DNA of 44,624 bases from Comamonadaceae bacterium (lineage in GTDB: Bacteria; Pseudomonadota; Gammaproteobacteria; Burkholderiales; Burkholderiaceae_C), in NCBI GenBank assembly GCA_947371915.1, contig CANBRM010000013.1, positions 1 through 44,624 of the forward strand, given 5' to 3'. This document shows positions 1-44,624 of the stretch, piece by piece. Under the pieces are notes generated by a model. That model was given only the letters and a program-made list of their open reading frames with translations. It did no database searches and had not been told where the DNA came from. A program made the position numbers and the translations under genes. Positions within the stretch are counted from its first letter, which is position 1; each line of letters opens with the position of its first letter.

Positions 1-943
1 CTCTGGTCGCAACTCCACGCGCCCACCGTTGACGCCCGAGCAAATCAAGCTGAACGCAGAAACGTATTACCGCCAGGCCAGTTTGGTGCTGGACCCCACC
101 AAAACCGAAATTCGATACAACAGCGAGTGGAGTTTGCCGCTGGGTGCCATGGGCATGATTCAGTTGGCGGCCAAGTACACCGTGGCGCGCATGATGGAGC
201 GCAACGATTTTCACGATCGTTTTAAAGCCGGTACGCCCATCAGCGTGCACGAGTTTTTGTACCCGTTGATGCAGGGCTACGACTCAGTGGCTTTGAAGTC
301 AGACTTGGAGTTGGGCGGCACCGACCAAAAATTCAACTTGCTCATGGGCCGCCATTTGCAAGCCGAATACTGCCAAGAAGCGCAGTGCATCTTGACCATG
401 CCGTTGCTCGAAGGTTTGGATGGCGTTGAGAAAATGTCCAAGTCCAAGAACAACTACATCGGCATCAGCGAAGCGCCCAACACCATGTTTGCCAAGGTGT
501 TGTCCATCTCTGACGTGCTCATGTGGCGTTGGTACACCTTGTTGTCGTTCAAGTCGATGGCGGACATCGAGGCGCTGAAAAAAGAAATCGAAGGCGGCCG
601 CAACCCCAAAGACGCCAAGGTGGCGTTGGCCAAAGAAATCACATCACGTTTTCACGGCGCAGCAGCGGCGGAAGCGGCTGAGCAAGACTTCATCAACCGC
701 AGCAAGGGCGGCGTGCCCGATGAAATTCCAGAGGTCTCGCTCAGCGGGGCACCTTTGGGAATTGGTGCCCTGCTCAAGGCCGCAGGTTTGGCCCCGTCCA
801 CCAGCGAGGCCAGCCGCCTGATTGACGGCGGTGGCGTGCGCGTAGATTCAAGCGTCGTCAGCGACAAAGGCTTGAAGCTCGATGCCGGTACTTTTGTGGT
901 TCAAGTGGGCAAGCGCAAATTCGCGCGTGTCACGCTCAGTTGA
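1..943 (+). CDS. tyrS: Tyrosyl-tRNA synthetase, 3' part (5' end outside window)
   Basis: Charges tRNA-Tyr with tyrosine in the cytoplasm. The reading frame is open from the first bases, and the codons before position 29 already read S-G-R-N-S-T-R-P-P-L-T, a TyrS segment following the HIGH-motif part of the catalytic domain, so the real start lies upstream. The class I signature KMSKS is present in VEKMSKSKNNY (about nt 430-460). The C-terminal 65 or so residues form an S4 RNA-binding domain (SEASRLIDGGGVRVD). About 313 codons are visible of the roughly 400 usual for the family. A CDF exporter gene follows closely on the same strand. Identification is secure; only the N-terminus is unseen. Confidence 0.97.
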   Translation, partial: SGRNSTRPPLTPEQIKLNAETYYRQASLVLDPTKTEIRYNSEWSLPLGAMGMIQLAAKYTVARMMERNDFHDRFKAGTPISVHEFLYPLMQGYDSVALKSDLELGGTDQKFNLLMGRHLQAEYCQEAQCILTMPLLEGLDGVEKMSKSKNNYIGISEAPNTMFAKVLSISDVLMWRWYTLLSFKSMADIEALKKEIEGGRNPKDAKVALAKEITSRFHGAAAAEAAEQDFINRSKGGVPDEIPEVSLSGAPLGIGALLKAAGLAPSTSEASRLIDGGGVRVDSSVVSDKGLKLDAGTFVVQVGKRKFARVTLS

Positions 944-975
944 TCGCTGGGTATGAGCACAACAAGGCGTCAGGC

Positions 976-1935
976 ATGAACAACAAAACAGCCCCATCCA
1001 AATGGCTTTCCCCCCAAGGGTTGCTGTGGGTTTCCGTGTTCGTGGCCTGCATCACCATCGGTCTGAAAACCTTGGCGTGGTGGCTGACCGACTCTGTGGG
1101 TTTGCTGTCTGATGCCATGGAGTCGTTAGTCAACTTGGCCAGCGCGGTGTTTGGTTTGATGATGGTCACCATCGCGGCACGGCCTGCCGACGAAGAGCAT
1201 CCGTATGGTCACCACAAGGCCGAGTACTTCTCGTCGGGCTTTGAGGGCATCTTGATCGTGGTGGCTGCGTTGGGCATTGTGTGGGCCGGCAGTCACCGCA
1301 TTTTTGATCCGCAGCCGCTGGAGCAAGTGGGTTTGGGTTTGGCCTTGTCGGTCGCCAGCTCGGTGCTCAATGGTGGTTTGGCGTGGGTCATGTTTCGTGC
1401 TGCCAAGACACACCGCTCCATCGCGCTTGAAGCGGACGCGCGCCATCTGGTCACCGATGTTTGGACCTCCGCGGGTGTGGTGATCGGCATTGGTTTGGTC
1501 AGCTGGACGGGTTGGCTGTGGCTGGATGCGGTGGTGGCGATTGGCGTGGCCTTGAACATTTTGAAAGAAGGCTGGCACCTCATCTGGAGCGCGTCGCAAG
1601 GCTTGATGGATGAAGCTGTGGAGCCAGACGTGCTGGCTCAAATTCAAGAGGTGTTGCACGATTTTTCCCACAGTCGTGATGGCCGTGGTGCGGCGTCGGG
1701 CGAGACGGTGCACATCGTGCGCTTTGACCATGTGACCACCCGTAAAGCCGGGCAACGCCGCTTTGTGGACATGCACATGCACATGCCCGCTGAGTGGTCG
1801 TTGGGGCGTGCTGCTGCCTTGCGTGCCAGCGTGGAGCAAGCCTTGATGAGTGCCGTGCCCGGCTTGCGCGCCACGATCCAGCTCTTGCCCGGCGATGTGG
1901 AAGCCCACTTTGATGATCCGCGCGATTTAATTTAA
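976..1935 (+). CDS. Cation diffusion facilitator (CDF) family metal exporter
   Basis: Predicted inner-membrane divalent metal/proton antiporter of 319 aa. About six hydrophobic segments are followed by a cytoplasmic C-terminal domain (from about residue 210) that includes MHMHMP and ends near a typical ferredoxin-like fold. The metal-site helix V carries the usual H-x3-D (ARHLVTDVW). Helix II reads [12 protein letters not shown], so the site there is D-x3-S rather than the D-x3-D or H-x3-D of well studied zinc and iron exporters. The start is placed at ATG 976; an in-frame TTG at 940 overlaps the tyrS stop but would add 12 residues with no family support. Metal specificity cannot be told from sequence. 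Confidence 0.9.
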
Positions 1936-1969
1936 CCCACGTCAGACACAAACAAAGGTTGTTGAAACG

Positions 1970-2416
1970 ATGAAAGCGGTGTTGCAACGGGTGAGTGAGG
2001 CCCGCGTGGTGATTGATGGCCAAACGGTGGGCGAAATTGGTCAAGGTTTGATGGTGTTGTTCTGTGCCGAAAAAGGCGACACAGAAGCCGTGGGCCAAAA
2101 GATGCTCGACAAAATTCTGAAGCTTCGTGTTTTCTACGACGACGCGGGCAAGATGAACCACAGCGTCACCGATGTGGCGGGGGGCTTGCTGGTGGTGAGC
2201 CAATTCACCTTGGCCGCAGACACCCGCAGCGGCACTCGTCCCAGTTTCACCAGTGCCGCCTCTGCCGACGAGGGGCGTCGCTTGTACGACGCCTTTGTGG
2301 CGCAAGCCAAAGCGCAGCACGCGGACGTCCAAACGGGTGTCTTTGGCGCCGATATGAAAGTCCATTTGGTCAACGATGGCCCCGTGACCATCCCGATCAC
2401 GATAATCGGTGCATGA
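1970..2416 (+). CDS. dtd: D-aminoacyl-tRNA deacylase
   Basis: Hydrolyses D-aminoacyl-tRNAs (and glycyl-tRNA-Ala), a proofreading step in the cytoplasm. The 148-aa length is standard. Both family signatures are present: SQFTLAAD (the S-Q-F-T active-site loop, about residues 78-85) and NDGPVTIPI near the C-terminus (the Gly-cisPro-type GPVT motif). It sits after the CDF gene and ends in ATGA, where its stop overlaps the start of dbpA, so the two are probably translationally coupled. Proximity to tyrS may be meaningful because D-Tyr-tRNA is a classic substrate, but that is inference. Confidence 0.96.
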
Positions 2417-3825
2417 CCGATTCAAAAAACACTGCTTCTTCTTTTGCCGCTTTGAGCCTCGCGGCCGCATCGATAGACAACCTCACCCAGCTGGGCTACA
2501 CCCAGATGACCCCCATTCAAGCCGCCAGCTTGCCTCTGACCTTGGCGGGCCGCGACCTGATCGCGCAAGCCAGCACCGGCAGCGGTAAGACCGCCGCATT
2601 TGGCATTCCCTTGGTCGAAAAGCTCGACGCCGCCCAGTTCGATGCCCAAGCTTTGGTGCTGTGCCCCACGCGTGAGTTGGCCGATCAAGTCACGCAAGAG
2701 CTGCGTCGTTTGGCTCGCGCGGTGGGCAACATCAAAGTGGTGACCTTGTGTGGTGGCGTGGCCTTGCGCGGCCAAACGCTGAGCCTTGAGCACGGCGCGC
2801 ATGTGGTGGTCGGCACCCCCGGCCGCATCATGGACCACTTGGAGCGCGGCTCGTTGAGCTTGCAGGGTGTGAAAACCTTGGTGCTCGACGAGGCCGACCG
2901 CATGTTGGACATGGGCTTTTTTGAGGACATCGCCAAGGTGGTTCGTCAGTGCCCCAAGGACCGTCAAACGTTGTTGTTTTCGGCCACGTATCCCGAAGGC
3001 ATTGCCAAGCTGTCTGCGCAGTTCATGCGCGAGCCCCAAACTGTCAAGGTGCAGGCGCAGCACGATGCACAAAAAATCAAGCAAATCTTTTACGAAGTGT
3101 CCAACAGCGAGCGCTTGCACGCGGTGTCGTTGTTGCTGAACCACTTCCGCCCTGAGTCCACGCTGGCGTTTTGCAACACCAAGCAGCAATGCCGCGATTT
3201 GGTGGCGGTGTTACAAGCGCAGGGCTTCAGCGCGCTGGCACTTTTTGGTGAATTGGAGCAACGCGAGCGCGATCAGGTGTTGGTGCAATTCGCCAACCGC
3301 AGTTGTTCGGTGTTGGTCGCCACAGACGTGGCCGCGCGTGGCTTGGATGTGGCTAATTTAGAAGCCGTCATCAACGTCGATGTGACGCCTGATTCAGAAA
3401 TTCACATCCACCGCATTGGCCGTACCGGCCGTGGCGACGCCGAAGGTTTGGCGCTGTCGCTCGCTAGCATGGACGAGATGGGTAGCGTCGGCAAGATTGA
3501 GCAGTTGCAAGGGCGTGAGTCCACTTGGGCCCCGCTGAGCAGCTTGACACCTGCAGCAGGCGGCGTCTTGCAACCCCCGATGGCGACGTTGCAAATTGTG
3601 GGTGGCCGCAAAGAGAAGATCCGCGCGGGAGACGTGTTGGGCGCGCTCACGGGAGACGCTGGTTTCACCAAAGATCAAGTGGGCAAGATCAACGTGAACG
3701 AGTTTTCAACCTACGTGGCCGTGGAGCGCAGCATTGCGCGTGAGGCCGTCAAACGCTTGAGCGCAGGCCGCGTCAAAGGCAAGACGGTGCGGGTGCGTTT
3801 GCTGGAAGACACGGCAGGGCGCTAA
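2413..3825 (+). CDS. dbpA: DEAD-box RNA helicase DbpA
   Basis: ATP-dependent RNA helicase of 470 aa acting in 50S subunit assembly. Visible motifs in order: Q-motif region ([13 protein letters not shown]), Walker A ASTGSGKT (about residues 54-61), PTRELA, DEAD in [14 protein letters not shown] in LLFSATYP, and HRIGRTGRG. The C-terminal 75 residues ([16 protein letters not shown] to the end) are the DbpA RNA-binding domain that recognises 23S rRNA hairpin 92, which separates it from RhlE and other DEAD-box proteins. ATG 2413 overlaps the dtd stop. It converges on ybeY, with a stem-loop between them. Confidence 0.95.
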
Positions 3826-3850
3826 GCCGCGTTAAGCCGTGCTAAGCGCG
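3821..3850. repeat. Three imperfect 10-bp tandem repeats at the dbpA stop
   Basis: The sequence reads as three 10-bp units (GCTAAGCCGC, GTTAAGCCGT, GCTAAGCGCG) starting at the dbpA stop codon. Each unit carries a TAA (3823, 3833, 3843). With a period of 10 the three stops fall in the three different frames, so any read-through or frameshifted ribosome would stop here. This may be chance. Confidence 0.5.
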
Positions 3851-3871
3851 ATGGGCATCCGCATCGCGCTT
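3844..3871. terminator. Stem-loop between convergent dbpA and ybeY
   Basis: A perfect 10-bp inverted repeat (AAGCGCGATG / CATCGCGCTT) with an 8-nt loop lies between the two convergent stop codons. It lacks a proper T-tract, so it may be a weak bidirectional terminator or only an mRNA 3'-end stabiliser. Confidence 0.5.
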
Positions 3872-3888
3872 GTCTGACTGGCGAGCGT

Positions 3889-4347
3889 TCAGGGTTGATA
3901 AGGGTTTTTGAACCCCAAGCCCGCCAAGATGTCGATCTCGTAGGCTTCCATCTCTTCGGCATCTTGCGTGCTGGTTTCGTGGTCCCAGCCTTGGGCGTGC
4001 AAGGCACCGTGCACCAGCAAGTGCGCGTAATGTGCTTGCAGGTTTTTGCCTTGCTCTTTGGCCTCTTTGGCCACCACCGGCGCGCACAACACCAAGTCCG
4101 CCATGACGACGGGCTCTTGTGTGTAGTCAAAGGTCAGCACGTTGGTGGCGTAATCCTTTTTGCGGTAACTGCTGTTCAGGGCTTGGCCCTCTTCGGCGTT
4201 GACAATGCGCACGGTGATTTCTGCATCGTCGACCAGTGCGTGGCGGATGCAACGGGCCACAAAGTGACGCGGTAGGGCGGCGCGGTGACGCGCTGCGTAG
4301 GGCACGTCGCCAAATTGCAAAGAGAGTTGAAGGTGTTTGAGCGCCAT
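3889..4347 (-). CDS. ybeY: Endoribonuclease YbeY
   Basis: Zinc-dependent single-strand endoribonuclease needed for 16S rRNA 3'-end maturation and ribosome quality control. The 152-aa product has the family zinc motif H-x3-H-x5-[16 protein letters not shown] near the C-terminus. The start is placed at ATG 4347 ([13 protein letters not shown]). Longer upstream extensions are open but would run into phoH and lack similarity to the family. It lies 22 bp downstream of phoH on the same strand, the usual phoH-ybeY operon order. Confidence 0.95.
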
Positions 4348-4369
4348 GTGGGGATTGCGTGAAGAAAAA

Positions 4370-5329
4370 TTAAGAGCGTTTGCGGACCGGCGCGCCTGTG
4401 GTGGCGCCGCGCGATGCATCGTACGCATCGACGATGCGCGCCACCAAGGGGTGACGCACCACGTCGGCGCTGGTGAAGTGTGTGATCGAAATACCTTTCA
4501 CCCGTCGGAGCACGCGCTCAGCGTCGATCAAGCCGCTGAGTTGGCCTTTGGGCAGGTCGATTTGGCTGACATCGCCTGTTACCACCGCCTTGGCACCAAA
4601 GCCCACACGGGTCAGGAACATCTTCATTTGCTCGGGCGTGGTGTTTTGCGCTTCGTCCAAGATGACAAATGCGTTGTTCAGCGTCCGCCCGCGCATGAAG
4701 GCCAAGGGCGCAATTTCAATCGCGTTGCGCTCGAAGGCTTTTTGCACGCGGTCATAGCCCATCAAGTCGTACAGCGCGTCGTACAAAGGGCGCAAGTACG
4801 GGTCCACCTTTTGGCCCAAATCGCCGGGTAAGAAGCCAAGCTTTTCGCCCGCTTCCACGGCGGGGCGGGTCAGCACAATGCGTTGCACCGCGCTGCGCTC
4901 CAGCGCATCCACCGCGCAGGCCACCGCCAAATAGGTTTTGCCGGTGCCGGCAGGGCCAATGCCAAACGTGATGTCGTGCGCCGCAATGTTGTCCAAGTAC
5001 ATGGCTTGGTTGGGCGTGCGTGCACGCAAGTCGGTGCGGCGGGTGTTGAGGGCTGGGCTGTTGTTTTCGTCCATGGACTCATCGCCCGCCAACATGAGCT
5101 GCACCTGTTCGGCTGGAATGGGGCGCTCGGCGCGCTCGTACAGGGCTTGCAGCACCTCCATGGCGCGGGTGGCTTTGGCTTTGTGGCCATCCACTTTGAA
5201 CTGCTCGTGACGGTGGGCGATTTTGACGTTCAACGCCAACTCAATGGTGCGCAAATGTTCGTCAACGGGGCCGCACAAGTGCGAGAGGTAGGTGTTGTTG
5301 TGCGGGGTGAAGGTGTGGCGAAGAATCAA
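4370..5329 (-). CDS. phoH: PhoH family ATPase (YbeZ)
   Basis: Cytoplasmic P-loop ATPase of the PhoH/YbeZ family, thought to work with YbeY in RNA metabolism. About 319 aa. Walker A is GPAGTGKTY and Walker [12 protein letters not shown], both in the C-terminal PhoH domain, after an N-terminal segment with a KH-like region (residues about 20-70). No ATG is available at the N-terminus. The likely start is TTG 5329 ([12 protein letters not shown]...), with in-frame ATT and TTA codons just upstream that cannot be excluded. The start is only 27 bp from the divergent ruvA ATG, so the two promoters must overlap each other's genes. Confidence 0.93.
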
Positions 5330-5356
5330 GTCGATAATCCCTAAAAAGGTCCCCCA

Positions 5357-5929
5357 ATGATAGGCAAATTAACAGGCATCCTCAGCGAGAAAAACCCACC
5401 CCAAGTTTTGGTGGATTGCAATGGCGTGGGCTACGAAGTCGACGTGCCCATGAGCACCTTCTACAACCTGCCCGCCACCGGCGAACGTGTGTCGTTGTTG
5501 ACGCACTTTGTGGTGCGCGAAGACGCGCAAATTTTGTTTGGTTTTGGCACCCCATCGGAGCGGGCCACGTTTCGTTTGCTGATCAAAATTTCAGGCGTGG
5601 GCCCGCGCATGGCGCTTGGCATCTTGAGTGGCCTGAGTGCCGACGAGTTGGCGCGTGCCGTGTCTGACCAAAACGCAGGCCGCCTCACCAAAGTGCCAGG
5701 CATTGGCAAGAAGACGGCGGAGCGCTTGTTGCTAGAGCTCAAAGGCAAATTGGGCGCCGACCTCGGCCCCAATATGTTCTCTACGCCTGATCACCAAAGC
5801 GACATCTTGCAAGCCTTGCTGGCGCTGGGCTACAGCGACAAAGAGGCGTCTGCCGCCCTCAAGTTGCTGCCCGCGGATGTCGGCGTGAGTGACGGCATCA
5901 AGCTGGCATTGAAAGCTTTGGCGAAATAA
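5357..5929 (+). CDS. ruvA: Holliday junction branch migration protein RuvA
   Basis: DNA-binding subunit that holds four-way junctions as a tetramer and loads RuvB. 190 aa. The N-terminal OB-fold begins [15 protein letters not shown]. Helix-hairpin-helix motifs follow ([13 protein letters not shown] and [17 protein letters not shown]). The C-terminal domain III (about 145-190) contacts RuvB. ruvB begins 3 bp after the stop, so they form an operon. No ruvC is next to them in this window. Confidence 0.97.
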
Positions 5930-5932
5930 ACC

Positions 5933-6994
5933 ATGAGTATCCAAACCGACGACTTCGCCCCCACGCCTGTGCCCGCGCGCATGGTGACTGCCGCGCCCGT
6001 GTCGCCCAACGAAGAGGCGATTGAACGTGCTTTGCGCCCCAAGTTACTCCATGAATACGTGGGCCAGATGAAGGTGCGCGAGCAGTTGGAGATCTTCATT
6101 GGCGCAGCCCGTAAGCGCGGTGAGGCCTTGGATCATGTGCTGCTGTTTGGCCCGCCCGGTTTGGGCAAGACCACGTTGAGCCACATCATTGCGCAAGAGT
6201 TGGGCGTGAACCTGCGCTCCACCAGCGGCCCCGTGCTGGAAAAACCCAAAGATTTGGCCGCCTTGCTCACGGGCTTAGAGAAAAACGATGTGTTGTTCAT
6301 CGACGAAATTCACCGATTGTCGGCGGTGGTCGAAGAGATTTTGTATCCCGCGCTCGAGGACTACCAAATCGACATCATGATTGGCGAAGGTCCTGCCGCG
6401 CGCAGTATCAAGCTCGATTTGCAGCCTTTCACCTTGGTGGGGGCGACTACCCGTGCGGGCATGTTGACCAACCCGCTGCGTGACCGTTTTGGCATCGTGT
6501 CGCGCTTGGAGTTCTACACCGCCGAAGAGTTGCAGCGCATCGTCATTCGCAGTGCAGGTTTGTTGAACACGCCCATGGATGTGGACGGCGGATTTGAGAT
6601 TGCCCGCCGTTCGCGCGGCACGCCGCGTATTGCCAACCGCTTGCTGCGCCGTGTGCGTGACTACGCGGAGGTGAAGGGCAATGGTCGCATCACCTTAGAC
6701 ATGGCCAACAAGGCGCTGGCGATGTTGGATGTCGATCCTCAAGGTTTTGATTTGATGGACCGTAAGTTGCTCGAAGCCGTGATTCACCGTTTCGATGGTG
6801 GCCCCGTCGGCTTGGACAACATTGCTGCCAGCATCGGCGAAGAGCGCGACACGATCGAAGACGTGATCGAGCCGTTCTTGATTCAGCAGGGTTTCTTGCA
6901 GCGCACGCCGCGTGGTCGCATTGCCACCTTGGCGGCGTATCGGCATTTGGGTGTGACGCCGCCCAAATCGCACTCGGGCTTGTCTGACGATTGA
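5933..6994 (+). CDS. ruvB: Holliday junction helicase motor RuvB
   Basis: AAA+ hexameric motor driving branch migration with RuvA. 353 aa. Walker [11 protein letters not shown] (about residues 70-79), Walker [10 protein letters not shown], sensor 1 region [19 protein letters not shown] with the arginine finger, then a winged-helix C-terminal domain ending in [16 protein letters not shown]. All key residues are intact. It forms an operon with ruvA and converges on the histidine phosphatase gene, with a long stem-loop in between. Confidence 0.98.
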
Positions 6995-6998
6995 TACG

Positions 6999-7037
6999 CC
7001 TAGGTGAGGCTCGGCGTTTGCCGCCTTACCGATTAGG
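6999..7037. terminator. Bidirectional stem-loop between ruvB and the phosphatase gene
   Basis: A long interrupted stem can be drawn: CCTA-GGTGAGG-(ct)-CGGC, loop GTTT, GCCG-CCTTACC-(gat)-TAGG, about 15 pairs including one G-T. It starts 4 bp after the ruvB stop and overlaps the stop of the convergent phosphatase gene. The T-rich stretch after it is poor, so its strength as a terminator is uncertain. Confidence 0.55.
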
Positions 7038-7710
7038 CTGTTGTTTCGTTGCGAGGTCCTGTGGCACTTTCGTCAAAGTGCGACACGTCGCCCCAGCCCA
7101 CCAAGCTCAAGCCCTGAGGCGTCCACAGCAAGCGGTTGATGGCGGCATTGCCCAAATGCCAGGTGCGTGGGGCTTGTGTGTCTTGGTTGGTGGCTAAGCG
7201 GTACAACACGTCCATCACGCCTCCGTGGGCCACCAGCACGAATTGTTCGCCCACATGTTGGCAGGCCAGTTCGTCCACACATTGCGCAATGCGTGCGCGT
7301 AACGCCAGCAAGGACTCGCCGCCTTCCGGCGACCAATGCGGGTCGCGGCTGCGCCAGAGTTTGGCGTCATCCGGCCAACCGGTTTCAATTTGAGTCCAGG
7401 TTTGCGCTTGCAGATGGCCGAAGTGACGCTCGCGCAAGCCTGTGTGTGCTTTCACGTTCAATGTGGCGTTGGCGCCGTTGAGGGCGAGGCGCGTGGGCGA
7501 TTGGGCAATGGCACAGGCCGTGTCAAACGCGCGCTTCAAGTCGCTGCTGTACACCGCGGCAATAGGCTCTTGCGCCAAGGCGTGGCCGACGCGTTGGGCT
7601 TGCCAGCGACCCGTGTCATTGAGGTCGATGTCCAGCTGACCTTGGATGCGGGTGTCCACGTTCCAAGTGGTTTCCCCGTGGCGGATGGCGAGTATTCGAG
7701 TGGCAGTCAT
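7033..7710 (-). CDS. Histidine phosphatase family protein (phosphoglycerate mutase-like)
   Basis: 225-aa cytoplasmic phosphohydrolase or mutase of the histidine phosphatase superfamily. The catalytic RHGET motif sits at residues 10-14 (ILAIRHGETTWN), followed by the conserved Arg in YSSDLKRAFDTA, the Glu in LRERHFGHLQ and the second His in LVAHGGVMDVLY. Length and motifs fit GpmB/CobC-like enzymes. Sequence alone does not settle the substrate. It is divergent from the tetR gene; the 57-bp gap holds a palindrome that may regulate both. Confidence 0.85.
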   Translation of the reverse strand: MTATRILAIRHGETTWNVDTRIQGQLDIDLNDTGRWQAQRVGHALAQEPIAAVYSSDLKRAFDTACAIAQSPTRLALNGANATLNVKAHTGLRERHFGHLQAQTWTQIETGWPDDAKLWRSRDPHWSPEGGESLLALRARIAQCVDELACQHVGEQFVLVAHGGVMDVLYRLATNQDTQAPRTWHLGNAAINRLLWTPQGLSLVGWGDVSHFDESATGPRNETTA

Positions 7711-7736
7711 GGGATGAGTTTAATTTCGTGCAAAAT

Positions 7737-7750
7737 AGCACGGTCGTTCT
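7737..7750. promoter_or_regulatory. Imperfect palindrome, probable TetR operator
   Basis: AGCACGGTCGTTCT has the symmetry AG-n-ACG-nn-CGT-n-CT and lies 18 bp upstream of the tetR-type gene and 27 bp from the divergent phosphatase start. Its size and position fit an autoregulatory TetR site. It resembles in general form the GC-rich palindromes of fatty-acid-responsive TetR proteins, but the match to a named motif is from memory and untested. Confidence 0.5.
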
Positions 7751-7767
7751 TTTTTGAGTGGTCTGCC

Positions 7768-8481
7768 ATGACTGTTACCCACAAAGCCCCGCCGGTCGAA
7801 AATCGCGCCCTGCAAAAGGGCCAGCAAACCAAAGCTGCCATTGTGGACGCGGCTTTGGGCTTGGCCACGCAGATCGGTTTGGAAGGTTTGAGCATTGGCG
7901 CTTTGGCCGAAGTGGCGCGCATGAGCAAGTCGGGCGTGTTTGCCCACTTTGGCTCTCGCGAAGAACTGCAGTTGTCGGTGGTGCGTGAGTACCACGAACG
8001 CTTTGAAGCCGAGGTGTTTTACTCGGCACTTAAGGCCGAGCGCGGTTTGCCGCGCTTGCGCCAATTGTTTGCCAATTGGACCAAGCGAACCTCCGCTGAA
8101 ATTGACACAGGCTGTCTCTACATCAGCGGTGCCGCTGAGTTTGACGACCGGCCCGGCCCCGTGCGCGATGCCTTGGCCAGTTCGGTCAAAACCTGGTTGG
8201 CGGCGGTGTACCGCGCTGTCATGCAGGCCTGTGAAGAAGGTCATTTGGCCACCGACATCGATGCCGAGCAAATGGTGTTTGAAGTGCACGGCTTGATCTT
8301 GGCGCTGCAATATGAGGCAAGATTTTTACGATCTTCCAAGTCGTTGGAGCGCACCTTGCGTGGCTTCGAAAACATTTTGCAACGCTACGGCGCGCAAACC
8401 CCTCTGCTCGTACCTGAATCCGTAATCCCATCCGTTCCCAAACCGGCCGCCAAGCGCAGCCGTACCCCCGTTAAAAAGTAA
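7768..8481 (+). CDS. TetR/AcrR family transcriptional regulator
   Basis: 237-aa DNA-binding repressor. Residues about 15-65 form the TetR helix-turn-helix domain (KAAIVDAALGLATQIGLEGL, then LAEVARMSKSGVFAHFGSRE). The C-terminal half is a ligand-binding helical domain. The start is ATG 7768; the frame is open further upstream but that part lies antisense to the phosphatase gene. The gene precedes an acyl-CoA dehydrogenase by 10 bp, where TAAGGAG joins its stop to the next SD, so it probably controls the acyl-CoA module and itself through the palindrome just upstream. An acyl-CoA ligand is inferred. The C-terminus is Lys/Arg/Pro-rich (KPAAKRSRTPVKK). Confidence 0.9.
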   Translation: MTVTHKAPPVENRALQKGQQTKAAIVDAALGLATQIGLEGLSIGALAEVARMSKSGVFAHFGSREELQLSVVREYHERFEAEVFYSALKAERGLPRLRQLFANWTKRTSAEIDTGCLYISGAAEFDDRPGPVRDALASSVKTWLAAVYRAVMQACEEGHLATDIDAEQMVFEVHGLILALQYEARFLRSSKSLERTLRGFENILQRYGAQTPLLVPESVIPSVPKPAAKRSRTPVKK

Positions 8482-8491
8482 GGAGTTTTTC

Positions 8492-10288
8492 ATGCCTAGC
8501 TATACCCCACCCCTGCGCGATATGCAATTTGTGCTGCACGATGTGTTGCATGTCACCGACGACTTCAAAGTCATGCCCAAGCATGCTGAGATCGATGCCG
8601 ACACGATTTCTGCGGTGCTGGAGGAAGGTGGCAAGTTCGCCTCTGAAGTGATCTTCCCCCTCAACCAAATTGGCGATACGCAAGGTTGCACCTTGGACCG
8701 TGACACGCATGAAGTGAGCACGCCCGATGGCTTCAAAGACGCGTTTGACCAATACGTGCAAGGCGGCTGGCCTGCCTTGAGTTGCGACCCCGCGTATGGC
8801 GGGCAAGGTTTGCCCATCGTGGTGAATCAGTGTTTTTACGAAATGCTCAACAGCGGTAACCAAGCATGGACCATGTACCCCGGTCTCTCGCACGGTGCTT
8901 ACGAAGCCCTGCATGCGCATGGCACTGAGGCGCAAAAGGCCTTGTATTTGCCCAAGCTCACCAGCGGCGAGTGGACAGGCACCATGTGCCTGACTGAGCC
9001 GCATTGCGGTACCGACCTTGGGTTGTTACGCACCAAGGCTGAAGCGCAAGCCGACGGTACGTACCGCATCACGGGCAACAAAATTTTCATCAGCGCCGGT
9101 GAGCACAACATGGTGAGCAACATTGTTCACTTGGTGTTGGCCCGCTTGCCCGATGCGCCCGCAGGCAGCAAAGGCATCAGCTTGTTTGTGGTGCCCAAGT
9201 TCAACGTGAACGACGATGGCAGCCTGGGTGAGCGCAACGGCATTTACTGCGGTGGCTTAGAGCACAAGATGGGTATTCACGGCAACGCCACGTGCCAAAT
9301 GGTGCTCGATGGGGCCGTGGGCACGATGGTGGGCCAACCCAACAAGGGCTTGGCGGCGATGTTTGTGATGATGAACGCCGCGCGCATTGGCGTGGGCATG
9401 CAATCGCTGGGCTTGACCGAAGTGGCCTATCAAAACGCGGTGGCCTATGCCAAAGACCGCATTCAATCGCGTAGCTTGACGGGCCCCAAAGACATCAGCA
9501 AGCCCGCTGACAGCATCTTGGTTCACCCCGATGTGCGCAAGATGCTGCTCACCGCCAAGGCGTATGCAGAAGGCGGTCGTGCACTCAGCTTGTATTGCGC
9601 GCTGTTGATTGACCGTGAGTTGAACCACCCCGATGCCACTGTGCGCGCCGACTCGGCAGAGATGGTGGCCTTGCTCACGCCCATCGTGAAAGCCTTCATC
9701 ACCGACAACGCCTGGACCGCAACCTCGGCCTGTATGCAAGTGTTTGGTGGCCACGGCTTTATCCGCGAATGGGGCATGGAGCAATACGTGCGCGATGCCC
9801 GCATCAACATGATTTATGAAGGCACCAACACCATCCAAAGTTTGGACTTGTTGGGGCGCAAAGTCTTGGGCAACCAAGGTGCGACGTTGAAGAAGTTTGG
9901 CGCACACATCACCGAACTGGTGATGGCCGAGCAGGGCAACGAAGACATGGCCGAGTTCATCAACCCACTGGCCAAGTTGGGCCAGCAAATGACGCAATTC
10001 ACCGGCGAGATTGGCTACAAAGCCATGCAAAACGCGGACGAAGTGGGCGCTGCGGCGGTCGACTACTTGCGCGTGGCTGGGCACTTGGTGTTTGGCTATT
10101 TCTGGGCGCGCATGGCGCAAGTGGCTTTGCAAAAAATTGCAGAAGGCAACCGCGACACGTTCTACCAAGCGAAGTTGCAAACGGCGCGCTTTTACTTTGC
10201 CAAACTGTTCCCTGAGACCGCATCGCTCATGGCCACAGCTCGCGCGGGCTCTGCTGTGCTGATGGAGACAGACGCTGTCTTTGCCTGA
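8492..10288 (+). CDS. Acyl-CoA dehydrogenase with C-terminal extension
   Basis: FAD-dependent acyl-CoA dehydrogenase of 598 aa, longer than the usual 380-aa enzymes. It has an N-terminal extension (AcdN-like), the central flavin-binding beta domain (TGTMCLTEPHCGTDLG), the helical C-terminal domain with the probable catalytic base Glu443 in MIYEGTNTIQ, and an extra C-terminal domain (about 470-598). An AAGGAG SD lies 7 bp before ATG 8492. It oxidises acyl-CoA to trans-2-enoyl-CoA; chain length is unknown, though this architecture is often found with medium/long-chain or aromatic acyl-CoAs. It is co-directional with the tetR gene and the downstream isomerase/hydratase and thioesterase. Confidence 0.93.
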   Translation: MPSYTPPLRDMQFVLHDVLHVTDDFKVMPKHAEIDADTISAVLEEGGKFASEVIFPLNQIGDTQGCTLDRDTHEVSTPDGFKDAFDQYVQGGWPALSCDPAYGGQGLPIVVNQCFYEMLNSGNQAWTMYPGLSHGAYEALHAHGTEAQKALYLPKLTSGEWTGTMCLTEPHCGTDLGLLRTKAEAQADGTYRITGNKIFISAGEHNMVSNIVHLVLARLPDAPAGSKGISLFVVPKFNVNDDGSLGERNGIYCGGLEHKMGIHGNATCQMVLDGAVGTMVGQPNKGLAAMFVMMNAARIGVGMQSLGLTEVAYQNAVAYAKDRIQSRSLTGPKDISKPADSILVHPDVRKMLLTAKAYAEGGRALSLYCALLIDRELNHPDATVRADSAEMVALLTPIVKAFITDNAWTATSACMQVFGGHGFIREWGMEQYVRDARINMIYEGTNTIQSLDLLGRKVLGNQGATLKKFGAHITELVMAEQGNEDMAEFINPLAKLGQQMTQFTGEIGYKAMQNADEVGAAAVDYLRVAGHLVFGYFWARMAQVALQKIAEGNRDTFYQAKLQTARFYFAKLFPETASLMATARAGSAVLMETDAVFA

Positions 10289-10325
10289 AATCGGGCGCAC
10301 CACAATGCTGTAAATTCACACGCTT

Positions 10326-10775
10326 ATGACAATCAAAACATTCAAATGCTTGCTGAGCTTCGCCCTGTTGGGCGCGGCCAGCAGCTTCGCACAAATGACA
10401 CCCGTGGGCACTTGGCACACCATCGACGACAACACGGGTGAGGCCAAGGCCGAAATCCAAATTGTGGACAAAGGTGGGGTGTTGAGTGGTCGCGTGGTCA
10501 AGTCGCTGCGGAACGATCCGAACGCTAAAAAAACCTGTGATGAATGCAAGGACGATCGCAAAGGCCAAGACATCATCGGTATGGAAATCATCCGTGGTGT
10601 GAAGCCCGAACCTTTGACCGAACACTTGTGGGCGGGGGGCGGAAAAATCTTAGACCCTGAAAACGGCAAAGATTACACCGTGAAAATGGTGCCCAAAGAC
10701 GGCGGTAAAAAGCTGCAGGTCCGTGGCTACATCGGCCCGTTCTACCGCACACAAACTTGGCTGCGTCAGCCTTAA
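10326..10775 (+). CDS. DUF2147 domain-containing exported protein
   Basis: 149 aa with an N-terminal Sec signal peptide (MTIKTFKCLLSFALLGAASS, cleavage probably after SFA). The mature part has DUF2147 features: VGTWHTIDDNTGEAKAEIQI, a Cys pair (KKTCDECKDD), and a C-terminal GYIGPFYRTQTWLR. A periplasmic location is predicted; the function of the family is not established. It lies inside a run of acyl-CoA enzymes, 37 bp after the dehydrogenase and 11 bp before the isomerase/hydratase, so it is probably cotranscribed. Confidence 0.85.
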   Translation: MTIKTFKCLLSFALLGAASSFAQMTPVGTWHTIDDNTGEAKAEIQIVDKGGVLSGRVVKSLRNDPNAKKTCDECKDDRKGQDIIGMEIIRGVKPEPLTEHLWAGGGKILDPENGKDYTVKMVPKDGGKKLQVRGYIGPFYRTQTWLRQP

Positions 10776-10786
10776 TGGAGAGATCG

Positions 10787-11551
10787 ATGACTGATATCTT
10801 GAACCACATTGACCAGGGCGTGATGACGCTCACGTTCAACCGCGTTGACAAAAAGAACTCCATCACTTCCGCCATGTATGCGGCGTTGGCCGATGCCCTT
10901 GAGCAAGCCGAGCAAGACGCTGCTGTGCGTGTGGTGGTCTTTCAAGGCCACGAAACGATCTTCAGTGCAGGCAACGACATTGCTGACTTTTTGAACAACC
11001 CGCCTGCAGGCCAAGACTCGCCGGTGTTCCGCTTTTTGCGCAACATCGCGGCTTTCTCCAAGCCCGTGATTGCCGCTGTGGCAGGCCCTGCCGTGGGCAT
11101 TGGTACCACGCTGTTGTTCCATTGCGATTTGGTTTACGCCGGTGACAACGCCGCGTTCTCCATGCCTTTTGTGAATTTGGGGTTGTGCCCCGAAGCCGCC
11201 TCTAGCTTGTTGGTGCCGCAGATGATGGGTTACCACCGTGCTGCTGAAGCATTGTTGATGGGTGAGCCTTTCATGGCTGAAGCGGCGCAAGAAGTGGGCT
11301 TGGTCAATCGCGTGGTGCCACCGCTGGAATTGAATAGCTATGCGCAAGCACAGGCCCGCAAATTGGCGGCTAAGCCCATCACCTCGCTTATGACGACCAA
11401 GCGTTTGATGAAGCAAGGTCAAGCTGCGCAAATCAAAGCGCAAATGGCGGAAGAAGGGGCTTCTTTTGGGCGCATGTTGCAAGAGCCTGCGGCCAAAGAA
11501 GCTTTTGGTGCGTTCATGGAAAAACGCAAGCCCGATTTTTCCAAGCTCTGA
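10787..11551 (+). CDS. Enoyl-CoA hydratase/isomerase family protein (ECI-like)
   Basis: 254-aa crotonase-fold enzyme. The oxyanion-hole segments are GNDIADFL and AVAGPAVGIGTTLLFHCD. The active-site stretch is PFVNLGLCPEAASSLL, with one Glu in the L-C-P-E position as in delta3,delta2-enoyl-CoA isomerases; the first hydratase glutamate (Q-P-E in hydratases) is replaced by PFV. I therefore favour an isomerase over a plain hydratase. The start is ATG 10787 behind GGAGAG. It sits in the acyl-CoA module and would act on enoyl-CoA formed by the upstream dehydrogenase. Confidence 0.88.
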   Translation: MTDILNHIDQGVMTLTFNRVDKKNSITSAMYAALADALEQAEQDAAVRVVVFQGHETIFSAGNDIADFLNNPPAGQDSPVFRFLRNIAAFSKPVIAAVAGPAVGIGTTLLFHCDLVYAGDNAAFSMPFVNLGLCPEAASSLLVPQMMGYHRAAEALLMGEPFMAEAAQEVGLVNRVVPPLELNSYAQAQARKLAAKPITSLMTTKRLMKQGQAAQIKAQMAEEGASFGRMLQEPAAKEAFGAFMEKRKPDFSKL

Positions 11552-11577
11552 GAAGTTGTTCAAGAAAGACATCTGGC

Positions 11578-12087
11578 ATGCCTCATTTCTCTAAGAGCTC
11601 GGCCTTGTCTGAGCCGCAAGCACCTCTAGTTGTGCTTGAGCCTGAGTACTTAGAAGGCTTTCGCCAGATCTATGAAGAAAAGATCGTCTTCAACAAAACC
11701 TTAGGTCTGAAACTGGTGAACGTCACCCCTGAAGAGGTGGTGGCACGCATCGACATGAAGCCTGAGTTGGTGGGGCATTACGGCTACAACCGCATTCACG
11801 GCGGCGTCATCAGCGCTGTGTTGGATGCGATTGGCAGCGCTGCCGTCATGGCGGCGCTGGCCGCCAAGCACATGAACGAAGCGCCTGAGCAGCGGCTACA
11901 GCGCTTCACCAAGCTGGGCACCATCGATTTGCGGGTGGATTATTTGCGTCCCGGCATTGGCGAGCACTTCACCATCCACGCCCATGCATTGCGCGTGGGC
12001 TCGCGGGTGGGCTCGTCGCGCATGGAGTTTCGCGGACCCGATGGCACCTTGATGTCGACGGGCGCAGCCGCCTACATCGTTTCTTAA
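11578..12087 (+). CDS. PaaI-type hotdog thioesterase
   Basis: 169-aa acyl-CoA thioesterase of the hotdog fold. The active-site helix reads GYNRIHGGVISAVLDAIGSA, with the HGG motif and a downstream Asp, as in PaaI/YigI-like proteins. The C-terminal strands include SRVGSSRMEFRGPDG. The N-terminal 40 residues extend beyond the domain. It lies 26 bp after the isomerase/hydratase and would release CoA from accumulating intermediates. It converges on a second, YciA-type thioesterase with 3 bp between stop codons. Confidence 0.88.
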   Translation: MPHFSKSSALSEPQAPLVVLEPEYLEGFRQIYEEKIVFNKTLGLKLVNVTPEEVVARIDMKPELVGHYGYNRIHGGVISAVLDAIGSAAVMAALAAKHMNEAPEQRLQRFTKLGTIDLRVDYLRPGIGEHFTIHAHALRVGSRVGSSRMEFRGPDGTLMSTGAAAYIVS

Positions 12088-12090
12088 AGC

Positions 12091-12501
12091 TCAGCCTTTG
12101 GGTATTTGGCGAGGTTTGCCTTGCTCGTCAATCGCGACGTAAGTGACCATGGCTTGTGTCACCTTCATGTACTCCCCTTGCGTGTGAAAGCGTTCGGCAA
12201 ACACTTCAACGCTGACGGTGATCGAGGTGTTGCCAATGCGTTGCACGCGTGAGAAGAAACTCAAAATGTCGCCCACTTTCACGGGCTGTTTGAAGATGAA
12301 CTCGTTCACCGCCACCGTGGCCATGCGTCCGCGCACATAGCGGGCAGGCAGCACCGCACCGGCCAAGTCGACTTGTGCCATCACCCAGCCGCCAAAAATA
12401 TCGCCATTGGCATTGCAGTCAGCGGGCATGGGGATCACTTTGAGGACCAACTCTTGGTCGGTGGGCAAAGGTGTGGCGTGGGGATTGATGGGTGAGGACA
12501 T
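12091..12501 (-). CDS. Acyl-CoA thioesterase, YciA family
   Basis: 136-aa hotdog acyl-CoA hydrolase. The family signature NANGDIFGGWVMAQVDLAGA contains the catalytic Asp, followed by VAVNEFIFKQPVKVGD. The start is placed at ATG 12501 (MSSPINPHA); an in-frame ATG at 12531 would add 10 residues and overlap the divergent ABC transporter start region. YciA enzymes hydrolyse short to long acyl-CoAs broadly. It is on the opposite strand from the acyl-CoA module and so probably has its own promoter. Confidence 0.9.
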   Translation of the reverse strand: MSSPINPHATPLPTDQELVLKVIPMPADCNANGDIFGGWVMAQVDLAGAVLPARYVRGRMATVAVNEFIFKQPVKVGDILSFFSRVQRIGNTSITVSVEVFAERFHTQGEYMKVTQAMVTYVAIDEQGKPRQIPKG

Positions 12502-12539
12502 AGGCACAATGGAAAGATAACTTTGAGTCATTGTGCAAT

Positions 12540-14354
12540 ATGCGTCATCACGCCCATTCTTCCTCCTCGCCGCAACCCGGCACACCCGTCAAGCAGCGTC
12601 CAGATCGCGAAACGCTGAAACGGCTGTTCCCTTATCTGTGGCAATACAAATGGCGTGTCTTGGCGGCGCTGACGTTCATGGTCGGTGCCAAGGTGGCCAA
12701 CGTCAGTGTGCCGATCTTGTTGAAGAACTTGATCGACGACATGTCCATCAAACCCGGCGATCCCCAAGCGGTGTTGGTGGTGCCCGTGGCGTTATTGCTG
12801 GTCTATGGCGCACTGCGTTTGTCGGTGTCCGCGTTCACGGAGTTGCGTGAGTTGGTATTTGCCAAAGCCACCCAAGGCGCGGCGCGACAAATTGCACTGG
12901 AGACGTTTCAACACTTGCATGCCTTGAGTCTGCGCTTCCATTTGGAGCGCCAAACCGGTGGCATGACGCGCGACATCGAGCGTGGCGTGCGGGGCATTGA
13001 GTCACTCATTTCGTATTCGCTCTACAGCGTGGTGCCCACGCTGATTGAGGTGGCCTTGGTCTTGAGCATCTTGGCGGTGAAGTTTGATGTGTGGTTTGCA
13101 GGCATCACGCTGGCAGCCTTGACGCTGTACATCGTGTTCACCATCAGTGTGACCGAATGGCGCACCCAATACCGCCGCCAAGCCAATGAGTTTGACTCTG
13201 CGGCACACACCAAAGCGGTGGATTCGTTGCTCAATTACGAGACCGTCAAATACTTCAACAACGAAACCTTCGAGGCTTCGCGTTACGACAAAAGTCTAGA
13301 GGCTTTGCGCCGTGCGCGCTTGAAAGCGCAAACCTCGCTGTCCCTGCTTAACACGGGGCAGCAGCTCATCATTGCCATCGCCTTGGTCGGCATGTTGTGG
13401 CGCGCCACCCAAGGCGTGGTGGATGGCCGCATGACCTTGGGCGACTTGGTGATGATCAACGCATTCATGATTCAGCTCTACATTCCCCTGAACTTTTTGG
13501 GTGTGCTGTACCGCGAAATCAAACAAAGCCTGACCGACCTTGACCGAATGTTCACGTTACTTGAAAAAGAGCGCGAGGTGGCGGATGCGCCCAACGCGCC
13601 CAGTTTGCAGCTGAGCGGGCCGCCTGCGGTGAGGTTTGAGTCAGTGGTGTTTGCCTATGAGTCCTCGCGACCGATCTTGCATGGCATCAGTTTTGAGATC
13701 CCTGCGGGCAAAACAGTGGCGGTGGTGGGCCCTTCGGGCTCGGGTAAGTCCACTTTGGCGCGTTTGTTGTTTCGTTTTTATGACGTGGGTTCAGGTGCGA
13801 TCACCATCAATGGCCAAGACATTCGCCAAGTCACACAAGGCAGTGTGCGTCGTGCCATGGGCATCGTGCCGCAAGACACCGTGTTGTTCAACGACACCGT
13901 GCGCTACAACATCGCCTATGGCCGCACCGATGCGACCGAGCCCGAGGTGGAGCAAGCTGCACGGGCCGCGCACATCCACGATTTCATATCGGCGACACCC
14001 AAGGGTTATGACACCATGGTGGGCGAGCGTGGTTTGAAGCTCTCAGGCGGTGAAAAGCAACGGGTGGCGATCGCTCGCACCTTGCTGAAGAACCCACCGA
14101 TTGTGATTTTTGACGAAGCCACTTCGGCTCTTGACAGCGCCAACGAACGCGCCATTCAGTCTGAATTGCAAAGCGCGGCACAAAACAAAACCACCTTGGT
14201 CATCGCCCACCGTTTGTCCACCGTGGTCGATGCACACGAAATTTTGGTGATGGATGCGGGCCGCATTGTGGAGCGCGGATCGCACGCGGTGTTGTTGGCA
14301 TTGAATGGACGCTACGCGCAGATGTGGGCGTTGCAGCAGTCGTCTGAGGCTTGA
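12540..14354 (+). CDS. Atm1/HMT1-type ABC exporter (fused permease-ATPase)
   Basis: 604-aa half-transporter in the inner membrane. N-terminal transmembrane domain of about six helices (residues about 40-330), including the family stretch NYETVKYFNNETFEA typical of Atm1/Ycf1-related exporters. The ATPase domain has Walker A GPSGSGKST, Q-loop VPQDTVLFNDT, signature LSGGEKQR, Walker B IVIFDEATSALD and the H-loop AHRLST. Related proteins export glutathione persulfide or metal-glutathione complexes, so a role in Fe-S or metal handling is inferred. The start is ATG 12540 rather than TTG 12531. A terminator follows. Confidence 0.92.
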   Translation: MRHHAHSSSSPQPGTPVKQRPDRETLKRLFPYLWQYKWRVLAALTFMVGAKVANVSVPILLKNLIDDMSIKPGDPQAVLVVPVALLLVYGALRLSVSAFTELRELVFAKATQGAARQIALETFQHLHALSLRFHLERQTGGMTRDIERGVRGIESLISYSLYSVVPTLIEVALVLSILAVKFDVWFAGITLAALTLYIVFTISVTEWRTQYRRQANEFDSAAHTKAVDSLLNYETVKYFNNETFEASRYDKSLEALRRARLKAQTSLSLLNTGQQLIIAIALVGMLWRATQGVVDGRMTLGDLVMINAFMIQLYIPLNFLGVLYREIKQSLTDLDRMFTLLEKEREVADAPNAPSLQLSGPPAVRFESVVFAYESSRPILHGISFEIPAGKTVAVVGPSGSGKSTLARLLFRFYDVGSGAITINGQDIRQVTQGSVRRAMGIVPQDTVLFNDTVRYNIAYGRTDATEPEVEQAARAAHIHDFISATPKGYDTMVGERGLKLSGGEKQRVAIARTLLKNPPIVIFDEATSALDSANERAIQSELQSAAQNKTTLVIAHRLSTVVDAHEILVMDAGRIVERGSHAVLLALNGRYAQMWALQQSSEA

Positions 14355-14368
14355 TGGACTTCAAAGCA

Positions 14369-14401
14369 AAAAGGCCCCTCGTCAACAACGAGAGGCCTTT
14401 G
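14369..14401. terminator. Bidirectional intrinsic terminator (ABC exporter / metK)
   Basis: The inverted repeat AAAAGGCCCCTCG ... CGAGAGGCCTTT has a 7-nt loop and one mismatch, with A-rich sequence on the left and T-rich on the right. It lies between the stops of the convergent ABC exporter and metK genes and would work for both strands. Confidence 0.8.
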
Positions 14402-14421
14402 CATTTCTGCGTGAAGCGTGC

Positions 14422-15606
14422 TTACTTCAAACCAGCCGCGTCTTTCAGCAACGCCGCCTTGTCCGTGCGTTCCCACGTGAACTCCGGCTCTTCACGGCCG
14501 AAGTGGCCGTACGCTGCGGTCTTGCTGTAAATCGGGCGCAGCAAGTCGAGCATTTGGATGATGCCCTTGGGGCGCAGGTCAAAGTGCTCTGCCACCAAGG
14601 CGGCGATTTTGTCGTCAGCGATCACGCCCGTGCCCTCGGTGTTCACCGTGATGTTCATGGGGCGCGCCACGCCAATCGCGTATGCCACTTGAATTTGGCA
14701 CTTCGTGGCCAAGCCTGCCGCCACGATGTTTTTGGCCACATAGCGTGCTGCGTAGGCGGCTGAGCGGTCCACCTTGGTGGGGTCTTTGCCAGAGAAAGCA
14801 CCGCCGCCGTGGGGGCAAGCGCCACCGTAGGTGTCCACAATGATTTTGCGACCGGTCAAGCCGCAGTCGCCTTGTGGGCCGCCGATGACGAATCGGCCGG
14901 TGGGGTTGATCAAATACTTGGTGTCTTGCAACCATTCTTTGGGCAACACGGGCTTGATGATCTCTTCAATCACTGCCTCGATGAAGCTGTCCTTCATTTG
15001 GGTGGGCGATTGTGATTGGTCAGGGCTGTGTTGGGTTGACAACACCACGGTGTCAATGCTGTGGGGCTTACCGTCTACGTAGCGCATGGTCACTTGGCTC
15101 TTGGCGTCGGGGCGCAAAAAGGGCAAACGGCCGTCTTTGCGCAACTGGGCTTGACGCTCGACCAAACGGTGGGCGTAGTAAATGGGGGCGGGCATCAGCT
15201 CTGGCGTTTCGCTGCAGGCGTAGCCAAACATCAGGCCTTGGTCGCCAGCGCCGATGTTGAGGTAGTCGTCCGATGCGCGGTCCACACCTTGGGCGATGTC
15301 GTTGGACTGTTTGTCATAAGCCACCAAAACCGCACAGCCTTTGTAGTCAATGCCGTAGTCGGTGTTGTCGTAGCCGATGCGCTTGATGGTGTCGCGGGCC
15401 ACTTGGATGTAGTCCACGTTGGCTTGCGTGGTGATCTCGCCTGCCAAGACGACCAAGCCGGTGTTGGTCAGTGTTTCGGCGGCCACGCGTGAGAGCGGGT
15501 CTTGCTCAAAGATTGCGTCGAGGATGGCGTCTGAGATTTGATCCGCGACTTTGTCGGGATGGCCTTCCGAGACGGACTCAGAGGTGAAGAGATAGTCGAG
15601 AGACAT
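14422..15606 (-). CDS. metK: S-adenosylmethionine synthetase
   Basis: Makes SAM from methionine and ATP in the cytoplasm. 394 aa, standard length. Motifs: [18 protein letters not shown] at the N-terminus (ATP/metal site), the conserved [20 protein letters not shown], and [20 protein letters not shown] (the P-loop-like signature). The SD AAGGAG is 8 nt before ATG 15606. The roughly 155-nt leader carries a SAM-II-like structure and an SD-masking stem, so feedback by SAM on translation is likely. It is divergent from the lpxL-type acyltransferase genes. Confidence 0.98.
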
Positions 15607-15613
15607 GAAAAAA

Positions 15614-15666
15614 GCTCCTTGTTTTCAATAGGTTGTTCGGCGTTGCCGACCCTGAAAACTTGGAGC
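15614..15666 (-). promoter_or_regulatory. Stem masking the metK Shine-Dalgarno sequence
   Basis: On the minus strand GCUCC-AA-GUUUUCA (15666-15653) is complementary to UGAAAAC-AA-GGAGC (15627-15614): 12 pairs around a symmetric AA/AA internal loop. The 3' arm contains the metK SD (AAGGAG). A nested hairpin UCGGC-AAC-GCCGA (15649-15637) fills the loop. The 5' arm nucleotides 15664-15668 (GGGCU) can instead pair with AGCCC at 15692-15696, giving a possible on/off switch. The structure was drawn by eye; no folding energy was computed. Confidence 0.7.
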
Positions 15667-15667
15667 C

Positions 15668-15762
15668 CAGCGAACGCTTTAGCAGTTGCGGGGGCTTTGC
15701 CCTCACTCTCACACCATGGTGTGTCGTCGCCCTGCAAGTAGTTCTTTAACTCAGCGACAATC
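15668..15762 (-). ncRNA. Candidate SAM-II-type riboswitch aptamer in the metK leader
   Basis: Read on the minus strand, P1 is UUGUCGC (15760-15754) with GCGACGA (15730-15724). The loop opens UGAGUUAAAG and ends CUUGCAGG, and GCUAAA follows at 15683-15678. This order (P1, UGA-UUAA, UUGCA, P1', GCUAAA) is that of SAM-II RNAs as I remember the crystallised metX example. A pseudoknot P2 is available: GAAC (15744-15741) with GUUC (15675-15672), and GCAG (15735-15732) with CUGC (15685-15682). The P1'-to-GCUAAA linker is long (about 40 nt) and holds two hairpins, CACAC-CAUG-GUGUG and GGGC-AAA-GCCC. The gene controlled, metK, makes the ligand. Confidence 0.6.
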
Positions 15763-15765
15763 TGT

Positions 15766-15793
15766 ATTCTATTTGAACTTCCCTCCCTGCCAA
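15766..15793 (-). promoter_or_regulatory. Candidate sigma70 promoter of metK
   Basis: Minus-strand TTGGCA (15793-15788) and TAGAAT (15771-15766) are separated by 16 bp. Transcription would begin near 15759, right at the first strand of the proposed riboswitch P1, so the aptamer would form the extreme 5' end of the mRNA. The -35 box overlaps the region upstream of the divergent acyltransferase gene. Confidence 0.6.
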
Positions 15794-15803
15794 AAATAAC
15801 CCT

Positions 15804-16670
15804 ATGGCCCCTGTGACACGACTTTTCCATTGGCTTGCTTGCCTTCCTTTGCCGCTGATGCAGCGCGTGGGTGCGGGTTTGGGTTGGGTCGTCTGGTGGA
15901 TGTCGCCGAGTTACCGCCGCCATTTCAAAGCCAATGTGCAGGCTGCGGGTATTGCGTGGCGTGATGCGCGTCCGGCGGTGGCGGCGATTGGCATGATGGT
16001 GGCTGAGTTGCCTTGGGTCTGGATGCGTCCGCACAGTGCCACGTTGAACGACGTTGTGCAATGGGAGGGTGCCGAGCACTTTGAAGCCGCGATGCTCGCC
16101 GGTCGAGGGGCTATTATTTTGTCGCCCCACTTGGGCAGCTGGGAAATCGGTGCGCAAGCGATTGCCGAAAAGTTTGGCCCGCGCTTTGGCCCCTTGGTGG
16201 CCTTGTTTCGTCCGGCTCGCAAAGCGTGGCTGGAGCCCTTGGTGGCGAATGCCCGCACCCGCCCTTATTTAGATTCCGCGCCCACATCGCTCGCTGGTGT
16301 GCGCACTTTGATTCGAACCTTGCGCAAGGGCGGCTACCCCGCCATCTTGCCCGACCAAGTGCCTCCCTTGGGCCAAGGCGTGTGGGCGCCTTTCTTTGGC
16401 AGCGATGTGTACACCATGACGCTGCTGGGCAAATTGGCCCAACAAACCGGTGCGCAAGTGATCTTGACGTGGTGCGAGCGTCTTGCCCCAGGCCAAGGTT
16501 TTTGCATGCACATGCGCCCCTTTGATGCCCCAGAACTGCGCGATGCGTCAGTGTCGCCCGAACTGGCGGCGGCGGCCGTGAATCGGGGCGTCGAGGCGAT
16601 GGTGCGTCACGCGCCAGGCCAGTATTTGTGGGGCTATGCCCGCGACAAACAACCCCGTTCGGAAGGCTGA
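15804..16670 (+). CDS. Lipid A biosynthesis acyltransferase, LpxL/HtrB family (first copy)
   Basis: 288-aa inner-membrane acyltransferase that adds a secondary acyl chain to lipid A precursors. The catalytic H-x4-(D/E) motif is SPHLGSWEIG (about residues 109-118). An N-terminal hydrophobic segment anchors it (FHWLACLPLPLMQRVGAGLG). A substrate-binding region with DQVPPLGQGVWAPFFG is typical of the LPLAT family. A second homologue follows 3 bp later, so they form an operon and probably act one after the other on lipid A. It is divergent from metK. Confidence 0.9.
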   Translation: MAPVTRLFHWLACLPLPLMQRVGAGLGWVVWWMSPSYRRHFKANVQAAGIAWRDARPAVAAIGMMVAELPWVWMRPHSATLNDVVQWEGAEHFEAAMLAGRGAIILSPHLGSWEIGAQAIAEKFGPRFGPLVALFRPARKAWLEPLVANARTRPYLDSAPTSLAGVRTLIRTLRKGGYPAILPDQVPPLGQGVWAPFFGSDVYTMTLLGKLAQQTGAQVILTWCERLAPGQGFCMHMRPFDAPELRDASVSPELAAAAVNRGVEAMVRHAPGQYLWGYARDKQPRSEG

Positions 16671-16673
16671 GCG

Positions 16674-17540
16674 ATGTTCAGTGTCTTGGGTCTGTGGCTG
16701 CTGCGTGGGCTGGGTTATTTGCCCTTGCCGTGGCTGCGCGCACTTGGCGCTGGGTTGGGCGTTTTGCTTTATCGCGTGGTGCGTTCGCGTCGCCATGTGG
16801 TGCTGACCAATTTGCGGGTGTGCTTCCCGCAGTTGAGTGACGCAGAGCGTGGGGCCTTGGCCCGTCAGACCTTCGTGCATTTCGCACAAGCTTGGCTGGA
16901 CCGCAGTTGGCTGTGGCACCGCAGTGCGGCATGCATTCAGTCGCGGGTGCAATTGACGGGAGATGTGAAGGCCTTGTCGGCCGAAGAACCCACGGTGTTG
17001 TTTGCCCCCCATTTTGTGGGCTTGGATGTGGGTTGGACTCTGCTTACCTTGAGTCTACCGCTGCACTTCACCACTATCTTCACGCCGCAGTCCAATGCCG
17101 CGGTGGATGCTTGGGTGGCGCAAGGCCGACAGCTGTTTGGCAAGGTGCGTTTGTTTCGCCGCGAAGATGGTGTGAAACCCATCGTCAGCGCCTTGCGTAA
17201 AAACGAGTTGCTCTATCTCTTACCCGACATGAACTTTGGGCCCAGTGAGTCGATTTTTGTACCGTTTTATGGTGAGCTGGCTGCCACCGTACCCTCGCTG
17301 TCGCGCTTTGCCAAGTTAGCGCGTGCGCGGGTGGTGCCTGTGATCACCCACATGACAGATGCGGGCTACGAGGTGGTGGTGCACCCCGCGTGGACCGATT
17401 TCCCGACAGACGACCCAGAGGCCGACACGGCTTTGATGAACCAGCGTTTAGAGGGCTTCATCCAAACCATGCCCGCGCAGTATTTTTGGGTGCACAAGCG
17501 CTTCAAAACAAGGCCTGTGGGCGCTCCAGAAATTTACTGA
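16674..17540 (+). CDS. Lipid A biosynthesis acyltransferase, LpxL/HtrB family (second copy)
   Basis: 288 aa, paralogous to the preceding gene. N-terminal membrane anchor (FSVLGLWLLRGLGYLPLPWL), the catalytic H-x4-D in APHFVGLDVG (about residues 109-118), and LLPDMNFGPSESIFVPFYG, the usual LPLAT binding-site block. HFVGLD differs from HLGSWE of its neighbour, as often seen between LpxL-like and LpxM-like members, so the two probably use different acceptor positions. It ends 1 bp from the stop of the convergent hydrolase gene. Confidence 0.9.
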   Translation: MFSVLGLWLLRGLGYLPLPWLRALGAGLGVLLYRVVRSRRHVVLTNLRVCFPQLSDAERGALARQTFVHFAQAWLDRSWLWHRSAACIQSRVQLTGDVKALSAEEPTVLFAPHFVGLDVGWTLLTLSLPLHFTTIFTPQSNAAVDAWVAQGRQLFGKVRLFRREDGVKPIVSALRKNELLYLLPDMNFGPSESIFVPFYGELAATVPSLSRFAKLARARVVPVITHMTDAGYEVVVHPAWTDFPTDDPEADTALMNQRLEGFIQTMPAQYFWVHKRFKTRPVGAPEIY

Positions 17541-17541
17541 T

Positions 17542-18549
17542 TCAGCGGCGTCGGTCGCCGCTTGAGCGGCCGGTGCTATTGCGGTCATGGGTGCGCGCGC
17601 TGATGGTCACGGTGCGCTCATTGGCTGAGCGTCCCGATTTATCGTCGTGCAAAAAATCCCCCAACAAACCGGCCACCAAGGCCGGTTGTTCATGCACCAG
17701 CCAATGCGTGCCGTCGGCCACTTTGTGCAGGGTGAGCTTGGGCACAAAAGCGTCTAAACCTTCAATCAACCCCACCGGCAAGGCGATGTCTTGCATTGCC
17801 CAAATGACGCAGGTAGGTACGTTGATGGTCAGCATGCTGTGGGGCATATGCAGCGCTGCAGCAGCCGGATCGCCCGGGCGAGCTGGGCGCATAGGGGAAG
17901 CACGGTAATAGTTGAGTGGGCCGGTCAGGCCCTGCTGCCACACGGCGCGGTAGTGGGCTTTGATGTCGTCGGTCAGCCAGGCGTGCGGGCCGTCGGCGGC
18001 ACCCATGTTGGTGAAGAACTCCCACAGACGGCGGTAGTCGTCTTCGGCCAGCAAGTTTTCGGCGTCCGGACGGATTAGAAAGTTCATGTAAGCACTGGCG
18101 GCCTGTTGCTCGGGACTGTTTTGCAGTTCGCGCAAAAACGTGCCCGGATGCGGCGAGTTGATGATAGCCAAGCGGCGCATCAAGTCGGGGTGTTGATTGG
18201 CCACGTTCCAAGCCACGGCACCGCCCCAGTCGTGCGCAATCAGCCCCGCCAACGGCGCGTTTGGGCTTTCGATCGCAACCAATGCCACGATGTCTTGCAC
18301 CAAGTGTTTGGCTCGGTAGGCGGCCACATCGGTCGGGGCGCTGGAGTGTTCGTAGCCGCGCAGGTTGGGCGCGACGCATCGGTAGCCACCGTGCTCGGGT
18401 TGCGCAAAAAAACTCAATAACTCATCCCACACAAACGCCGCTTCAGGGAAGCCGTGCAAAAACAGGAGCACGGGGCGACCCACGTCGCCGCTGACGCGGC
18501 AACTCAAAGAAATGCCGTGCGGCAGGGCGTGTGTGAGGTGTTGAATCAA
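17542..18549 (-). CDS. Alpha/beta hydrolase, epoxide-hydrolase-like
   Basis: 335-aa alpha/beta-fold hydrolase. HGFPEAAFVWDE (residues 32-43) forms the oxyanion region. The nucleophile is Asp107 in IAHDWGGAVAW, not Ser, which with RGYEHSSAP (64-72) points to epoxide hydrolase or a related dehalogenase. The acid is probably Asp in WAMQDIALP and the base His in DGTHWLVHEQP. The start is TTG 18549, overlapping the engB stop (TTGA), hence translational coupling. The last 33 residues (after LLGDFLHDD) are Arg/Ser/Thr-rich and outside the fold. Substrate unknown. Confidence 0.82.
   Translation of the reverse strand: MIQHLTHALPHGISLSCRVSGDVGRPVLLFLHGFPEAAFVWDELLSFFAQPEHGGYRCVAPNLRGYEHSSAPTDVAAYRAKHLVQDIVALVAIESPNAPLAGLIAHDWGGAVAWNVANQHPDLMRRLAIINSPHPGTFLRELQNSPEQQAASAYMNFLIRPDAENLLAEDDYRRLWEFFTNMGAADGPHAWLTDDIKAHYRAVWQQGLTGPLNYYRASPMRPARPGDPAAAALHMPHSMLTINVPTCVIWAMQDIALPVGLIEGLDAFVPKLTLHKVADGTHWLVHEQPALVAGLLGDFLHDDKSGRSANERTVTISARTHDRNSTGRSSGDRRR
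17544..17562. terminator. GC-rich stem-loop at the lpxL-type/hydrolase convergence
   Basis: A perfect 7-bp inverted repeat AGCGGCG / CGCCGCT with loop TCGGT lies 4 bp after the second acyltransferase stop and inside the last codons of the convergent hydrolase. There is no T-run. It may end the plus-strand transcript, or it may simply reflect the Arg codons of the hydrolase tail. Confidence 0.35.
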
Positions 18550-19301
18550 GGGTGCATCCAGTTGTAGAGGGTGGCGGCGACTTCGTCCACGCCTTGTTTC
18601 TTGAGGGCCGAGAACAAGCGTACTTCGCCACCACCCGCTTGCAGTTTGGCAATCGACAAGGCTTTGGCGCCTTCGGCACGGTTGAGTTTGTCGGACTTGG
18701 TGAGCAGCACCATGAATTTCAGGCCCTCTTCCACGCGCGGACGGATGACGTCGAGCAAGATGTCGTCCAACTCGGTCAAGCCATGGCGTGGGTCACACAT
18801 CAACACCACCGCGCGCAAGTTGTCGCGGGTGAGCAAATAGTTGGCCATCACCTGTTGCCAGCGGATCTTGTCTTGTTTGGGCACGGCGGCGTAGCCGTAA
18901 CCAGGCAAGTCGGCCAGCACGGCGTCGGTTTGACCTTTGCGGCCCATGGCAAACAAATTGATGTGTTGGGTGCGGCCGGGCGTTTTGGAGGCGTAAGCCA
19001 AGCGTTTTTGCTGGGTCAGCACGTTGATACAGGTGGATTTACCCGCATTGGAGCGGCCCACAAAGGCAATTTCAGGCAAATCGTAGGCGGGCAAATGGTG
19101 CAACTGGGCGGCGGTGGTTAAAAACCGTGCGGTGTGCAACCAGCCCATGGCGAATTTGGCTTGGTCAGCGGGGCTGAGCAGGGCGTAGGCCGCTTTTGCA
19201 GCGGCTTTTTCGGCCTCTTTTTCGGCGTCCAGGACCGTTGTATCGGGCACCTCGGGCATGTCAATCGGGGCTTGGGTGTCGTGTGGGTCTGGCAGGTTCA
19301 T
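18546..19301 (-). CDS. engB: Ribosome biogenesis GTP-binding protein EngB (YsxC/YihA)
   Basis: GTPase required for 50S assembly and cell division. 251 aa from ATG 19301. G1 is GRSNAGKST, G3 DLPGYG, G4 TKSDKL, and the C-terminal KQGVDEVAATLYNWM is typical. The family core of about 200 aa is preceded by an acidic then Ala/Lys-rich extension of about 55 residues (DAEKEAEKAAAKAAYALL), which is low-complexity and probably helical. The next gene in the operon, an alpha/beta hydrolase, overlaps its stop. It is divergent from the cytochrome c4 gene. Confidence 0.95.
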   Translation of the reverse strand: MNLPDPHDTQAPIDMPEVPDTTVLDAEKEAEKAAAKAAYALLSPADQAKFAMGWLHTARFLTTAAQLHHLPAYDLPEIAFVGRSNAGKSTCINVLTQQKRLAYASKTPGRTQHINLFAMGRKGQTDAVLADLPGYGYAAVPKQDKIRWQQVMANYLLTRDNLRAVVLMCDPRHGLTELDDILLDVIRPRVEEGLKFMVLLTKSDKLNRAEGAKALSIAKLQAGGGEVRLFSALKKQGVDEVAATLYNWMHP

Positions 19302-19364
19302 ACGGCATTGTAGAATCTGCCGAGTTTTTCGACGTTTCTGCGCGCCATTTACCAAAGAATTCAT

Positions 19365-19994
19365 ATGAAACTGTTTGCCTCTTTGCTGATCGCTGCCGCT
19401 TTGGTAGCCCCCGTTTTCTCTGCCCACGCCAATGAGCCAGCCGCTAAAGCGGCCAAGCCTGACTTGGCCAAAGGCGAAGCCAGCTACACCGCAGTTTGCG
19501 CCGCCTGCCACGGTGCCGATGGCAACTCCGGTTCGCCTGCTAACCCCAAGTTGGCTCAGCAGCACCCTGACTACATCGTCAAGCAACTCCAAGAGTTCAA
19601 GTCTGGCAAGCGTGCCAACGCCATCATGAGTGGCATGGTCGCGGCTTTGTCGGAAGACGACATGAAGAACATCGCCGCTTGGGTGGGTTCTAAGACCGCT
19701 AAAACCGGCTTCGCCAAAGACAAAGAGCTGGTCACCTTGGGTGAGCGCATTTACCGCGGTGGTATTGCCGACCGCCAAATCCCAGCTTGCTCAGGTTGCC
19801 ACGCTCCGAACGGTGCAGGCATTCCTTCGCAGTACCCACGCTTGTCGGGTCAGCACGCTGAATACGCTGTGGCGCAATTGACCAGCTTCCGCGACGGTGT
19901 CCGCAAAAACAGCCTGCAAATGACACAAGTCGCTGCCAAGATGAACGACCGCGAAATTAAAGCCGTGGCCGACTACATCGCCGGTCTGCGTTGA
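19365..19994 (+). CDS. Di-heme cytochrome c4
   Basis: Periplasmic electron carrier of 209 aa. Sec signal peptide (MKLFASLLIAAALVAPVFSA, cleavage near AHA). Two class I heme domains: CAACHG at about residues 45-50 and CSGCHA at about 143-148, with candidate axial Met ligands in AIMSGMV and in QMTQVAAKM. Such proteins pass electrons to cbb3 or other terminal oxidases. The gene stands alone with its own terminator, and is divergent from engB (63-bp gap). Confidence 0.93.
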   Translation: MKLFASLLIAAALVAPVFSAHANEPAAKAAKPDLAKGEASYTAVCAACHGADGNSGSPANPKLAQQHPDYIVKQLQEFKSGKRANAIMSGMVAALSEDDMKNIAAWVGSKTAKTGFAKDKELVTLGERIYRGGIADRQIPACSGCHAPNGAGIPSQYPRLSGQHAEYAVAQLTSFRDGVRKNSLQMTQVAAKMNDREIKAVADYIAGLR

Positions 19995-20016
19995 TCTGAG
20001 TTTTTAACTCCAAAAG

Positions 20017-20046
20017 AAAAGCTGGCGCTTCGCCAGCTTTTTTTTT
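20017..20046 (+). terminator. Intrinsic terminator after cytochrome c4
   Basis: The stem GCTGGCG / CGCCAGC (7 bp, 3-nt loop CTT), extended by A-T pairs, is followed by nine Ts. A textbook rho-independent terminator 22 bp after the stop codon. Confidence 0.93.
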
Positions 20047-20167
20047 CGTCTTCAAGTTTGCCCGCTCCATTCAAGTCCGTTTGTCAGGCATGCTTTTCTT
20101 CTGCGACGCTGCATCAACGGTCTATCTCGCTCACAATGTCTGGCAACGCCATTAGAAAGTAGCCCTC

Positions 20168-21190
20168 ATGCGACACAACGCCTACACCCCCTTCAGTGAC
20201 ACAGGTTTCACGCACGCCGTCAGCAGCGAGATCACACCGCAATCGGTTTACTTCCAGCGCCGCGATTGGCTCAAGCAGATCGCGGCGGGTGCCGCTGGCG
20301 CGTCGATGGCGGCATGGGCTGGACGAGAAGCGATGGCGCAAGGGGCTGCGCCTGCTGGTGCTCGCCCTGGCAAGCTGGCGTCTTTGACGGGAGCCCCCAG
20401 TCGCATCAGCGGCGGCAATGTGATGGAAAAAATCACCTCTTACACCGATGCCAGCACGTACAACAACTATTACGAATTTGGCACGGACAAAGCCGATCCT
20501 GCCCAATACGCGCACACCTTGCCAACCAAACCTTGGACGGTCGAAGTGGAGGGTTTGGTGAAAAAGCCCACTCGTTTTGATCTGGACGATTTGCTCAAAC
20601 TCAGCCCCATGGAGGAACGCATTTACCGCTTGCGTTGCGTGGAAGGCTGGTCGATGGTGATCCCTTGGGTGGGTTATTCGTTGGCGGAACTCATCAAGCG
20701 CGTGGAGCCTTTGGGCAGCGCGAAATACATCGAATTCCACACCTTGGCAGATCCCAAAACCATGCCCGGCGTGCGTTCGCGCGTGCTCGATTGGCCGTAT
20801 GTGGAGGGCTTGCGTTTGGACGAGGCCATGCACCCGCTCACGCTGCTGTCGTTTGGCATGTATGGCGAGGTTCTGCCGAACCAAAACGGCGCGCCTGTGC
20901 GTTTGGTGGTGCCTTGGAAGTACGGTTTCAAAAGCGCCAAGAGCTTGGTCAAAATCCGGTTCGTCGACAAGCAGCCCGTGAACTCTTGGGGCCGCTCAGC
21001 GCCGCAGGAATACGGGTTTTATTCCAACGTCAACCCGTTGGTTGATCACCCGCGTTGGAGCCAAGCGGCAGAGCGGCGCATTGGCGAAGACGGCTTGTTT
21101 GCCAAGAAACGCAAAACCCTCATGCTCAACGGCTACGAAGCACAAGTCGGCCAGCTGTATGCGGGCATGGATTTGAAGAAGTTTTTCTGA
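20168..21190 (+). CDS. msrP: Protein-methionine-sulfoxide reductase catalytic subunit MsrP
   Basis: Periplasmic molybdenum enzyme (YedY) that repairs oxidised methionines in exported proteins. 340 aa. A twin-arginine signal is present ([20 protein letters not shown], about residues 36-55). The Mo-coordinating Cys lies in [15 protein letters not shown] (about residue 157), followed by the oxidoreductase molybdopterin-binding fold ([17 protein letters not shown]). Its redox partner msrQ starts 1 bp after the stop. The unusually long N-region before the twin arginines is kept in many betaproteobacterial members, as far as I recall. Confidence 0.95.
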
Positions 21191-21191
21191 G

Positions 21192-21806
21192 GTGAACCTC
21201 TTTTTGCGCAGCGCCTTGAGGCATCGCAGCGCCAAGCCTATCGCGTGGTTATTGGGTCTGTTGCCTTTCATGTGGCTCGTGTGGGGCGCGAGCCACAATG
21301 CGCTGGGCGCAAACCCAGCCGAATATGTGATTCGCGCCACGGGCGACTGGACCTTGCGCCTGCTGTGCCTCACTCTCGCCGTGACGCCTTTGCGTGTGCA
21401 GTTGAGGCTTCCCGAACTGGCCCGATTCAGGCGCATGCTGGGCCTGTTCACCTACTTTTATGTCGTGCTGCACTTGCTCTGTTACAGCTGGCTGGACATG
21501 GGGTTTGAGGTGGAAGACATCGCACATGACATTGCCAAACGTCCCTTCATTTGGCTGGGCTTCAGCGCGTTTGTGCTGCTCACCCCGCTCGCTGCGACCT
21601 CGTTCAATGCCGCCATTCGCTGGCTAGGCGCCAAGCGTTGGCAGCGTTTACACAAAGCGGTTTATGGCGTGGCGGTGTTGGCCGTGCTGCACTTCTTTTG
21701 GATGCGTGCGGGCAAGAACAACTTCACGGAAGTGGCGGTCTATGCGGGCATCATGGCGCTGCTCTTGGGGTGGCGTGTGCGCCACAGCCTTCGATCGAAG
21801 ACTTAA
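21192..21806 (+). CDS. msrQ: Heme-binding membrane subunit MsrQ
   Basis: Inner-membrane b-type cytochrome (YedZ, ferric-reductase-like domain) that passes quinol electrons to MsrP. 204 aa with about six hydrophobic segments and conserved His in FYVVLHLLCY and in LHKAVYGVAVLAVLHFFW. The start is GTG 21192, one base after the msrP stop, with GAGGTGAAC as the overlapping signal. It forms an operon with msrP and converges on lysA. Confidence 0.94.
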   Translation: MNLFLRSALRHRSAKPIAWLLGLLPFMWLVWGASHNALGANPAEYVIRATGDWTLRLLCLTLAVTPLRVQLRLPELARFRRMLGLFTYFYVVLHLLCYSWLDMGFEVEDIAHDIAKRPFIWLGFSAFVLLTPLAATSFNAAIRWLGAKRWQRLHKAVYGVAVLAVLHFFWMRAGKNNFTEVAVYAGIMALLLGWRVRHSLRSKT

Positions 21807-21828
21807 TTTGGCAGATCAAATCGGCTGG

Positions 21829-23106
21829 TTAAGGAACCAACGACTCCATCGCCATCTGATCTGCCGAGGTCTCGCGACGGCGAATGACATGTGCCTTGTC
21901 GCCATCCACCAAAATTTCGGCGGCGCGGCCCCGCGTGTTGTAGTTGCTGGCCATGGCCATGCAATACGCGCCGGTGGACAGCACAGCCAAGGTGTCGCCC
22001 GTTTGCACGGTCAATGAACGGTCACGGCCCAGCCAGTCGCCGCTCTCGCAAATGGGGCCCACCACGTCGTACACCACGGCATCGCCGCTGCGTGGTGCCA
22101 AGGGCACGATTTGGTGAAACGCCTCGTACATGGCAGGGCGGGGCAGGTCGTTCATGGCGGCGTCGACGATGCAGAAGTTCTTTTGCTCACCGGGCTTGAT
22201 GTACAGCACTTCAGTCAGGCACACGCCGGCGTTGCCCACGAGTGAGCGGCCTGGCTCAATCATCAGCTGGCGTTGGCCGTAGCCGCGTGCGTCGAGTTTG
22301 GTCAGCAGTTGGGCCCACAGCGCATCGGCTTCGGGCGGGGTGTCGCCGTTGTAGTTGATCCCGAGGCCGCCACCAAAGTCGATGTGGTGAATCTGAATGC
22401 CCGCCGCTTCAATGGCTTGCACCAGGTCGAGCACGCGGTCCATGGCGTCGAGGTAGGGCGTGGTTTCGGTGATTTGCGAGCCAATGTGGCAGTCAATGCC
22501 CGTCACGTGCAAGCCGGGCAGGCTGGCGGCGCGTTGGTAGGTTTGCAACGCACGTTCGTGGGCCACGCCAAATTTGTTGCCTTTGAGGCCGGTGGAAATG
22601 TAGGGGTGGGTTTTGGCGTCCACGTTGGGGTTGACGCGAATGCTCACGGGGGCCCGTTTGCCCAAGCTCAGGGCCACCTCGCTCAACACTTCCAACTCGG
22701 CTTCGCTTTCCACGTTGAAGCAGGCAATGCCCGCTTCTAAGGCTTGGCGCATTTCGGCGCGGGTTTTGCCCACGCCAGAAAAAATTACTTTTGACACATC
22801 GCCACCTGCGGCGACTACGCGGTCCAGTTCGCCGCCTGAGACGATGTCAAAACCACAACCGGCTTGTGCAAACACTTGCAGCACGGCCAGCGAGGAATTG
22901 GCTTTCATGGCGTAGCAAATGCGGGCGTTGCGTCCGGCAAAGCCGCGCTGATACGCCGCGAGCGCGCTGAGCATGGCGGCCTTGGAGTACACAAACAAGG
23001 GCGTGCCGTGTGTGTGTGCGAGGTCGGCGAGTTTCACGCCTTCCAGGTACAGGTCGTTGTTTTGGTGGGCGACAAAAGGGGCACCGGCAAGCGTGGCGTG
23101 GGTCAT
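21829..23106 (-). CDS. lysA: Diaminopimelate decarboxylase
   Basis: PLP enzyme that decarboxylates meso-DAP to L-lysine. 425 aa from ATG 23106; the frame is open much further upstream but that part overlaps lptM. PLP lysine is Lys68 in CYAMKANSS. Further signatures are DCHIGSQI, DFGGGLGINY, EPGRSLVG and CESGDWLGRDR (the Cys and DAP-binding block across the dimer). Second gene of lptM-lysA with a 29-bp gap, a conserved arrangement opposite cyaY. Confidence 0.96.
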   Translation of the reverse strand: MTHATLAGAPFVAHQNNDLYLEGVKLADLAHTHGTPLFVYSKAAMLSALAAYQRGFAGRNARICYAMKANSSLAVLQVFAQAGCGFDIVSGGELDRVVAAGGDVSKVIFSGVGKTRAEMRQALEAGIACFNVESEAELEVLSEVALSLGKRAPVSIRVNPNVDAKTHPYISTGLKGNKFGVAHERALQTYQRAASLPGLHVTGIDCHIGSQITETTPYLDAMDRVLDLVQAIEAAGIQIHHIDFGGGLGINYNGDTPPEADALWAQLLTKLDARGYGQRQLMIEPGRSLVGNAGVCLTEVLYIKPGEQKNFCIVDAAMNDLPRPAMYEAFHQIVPLAPRSGDAVVYDVVGPICESGDWLGRDRSLTVQTGDTLAVLSTGAYCMAMASNYNTRGRAAEILVDGDKAHVIRRRETSADQMAMESLVP

Positions 23107-23135
23107 CGGACGGCTCTTGAAAAAACGTGAAAGGG

Positions 23136-23402
23136 TCAGCGACTTGCAGGCGTAGACGCTGCAGGGGCTGTTGATGTGGGGTTGAGTGTGGGCGTCGTTG
23201 CGCTGGTGGGCGACGGGCTGCCTGGCAACTGACGACGCACGATCTCGGGCAGCGTGGCGCGTTGTTTGAACTCGGGGTCGGTGGGCAAGGTCAACGGTCC
23301 TTTTTGACCGCAGCCACTCAACAAGGCGACGGAGATGGCCACAGTGGCCACTTTTGCGCAAAGGACGCTGGCCCTGACTAGAATGTTTTTCTCAATACCC
23401 AT
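23136..23402 (-). CDS. lptM: LptM-like small outer-membrane lipoprotein
   Basis: 88-aa lipoprotein of the LptM/YifL family, which in Escherichia coli helps LptDE assembly. The signal peptide ends in the lipobox VALLSGC with Cys31 as the lipidated residue, directly followed by the family motif GQKGPLTLP. The rest is a Pro/Ser/Thr-rich low-complexity tail. ATG 23402 is only 13 bp from the divergent cyaY ATG at 23416. It is upstream of lysA in the same order as in many proteobacteria, which supports the call for such a short protein. Confidence 0.88.
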
Positions 23403-23415
23403 GGCGCAAATTGTA

Positions 23416-23745
23416 ATGACCGATCTCGAATTTTTAGACCATGCCGAACTTCTGCTCAAAGCGGTGGAATTGGCGTGCGACCGCATCAACGACGACGGCG
23501 TGGCCGACATCGACAACCAGCGCGTGGGCGGCATGATCACGCTCACGTTTGAAAACAAGAGCCAGATCATCATCAACCTGCAAAAGCCGTTGCATGAGGT
23601 GTGGCTGGCAGCGCGCTCGGGCGGCTATCACTTCCGCTTTGATGGCACACAGTGGGCCGACACCAAAGGGCAGGGCGAGTTTTTTCAGCGTTTGAGTGAC
23701 GACGCCAGCGTGCAAACCGCGCAAACCTTGCGCTTCACCGCTTGA
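23416..23745 (+). CDS. cyaY: Iron donor/regulator CyaY (frataxin)
   Basis: 109-aa bacterial frataxin that binds iron through acidic residues of its first helix and modulates Fe-S cluster assembly. It begins [20 protein letters not shown]. The acidic patch and first strands read [19 protein letters not shown], followed by [20 protein letters not shown], the family signature. ATG 23416 is preferred by family alignment; ATG 23401 would add five residues and overlap the lptM start codon. A terminator follows. Confidence 0.95.
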
Positions 23746-23780
23746 TGCGCTGAATAACCAAGCCCCGTGCTTGGCGCAAA

Positions 23781-23808
23781 AAAAAAGGAGGCTTGCGCCT
23801 CCTTTTTT
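23781..23808. terminator. Bidirectional intrinsic terminator (cyaY / mrcA)
   Basis: AAAAAAGGAGGC, loop TTGC, GCCTCCTTTTTT: a perfect 12-bp inverted repeat, with an A-run on one side and a T-run on the other. It serves cyaY on the plus strand and mrcA on the minus strand; the mrcA stop overlaps its edge. Confidence 0.93.
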
Positions 23809-26179
23809 AGTTTTTGAACAGATCGAGAATTCGTTTCTTTTCGTCGTTCGCAGGTAGCTCGCTGGTGGTGGGCTTGCTGTCTGATGTGCCCAAACTGGTG
23901 ACCCCTGCGCCGCGGCTGAACTCGGTGTAGGCCCAGTCCCCGCCGTCATGGGTCACGCCTTCAGGGGCGGTGAGCTCCATCACTGGGACGTTTTGCAAGG
24001 CGTGTTGCATGTAGCTGATCCAGACGGGCAAGCTCAAGCCGCCGCCGGTTTCGCGGTCGCCCAGTTTGCGCGGGGTGTCGTAGCCAATCCACGTCACGGC
24101 GGTGAGCGTGGGGTGATAGCCCGCAAACCATGCATCCATCGAATCGTTGGTCGTGCCTGTTTTGCCATAAATATCGTTGCGTTTGAGGGTGGCTTGCGCA
24201 CGTGCCGCAGTGCCGCTGCGCGTTACTTCTTGCAATAAGCTGCTCATGACAAAGGCGTTGCGGGCGTCAATGCCGCGCACCGACTCGTCCAAAGGCGGAG
24301 GCGTGAACTCAGACAGCACCTTGCCCGTTTGGTCGGTGACCTTGGTGATCAAAAACGGGTTCACGCGGTAGCCACCGTTGGCAAACACCGAATAACCCGC
24401 AGCCATTTGCATGGGTGTGACCGAGCCGGCGCCCAGCGCCATCGTTAGGTAAGGCGGGTGTTTTTCGGGGTCGAAGCCGAAATTGCTGATCCAGTTTTGT
24501 GCGTTTTGTGCGCCCACGGCTTGCAGCACACGGATGGAAATCATGTTTTTCGATTTGGCCAAACCTCGGCGCAAAGTCATGGGGCCGTCAAAGGTGCCAT
24601 CGTAGTTTTTGGGCTCCCACGGTTGGCCGCCGGTCACGCTGGCGTCAAAAAACAGCGGCGCGTCGTTCACCACTGTGGCGGGGGTGAAACCTTTTTCCAA
24701 GGCGGCCGAATAGATGAAGGGCTTGAAGCTAGAGCCCGGTTGACGCCACGCTTGGGTGACGTGGTTGAACTTGTTTTTGTCAAAGTCAAAACCGCCGACC
24801 AAGGCGTGAATGGCGCCGTCGCGCGGGTCCACCGACACAAACGCGCCTTCGACTTCTGGCAGTTGGGTGATTTCCCAGGTGTTCTTCACGGTTTTGGTCA
24901 CGCGAATCAAAGCGCCTGGGCGCAGCTTGATGTTAGGTGGCGCTTTGTCAGACAAGCCAGATTGCACGGGCTGCAGGCCCTCGCCGGTGATCTCAATCAC
25001 CTCGCTGTTGCGGCGCACGGCACGCACTTTTTTGGGCGTGGCTTCTAGCACCACGGCAGCCAGCAAGTCGCCTTTGTCGCCTTGGTCAATCAAGGCGTCG
25101 TCGATCACGTCCTCTTGCTCCGCGGGGTTGGTGGGCAAGGTGATGAACTTCTCGGGGCCGCGGTAGTGTTGGCGGCGCTCGTAATCCATGATCCCGCGAC
25201 GCAGCGCGAAGTACGCCGCTTGTTGGTCGCTGGCACGGATGGTGGTGTAGACGTTCAGGCCGCGCGTGTAGATGTCGTTGCCGTATTGCGCAAACATCAA
25301 TTGACGCGCCATCTCGGACACGTAATCTGCATGTGTGTTGAGGCTGCTGGCAGCGGTGCGGATTTTGAGTTCCTCTTGCTTGGCCGCAACGGCTTGCTCT
25401 TTGGTGATGAAGCCATGCTCTTCCATGCGCTCAATGATGTAGAGCTGGCGTGAGCGCGCGCGCTTGGGGTTGACGATGGGGTTGTAGGCTGACGGTGCTT
25501 TGGGCAGGCCGGCCAACATGGCGGCTTCGGCAATGCTGATGTTTTTCAGCGGCTTGCCGAAATAGGCTTCGGACGCGGCCGCAAAGCCGTAAGCGCGGTT
25601 GCCCAAGTAAATTTGGTTCAGGTAGATCTCAAAAATCTGGTCTTTGCTGAGCATGTGCTCGAGCTTGCTGGTCAGCAAGATTTCGTAAATCTTGCGGGTG
25701 AACGTTTTTTCAGACGACAAGTACACATTGCGTGCCACCTGCATGGTGATGGTCGAGGCCCCTTGGCTTTTGGCGCGGCCCAAGTTGGCCAAGCTGGCAC
25801 GCAGCAAACCGATGTAGTCCACGCCACCGTGCTGGTAGAAGCGCGCGTCTTCAATGGCCAGCACCGCGTCTTTCATGACTTTGGGAATGTCTTTGAACGG
25901 CGTGAGGTTGCGGCGCTCTTCGCCAAACTCACCAATTTGTGTGCCTTCCACCGAATACACCCGCATCGACTGTTTGGGGCGGTAGTCCGCCAAGTCTGAA
26001 ATATCGGGCAATTGCGGGTAGGCCATGGCCAAGGCCACCCCGACGAGCAGAGCCAACGCCACCAAGCCGGCGGTGGCAAGACCCACACCCCAGAGCAGCA
26101 ATTGGCGCACCAAGGAGCGTGGCGCTGCAGGCGCAGCGGCTTGTTCGTTTGAACGGTCGGGGGTAGGAGTGGTCGACAT
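23807..26179 (-). CDS. mrcA: Penicillin-binding protein 1A
   Basis: Bifunctional class A PBP, 790 aa, anchored by one transmembrane helix (about residues 28-52). The glycosyltransferase domain (GT51) has catalytic Glu110 in AIEDARFYQHGG, then QGASTITMQVARN and YLNQIYLGNRAYG. The transpeptidase domain has S483-x-x-K486 (PGSSFKPF), SKNM as the S-x-N motif, and GKTGTTND as the K-T-G motif. An OB-like PBP1A insert lies between them. The ATG at 26179 has no visible SD and is preceded by a stop codon 12 nt upstream, so no longer N-terminus is possible. It is divergent from the pil operon, as in enterobacterial mrcA-hofMNOPQ. Confidence 0.96.
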   Translation of the reverse strand: MSTTPTPDRSNEQAAAPAAPRSLVRQLLLWGVGLATAGLVALALLVGVALAMAYPQLPDISDLADYRPKQSMRVYSVEGTQIGEFGEERRNLTPFKDIPKVMKDAVLAIEDARFYQHGGVDYIGLLRASLANLGRAKSQGASTITMQVARNVYLSSEKTFTRKIYEILLTSKLEHMLSKDQIFEIYLNQIYLGNRAYGFAAASEAYFGKPLKNISIAEAAMLAGLPKAPSAYNPIVNPKRARSRQLYIIERMEEHGFITKEQAVAAKQEELKIRTAASSLNTHADYVSEMARQLMFAQYGNDIYTRGLNVYTTIRASDQQAAYFALRRGIMDYERRQHYRGPEKFITLPTNPAEQEDVIDDALIDQGDKGDLLAAVVLEATPKKVRAVRRNSEVIEITGEGLQPVQSGLSDKAPPNIKLRPGALIRVTKTVKNTWEITQLPEVEGAFVSVDPRDGAIHALVGGFDFDKNKFNHVTQAWRQPGSSFKPFIYSAALEKGFTPATVVNDAPLFFDASVTGGQPWEPKNYDGTFDGPMTLRRGLAKSKNMISIRVLQAVGAQNAQNWISNFGFDPEKHPPYLTMALGAGSVTPMQMAAGYSVFANGGYRVNPFLITKVTDQTGKVLSEFTPPPLDESVRGIDARNAFVMSSLLQEVTRSGTAARAQATLKRNDIYGKTGTTNDSMDAWFAGYHPTLTAVTWIGYDTPRKLGDRETGGGLSLPVWISYMQHALQNVPVMELTAPEGVTHDGGDWAYTEFSRGAGVTSLGTSDSKPTTSELPANDEKKRILDLFKN

Positions 26180-26190
26180 AAGTAAGAGTG

Positions 26191-26215
26191 ATTATAAAAA
26201 GGTGGCATGCCACCT
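26191..26215 (-). promoter_or_regulatory. mrcA promoter -10 box with adjoining 16-bp palindrome
   Basis: A perfect TATAAT lies on the minus strand at 26196-26191. Just upstream is a perfect 16-bp palindrome AGGTGGCATGCCACCT (26200-26215), placed where the -10/-35 spacer would be. No good -35 is seen. Transcription would start about 5 nt before the mrcA ATG. The palindrome has the form of a dimeric operator and could affect both mrcA and the divergent pil genes. Confidence 0.5.
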
Positions 26216-26304
26216 GCGGAAATTACAAATAAGCCGAGTCGAGCGAGCACGCGCACCCAAGGTCAGGCACTAAAACTGAGGCCATAAAAACGAGGAGACA
26301 TGCC

Positions 26305-27540
26305 ATGGCTGGAACGATTTGGCCGCGTCGCCGACCCACTCGCTTAGCGGTTGGCGGGTTCGATTTGCGGGGGGATGCGGCGCATTTGGTGATCTTGTCG
26401 GGCTGGCCATCGGCGGCAGACAGCGTGTGTTGTGCCGAGGGGTTGGCCTTGCCCGAGGGGTGTGTGAGGGATGGCCACCTGGTGCAGCCCCAAGTTTTGG
26501 GCCTGTGGTTCAAAGAATGGCTGCATGGGCGAGACCTTCACATAGATGCCCTGAACGTGGCCATTTCCGACGCGGAGGTGGAGCGAGGCACCTTGCGCCT
26601 GCCGTTGGATTTGCAAGCCGACGATGTGGCCTTTCAAATGGCCGCAGAGTTGCAAGCAGCGCCAGACGCTCCGGCCGTGTGTTGGGATTACGCCGCACTC
26701 GACGATCCTTTTCATGGCGCCCCCGTCATGCCCGCCCTTGAGCGGGACACCCCCTCGGTGCAGGATCAGCGCACCTACGTGTGGGTGACGGCTCCGCGCG
26801 TACGGGTGGACGCTTGGCAGCAGTTTGCCTTGGCTGCGGGCTTGCGTGTGTCGGCCGTGATGCCGCGTGACGATGCGCAGGCCCTCACCCAACACAGTGC
26901 GCTGATGGCCCAGTTGTCGCCCGCACATGCCGGTCTAGCGTTGCAATACGACACGGCGTTGGGTTTGGCTTTGGGCGCTTGGCATGGCATCGGTTTTAAT
27001 TTTTTACCCCATCGCACCATGAAGCTGCAGGCCCAGCGTCGTCATTGGTGGCAGCGCATGGCGGTGGGCACATTCGCTGGGGCCCTTTTGGCGGTGGGGG
27101 CGAACATGTGGCTGTCGGACATAGCCGCTGGCTTGCGCAACGAGACGGGCGACATCGCGGCCGCCGAGCAGGTCTTCAAGCAAGCGCGCAGCGCGCAAAA
27201 AGAAGCACAAACCGCATTGGCCGATGCCCAAGCGCTTGGGCAATGGCTGCATGGCCAAACCGTGGTTCAACAACACACGCTGCAATGGAGCCGCGTGTTG
27301 GCCCAGCACAGCCAAGGGCTGTGGGTGTCGGAGGTCAACCAGCAACAAGCCCATTGGCAGTTGAAAGGGGAGGCCTTGTCGGCGGCGCAAGCGCAGCATT
27401 TGGCGCAGCAACTCAAGGGCTTGGACATTTGGGCCCAAGCGCCCGAGTTGCGCCACTTGGCGTTGAGTGCGCCCAAATCCGCCACGGACTTCGCGGTGTG
27501 GCACTTTCGCATTGAAGCCGACCTGAAAGCGGGCGTTTGA
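26305..27540 (+). CDS. PilM-PilN fusion, type IV pilus inner-membrane assembly platform
   Basis: 411 aa. Residues 1 to about 225 look like the first part of PilM: an actin-like start FDLRGDAAHLVIL, then LNVAISDAEVERGTLRLPL and YVWVTAPRVRVDAWQQFALA. The second half of PilM, which completes the nucleotide site, seems missing. Residues 231-237 (FNFLPHR) match the short N-terminal PilN motif INLLPYR/W that normally docks into PilM. A transmembrane helix (about 247-268), a coiled-coil-like stretch and a PilN-type periplasmic domain follow. An AGGAG SD lies 7 bp before ATG 26305. It is first in the run pilMN-pilOP-pilQ-aroK-aroB-dgt. Confidence 0.75.
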   Translation: MAGTIWPRRRPTRLAVGGFDLRGDAAHLVILSGWPSAADSVCCAEGLALPEGCVRDGHLVQPQVLGLWFKEWLHGRDLHIDALNVAISDAEVERGTLRLPLDLQADDVAFQMAAELQAAPDAPAVCWDYAALDDPFHGAPVMPALERDTPSVQDQRTYVWVTAPRVRVDAWQQFALAAGLRVSAVMPRDDAQALTQHSALMAQLSPAHAGLALQYDTALGLALGAWHGIGFNFLPHRTMKLQAQRRHWWQRMAVGTFAGALLAVGANMWLSDIAAGLRNETGDIAAAEQVFKQARSAQKEAQTALADAQALGQWLHGQTVVQQHTLQWSRVLAQHSQGLWVSEVNQQQAHWQLKGEALSAAQAQHLAQQLKGLDIWAQAPELRHLALSAPKSATDFAVWHFRIEADLKAGV

Positions 27541-28580
27541 TGCGCGGTGCGGGCTGGCCCAACCTGAACCCGCGCCAACCTTGGGGCTGGCCCGCGTTGT
27601 GGCAGAGGGTGAGTTTGGCCTTCGCCATCCTCGCCGGCGCGCTGCTGATCGCGCCATGGTGGCTGGGTGCTTGGGATGCCTATAGCGAGGCGCAGCAGTC
27701 GGCCCAAACCTTGGCGCGCACGCAGGCCGACATTCGCAACGTGCAGCTTCGCCGCGCGCGATTGGACCAAGACTTGGCGCAACGCCTCGTGGAAACTTCG
27801 GTTCTTGTCAAAAACGTGTCGGCCGAGTTGCCGGCCGTTTCTCAAGCGTTGACCCGTTTGGCCGAGCGCGAAAGTTTGGCTTTGACGTCGGTGGACTGGG
27901 CGGCGACCTCGACCTCGCCCATGGCCGCCTTGAAAAAAAGCCCGTTGCAGCAAGTACCGGTGCATTTGCAACTGCACGGCGGCTGGCCCGCTTGGCTGCG
28001 TTGGTGGACTCAGTTGCCCGAGGTCGCGCCGCTGGCCACGTTGTCGCGCTTGGAGTTGCGCGCGCAGCCCCATGGCGGCTGGCGCGCCCAAGTGGAGTTG
28101 CACATGCTTCAGCGCCTGCCTGCGCCCATCACGCCAGGGACTTCGGATTGGCAATTGGCGGGCGCGCCTTTGCAGCCTTCGGATGAGGTGAACCATGCGG
28201 ACCCCGTTGATGCGCGGGCGTGGCAGCAAGCCCAAAGTCAGCACGCCCAGCAACACCCCAGCTACGCACGCTGGATTGCGCCCGAACTCCAGCGCACGCG
28301 CACGCACTTAGAAGCGCTGCCGCGTGAACGCTTGCGCTACGTCGGGCAAATCTCGCTAGACGGCGTTCAACAAGCTTTGCTGCGTGGGTCTGAGTTGACG
28401 GGCACCGTCCCGCATGCCCCGATTTACCGTGTCTCGGTGGGGGATTACGTGGGTCAAGACTTTGGCCGCGTGCAAACCATCGCGCCCGATCAGCTGACCC
28501 TGCGTGAGCTGGTGCGCGACGCGCACGGCGTCTGGCAGCCCCGCGACGTGACCCTGCCTTTGGAGGATGGTGCGAAATGA
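27540..28580 (+). CDS. PilO-PilP fusion, type IV pilus alignment subcomplex
   Basis: 346 aa. A transmembrane helix (about residues 24-43) is followed by a coiled-coil segment and a PilO-type periplasmic domain (QVPVHLQLHGGWPAWLRWW). After a Gln/His-rich linker (about 215-245), residues from about 255 to the end match PilP: LRYVGQISLDGVQQALL, then YRVSVGDYVGQDFGRVQTI. PilP is normally a separate lipoprotein that links PilNO to the PilQ secretin. Here it has no lipobox and is tethered through PilO. The start ATG overlaps the previous stop (TGATG), and the end overlaps the pilQ start (ATGA). Confidence 0.78.
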   Translation: MRGAGWPNLNPRQPWGWPALWQRVSLAFAILAGALLIAPWWLGAWDAYSEAQQSAQTLARTQADIRNVQLRRARLDQDLAQRLVETSVLVKNVSAELPAVSQALTRLAERESLALTSVDWAATSTSPMAALKKSPLQQVPVHLQLHGGWPAWLRWWTQLPEVAPLATLSRLELRAQPHGGWRAQVELHMLQRLPAPITPGTSDWQLAGAPLQPSDEVNHADPVDARAWQQAQSQHAQQHPSYARWIAPELQRTRTHLEALPRERLRYVGQISLDGVQQALLRGSELTGTVPHAPIYRVSVGDYVGQDFGRVQTIAPDQLTLRELVRDAHGVWQPRDVTLPLEDGAK

Positions 28581-30265
28581 CACACAGACACGCCAAGTTA
28601 GGCCCGTCACGCGGATCACATAGACCCAGTGCGTGGCAGAGAGGGTGGGCCTGCGCGCTGGGCCTTCTGATGGTTGGCGGGCTGCCCCGCGCGATGGCGC
28701 AAGCCAACGTCCCAAACAATCCTCAAAGCAACGGGTCAAATGGTGCTGCCACCCCCGACGTGCCCGTGTTCACCGGCAAACCCATGTCGTTGAATTTTCA
28801 AAACATCGAGGTGCGCACTGCCTTGCAAATCGTGGCTGACTTCACGGGGCTCAATATCGTCACCTCTGACAGCGTGACCGGCTCGCTCACCCTGCGTTTG
28901 CACCAAGTGCCTTGGGATCAGGTGCTCGACATCATGATGCAAGCCAAGGGCTTGAGTCAGCGCCGTCAAGGCAACGTCATTTGGGTGGCGCCGCGTGCCG
29001 AGGTGGCTGCCCGCGACAAGTTGGCGTTTGAAACCCAAGCCGCGATCCAAAACTTGGAGCCCTTGCAAACCCGCAGTTTTGTGCTGAATTACGCCAAAGC
29101 GGTCGATGTGATGGCGCAAATTCAAGGCAACAGTGCCTCCGCTGGCGCTCTGCCCAGCGCGACGTGGGGCAACAGCTTCAGTCCTGGCAGCACCTATGGC
29201 GGGTCTAGCGGGACAGGCGGTTTAGGGGCCTTCAATGGTTTAAGCAATGGTTTAAGTTTGGGCAGTTCCTCTGTCTGGGGCAGCAACTCAACCCCAGGCA
29301 GCAGTTGGGGGGGCGGTCTGCCGCTTGCGTCCAACAGTCCGCGCCTCTTAAGTGTCCGCGGCGGTGTGATGGCCGAGCCTCGCACCAACCAATTGTTCGT
29401 CACTGACGTGCCATCGCGGCTGACCCAAGTGGCTGAGATGCTGGCCAAGATCGACGTGCCTCTGCGTCAAGTGATGATCGAAGCGCGCATCGTGCAAGCC
29501 AGCGACACCTTTGGCCAAACCCTCGGCGTGCGTTTGGGTGGCTTGGGCCAAGTAGGCCCGCAGGCCGTGTGGGGCCCGACCAATGCCAATGTGATGGCCA
29601 ATGCCAACCCCGTGGCGCAGCAAGCCAATAGCTTCAACATCGCCGACAAAGCTTTGGACACCACCGGCCAATTCGTCAACTTGCCTGCAGCCAGCTTGAA
29701 CGGCTTTGCCGCCGGAAGTTTTGCCGTGTCGATTTTCAATTCAGCCAAAAACCGTTTTCTCAATTTAGAACTCTCGGCTTTGGAGGCCGATGGCAAAGGC
29801 AAGGTGGTGTCTAGCCCACGCGTGGTCACGGCCGACCAAGCCAAGGCCGTGATCGAGCAAGGCACCGAATTACCTTACCAAGTCGCCTCCGCCAGTGGCG
29901 CGAGCACCTTGGCGTTTCGCAAAGCCAACCTCAAGTTGGAGGTCACGCCGCAAATCACGCCCGAGGGCGGCATCGTGTTGGATTTGGACATTTCCAAAGA
30001 CAACGTGGGGCAAATCACCCCCGCCGGTTTTGCCATCGACACCAAGCACGTTAAAACCCAGGTTCTGGTCGACAACGGCGGCACCGTCATGATCGGCGGC
30101 ATTTACGAGACCAGCGAGCAAGACGACGAGTACAAAGTGCCCTTCTTGGGCGATTTGCCGGTTTTGGGCTACTTGTTCAAAAACCGCCGACGCGCCACGG
30201 CCAAGCAAGAGTTACTCGTTTTCATAACCCCTAAAATGCTGGTCCAAAGTGCACTTGCACGTTAA
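28577..30265 (+). CDS. pilQ: PilQ secretin, short form without AMIN domains
   Basis: Outer-membrane secretin for the pilus or DNA-uptake machine. 562 aa. A signal peptide (about residues 22-43, ending PRAMAQA) is followed directly by the N0/STN domain (LNFQNIEVRTALQIVADFTG), then an N1 domain split by a Gly/Ser-rich insert of about 65 residues (about 190-255), then the secretin beta domain with VMIEARIVQASD, VTPQITPEGGIVLDL and VPFLGDLPVLGYLFKNR. The N-terminal AMIN repeats of Pseudomonas or Neisseria PilQ (over 700 aa) are absent. The short layout is nearer to HofQ. It is coupled to the PilO-PilP gene. Confidence 0.92.
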   Translation: MTHRHAKLGPSRGSHRPSAWQRGWACALGLLMVGGLPRAMAQANVPNNPQSNGSNGAATPDVPVFTGKPMSLNFQNIEVRTALQIVADFTGLNIVTSDSVTGSLTLRLHQVPWDQVLDIMMQAKGLSQRRQGNVIWVAPRAEVAARDKLAFETQAAIQNLEPLQTRSFVLNYAKAVDVMAQIQGNSASAGALPSATWGNSFSPGSTYGGSSGTGGLGAFNGLSNGLSLGSSSVWGSNSTPGSSWGGGLPLASNSPRLLSVRGGVMAEPRTNQLFVTDVPSRLTQVAEMLAKIDVPLRQVMIEARIVQASDTFGQTLGVRLGGLGQVGPQAVWGPTNANVMANANPVAQQANSFNIADKALDTTGQFVNLPAASLNGFAAGSFAVSIFNSAKNRFLNLELSALEADGKGKVVSSPRVVTADQAKAVIEQGTELPYQVASASGASTLAFRKANLKLEVTPQITPEGGIVLDLDISKDNVGQITPAGFAIDTKHVKTQVLVDNGGTVMIGGIYETSEQDDEYKVPFLGDLPVLGYLFKNRRRATAKQELLVFITPKMLVQSALAR

Positions 30266-30276
30266 GAAAGCATATT

Positions 30277-30810
30277 TTGTTGGTTTTGGTGGGTCTGCCG
30301 GGTTCCGGCAAAACAACCGTGGGTCGTCAGCTGGCCAGACGACTTCGCCTCCCTTTCGTGGATTCCGATCACGCGATTGAGCATCGCCTCGGCTGCTCGG
30401 TGCGCGAGTATTTCGAGCGCGAAGGGGAAGACCGTTTCCGCGATCTGGAGTCCGACGTGTTGGACGACCTGAGCCTGCACCACGGGGGCGTGTTGTCCAC
30501 CGGCGGCGGCTCGGTGCTGCGCCCCATCAACCGCGAGCGTTTGCGTGAACGCGGCCATGTGTTTTATTTGCGCTCCAGCCCCGAAGAGGTGTTTCGCCGT
30601 TTGCGCAACGACCAAAATCGCCCGCTGCTTCAAGTGGCCGACCCGCAAGCGCGTTTGCGCGAACTCTTTGAAAAGCGCGATCCGCTGTACCGCGACTGCG
30701 CGCACTACGTCATCGAAACCGGTCGACCCAGCGTGGCAGCGTTGGTCAACATGATCGTGTCGCAGCTGGAGCTGGCGGGGCATTTGCCTGCACAGCCCGC
30801 TGCGTCCTGA
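30277..30810 (+). CDS. aroK: Shikimate kinase
   Basis: Phosphorylates shikimate at O3 in the chorismate pathway. 177 aa. Walker A is GLPGSGKTT near the N-terminus, the shikimate-binding DSD motif follows in [13 protein letters not shown], then [13 protein letters not shown] and [14 protein letters not shown]. There is no ATG near the N-terminus; start TTG 30277 (or TTG 30280) follows AAGAAAG, 11 bp after the pilQ stop. It is followed by aroB, the normal pairing, here cotranscribed with pilus genes as in many Gram-negatives. Confidence 0.95.
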
Positions 30811-30829
30811 ACTATTCATTAAGGCACCC

Positions 30830-31930
30830 ATGTCAGACATCCCCCATCTCGAGCGCGTGGCCATTGATTTGGGCGATCGCAGCTACCCCATCTTGATTGG
30901 CGGTCAGCTGCTCGACGCGCCCAGCACTTGGGCCGATTTGCCCAAGGCCAGCGCCGCTTTCATCGTCACCAACGACACGGTTGGCCCGCTTTACGCGCAG
31001 CGTTTGGCCGCAGCGTTGGCCGGTCGTTACAGCCAAGTGCACACCGTGGTCTTGCCCGACGGCGAAAGCCACAAAGATTGGCAAACCCTCAACCTCATTT
31101 TTGACGCCCTGTTGGGCCAAGGCGCTGACCGCAAAACCGTGCTGTTCGCTTTGGGCGGCGGTGTGGTGGGCGACATGACCGGCTTTGCCGCCGCTTGTTA
31201 CATGCGTGGCGTGCCCTTTGTGCAGGTGCCCACGACCTTGCTCGCGCAGGTGGACTCGTCGGTGGGCGGTAAAACCGCCATCAACCACCCCATTGGCAAG
31301 AACATGATTGGTGCGTTTTACCAGCCCCACCGCGTGGTCTGCGACCTCGACACCTTGCAAACCTTGCCCCAGCGCGAAATGAGCGCGGGCTTGGCCGAGG
31401 TCATCAAATACGGCCCGATTGCGGACATGGCGTTTCTCGACTGGATCGACGACCACCTCGACGCGTTGATGGCGCGCGATCCGCAAGCGCTGGCGCACGC
31501 CGTCAAGCGCAGCTGCGAAATCAAAGCGTGGGTGGTGAGCCAAGACGAACGGGAAGGCGGCATCCGCGCGATTTTGAATTTTGGCCACACCTTTGGCCAC
31601 GCCATCGAAGCGGGCCTCGGTTTTGGCGAATGGTTGCACGGCGAAGCCGTGGGTTGCGGCATGGTGATGGCCTCGCACCTGTCGCAGCGTTTGGGCTTGG
31701 TGGACGAGGCCTTTGTGTCGCGCTTCACCGCGCTCATCGACCGCGCAGGCTTGCCCACCGTGGGCCCCAAGTTGGGCGCTGAGGTGTATTTGCACCACAT
31801 GCGCGTGGACAAAAAGGCCGAAGCCGGCGAAATCAAATTTGTTCTCATCGACAAGCCCGGCAGCGCCATCGTGCGCGGCGCGCCCGATGGCTTGGTGTCG
31901 CAGGTGATCGACGATTGCTGTGCGGCGTGA
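30830..31930 (+). CDS. aroB: 3-dehydroquinate synthase
   Basis: NAD- and metal-dependent conversion of DAHP to 3-dehydroquinate, the second step of the shikimate pathway. 366 aa. Signatures: [51 protein letters not shown], and the metal ligands in [12 protein letters not shown] and GEAVGCGMV. The start ATG 30830 lies 19 bp after aroK. Its stop overlaps the GTG start of dgt (GTGA). Confidence 0.97.
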
Positions 31931-33060
31931 CGGACTTAGCGGCCTACGCCTGCCAGCCTGAGCGCTCGCGTGGGCGTCGTCACGCGGAGCCCGAGGCACC
32001 TGCGCACGCGCCGAGTTTTCGCAACCCGCATCAGCGCGACCGCGACCGCATCGTGCACTCCACCGCGTTTCGGCGTTTGGTCTACAAGACGCAGGTATTT
32101 TTGAACCACGAAGGTGATTTGTTTCGCACCCGCATGACGCACTCCTTGGAGGTGGCGCAACTGGGGCGCTCCATCGCTCGCGCACTGGGTTTGAACGAAG
32201 ACTTGGTGGAGGCCGTGGCCTTGGCCCATGACCTCGGCCACACGCCATTTGGCCACGCCGGCCAAGACGCCTTGAACGAATGTATGACGCCTTACGGCGG
32301 CTTTGAGCACAACCTGCAAAGCCTGCGCGTGGTTGATGAGTTGGAAGAGCGCTACCCAAATTTCAACGGGTTGAACCTGAGTTTTGAGACGCGCGAAGGC
32401 ATCTTGAAACACTGCGCCCGCCGCAACGCCCAAACCATCGAGGCGCACGAGCCCGACGGTGTGGCCGCCCGCTTTTTGAATGACACACAGCCCAGCCTAG
32501 AGGCGCAGTTGTGTAACTTGGCCGACGCCATCGCCTACAACGCGCACGACATCGACGACGGCGTGCGCTCGGGTTTGCTGACCCTGGCGCAGCTGCAAGA
32601 TGTGTCGCTGTTTGCCCGCTACCACGCGCAAACGCTGAGCGAGCATCCGCAGCTGCAAGGGCGGCGCGTGTTGTTTGAGACCATTCGCCGCATGCTGAGC
32701 GATCAGGTCTACGACGTGATCAACACCACCCGCGACGCATTGGCGCAGCACGCCCCTAACTCTGTGGAGGACGTGCGTCAGTGCCCGCCGCTGGTGCAGT
32801 TCAGTGCGGCGATGTTTGAGGAGTCGCGTGCCCTTAAGTCGTTTTTGTTTCGTAATTTGTACCGTCACCCGCAGGTGATGCAAACCACCGATTGGGCGCG
32901 CGAGGTGGTGCGCGAGTTGTTTGCGGCTTACCTCGCCAAGCCCGAAGAAATGCCTTCGGCCTACGCGCAGCGCCACGACTTGCCACGGGCCGTGGCCGAC
33001 TATTTGTCGGGCATGACCGACCGCTTCGCTACCCGCGAACACGCACGCCTCACGGCCTGA
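31927..33060 (+). CDS. dgt: Deoxyguanosinetriphosphate triphosphohydrolase-like protein
   Basis: HD-domain dNTPase of about 377 aa that removes triphosphate from dGTP or other dNTPs. An N-terminal segment contains [24 protein letters not shown]. The HD metal residues appear in [13 protein letters not shown] and [15 protein letters not shown], with the further Asp in [16 protein letters not shown]. The start is put at GTG 31927, overlapping the aroB stop; an in-frame TTG at 31915 is possible. It is last of the pil-aroKB-dgt series. Confidence 0.93.
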
Positions 33061-33068
33061 AAGCTGCC

Positions 33069-34304
33069 ATGACCCATCCCCGCTTTGGCATTCATCCCTC
33101 TTGGGTCATCGTCTTGGCGGGGGTGTGTGCTGCGCTGCACATTGGCAAATTGCCGCCTGCGTTGCCGGTGCTGCAAACGGCGTTGAACATCACCTTGGTG
33201 CAAGCGGGCTTCTTGCTTTCCGCCGTGCAAATTGCCAGCATGACCCTCGGGTTGGCAGTGGGTTTGAGCGCGGACAGTTTGGGCCTGCGTCGCAGCATGT
33301 TGACGGGCTTGTTCTTGCTGTCATGCGCCAGTTTGGCCGGTGGCTTTGCGCCTGACGGCACCACCTTGCTGGTGTTGCGCGGTTTTGAGGGCTTGGGTTT
33401 TTTGCTGGTGGTGATGCCTGCGCCTGCGTTGATTCGCCGCACCGTCGCCAACGATCAACTCAACGGCCGCATGGGTTGGTGGGGCACTTACATGCCGATG
33501 GGCAACGCGCTGGCCTTGTTGGCGGGGCCGTTGGTGATGGCGGTTTTGAGTTGGTCCGTGTGGTGGTGGGGTTTGAGCGCTGTGTCACTGTTGGCCTGCC
33601 TGGCTGTGTGGTGGTGCGTGCCCGATGTGGCACCGCCTGCACAAACCCTGCAACAAGCCGCCAGCGTCGACAACGCATGGCCCAAGCGCTTGGCGCTGAC
33701 CTTGCGCAGCGCGGGGCCGTGGTGGGTGTCGTTGAGCTTTGCGGTTTACTCTTCGCAATGGATCGCGGTGATTGGCTTTTTGCCCACTGTCTATGCTGAG
33801 ATGGGCTTGGCCGCTCGCTTGACGGGCGTGTTGACCGCGTGCGTGGCCGTGGCCAACGTGAGCGGCAACGTCATGTCGGGGCGCTTGCTGCAATGCGGCT
33901 GGCGGCCGCAGCGTTTGCTGCAAATTGGGTTTGCATGCATGGCCCTCGGCGCCATGGGGGCCTTTGCGCAGTGGCAAGGCGTGGGGCTGCCCATGCCTTG
34001 GCGTTTTTTCAGCGTGGTGATGTTCTCTGCGGTGGGTGGTTTGATTCCAGGCACCTTGTTTTCGATGGCGGTGCGCTTGGCGCCCAGTGAAGGCACGGTG
34101 TCGACCACCGTGGGCTACATGCAGCAATGGTCGGCCTTTGGCCAATTTGCAGGCCCGCCGTTGGTGGCATGGGTCGCCGCTGCCGTGGGTGGTTGGCAAT
34201 GGACATGGGCCGTCACCGTCAGCCTGTGCGTTGCGGGCGTGGTGCTGTCGCACTGCATTGCCCGCGCTTTGGTTCAACGCAACGAGGCTGACCATGTTGG
34301 ATGA
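33069..34304 (+). CDS. MFS transporter, CynX/NimT-like
   Basis: 411-aa inner-membrane major facilitator protein with about 12 hydrophobic segments. Between helices 2 and 3 lies LSADSLGLRRSMLTGLFLL, a version of the MFS motif A. The order and length fit the cyanate/nitroimidazole transporter-like branch, but the substrate cannot be told. The start is ATG 33069, 8 bp after the dgt stop; the frame is open upstream within dgt but that part is a shadow. It overlaps the DUF1415 gene by 11 bp. Confidence 0.85.
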   Translation: MTHPRFGIHPSWVIVLAGVCAALHIGKLPPALPVLQTALNITLVQAGFLLSAVQIASMTLGLAVGLSADSLGLRRSMLTGLFLLSCASLAGGFAPDGTTLLVLRGFEGLGFLLVVMPAPALIRRTVANDQLNGRMGWWGTYMPMGNALALLAGPLVMAVLSWSVWWWGLSAVSLLACLAVWWCVPDVAPPAQTLQQAASVDNAWPKRLALTLRSAGPWWVSLSFAVYSSQWIAVIGFLPTVYAEMGLAARLTGVLTACVAVANVSGNVMSGRLLQCGWRPQRLLQIGFACMALGAMGAFAQWQGVGLPMPWRFFSVVMFSAVGGLIPGTLFSMAVRLAPSEGTVSTTVGYMQQWSAFGQFAGPPLVAWVAAAVGGWQWTWAVTVSLCVAGVVLSHCIARALVQRNEADHVG

Positions 34305-34860
34305 CGACGCGGTCCGCACCGCCATTGAAGACACCCAAACCTGGCTGCTCCAAGCCGTGGTGGGCTTGAACCTGTGCCCCTTTGCCAAGGCCGTGGTGGT
34401 GAAAGACATGGTGCGTTACCGCGTGTGCCTGTCTACCGACCCTGCCGATTGGCTGGCGCTGCTGCGCGACGAGTTGCAGCACTTGGCCGAGGCCTATCCT
34501 GACAAGTTAGACACTACGCTGCTCATCGCTCCCCGCGCCTTGCCCGACTTCTTAGACTTCAACGACTTCCTTGCTGACTGCGATGAAGTGCTGATCGACC
34601 TCGAACTCGACGGCGTGTTGCAAGTGGCCGACTTTCACCCGCGCTACCAATTCGGCGGCACAGCCGAAGACGACATCGAAAACTTCACCAATCGCACGCC
34701 ATACCCTACGCTGCACTTGTTGCGCGAAGCCAGCATCGACAAAGCGGTGGCGGCCTATCCCGATGCGTCGCTCATCTTTGAACGCAACATTGAGGTGTTG
34801 AACACGTTGGGGCATGCGGGGTGGTCCAAGCTGGGGATTCAGACGCGGGTCATCGCGTAA
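34294..34860 (+). CDS. DUF1415 domain-containing protein
   Basis: 188-aa soluble protein of the DUF1415 family. Characteristic stretches: VVGLNLCPFAKAV near residues 17-29 with a conserved Cys, FLDFNDFLADCDEVL, and the C-terminal FHPRYQFGGTAEDD followed by TNRTPYPTLHLLREA. The function of the family is not known to me. The start ATG 34294 lies inside the end of the MFS gene, so the two are coupled. No signal peptide or membrane segment. Confidence 0.9.
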   Translation: MLDDDAVRTAIEDTQTWLLQAVVGLNLCPFAKAVVVKDMVRYRVCLSTDPADWLALLRDELQHLAEAYPDKLDTTLLIAPRALPDFLDFNDFLADCDEVLIDLELDGVLQVADFHPRYQFGGTAEDDIENFTNRTPYPTLHLLREASIDKAVAAYPDASLIFERNIEVLNTLGHAGWSKLGIQTRVIA

Positions 34861-34934
34861 GTTTTTACTTTCACGCAGCGCAAGACGCAGCCGTTTGCTC
34901 CGAATCTTCGACTGACGCGCGGCACAATTGACCC

Positions 34935-35810
34935 ATGTCCAAACACAAACCCGCCGCCGCGTCCAAGACTCAAGACCCAAGCGCTCAGCTCGACCTGCGC
35001 CCCGGCCAGTCCATCGAGTTGCTCAAAGAGCTGCACATCCTCACCCGCGACGGCAAACTCAACCAAGATTCACGTCGCAAGTTGAAGCAGGTGTATCACC
35101 TGTTTCAGTTCATCGAAAAGCTGCTGAAAGAACTGCCCACCAGCGAGCAAGGCCCCACCTTGGCTGACCACGGGGCAGGCAAGTCGTATTTGGGATTCAT
35201 CATTTACGACCTGTTTTTCAAGGCCTTGGGTCACGGCGCGATTTACGGCATTGAGACGCGCAGCGAGTTGGTCGAGTCATCCCAAGCGCTGGCGCAGCGT
35301 TTGGGCTTTGACCGCATGAAGTTTCTGAACCTCAGCGTGGCCGAGTCTGCACACAGTGATGCCTTGCCTGAGCAGATCGACGTGGTCACCGCGCTGCACG
35401 CTTGCGACACCGCCACCGACGACGCCATCGCGTTTGGCTTGCAAAAGAAAGCCAAGTTCATGGTGCTGGTGCCTTGCTGCCAAGCCGAACTGGCGCGCGC
35501 GCTCAACCAAAACAAAGCGATCAACTTGCAGCGTACGCCGCTGGCCGAGTTGTGGCGTCATCCGCTGCACACCCGCGAAGTGGGCAGCCAACTCACCAAC
35601 GTGCTGCGCTGCTTGTACTTGGAATCGCAGGGTTATCAAGTGACCGTGACCGAGCTGGTGGGCTGGGAGCACAGTATGAAAAACGAGCTGATCTTGGCCA
35701 AGTACACGGGCCAGAAAAAGCGTGCAGCTGGCGAGCGGCTGCAAGCTTTGCTGACGGAGTTTGGCGTGGCTGAGCTGATGGGTGAGCGGTATCCGTTAGC
35801 GACGCGTTAA
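34935..35810 (+). CDS. SAM-dependent methyltransferase, Methyltransf_32-like
   Basis: 291-aa class I methyltransferase. A helical N-terminal region (DSRRKLKQVYHLFQFIEKLL) precedes motif I ADHGAGKSYLGF (about residues 77-88). LHACDTATDDAIAFGL and VPCCQAEL (a P-C-C motif) are typical of the PF13679-type family, members of which are known in eukaryotes and bacteria. The target is unknown, possibly RNA or protein. It is co-directional with the next methyltransferase gene (22 bp apart). Confidence 0.83.
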   Translation: MSKHKPAAASKTQDPSAQLDLRPGQSIELLKELHILTRDGKLNQDSRRKLKQVYHLFQFIEKLLKELPTSEQGPTLADHGAGKSYLGFIIYDLFFKALGHGAIYGIETRSELVESSQALAQRLGFDRMKFLNLSVAESAHSDALPEQIDVVTALHACDTATDDAIAFGLQKKAKFMVLVPCCQAELARALNQNKAINLQRTPLAELWRHPLHTREVGSQLTNVLRCLYLESQGYQVTVTELVGWEHSMKNELILAKYTGQKKRAAGERLQALLTEFGVAELMGERYPLATR

Positions 35811-35832
35811 GTTTTTAGACGAGACACAAGAG

Positions 35833-36441
35833 ATGAGTTCAACGTCCTTGAAATTGCTGAACGTGGGCTGCGGCCCCAAAGGCCGTGCGCACGGCTTTAT
35901 CGGTTTTGAAGCTTGGCAAGAGGTGCGTTTGGACATCGACGCCTCGGTTGAGCCCGACGTGCTGGGCACCATGACCGACATGTCGGCTGTGCCTTCAGGT
36001 TCCATCGATGCCATCGTGTCGAGCCACAACATCGAGCACTTGTACCCGCATGAGGTCCCTGTGGCGCTGGCTGAATTTGTGCGTGTGCTCAAAGACGGTG
36101 GCTTGCTGCTGATCACCTGCCCCGATTTGCAGTCGGTCTGTGCACGCGTGGCGCGTGGTGAGTTGGCGTCGCCCTTGTACGAATCGGATTCAGGGCCGAT
36201 CTCGGCCTTGGACATTTTGTATGGCCATCGCGCAGCCATGGGCGCCGGTAATTTGTACATGGCCCATCGCTGCGGCTTCACCTTGGATGTGTTGGCGAAT
36301 ACCTTGCAGGCTTGTGGCTTTGCCCGATCGGTGGGGTCGGCGCGCCCCGCCTTTTTTGATCTGTGGATGCTGGCATCCAAAGCCATTCTCAGTGACGAGG
36401 CGATGCGTGCTTTGGCCGTGAAGCATCTGCCTGCCATTTAA
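35833..36441 (+). CDS. Class I SAM-dependent methyltransferase
   Basis: 202 aa. Motif I is LLNVGCGPKG (residues 8-17), the acidic SAM-ribose residue is in VRLDIDAS, and motif IV-like SSHNIEHLYPHEV precedes VLKDGGLLLITCPD. The His-rich IEHLYPHE matches methyltransferases of the Methyltransf_11 type that act on small molecules or sugars. The substrate is not recognisable. It ends 11 bp before the stop of the convergent Bug receptor gene, with no clear terminator. Confidence 0.82.
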   Translation: MSSTSLKLLNVGCGPKGRAHGFIGFEAWQEVRLDIDASVEPDVLGTMTDMSAVPSGSIDAIVSSHNIEHLYPHEVPVALAEFVRVLKDGGLLLITCPDLQSVCARVARGELASPLYESDSGPISALDILYGHRAAMGAGNLYMAHRCGFTLDVLANTLQACGFARSVGSARPAFFDLWMLASKAILSDEAMRALAVKHLPAI

Positions 36442-36452
36442 ATTTTTCTAAA

Positions 36453-37427
36453 TCACTGCGCCTCAATCTTCGCGTCGCGAATGGCCTTGGCCCACTTGGC
36501 CGTTTCAGCTTTGGAGCGCTGCGCCAAAGCCTCGGGTGAAGCGGGTGCGGTCTCGAACCCCAGTGCCGCAAAGCGCTCCAGAATGCCCTTGTCGGCAGCG
36601 GCTGTGTTGATGGCCGCGTTGAGTTTTTGAATGATGTCAGGCGGTGTGCCTGCGGGCGCAAAGATGGCGAAGTATGCGATCAGCTCATAGTCTTTCAAAC
36701 CCAAGGCTTCGTTGACGGTGGGTAACTCGGGAATGGCTTTGGAGCGTTGGGTAGAGGTGACGGCCAAGCCGCGAATCTTGCCCGCTTTGACTTGGGGCAA
36801 GGTGACGGCAAAGTCGGCGGTGAACAGGTTGACTTGGCCGCCCATCAAATCGGTCATGGCCGCGGGGCCGCTTTTGTAGGGCACATGCGTCATTTGAATG
36901 CCGGCCATGTTGGCCAACACTTCGGTGGACACCAGCTGCGAGGTGCTGGCGCTGGCAAAGGTGACGTGGGTGGGCTTGGCTTTGGCCAGCTCGACCAGTT
37001 CTTTCAGGTTTTTGACTGGCACGTCGTTGTTGACAGCCACGATCAAGGGCACGGAGCCCAAGTAGCCCACGGGTGCAAAGGCGGTGTCTTGGTCGTAGGG
37101 CAGTTTTTTCATCAGGCTTTTCAGCGCGGCATTCGTGCTGTTGGTGCCGATGAGCAGGGTGTAGCCGTCGGGGGCCGACTTGGCAACGGCGTCAGCGCCC
37201 AGCATGCCGTTCACGCCCGCTTTGTTGTCGACCACGATGGGTTGGCCGAGGATCTCTGACATCTTTTGGGCAAACGCGCGGCCAATTTGGTCGGTGGCGC
37301 TGCCCGCGGCAAAGGGCACGATGGCTTTGATGGGTTTGTTGGGATAGGCCTGCGCTTGGGCCGTTGAGGTGACAAGGCCTAGGCCAAGCAAGGCGGCCAG
37401 TAGGCCGACGATACGGATGTTTTTCAT
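36453..37427 (-). CDS. Bug-family periplasmic substrate-binding protein (TctC-like)
   Basis: 324 aa from ATG 37427, with a GGAGAC SD just upstream. A Sec signal peptide is followed by mature AYPNKPIKAIVPFAAGSATD, the hallmark of the Bug/tripartite tricarboxylate receptor family expanded in Burkholderiales. Later blocks IGTNSTNAALKSL and YKSGPAAMTDLMGGQVNLF line the ligand site. It captures small carboxylates; the membrane partners TctA and TctB are not in the window. Third gene of the AtuA operon, so its ligand may feed that pathway. Confidence 0.92.
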   Translation of the reverse strand: MKNIRIVGLLAALLGLGLVTSTAQAQAYPNKPIKAIVPFAAGSATDQIGRAFAQKMSEILGQPIVVDNKAGVNGMLGADAVAKSAPDGYTLLIGTNSTNAALKSLMKKLPYDQDTAFAPVGYLGSVPLIVAVNNDVPVKNLKELVELAKAKPTHVTFASASTSQLVSTEVLANMAGIQMTHVPYKSGPAAMTDLMGGQVNLFTADFAVTLPQVKAGKIRGLAVTSTQRSKAIPELPTVNEALGLKDYELIAYFAIFAPAGTPPDIIQKLNAAINTAAADKGILERFAALGFETAPASPEALAQRSKAETAKWAKAIRDAKIEAQ

Positions 37428-37447
37428 GGTGTCTCCAAAAAGTGGGC

Positions 37448-37750
37448 CTATTCGATCACAAGGCTGAGCAGGTGAGCACTCAGGCATTTCCCGTGGGCGT
37501 CGAGTGCCAATGAGCGGGTCACGCCGCCGCCTAAAGCGTCGTGCATGACAAAGTTGAGTGCGCCCAGTTGCGGCAGCGCGTAGCGTTCAATGGGGCCGTG
37601 GACGATGCCGGCGTAATGTGCTTGCACGCGCTCGGGGGTGAGGTGTTGTTCGATCAACGCAAAGTCTTTTTTATCGTAGGCGATGACCGACAAGGTGGAC
37701 CGGTTGCCTTTGTCGCCGGTGCGGGTGTGGGCGATGTCGCGCAGCAGCAT
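37448..37750 (-). CDS. Small AtuA-associated protein
   Basis: 100 aa starting MLLRDIAHTRTGDKGNRSTL at ATG 37750. It corresponds to the small domain that follows, or is fused to, AtuA-type proteins, with the conserved THTRTGDKGN-like start and a C-terminal LNFVMHDALGGGVTRSLALD. The start codon lies one base after the AtuA stop, so translation is coupled. The function is unknown; it probably forms a complex with AtuA. Confidence 0.8.
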   Translation of the reverse strand: MLLRDIAHTRTGDKGNRSTLSVIAYDKKDFALIEQHLTPERVQAHYAGIVHGPIERYALPQLGALNFVMHDALGGGVTRSLALDAHGKCLSAHLLSLVIE

Positions 37751-37751
37751 G

Positions 37752-39173
37752 TCAGTGTCCTTCTGCGTTGAGCAGCACGGTGGTGGTGTGAACGGCGCTG
37801 CGCGGCATGAGCACGGCGGCCGCGGCGATGACTTCGCGCACTGAGCGCGTGGCACCACCGCCACCTGCTGGGCCATTGAGATACAGCGCTTCGACTTCGT
37901 GCGCCACATGCTGGGCGTGCTGCAAGGTAGGCACGCGCAGGGTGACGCGGGCGCGGACTTCTGGGTTCTCGTTCGTGGGCTCTGTGGCCGAGTGGCGGCG
38001 AAGGTGAGGTGCCCAATGGGGCGCTGAAGCTTGTGTGGTGTCCGGCGAGCCACGCCCCAAGATGGCGTTCACGCCAATCAGGTCGTAGCGGCTGTCAAAC
38101 TGGGCGTAACCCGCTTGCGCCAAGCGTTCACGCACCAAGTCCAGCGCCAGTTGGCCGCGTGCTTGGGCGCCCAGTCCGGCGTAGCTGATTTGGCCTTCGC
38201 CGATGAAGCCGTCGCGGTAGCCCAAGGTTACTTTCAGTGTGTCGGTGCGCGGGTGGCCGTTGCCGCCCGTGATCTGTACGCGGTCTGGGCCCTCTTGCGT
38301 GAGTTGAACCTGAGAAAAATCAGCCACCACATCAGGCTGCAGGTAACGCGCAGGGTTTTCGATTTCGTAGAGCAGTTGCTCGGTGCAGGTGGCCACGGTG
38401 ACGCAGCCGCCAGAGCTGGTCACTTTGGTGATGACGGCATCGCCGTAGGCACTGACTTCGGCCAGCGGAAAACCCAAGTGCGCCATGTTCGGCACATCTT
38501 TGTAACCAGGGTCTGCAAAGTAGCCGCCTGTAATTTGCGCTGCGCATTCCAGTAAATGCCCGACCAAAACCCCTTTGCCCAAGCGCGTCCAGTCGTCGTG
38601 TGCCCAGCCGAAGTGGTGCATCAAGGGCGCCAAAAATAGCGCCGGATCAGCCACACGCCCGGTGATGATGACGTGGGCTTCGGTTTGTAAAGCGGGCAGT
38701 AGGGCTTCGGCACCTAAGTAGGCGTTGGCCGAAATCAGTTGGGGTTGTAGGTCGGCCAGTGTTTGGGTGGATTCCAGCACGGGCAGCGACAAACCGTCGG
38801 CGCAAAGGGTGGTCAGCACATCGTCGCCCAGCACCACGGCCACTTTGACGTGTGGCAATCCCAGCTCCTCAGCCACAGCCAGCACCGCGTAGCCCGCCTG
38901 CAGCGGATTGGCCGCGCCCATGTTGCTGAGGATGCGGGTGCCTTGACGGATGCAAGCCGGCAGCACCGCCCGCATGCGTGCCGTGAGCAAAGCATCAAAA
39001 CCCGCGTCGGGGCGTTGGCTGCGTTCGAGTTGCGCCAGCGCAATCGTGCGCTCGGCCAAGCACTCGAACACCAAATAGTCCAACTGGCCTTTCTCGGCCA
39101 GTTCGACGGCGGGTGGGATGCGGTCGCCCGAGTAACCCGCCCCAGCGCCGATGCGAAGTGTTGTGTGGTTCAT
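37752..39173 (-). CDS. AtuA family protein (DUF1446)
   Basis: 473-aa cytoplasmic protein of the acyclic terpene utilisation AtuA family. Family stretches: RIGAGAGYSGDRIPPAVELA at the start, ARMRAVLPACIRQGTRILSN, ITGRVADPALFLAPLMHHFGW, GGYFADPGYKDVP and VTSSGGCVTVATCTEQLLYE. AtuA proteins occur in citronellol/geraniol operons but also in many operons of unknown purpose, so terpene use is not proven. It is the first gene of the operon with the small partner and a Bug receptor. Its start is 56 bp from the left RAYT palindrome. Confidence 0.88.
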   Translation of the reverse strand: MNHTTLRIGAGAGYSGDRIPPAVELAEKGQLDYLVFECLAERTIALAQLERSQRPDAGFDALLTARMRAVLPACIRQGTRILSNMGAANPLQAGYAVLAVAEELGLPHVKVAVVLGDDVLTTLCADGLSLPVLESTQTLADLQPQLISANAYLGAEALLPALQTEAHVIITGRVADPALFLAPLMHHFGWAHDDWTRLGKGVLVGHLLECAAQITGGYFADPGYKDVPNMAHLGFPLAEVSAYGDAVITKVTSSGGCVTVATCTEQLLYEIENPARYLQPDVVADFSQVQLTQEGPDRVQITGGNGHPRTDTLKVTLGYRDGFIGEGQISYAGLGAQARGQLALDLVRERLAQAGYAQFDSRYDLIGVNAILGRGSPDTTQASAPHWAPHLRRHSATEPTNENPEVRARVTLRVPTLQHAQHVAHEVEALYLNGPAGGGGATRSVREVIAAAAVLMPRSAVHTTTVLLNAEGH

Positions 39174-39228
39174 GCGCTGAGCTTACGTGAGGCCGGTAGC
39201 TGCACAAGTCACGTGCGAGTTTGGCTAG

Positions 39229-39253
39229 TTAATTGGGGTCAGATCCCAATTAA
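39229..39253. repeat. Left 25-bp palindrome of the RAYT module
   Basis: TTAATTGGG, spacer GTCAGAT, CCCAATTAA: 9-bp perfect arms around a 7-nt centre. The exact reverse complement occurs at 40105-40129 beyond the RAYT gene, so the pair is in inverted orientation, the form of a REP doublet (REPIN/BIME-like). Confidence 0.9.
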
Positions 39254-39297
39254 ACTGGTTCTGTCACAGGCATTCAAACTTTCAAGAGGTGCAAGGC

Positions 39298-40011
39298 ATG
39301 GCCCGCCAACCCCGTCTCACCGTCACCGGTTACCCACACCACGTCATCTTGCGCGGCAACAACCGGCAAGACATTTTTTGCACGCCAGCAGATTTCCAAC
39401 GCATGCTGGATTTGCTGTTCGAGCACGCGCGTGCGCAAGGTGTGGAGGTGCATGCCTATGTGTTGATGAGCAACCATTTGCACCTACTGCTCACGCCGCA
39501 AAAAGACCAAGCTTTGCCCAAGATGATGCAGGCGGTGGGGCGCAGTTACGTGCAGGTGTTCAACAAAGTGAATGGCCGAACAGGCACCTTGTGGGAAGGG
39601 CGCTACCGCTCAACGCTGATTCAAACGGATCGCTATTTGTTGACCTGCATGGCCTACATCGATCTCAACCCTGTGCGCGCGCACATGGTGGCGCAGCCTG
39701 AAGATTACCCATGGTCCAGCTACGCGCATTACACGGGCAGGCGCACGGACCGCCTCATCACGCCGCATGCTCTGTACTGGGGCTTGGGCAACACCCCGTT
39801 TGCGCGTGAAGCGGCCTACGCCGAATTGGTGCAAGCGGGTATCAGCGCGGACCAACAAGGTGCATTGACCGACGCCACGCTCAGTGGTTGGGCGTTGGGT
39901 GATGCGTCATTTGTGGCGGGTTTGCAGCCCCTCACGCAGCGGCGCTTGAGCAAAGGCAAGGCGGGCAGACCGTTTGCGAAGCTTCAAGCGCAACCCGACG
40001 TCGCTGCATGA
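39298..40011 (+). CDS. REP-associated tyrosine transposase (RAYT, Y1 family)
   Basis: 237-aa HUH-type Y1 nuclease related to IS200/IS605 TnpA. It begins MARQPRLTVTGYPHHVILRG. The HUH metal motif is MSNHLHLLL with His60 and His62. The proposed catalytic Tyr is Tyr113 in TDRYLLTCMAYIDLNPVRA, by analogy to TnpA-REP. GTLWEGRYRS is the other family signature. AGAGG lies 8 bp before ATG 39298; a GTG at 39289 is an alternative. RAYTs are usually single-copy and spread REP hairpins rather than themselves. The flanking palindromes fit that role. Confidence 0.92.
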   Translation: MARQPRLTVTGYPHHVILRGNNRQDIFCTPADFQRMLDLLFEHARAQGVEVHAYVLMSNHLHLLLTPQKDQALPKMMQAVGRSYVQVFNKVNGRTGTLWEGRYRSTLIQTDRYLLTCMAYIDLNPVRAHMVAQPEDYPWSSYAHYTGRRTDRLITPHALYWGLGNTPFAREAAYAELVQAGISADQQGALTDATLSGWALGDASFVAGLQPLTQRRLSKGKAGRPFAKLQAQPDVAA

Positions 40012-40066
40012 GTCTTTTTTGAGGGCGTTACGTTGAAAACAGTGCAGAGTTGTACAAGTTTTCAAT

Positions 40067-40087
40067 CTGTCCCCAGTTAATTTAACT
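40067..40087. repeat. Degenerate half-copy of the RAYT repeat
   Basis: CTGTCCCCAGTTAATTT (40067-40083) matches CTGACCCCAATTAATTT at 40116-40132 in 15 of 17 positions, in direct orientation. It overlaps a small palindrome AGTTAA-T-TTAACT (40075-40087). It looks like a decayed repeat or part of the original right end. Confidence 0.6.
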
Positions 40088-40104
40088 ATGAAAAATCCAT
40101 GCAA

Positions 40105-40129
40105 TTAATTGGGATCTGACCCCAATTAA
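40105..40129. repeat. Right 25-bp palindrome of the RAYT module
   Basis: TTAATTGGG, spacer ATCTGAC, CCCAATTAA: exact reverse complement of the left palindrome at 39229-39253. It lies 5 bp upstream of the -35 box of the candidate gltB promoter. Confidence 0.9.
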
Positions 40130-40134
40130 TTTTC

Positions 40135-40163
40135 TTGGCACAGTTGCTGCAGTGCAGTATGCT
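40135..40163 (+). promoter_or_regulatory. Candidate gltB promoter with palindromic spacer
   Basis: TTGGCA (40135-40140) and TATGCT (40158-40163) are 17 bp apart. The spacer contains CTGCA-G-TGCAG (40147-40157), an 11-bp palindrome. GAGGA (40183-40187) is the SD for ATG 40195. The hexamers are moderate matches to sigma70, so the call rests on spacing and position. Confidence 0.5.
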
Positions 40164-40194
40164 TCCAGTCCCGCTGATTTTTGAGGAATGCGCC

Positions 40195-43100
40195 ATGACC
40201 ACGGCTGCCGACAAAGCACACATGCAACTCCAGGGTTTGTACGACCCATCCAATGAACACGACGCCTGTGGCGTGGGCTTTGTCGCTCACATCAAGGGCA
40301 AAAAGAGCCACGCCATCGTGGGTCAAGCGCTCAAAATTTTGGAAAACCTCGACCACCGGGGCGCTGTGGGTGCTGACGCACTCATGGGCGACGGCGCGGG
40401 TATCTTGATTCAGCTGCCAGATGCGCTGTACCGCGAAGAGATGGCCAAACAAGGCGTGACCTTGCCCCCCATGGGCGAGTACGGCGTGGGCATGGTGTTC
40501 TTGCCTAAAGAACAAGCCTCACGTTTGGCTTGCGAGCAAGAGCTCGACCGCGCTGTCAAAGCCGAAGGCCAAGTGTTGTTGGGCTGGCGCGATGTGCCGG
40601 TCAACCTCGACATGCCCATGTCGCCGCGCGTGCGCGAAAAAGAGCCAGTGATTCGTCAAATCTTCATCGGCCGTGGCAACGACGTGATCGTGCAAGACGC
40701 GCTCGAGCGCAAGCTGTATGTCATTCGTAAAACAGCCAGCGCTGCCATTCAGCACTTGAACTTGAAGCACGGCAAAGAGTATTACGTGCCTAGCATGTCT
40801 AGCCGCACCATCATCTACAAAGGCTTGTTGCTGGCCGATCAAGTCGGTACTTATTACCGCGACTTGACCGACGAGCGCTGCGTGTCCGCCCTCGGCTTGG
40901 TGCACCAACGTTTCTCGACCAACACCTTCCCAGAGTGGCCATTGGCTCACCCTTACCGCTATGTGGCGCACAACGGTGAGATCAACACGGTCAAAGGCAA
41001 CTACAACTGGATGAAGGCCCGCGAAGGCGTGATGTCTTCTCCTGTGTTGGGCGACGACCTGAAAAAGCTCTACCCCATCAGCTTCGCTGACCAGTCTGAC
41101 ACAGCCACGTTCGACAACTGCTTAGAGTTGATGACGATGGCGGGTTACCCCATCAGCCAAGCCGTGATGATGATGATTCCCGAGCCATGGGAAAACCACT
41201 CCACCATGGACGAGCGTCGCAAGGCTTTCTACGAATACCACGCAGCGATGTTGGAGCCATGGGACGGCCCAGCGTCTATCGTGTTTACCGACGGTCGCCA
41301 AATTGGCGCGACGCTGGACCGCAACGGTTTGCGTCCTTCACGCTACTGCATCACCGATGACGACATGGTCATCATGGGCTCTGAGTCTGGCGTGTTGCCA
41401 GTGCCTGAGAGCAAGATCGTTCGCAAGTGGCGTCTGCAGCCCGGCAAGATGTTCTTGATCGACCTCGAACAAGGGCGCATGATCGATGACGACGAACTCA
41501 AAGCGGGTCTGACCAACACCAAGCCTTACAAACAGTGGATCGAAAACGTCCGCGTTAAGTTGGACGACGTCAAAGCCCATCAAGGCGAGACCGCGCAAGC
41601 CAGCGACGTGTCCTTGCTCGACCGTCAACAAGCTTTTGGCTACAGCCAAGAAGACATCAAGTTCTTGATGGCGCCTATGGCCATCAACGGCGAAGAGGGC
41701 ATTGGTTCGATGGGCAACGACAGCCCCTTGGCTGTGTTGTCTGGCAAAAACAAGCCGCTCTACAACTACTTCAAGCAGTTGTTCGCGCAAGTGACCAACC
41801 CACCGATCGATCCGATCCGTGAAGCCATCGTCATGTCGTTGGTGTCGTTCGTGGGCCCTAAGCCCAACTTGCTCGACATCAACCAAGTCAACCCACCCAT
41901 GCGTTTGGAAGTCAGCCAGCCCGTGCTGGACTTCGCCGACATGGCCAAGTTGCGCGACATTGAGCTCTACACACACGGCAAGTTCAAGAGCGCCACGCTC
42001 GACATGACGTACCCACTGGCTTGGGGCCACGACGGCGTCGAAGCCAAGTTGGCGTCGTTGTGTGCTGAAGCTGTGGACGCCATCAAGGGTGGCCACAACA
42101 TTCTGATCATCAGCGATCGCGCTGTGAGCGCCACCCAAGTGGCAATTCCCGCTGTGTTGGCCTTGTCTGCCATTCACCAGCATTTGGTGCGCGAAGGCTT
42201 GCGCACCACCGCTGGTTTGGTGGTTGAAACTGGCAGCGCCCGCGAAGTGCATCATTTCGCCGTGTTGGCAGGCTACGGCGCAGAAGCCGTGCACCCCTAC
42301 CTTGCGCTCGAAACCTTGGCTAACTTGCACAAAGAGTTGCCCGCTGATTTGTCGACCGACAAAGCGATCTACAACTACATCAAAGCCATTGGCAAAGGCC
42401 TGTCGAAGATCATGTCCAAGATGGGCGTGTCGACTTACATGTCTTACTGCGGCGCGCAGTTGTTTGAAGCCATTGGCGTCAACAGCGAAACCGTGCAAAA
42501 GTATTTCACCGGCACACCGAGCCGCGTGGAAGGTATCGGCATTTTTGAAATGGCCGAAGAGGGCATCCGCATGCACAAGGCCGCGTTCAGCGCTGACCCC
42601 GTGCTCGCCAACATGCTCGATGCCGGTGGCGAATACGCTTGGCGTGCCCGTGGCGAAGAACACATGTGGACGCCTGATGCGATTGCCAAGTTGCAGCACA
42701 GCACACGTTCGAACAACTTCAACACGTACAAAGAGTACGCACAAATCGTCAACGACCAAAACAAGCGTCACCTGACCTTGCGCGGTTTGTTCGAGTTCAA
42801 GATTGACCCCGCTAAAGCCATTTCGGTGGACGAGGTGGAGCCAGCCACTGAAATCGTGAAGCGTTTTGCGACTGGCGCGATGTCGTTGGGTTCTATCTCG
42901 ACAGAAGCACACGCCACATTGGCCGTGGCGATGAACCGCATTGGCGGCAAGTCCAACACGGGCGAGGGCGGTGAAGACCCCGCGCGTTACCGCAACGAAC
43001 TTAAAGGCATCCCGATCAAGCAAGGCGATAGCCTGAAGTCCATCATTGGTTCTGATGTGGTGGAGGTGGATATGCCTCTGCTGGCTGGCGACAGCCTGCG

Positions 43101-44624
43101 TTCACGCATCAAACAAGTGGCTTCGGGTCGCTTTGGTGTGACGGCTGAATACCTGTCGTCGTCGGATCAAATTCAGATCAAGATGGCCCAGGGTGCTAAG
43201 CCTGGCGAAGGCGGCCAATTGCCAGGCGCGAAAGTGTCTGAGTACATCGGCAAGTTGCGCTACAGCGTGCCAGGCGTGGGCTTGATTTCGCCTCCGCCAC
43301 ACCACGACATCTATTCGATCGAAGACTTGGCACAGCTGATTCACGATTTGAAGAACGTCGCCCCACACGCCGACATCAGCGTGAAGTTGGTGTCTGAAAT
43401 TGGCGTGGGCACCATTGCCGCCGGCGTTGCCAAGTGCAAGGCAGACCATGTGGTGATCGCGGGCCATGACGGCGGTACAGGCGCTTCGCCTTGGTCATCC
43501 ATCAAGCATTGCGGCTCGCCTTGGGAAATCGGTTTGGCCGAAACCCAACAGACCTTGGTGCTGAACGGTTTGCGCGGACGTATCCGTGTGCAAGCTGACG
43601 GCCAAATGAAGACCGGTCGCGACGTGGCTGTGGGCGCTCTGCTGGGCGCTGACGAGTTTGGCTTCGCCACCGCACCGCTGGTGGTCGAGGGTTGCATCAT
43701 GATGCGCAAGTGCCACCTGAACACCTGCCCCGTGGGCGTGGCGACACAAGACCCCGAGTTGCGCAAGAAGTTCACCGGCAAGCCTGAGCATGTCGTGAAT
43801 TACTTCTTCTTCATCGCTGAAGAAGTGCGTCAAATCATGGCGCAGTTGGGCATCCGCAAGTTTGATGATTTGATCGGTCGCGCGGATTTGCTCGACATGC
43901 GTCAAGGCATTGAGCACTGGAAAGCTTCGGGCCTCGACTTCGGTCGTTTGTTGGCCGTGCCTCAAGTGGGCAACGACGTGCCTAAGTTCCATGTGGCTCA
44001 GCAAGACCACGGCTTGGAAAAGGCGTTGGATCAAAAACTCATCGAGAAATCCAAGCCCGCCATCGAGCGCGGCGAGAAGGTGCAGTTCATGGAAGTGGCC
44101 CGCAACGTCAACCGCTCCGTCGGTGCGATGTTGTCCGGCGCTGTGACCAAGGTACACCCAGAAGGTTTGCCCGATGACAGCATCCGTATTCAGTTAGAAG
44201 GCACGGGCGGTCAATCGTTCGGCGCGTTCTTGTGCAACGGCATCACCCTGTACTTGATTGGCGACGCCAACGACTACACCGGCAAAGGTCTCTCAGGCGG
44301 CCGCGTGGTGGTGCGACCTAGCCTCGACTTCCGTGGCGACGCCGTGAACAACATCATCGTGGGTAACACCGTGATGATTGGTGCAACACGCGGTGAAGCG
44401 TTCTTCTCCGGCGTGGCCGGCGAGCGTTTTGCAGTGCGTTTGTCTGGCGCGACCGCCGTGGTCGAAGGCACAGGCGACCACGGTTGCGAATACATGACGG
44501 GTGGCACAGTCGCGGTGTTGGGTAAAACCGGCCGTAACTTTGCAGCGGGCATGAGCGGCGGTGTGGCGTACGTGTACGACGAAGACGGCCAGTTCGACAA
44601 GAAGTGCAACACCGCCATGGTTTC
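40195..44624 (+). CDS. gltB: Glutamate synthase large subunit, 5' part (3' end outside window)
   Basis: NADPH-dependent GOGAT alpha chain making two glutamates from glutamine and 2-oxoglutarate. The frame is open from ATG 40195 to the window edge (about 1476 codons of roughly 1550 expected). A 24-residue propeptide precedes Cys25 in [11 protein letters not shown], the N-terminal glutaminase nucleophile after processing. The central domain follows, then the FMN/2-oxoglutarate domain ([45 protein letters not shown], and the 3Fe-4S cysteines in [16 protein letters not shown]). The C-terminal GXGXG-type beta-helix is partly present. gltD is expected downstream. ATG 40222 is a less likely alternative start. 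Confidence 0.97.

Follow-up and report, generated by a model that had tools for sequence, protein, structure and literature searches.

The leader of metK in the window (the whole stretch of DNA analysed, 44,624 nt from a Comamonadaceae bacterium) is a real, conserved regulatory RNA. On its sequence, it is a divergent SAM-II-type aptamer, a SAM-II-like variant whose ligand is presumably SAM. We estimate the probability at roughly 80% that the leader acts in cis as a SAM sensor with a bistable translational platform, and that SAM represses the gene.

The gene downstream was earlier proposed to make SAM, and its ORF is indeed metK, matching the TIGR01034 equivalog with 588.9 bits (cut-off, 309.4 bits). 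A divergent acyltransferase gene (15804–16670, plus strand; NF006487 match above its cut-off) lies on the other side. The candidate promoter proposed at P1 is confirmed as a promoter-like site: TTGGCA, the 16-nt spacer, and TAGAAT match the consensus at 10 of 12 positions (0.1 expected in shuffles). Transcription would start near 15759, i.e., near P1. The metK leader (minus strand, 15760–15606) begins at about 15760, after the promoter-like site, and comprises, from 5' to 3', the P1 5' strand, GAGUUA, the GAAC loop, ACUUGCAG, the P1 3' strand, two hairpins, CUGCUAAAGCGUUC, the SD (GGAG, 15618–15615), and the ATG. The feature had been taken to end at 15668; the expression platform continues to the start codon at 15606–15604.

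Table 1 Features of the metK leader and its locus in the window
Feature	Position	Strand	Basis or remark
Promoter-like site: TTGGCA 15793–15788, 16-nt spacer, TAGAAT 15771–15766	15766–15793	-	
P1 5' strand UUGUCGCU	15753–15760	-	Read from sequence; P1 covariation in relatives
L1 core GAGUUA	15747–15752	-	Rfam SAM_alpha consensus at this place: GAUUUG
P2a 5' strand GAAC	15741–15744	-	Partner GUUC 15675–15672; GAAC/GUUC versus GAC/GUC covariation
UUGCAG, including P2 5' strand GCAG 15735–15732	15732–15737	-	Covariation in metK leaders
P1 3' strand GGCGACGA	15724–15731	-	Read from sequence; P1 covariation in relatives
Linker hairpin 1, CACAC-CAUG-GUGUG (14-bp palindrome)	15710–15723	-	Predicted fold; hairpin kept in relatives
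Linker hairpin 2, GUG-A-GGGC-AAA-GCCC-C-CGC	15688–15706	-	Predicted fold
P2 3' strand CUGC 15685–15682, overlapping GCUAAA 15683–15678, SAM-II ligand-pocket strand	15678–15685	-	
Switching strand GCGUUC	15672–15677	-	GUUC with loop GAAC (P2a); GCGUU with AACGC (P3)
P3 upper 5' strand GCUG	15668–15671	-	Partner CGGC 15648–15645
Sequesterer 5' side: anti-SD GGGCUCC 15668–15662, GUUUUCA 15659–15653	15653–15668	-	Predicted fold
P3 3' strand CGGCAACGC	15640–15648	-	Complement search, folding
Sequesterer 3' side: UGAAAAC 15627–15621, SD-containing GGAGCUU 15618–15612	15612–15627	-	Predicted fold
metK, methionine adenosyltransferase, 394 aa	14422–15606	-	TIGR01034 equivalog

Every element that the earlier note had described in SAM-II order (P1, the loop, the pseudoknot helices, and GCUAAA) is found in its place. 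P1 pairs 15760–15753 with 15731–15724 and consists of eight base pairs if the closing U-G is counted and of seven otherwise. The aptamer loop, UGAGUUAA, begins at 15753, CUUGCAGG occupies 15738–15731 (minus strand), and P2 is formed by GCAG (15735–15732) and CUGC (15685–15682). The strands of the SAM-II pocket (U11 and U12, UUGC, and GCUAAA) are all found in the window leader. The same strands are also visible by eye in leaders displayed without the aptamer pattern. In the structural numbering of SAM-II, we take G15750 to be position 10, U15749 and U15748 to be U11 and U12, and U15737 and U15736 to be U20 and U21. The third loop of the window carries a 40-nt insert with two hairpins (fold z, -2.9). 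Taken as a whole, the leader has only a moderate folding advantage over shuffled sequences (z, -1.86; 5 of 200 shuffles are as good), so that the case rests on comparison.

We compared 130 metK leaders, including the window's own: those from the best 80 of 586 named-genome relatives, 30 loci from 61 genomes, and 20 more, a few loci being duplicate records. A strict pattern of the whole aptamer, to which GCTAAAGC belongs, matches 106 of them, the window's included. Among the 24 non-matching leaders, seven have GCTAAAGCGTTCGCC but exceed the linker length that the pattern allows, three more are partial or variant (one cut by a contig end and two spelling variants), and one is unreadable, starting at a contig end. 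The remaining 13, which belong without exception to other families within the order, have no aptamer. Besides the window's family, metK leaders of 21 families were read; the aptamer is present in eight and absent from 13, three further families of the 61-genome set being left out of the tally. Named hosts of the aptamer include Undibacterium, Comamonas, Variovorax, Polaromonas, Acidovorax, Hydrogenophaga, Curvibacter, and Limnohabitans. The closest metK among the best 80 of 586 is from a Comamonadaceae MAG (96%), followed by two from Undibacterium (94 and 93%). The invariance of UU, UUGC, and GCUAAA in the pattern-matched sets is by construction, because these strands were part of the patterns. 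When a relaxed pattern leaves GCUAAA open, 98 of 106 matches still read it; with the loop letters left open, 38 of 106 matches are in the wrong register and uninformative. A more distant class member (L187:1501–1558), the leader of a metK that is 64.5% identical, has GAAUUUAA and GCUAAAGCGUUU and is possibly an independent case of SAM-II at metK, judging from its sequence.

The aptamer helices covary. In the 106 leaders, P1 is paired in 103–106 at each of the first five positions and in 100 at the sixth. Its loop end is C-G, U-G, or U-A, and U-A and C-G exchange further out. In P2, the pair next after the pattern-fixed G-C and C-G (pair 24–41) is A-U in 74, G-C in 24, and G-U in 7 of 106 leaders, and the pair after it is G-C in 98 and A-U in 6. 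To judge from the sequences, P2a changes length along with its partner strand. When the downstream strand is GUCG, the loop ends with GACA in 14 of 14 leaders; when it is GUUC, the loop ends with GAAC or GAGC plus one letter in 71 of 90 leaders, and with AAGCA, a poor fit to GUUC, in 14 of 90.

Alignment A1 contains 36 of 54 listed references and alignment A2 contains 43 of 51 listed. In 43 short-linker sequences, 96.6% of the cells of 15 aptamer pairs are paired. Double-changed cells number 63, versus 18.1 in shuffle controls that ignore relatedness, and none of 500 shuffles reaches 63. When slid by one to three columns, the helices give only 0–7 such cells. Two of five measures in the 43 sequences are not above the shuffles: double-change pairs (7 versus 5.2) and further pair types (14 versus 14.4). 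Another 27 elements are non-identical to the first set: 14 metK leaders, with the rest being second copies, elements at other genes, and one mis-hit (L179, GTCTTA) that is kept in the counts. In these, P1 is paired in 23–26 of 27 at positions 1–5, and P2a in 27, 27, 26, and 12 of 27 at its four positions. The covariation supports an H-type pseudoknot made of P1, P2, and P2a. In sum, P1 and both pseudoknot helices covary and GCUAAA is kept in related metK leaders, in accordance with the SAM-II-like class that the earlier note had assigned.

Rfam SAM families give no match in the window at the gathering threshold, and none in the leader at E ≤ 10. Scanned against all of Rfam at E ≤ 10, the leader gives no SAM/SAH (RF01727) match; its only match, bxd_5, was taken as chance. 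Of 14 short-linker relatives, two have an RF00521 match (SAM_alpha; gathering cut-off, 36 bits) that falls precisely on the metK leader, with 21.5 and 21.1 bits; the other 12 give no match at E ≤ 5. One short-linker leader, scanned alone against 4227 Rfam families, matches RF00521 at E = 0.0039, with matching letters across GA-UU, CUUGCA, UUAAACAA, and GCUAAAG. In 61 relatives, searched with strict filters at E ≤ 1, no metK leader is among the RF00521 matches listed. The window's own genome has 13 weak RF00521 matches, none of them at metK; the best (25.1 bits, at a locus read by eye) was taken as chance. With strict filters, SAM-V (RF01826) has no match in the window's genome, the leader included, and none in 36 genomes of the same genus. 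Among the 61 relatives, the sole SAM-V match over the cut-off (L152, G054:C9:38543–38607; 59.3 bits) is in a genome of the same order, on a different contig from metK, and the metK leader of that genome is without the element. RF01726 (SAM-II long loops) has four weak matches in the genome and none at the leader; membership in this family, i.e., the long-loop SAM-II variant that had been considered, was rejected accordingly. Hence, the proposed covariance-model check is negative for the window leader itself (RF00521, RF01826, and RF01726) and positive, below threshold, for RF00521 in two relatives. A distant-mode search of plasmid DNA gave one match, to the SD and start of a Rhodobacter metK, which lies outside the aptamer.

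A covariance model built from short-linker leaders with the window leader left out (R1) matches the window leader at E = 2.1e-7, the only match at E ≤ 0.01 in the genome, over the 5' half only (model positions 2–34 of 57). R1 also matches canonical SAM-II copies that precede metX and metZ-like genes, indicating that the metK element and canonical SAM-II have a common recognisable core. Since both kinds are mixed among the R1 matches, genome tallies of R1 are not counts of the metK element. The element escapes Rfam because its scores fall under the cut-off. Three departures keep us from assigning it to RF00521: a score under the threshold, the missing U at position 10, and, in the window, the lack of a short third loop.

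Position 10 is G in 105 of 106 metK leaders (the pattern allowed G or T only), and GAGTTA is read in 103. With the loop letters left open, the 68 in-register matches read G in 67 cases and T in one. U at position 10 occurs in the metK leaders L127 and L171, both from one other family, and in several tandem second copies; the two leaders indicate that leaders of the same gene tolerate the change. Five same-genus MetX-like leaders (L142, L146, L148, L149, and L155) read GATTTG; the gene of L142 is MetX by NCBIfam and the other four were assigned by eye. Four of these five genomes (G006, G014, G023, and G036) also have a GAGTTA metK leader. According to PMC6061858, a U of SAM-V forms a weak pair with the U to which the adenine of SAM binds. 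By analogy, that U would be the equivalent of SAM-II position 10.

The U10-to-G change might mark a SAM-II-shaped aptamer that has acquired another ligand, e.g., SAH, or has lost its selectivity for SAM. G10 in 105 of 106 metK leaders, next to GAUUUG kept in the five same-genus metX leaders, would fit such a shift, as would the weak pairing of the putative SAM-V equivalent with the adenine-binding U (PMC6061858). However, the gene, metK, yields SAM; U10 is present in two metK leaders from another family; and the UU, UUGC, and GCUAAA stretches are conserved. We therefore consider a changed ligand improbable.

The third loop is the second departure. The distance from the P1 3' strand to GCUAAA is 16–21 nt in 54 of 106 leaders and 31–86 nt in the other 52. 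Short-linker relatives have A-rich third loops such as UUAAACAA and AUAAAU; the window has no short loop. Two hairpins are predicted in 47 of the 52 long-linker leaders and one in five, and the inserts have a mean fold z of -2.7, with 49 of 52 below -1. The linker of about 40 nt with two hairpins described in the earlier note stands, and its 14-bp palindrome turns out to be incidental: relatives keep the hairpin with other loops, not the palindrome. A protein-binding site at the palindrome was rejected on this ground. The P3 hairpin of SAM-V lies in the third loop, and the hairpin insert, placed comparably, is taken to be a structural spacer. Tentatively, the metK elements might form a separately tuned SAM-II subclass, in which G10, opposite the uridine that holds the adenine of SAM, and the loop hairpins set a SAM threshold unlike that of the canonical metX SAM-II with U10 in the same genomes. 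If this is true, a single cell would read two SAM set-points through one fold in two forms, of which one controls transcription and the other translation.

P2a and a predicted anti-sequesterer helix, P3, share the switching strand (Table 1). An AACGC-type site lies between GCGUUC and the SD in all 90 leaders with GCGUUC, versus 26.1 (maximum, 42) in 50 shuffling rounds. Five base pairs of P3 were found by complement search, and their perfect pairing is partly by construction; the next three pairs, outside the search, are standard in 90, 90, and 87 of 90 leaders. No covariation is seen in P3, the pairs of which hardly vary (the sequences are cut at that site), so P3 rests on conservation, not covariation. 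In leaders cut just after the AACGC site, the predicted probability of P3 exceeds 0.5 in 93 of 94.

When GCGUUC is blocked, the SD is predicted to be hidden, with a median unpaired probability of 0.02 and values below 0.3 in 95 of 106 leaders (shuffled mean, 0.31). When P3 is enforced, the median SD exposure is 0.52, above 0.5 in only 52 of 94 leaders and below the blocked state in 4 of 94. These truncated and constrained folds test feasibility only. A gapless helix over the whole SD is available in 91 of 106 leaders versus 70.9 in shuffles, which is only moderately above chance, and is missing from 15; an SD helix of at least seven pairs is available in 55 of 106 versus 20.9. In 76 leaders, the 5' side of the SD helix sits in the P3 loop. 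Another set of 30 leaders consists of 16 without GCGTTC, already in the constrained-fold set, and 14 new ones. Cut before the SD, 24 of them pair the switching strand downstream, any downstream partner being counted, and with the strand blocked 28 hide the SD, both counts being without a shuffle control.

Equilibrium folding failed as a proof of the switch, since little of the SD is exposed whether or not the switching strand is available. The full-length fold masks the SD anyway (unpaired, 0.09 free versus 0.11 with GCGUUC blocked). For the window leader, the predicted energies favour the masked state over the P3 state by about 8 kcal/mol (-24.6 versus -16.4); the median over 94 leaders is 0.8. 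Because the SD is masked either way at equilibrium and the masked state is favoured, a switch would have to be kinetic. The dominance of the sequestering hairpin with or without the switching strand would also be seen in a non-switching leader that needs no metabolite and whose hairpin covers the SD permanently or under the control of temperature or a protein. We regard this as very unlikely, as it leaves unexplained both the covarying pseudoknot with the SAM-II pocket letters and the RF00521 matches.

For the SAM-repressed switch, we infer SAM as the ligand, the direction of the switch, and kinetic control. By comparison with SAM-II and SAM-V, SAM binding would stabilise P2 and P2a in the pseudoknot. 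P2a would then engage GCGUUC, and P3 (GCGUU-AACGC plus GCUG-CGGC) could not form, because its strand would be occupied. With P3 excluded, the anti-SD would pair with the SD region and metK translation would stop. The switch would be co-transcriptional: without SAM, P3 would win the race and form first, before the SD is transcribed, trapping the anti-SD in its loop and leaving the SD more open. In this way, the leader probably allows SAM synthesis to be switched off in cells that have ample SAM.

GUUCGCC can pair with the start region GGCGAAC in predicted structures of several relatives, and P2a would weaken this pairing. In the structures predicted for relatives such as L026, L036, and L055, the GUUCGCC-GGCGAAC helix lies over the start codon, as expected if SAM-bound P2a freed the start codon and activated metK. 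Such an ON switch is hardly credible: the window metK start (ATGTCTCTCGAC) is without that complement, the SD stays masked in folds with the switching strand blocked, and a gene switched on by what it makes would be under positive feedback.

The metK leader shares with SAM-II (RF00521) P1 and a two-part pseudoknot, arranged alike, the UUGC and GCUAAA strands, a methionine/SAM gene context, and, in short-linker relatives, the A-rich third loop. It differs in its sub-cut-off scores, in GAGUUA for GAUUUG, in its metK target, in the re-use of the P2a strand in a bistable SD-masking platform, and in the third-loop hairpins of the window. The earlier note had placed the novelty in host and gene; this is part of it, and the platform, the U10-to-G change, and the loop inserts depart further. 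As described in PMC6061858, SAM-V (RF01826) is similar in its related pseudoknot, in acting on translation, and in having a hairpin, P3, which SAM-II does not possess. In the same paper, the SD lies within P2a in most SAM-V, whereas the metK leader masks the SD by a separate hairpin.

RF01726 is the "SAM-II long loops" of Weinberg 2010 (PMC2864571), which mentions further SAM-II representatives in its supplement; given that supplement, the metK element may already be present in an existing alignment. The metXZ element of Leyn 2014 (PMC4239095) is likewise a pseudoknotted leader of methionine genes in the same bacteria, but it is followed by a terminator, has U10, and precedes other genes. RF00521 matches 14 loci (L140–L151, L154, and L155; e.g., L140:1537–1609 and L142:1498–1574) upstream of metX, metZ, or metH with 28–45 bits, 12 of the 14 being under 36. 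The genes of L142, L140, and L150 were named by NCBIfam and the others by eye, and that of L141 is a small unnamed ORF. As RF00521 matches upstream of metX and metZ, sequence comparison suggests that the metXZ element is SAM-II itself. SAM-II is also placed in beta-proteobacteria by two older papers, PMC2258182 and PMC2704228.

Tandem SAM-II, of which the review PMC9481103 counts 44, in some cases have a terminator first and then a second copy that masks the RBS, so such an arrangement is not new; the window metK leader differs from these in being single. The tandems seen here (L162, L169, L170, L173, L175, L177, L179, L184, and L186) consist of a canonical or near-canonical SAM-II, a terminator-like hairpin, and a metK-type copy, i.e., they have the same terminator-first order with the metK-type copy second. 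The tandem of L179 precedes a metZ-like start, and those of L162, L173, L175, and L177 precede a small ORF and a MATE-family transporter (L162 checked, the others by eye). Translational SAM-II is not new either, in view of the SD-dependent control by SAM-II at Sinorhizobium metA reported in PMC9373788. Further SAM-II-like elements with a third-loop hairpin (L195, L196, L200, L201, and L202) lie upstream of an ORF of about 100–120 residues in genomes of one other family of the class; the L200 protein has no NCBIfam match.

According to the 2014 survey (PMC4239095), beta-proteobacterial metK is without a known regulator and the survey's own search for one failed. We found no report of a SAM-II-like element at Burkholderiales metK in the open-licence PMC literature. 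The metK element would close this regulatory gap for the window's family and for no fewer than eight others in the order. The element also suggests that a bistable translational platform can be driven by a single SAM-II-type fold via its P2a strand, and that this fold tolerates a change at a conserved pocket-side position together with large loop inserts. Genomes with both versions permit a direct test of one aptamer fold tuned to two genes.
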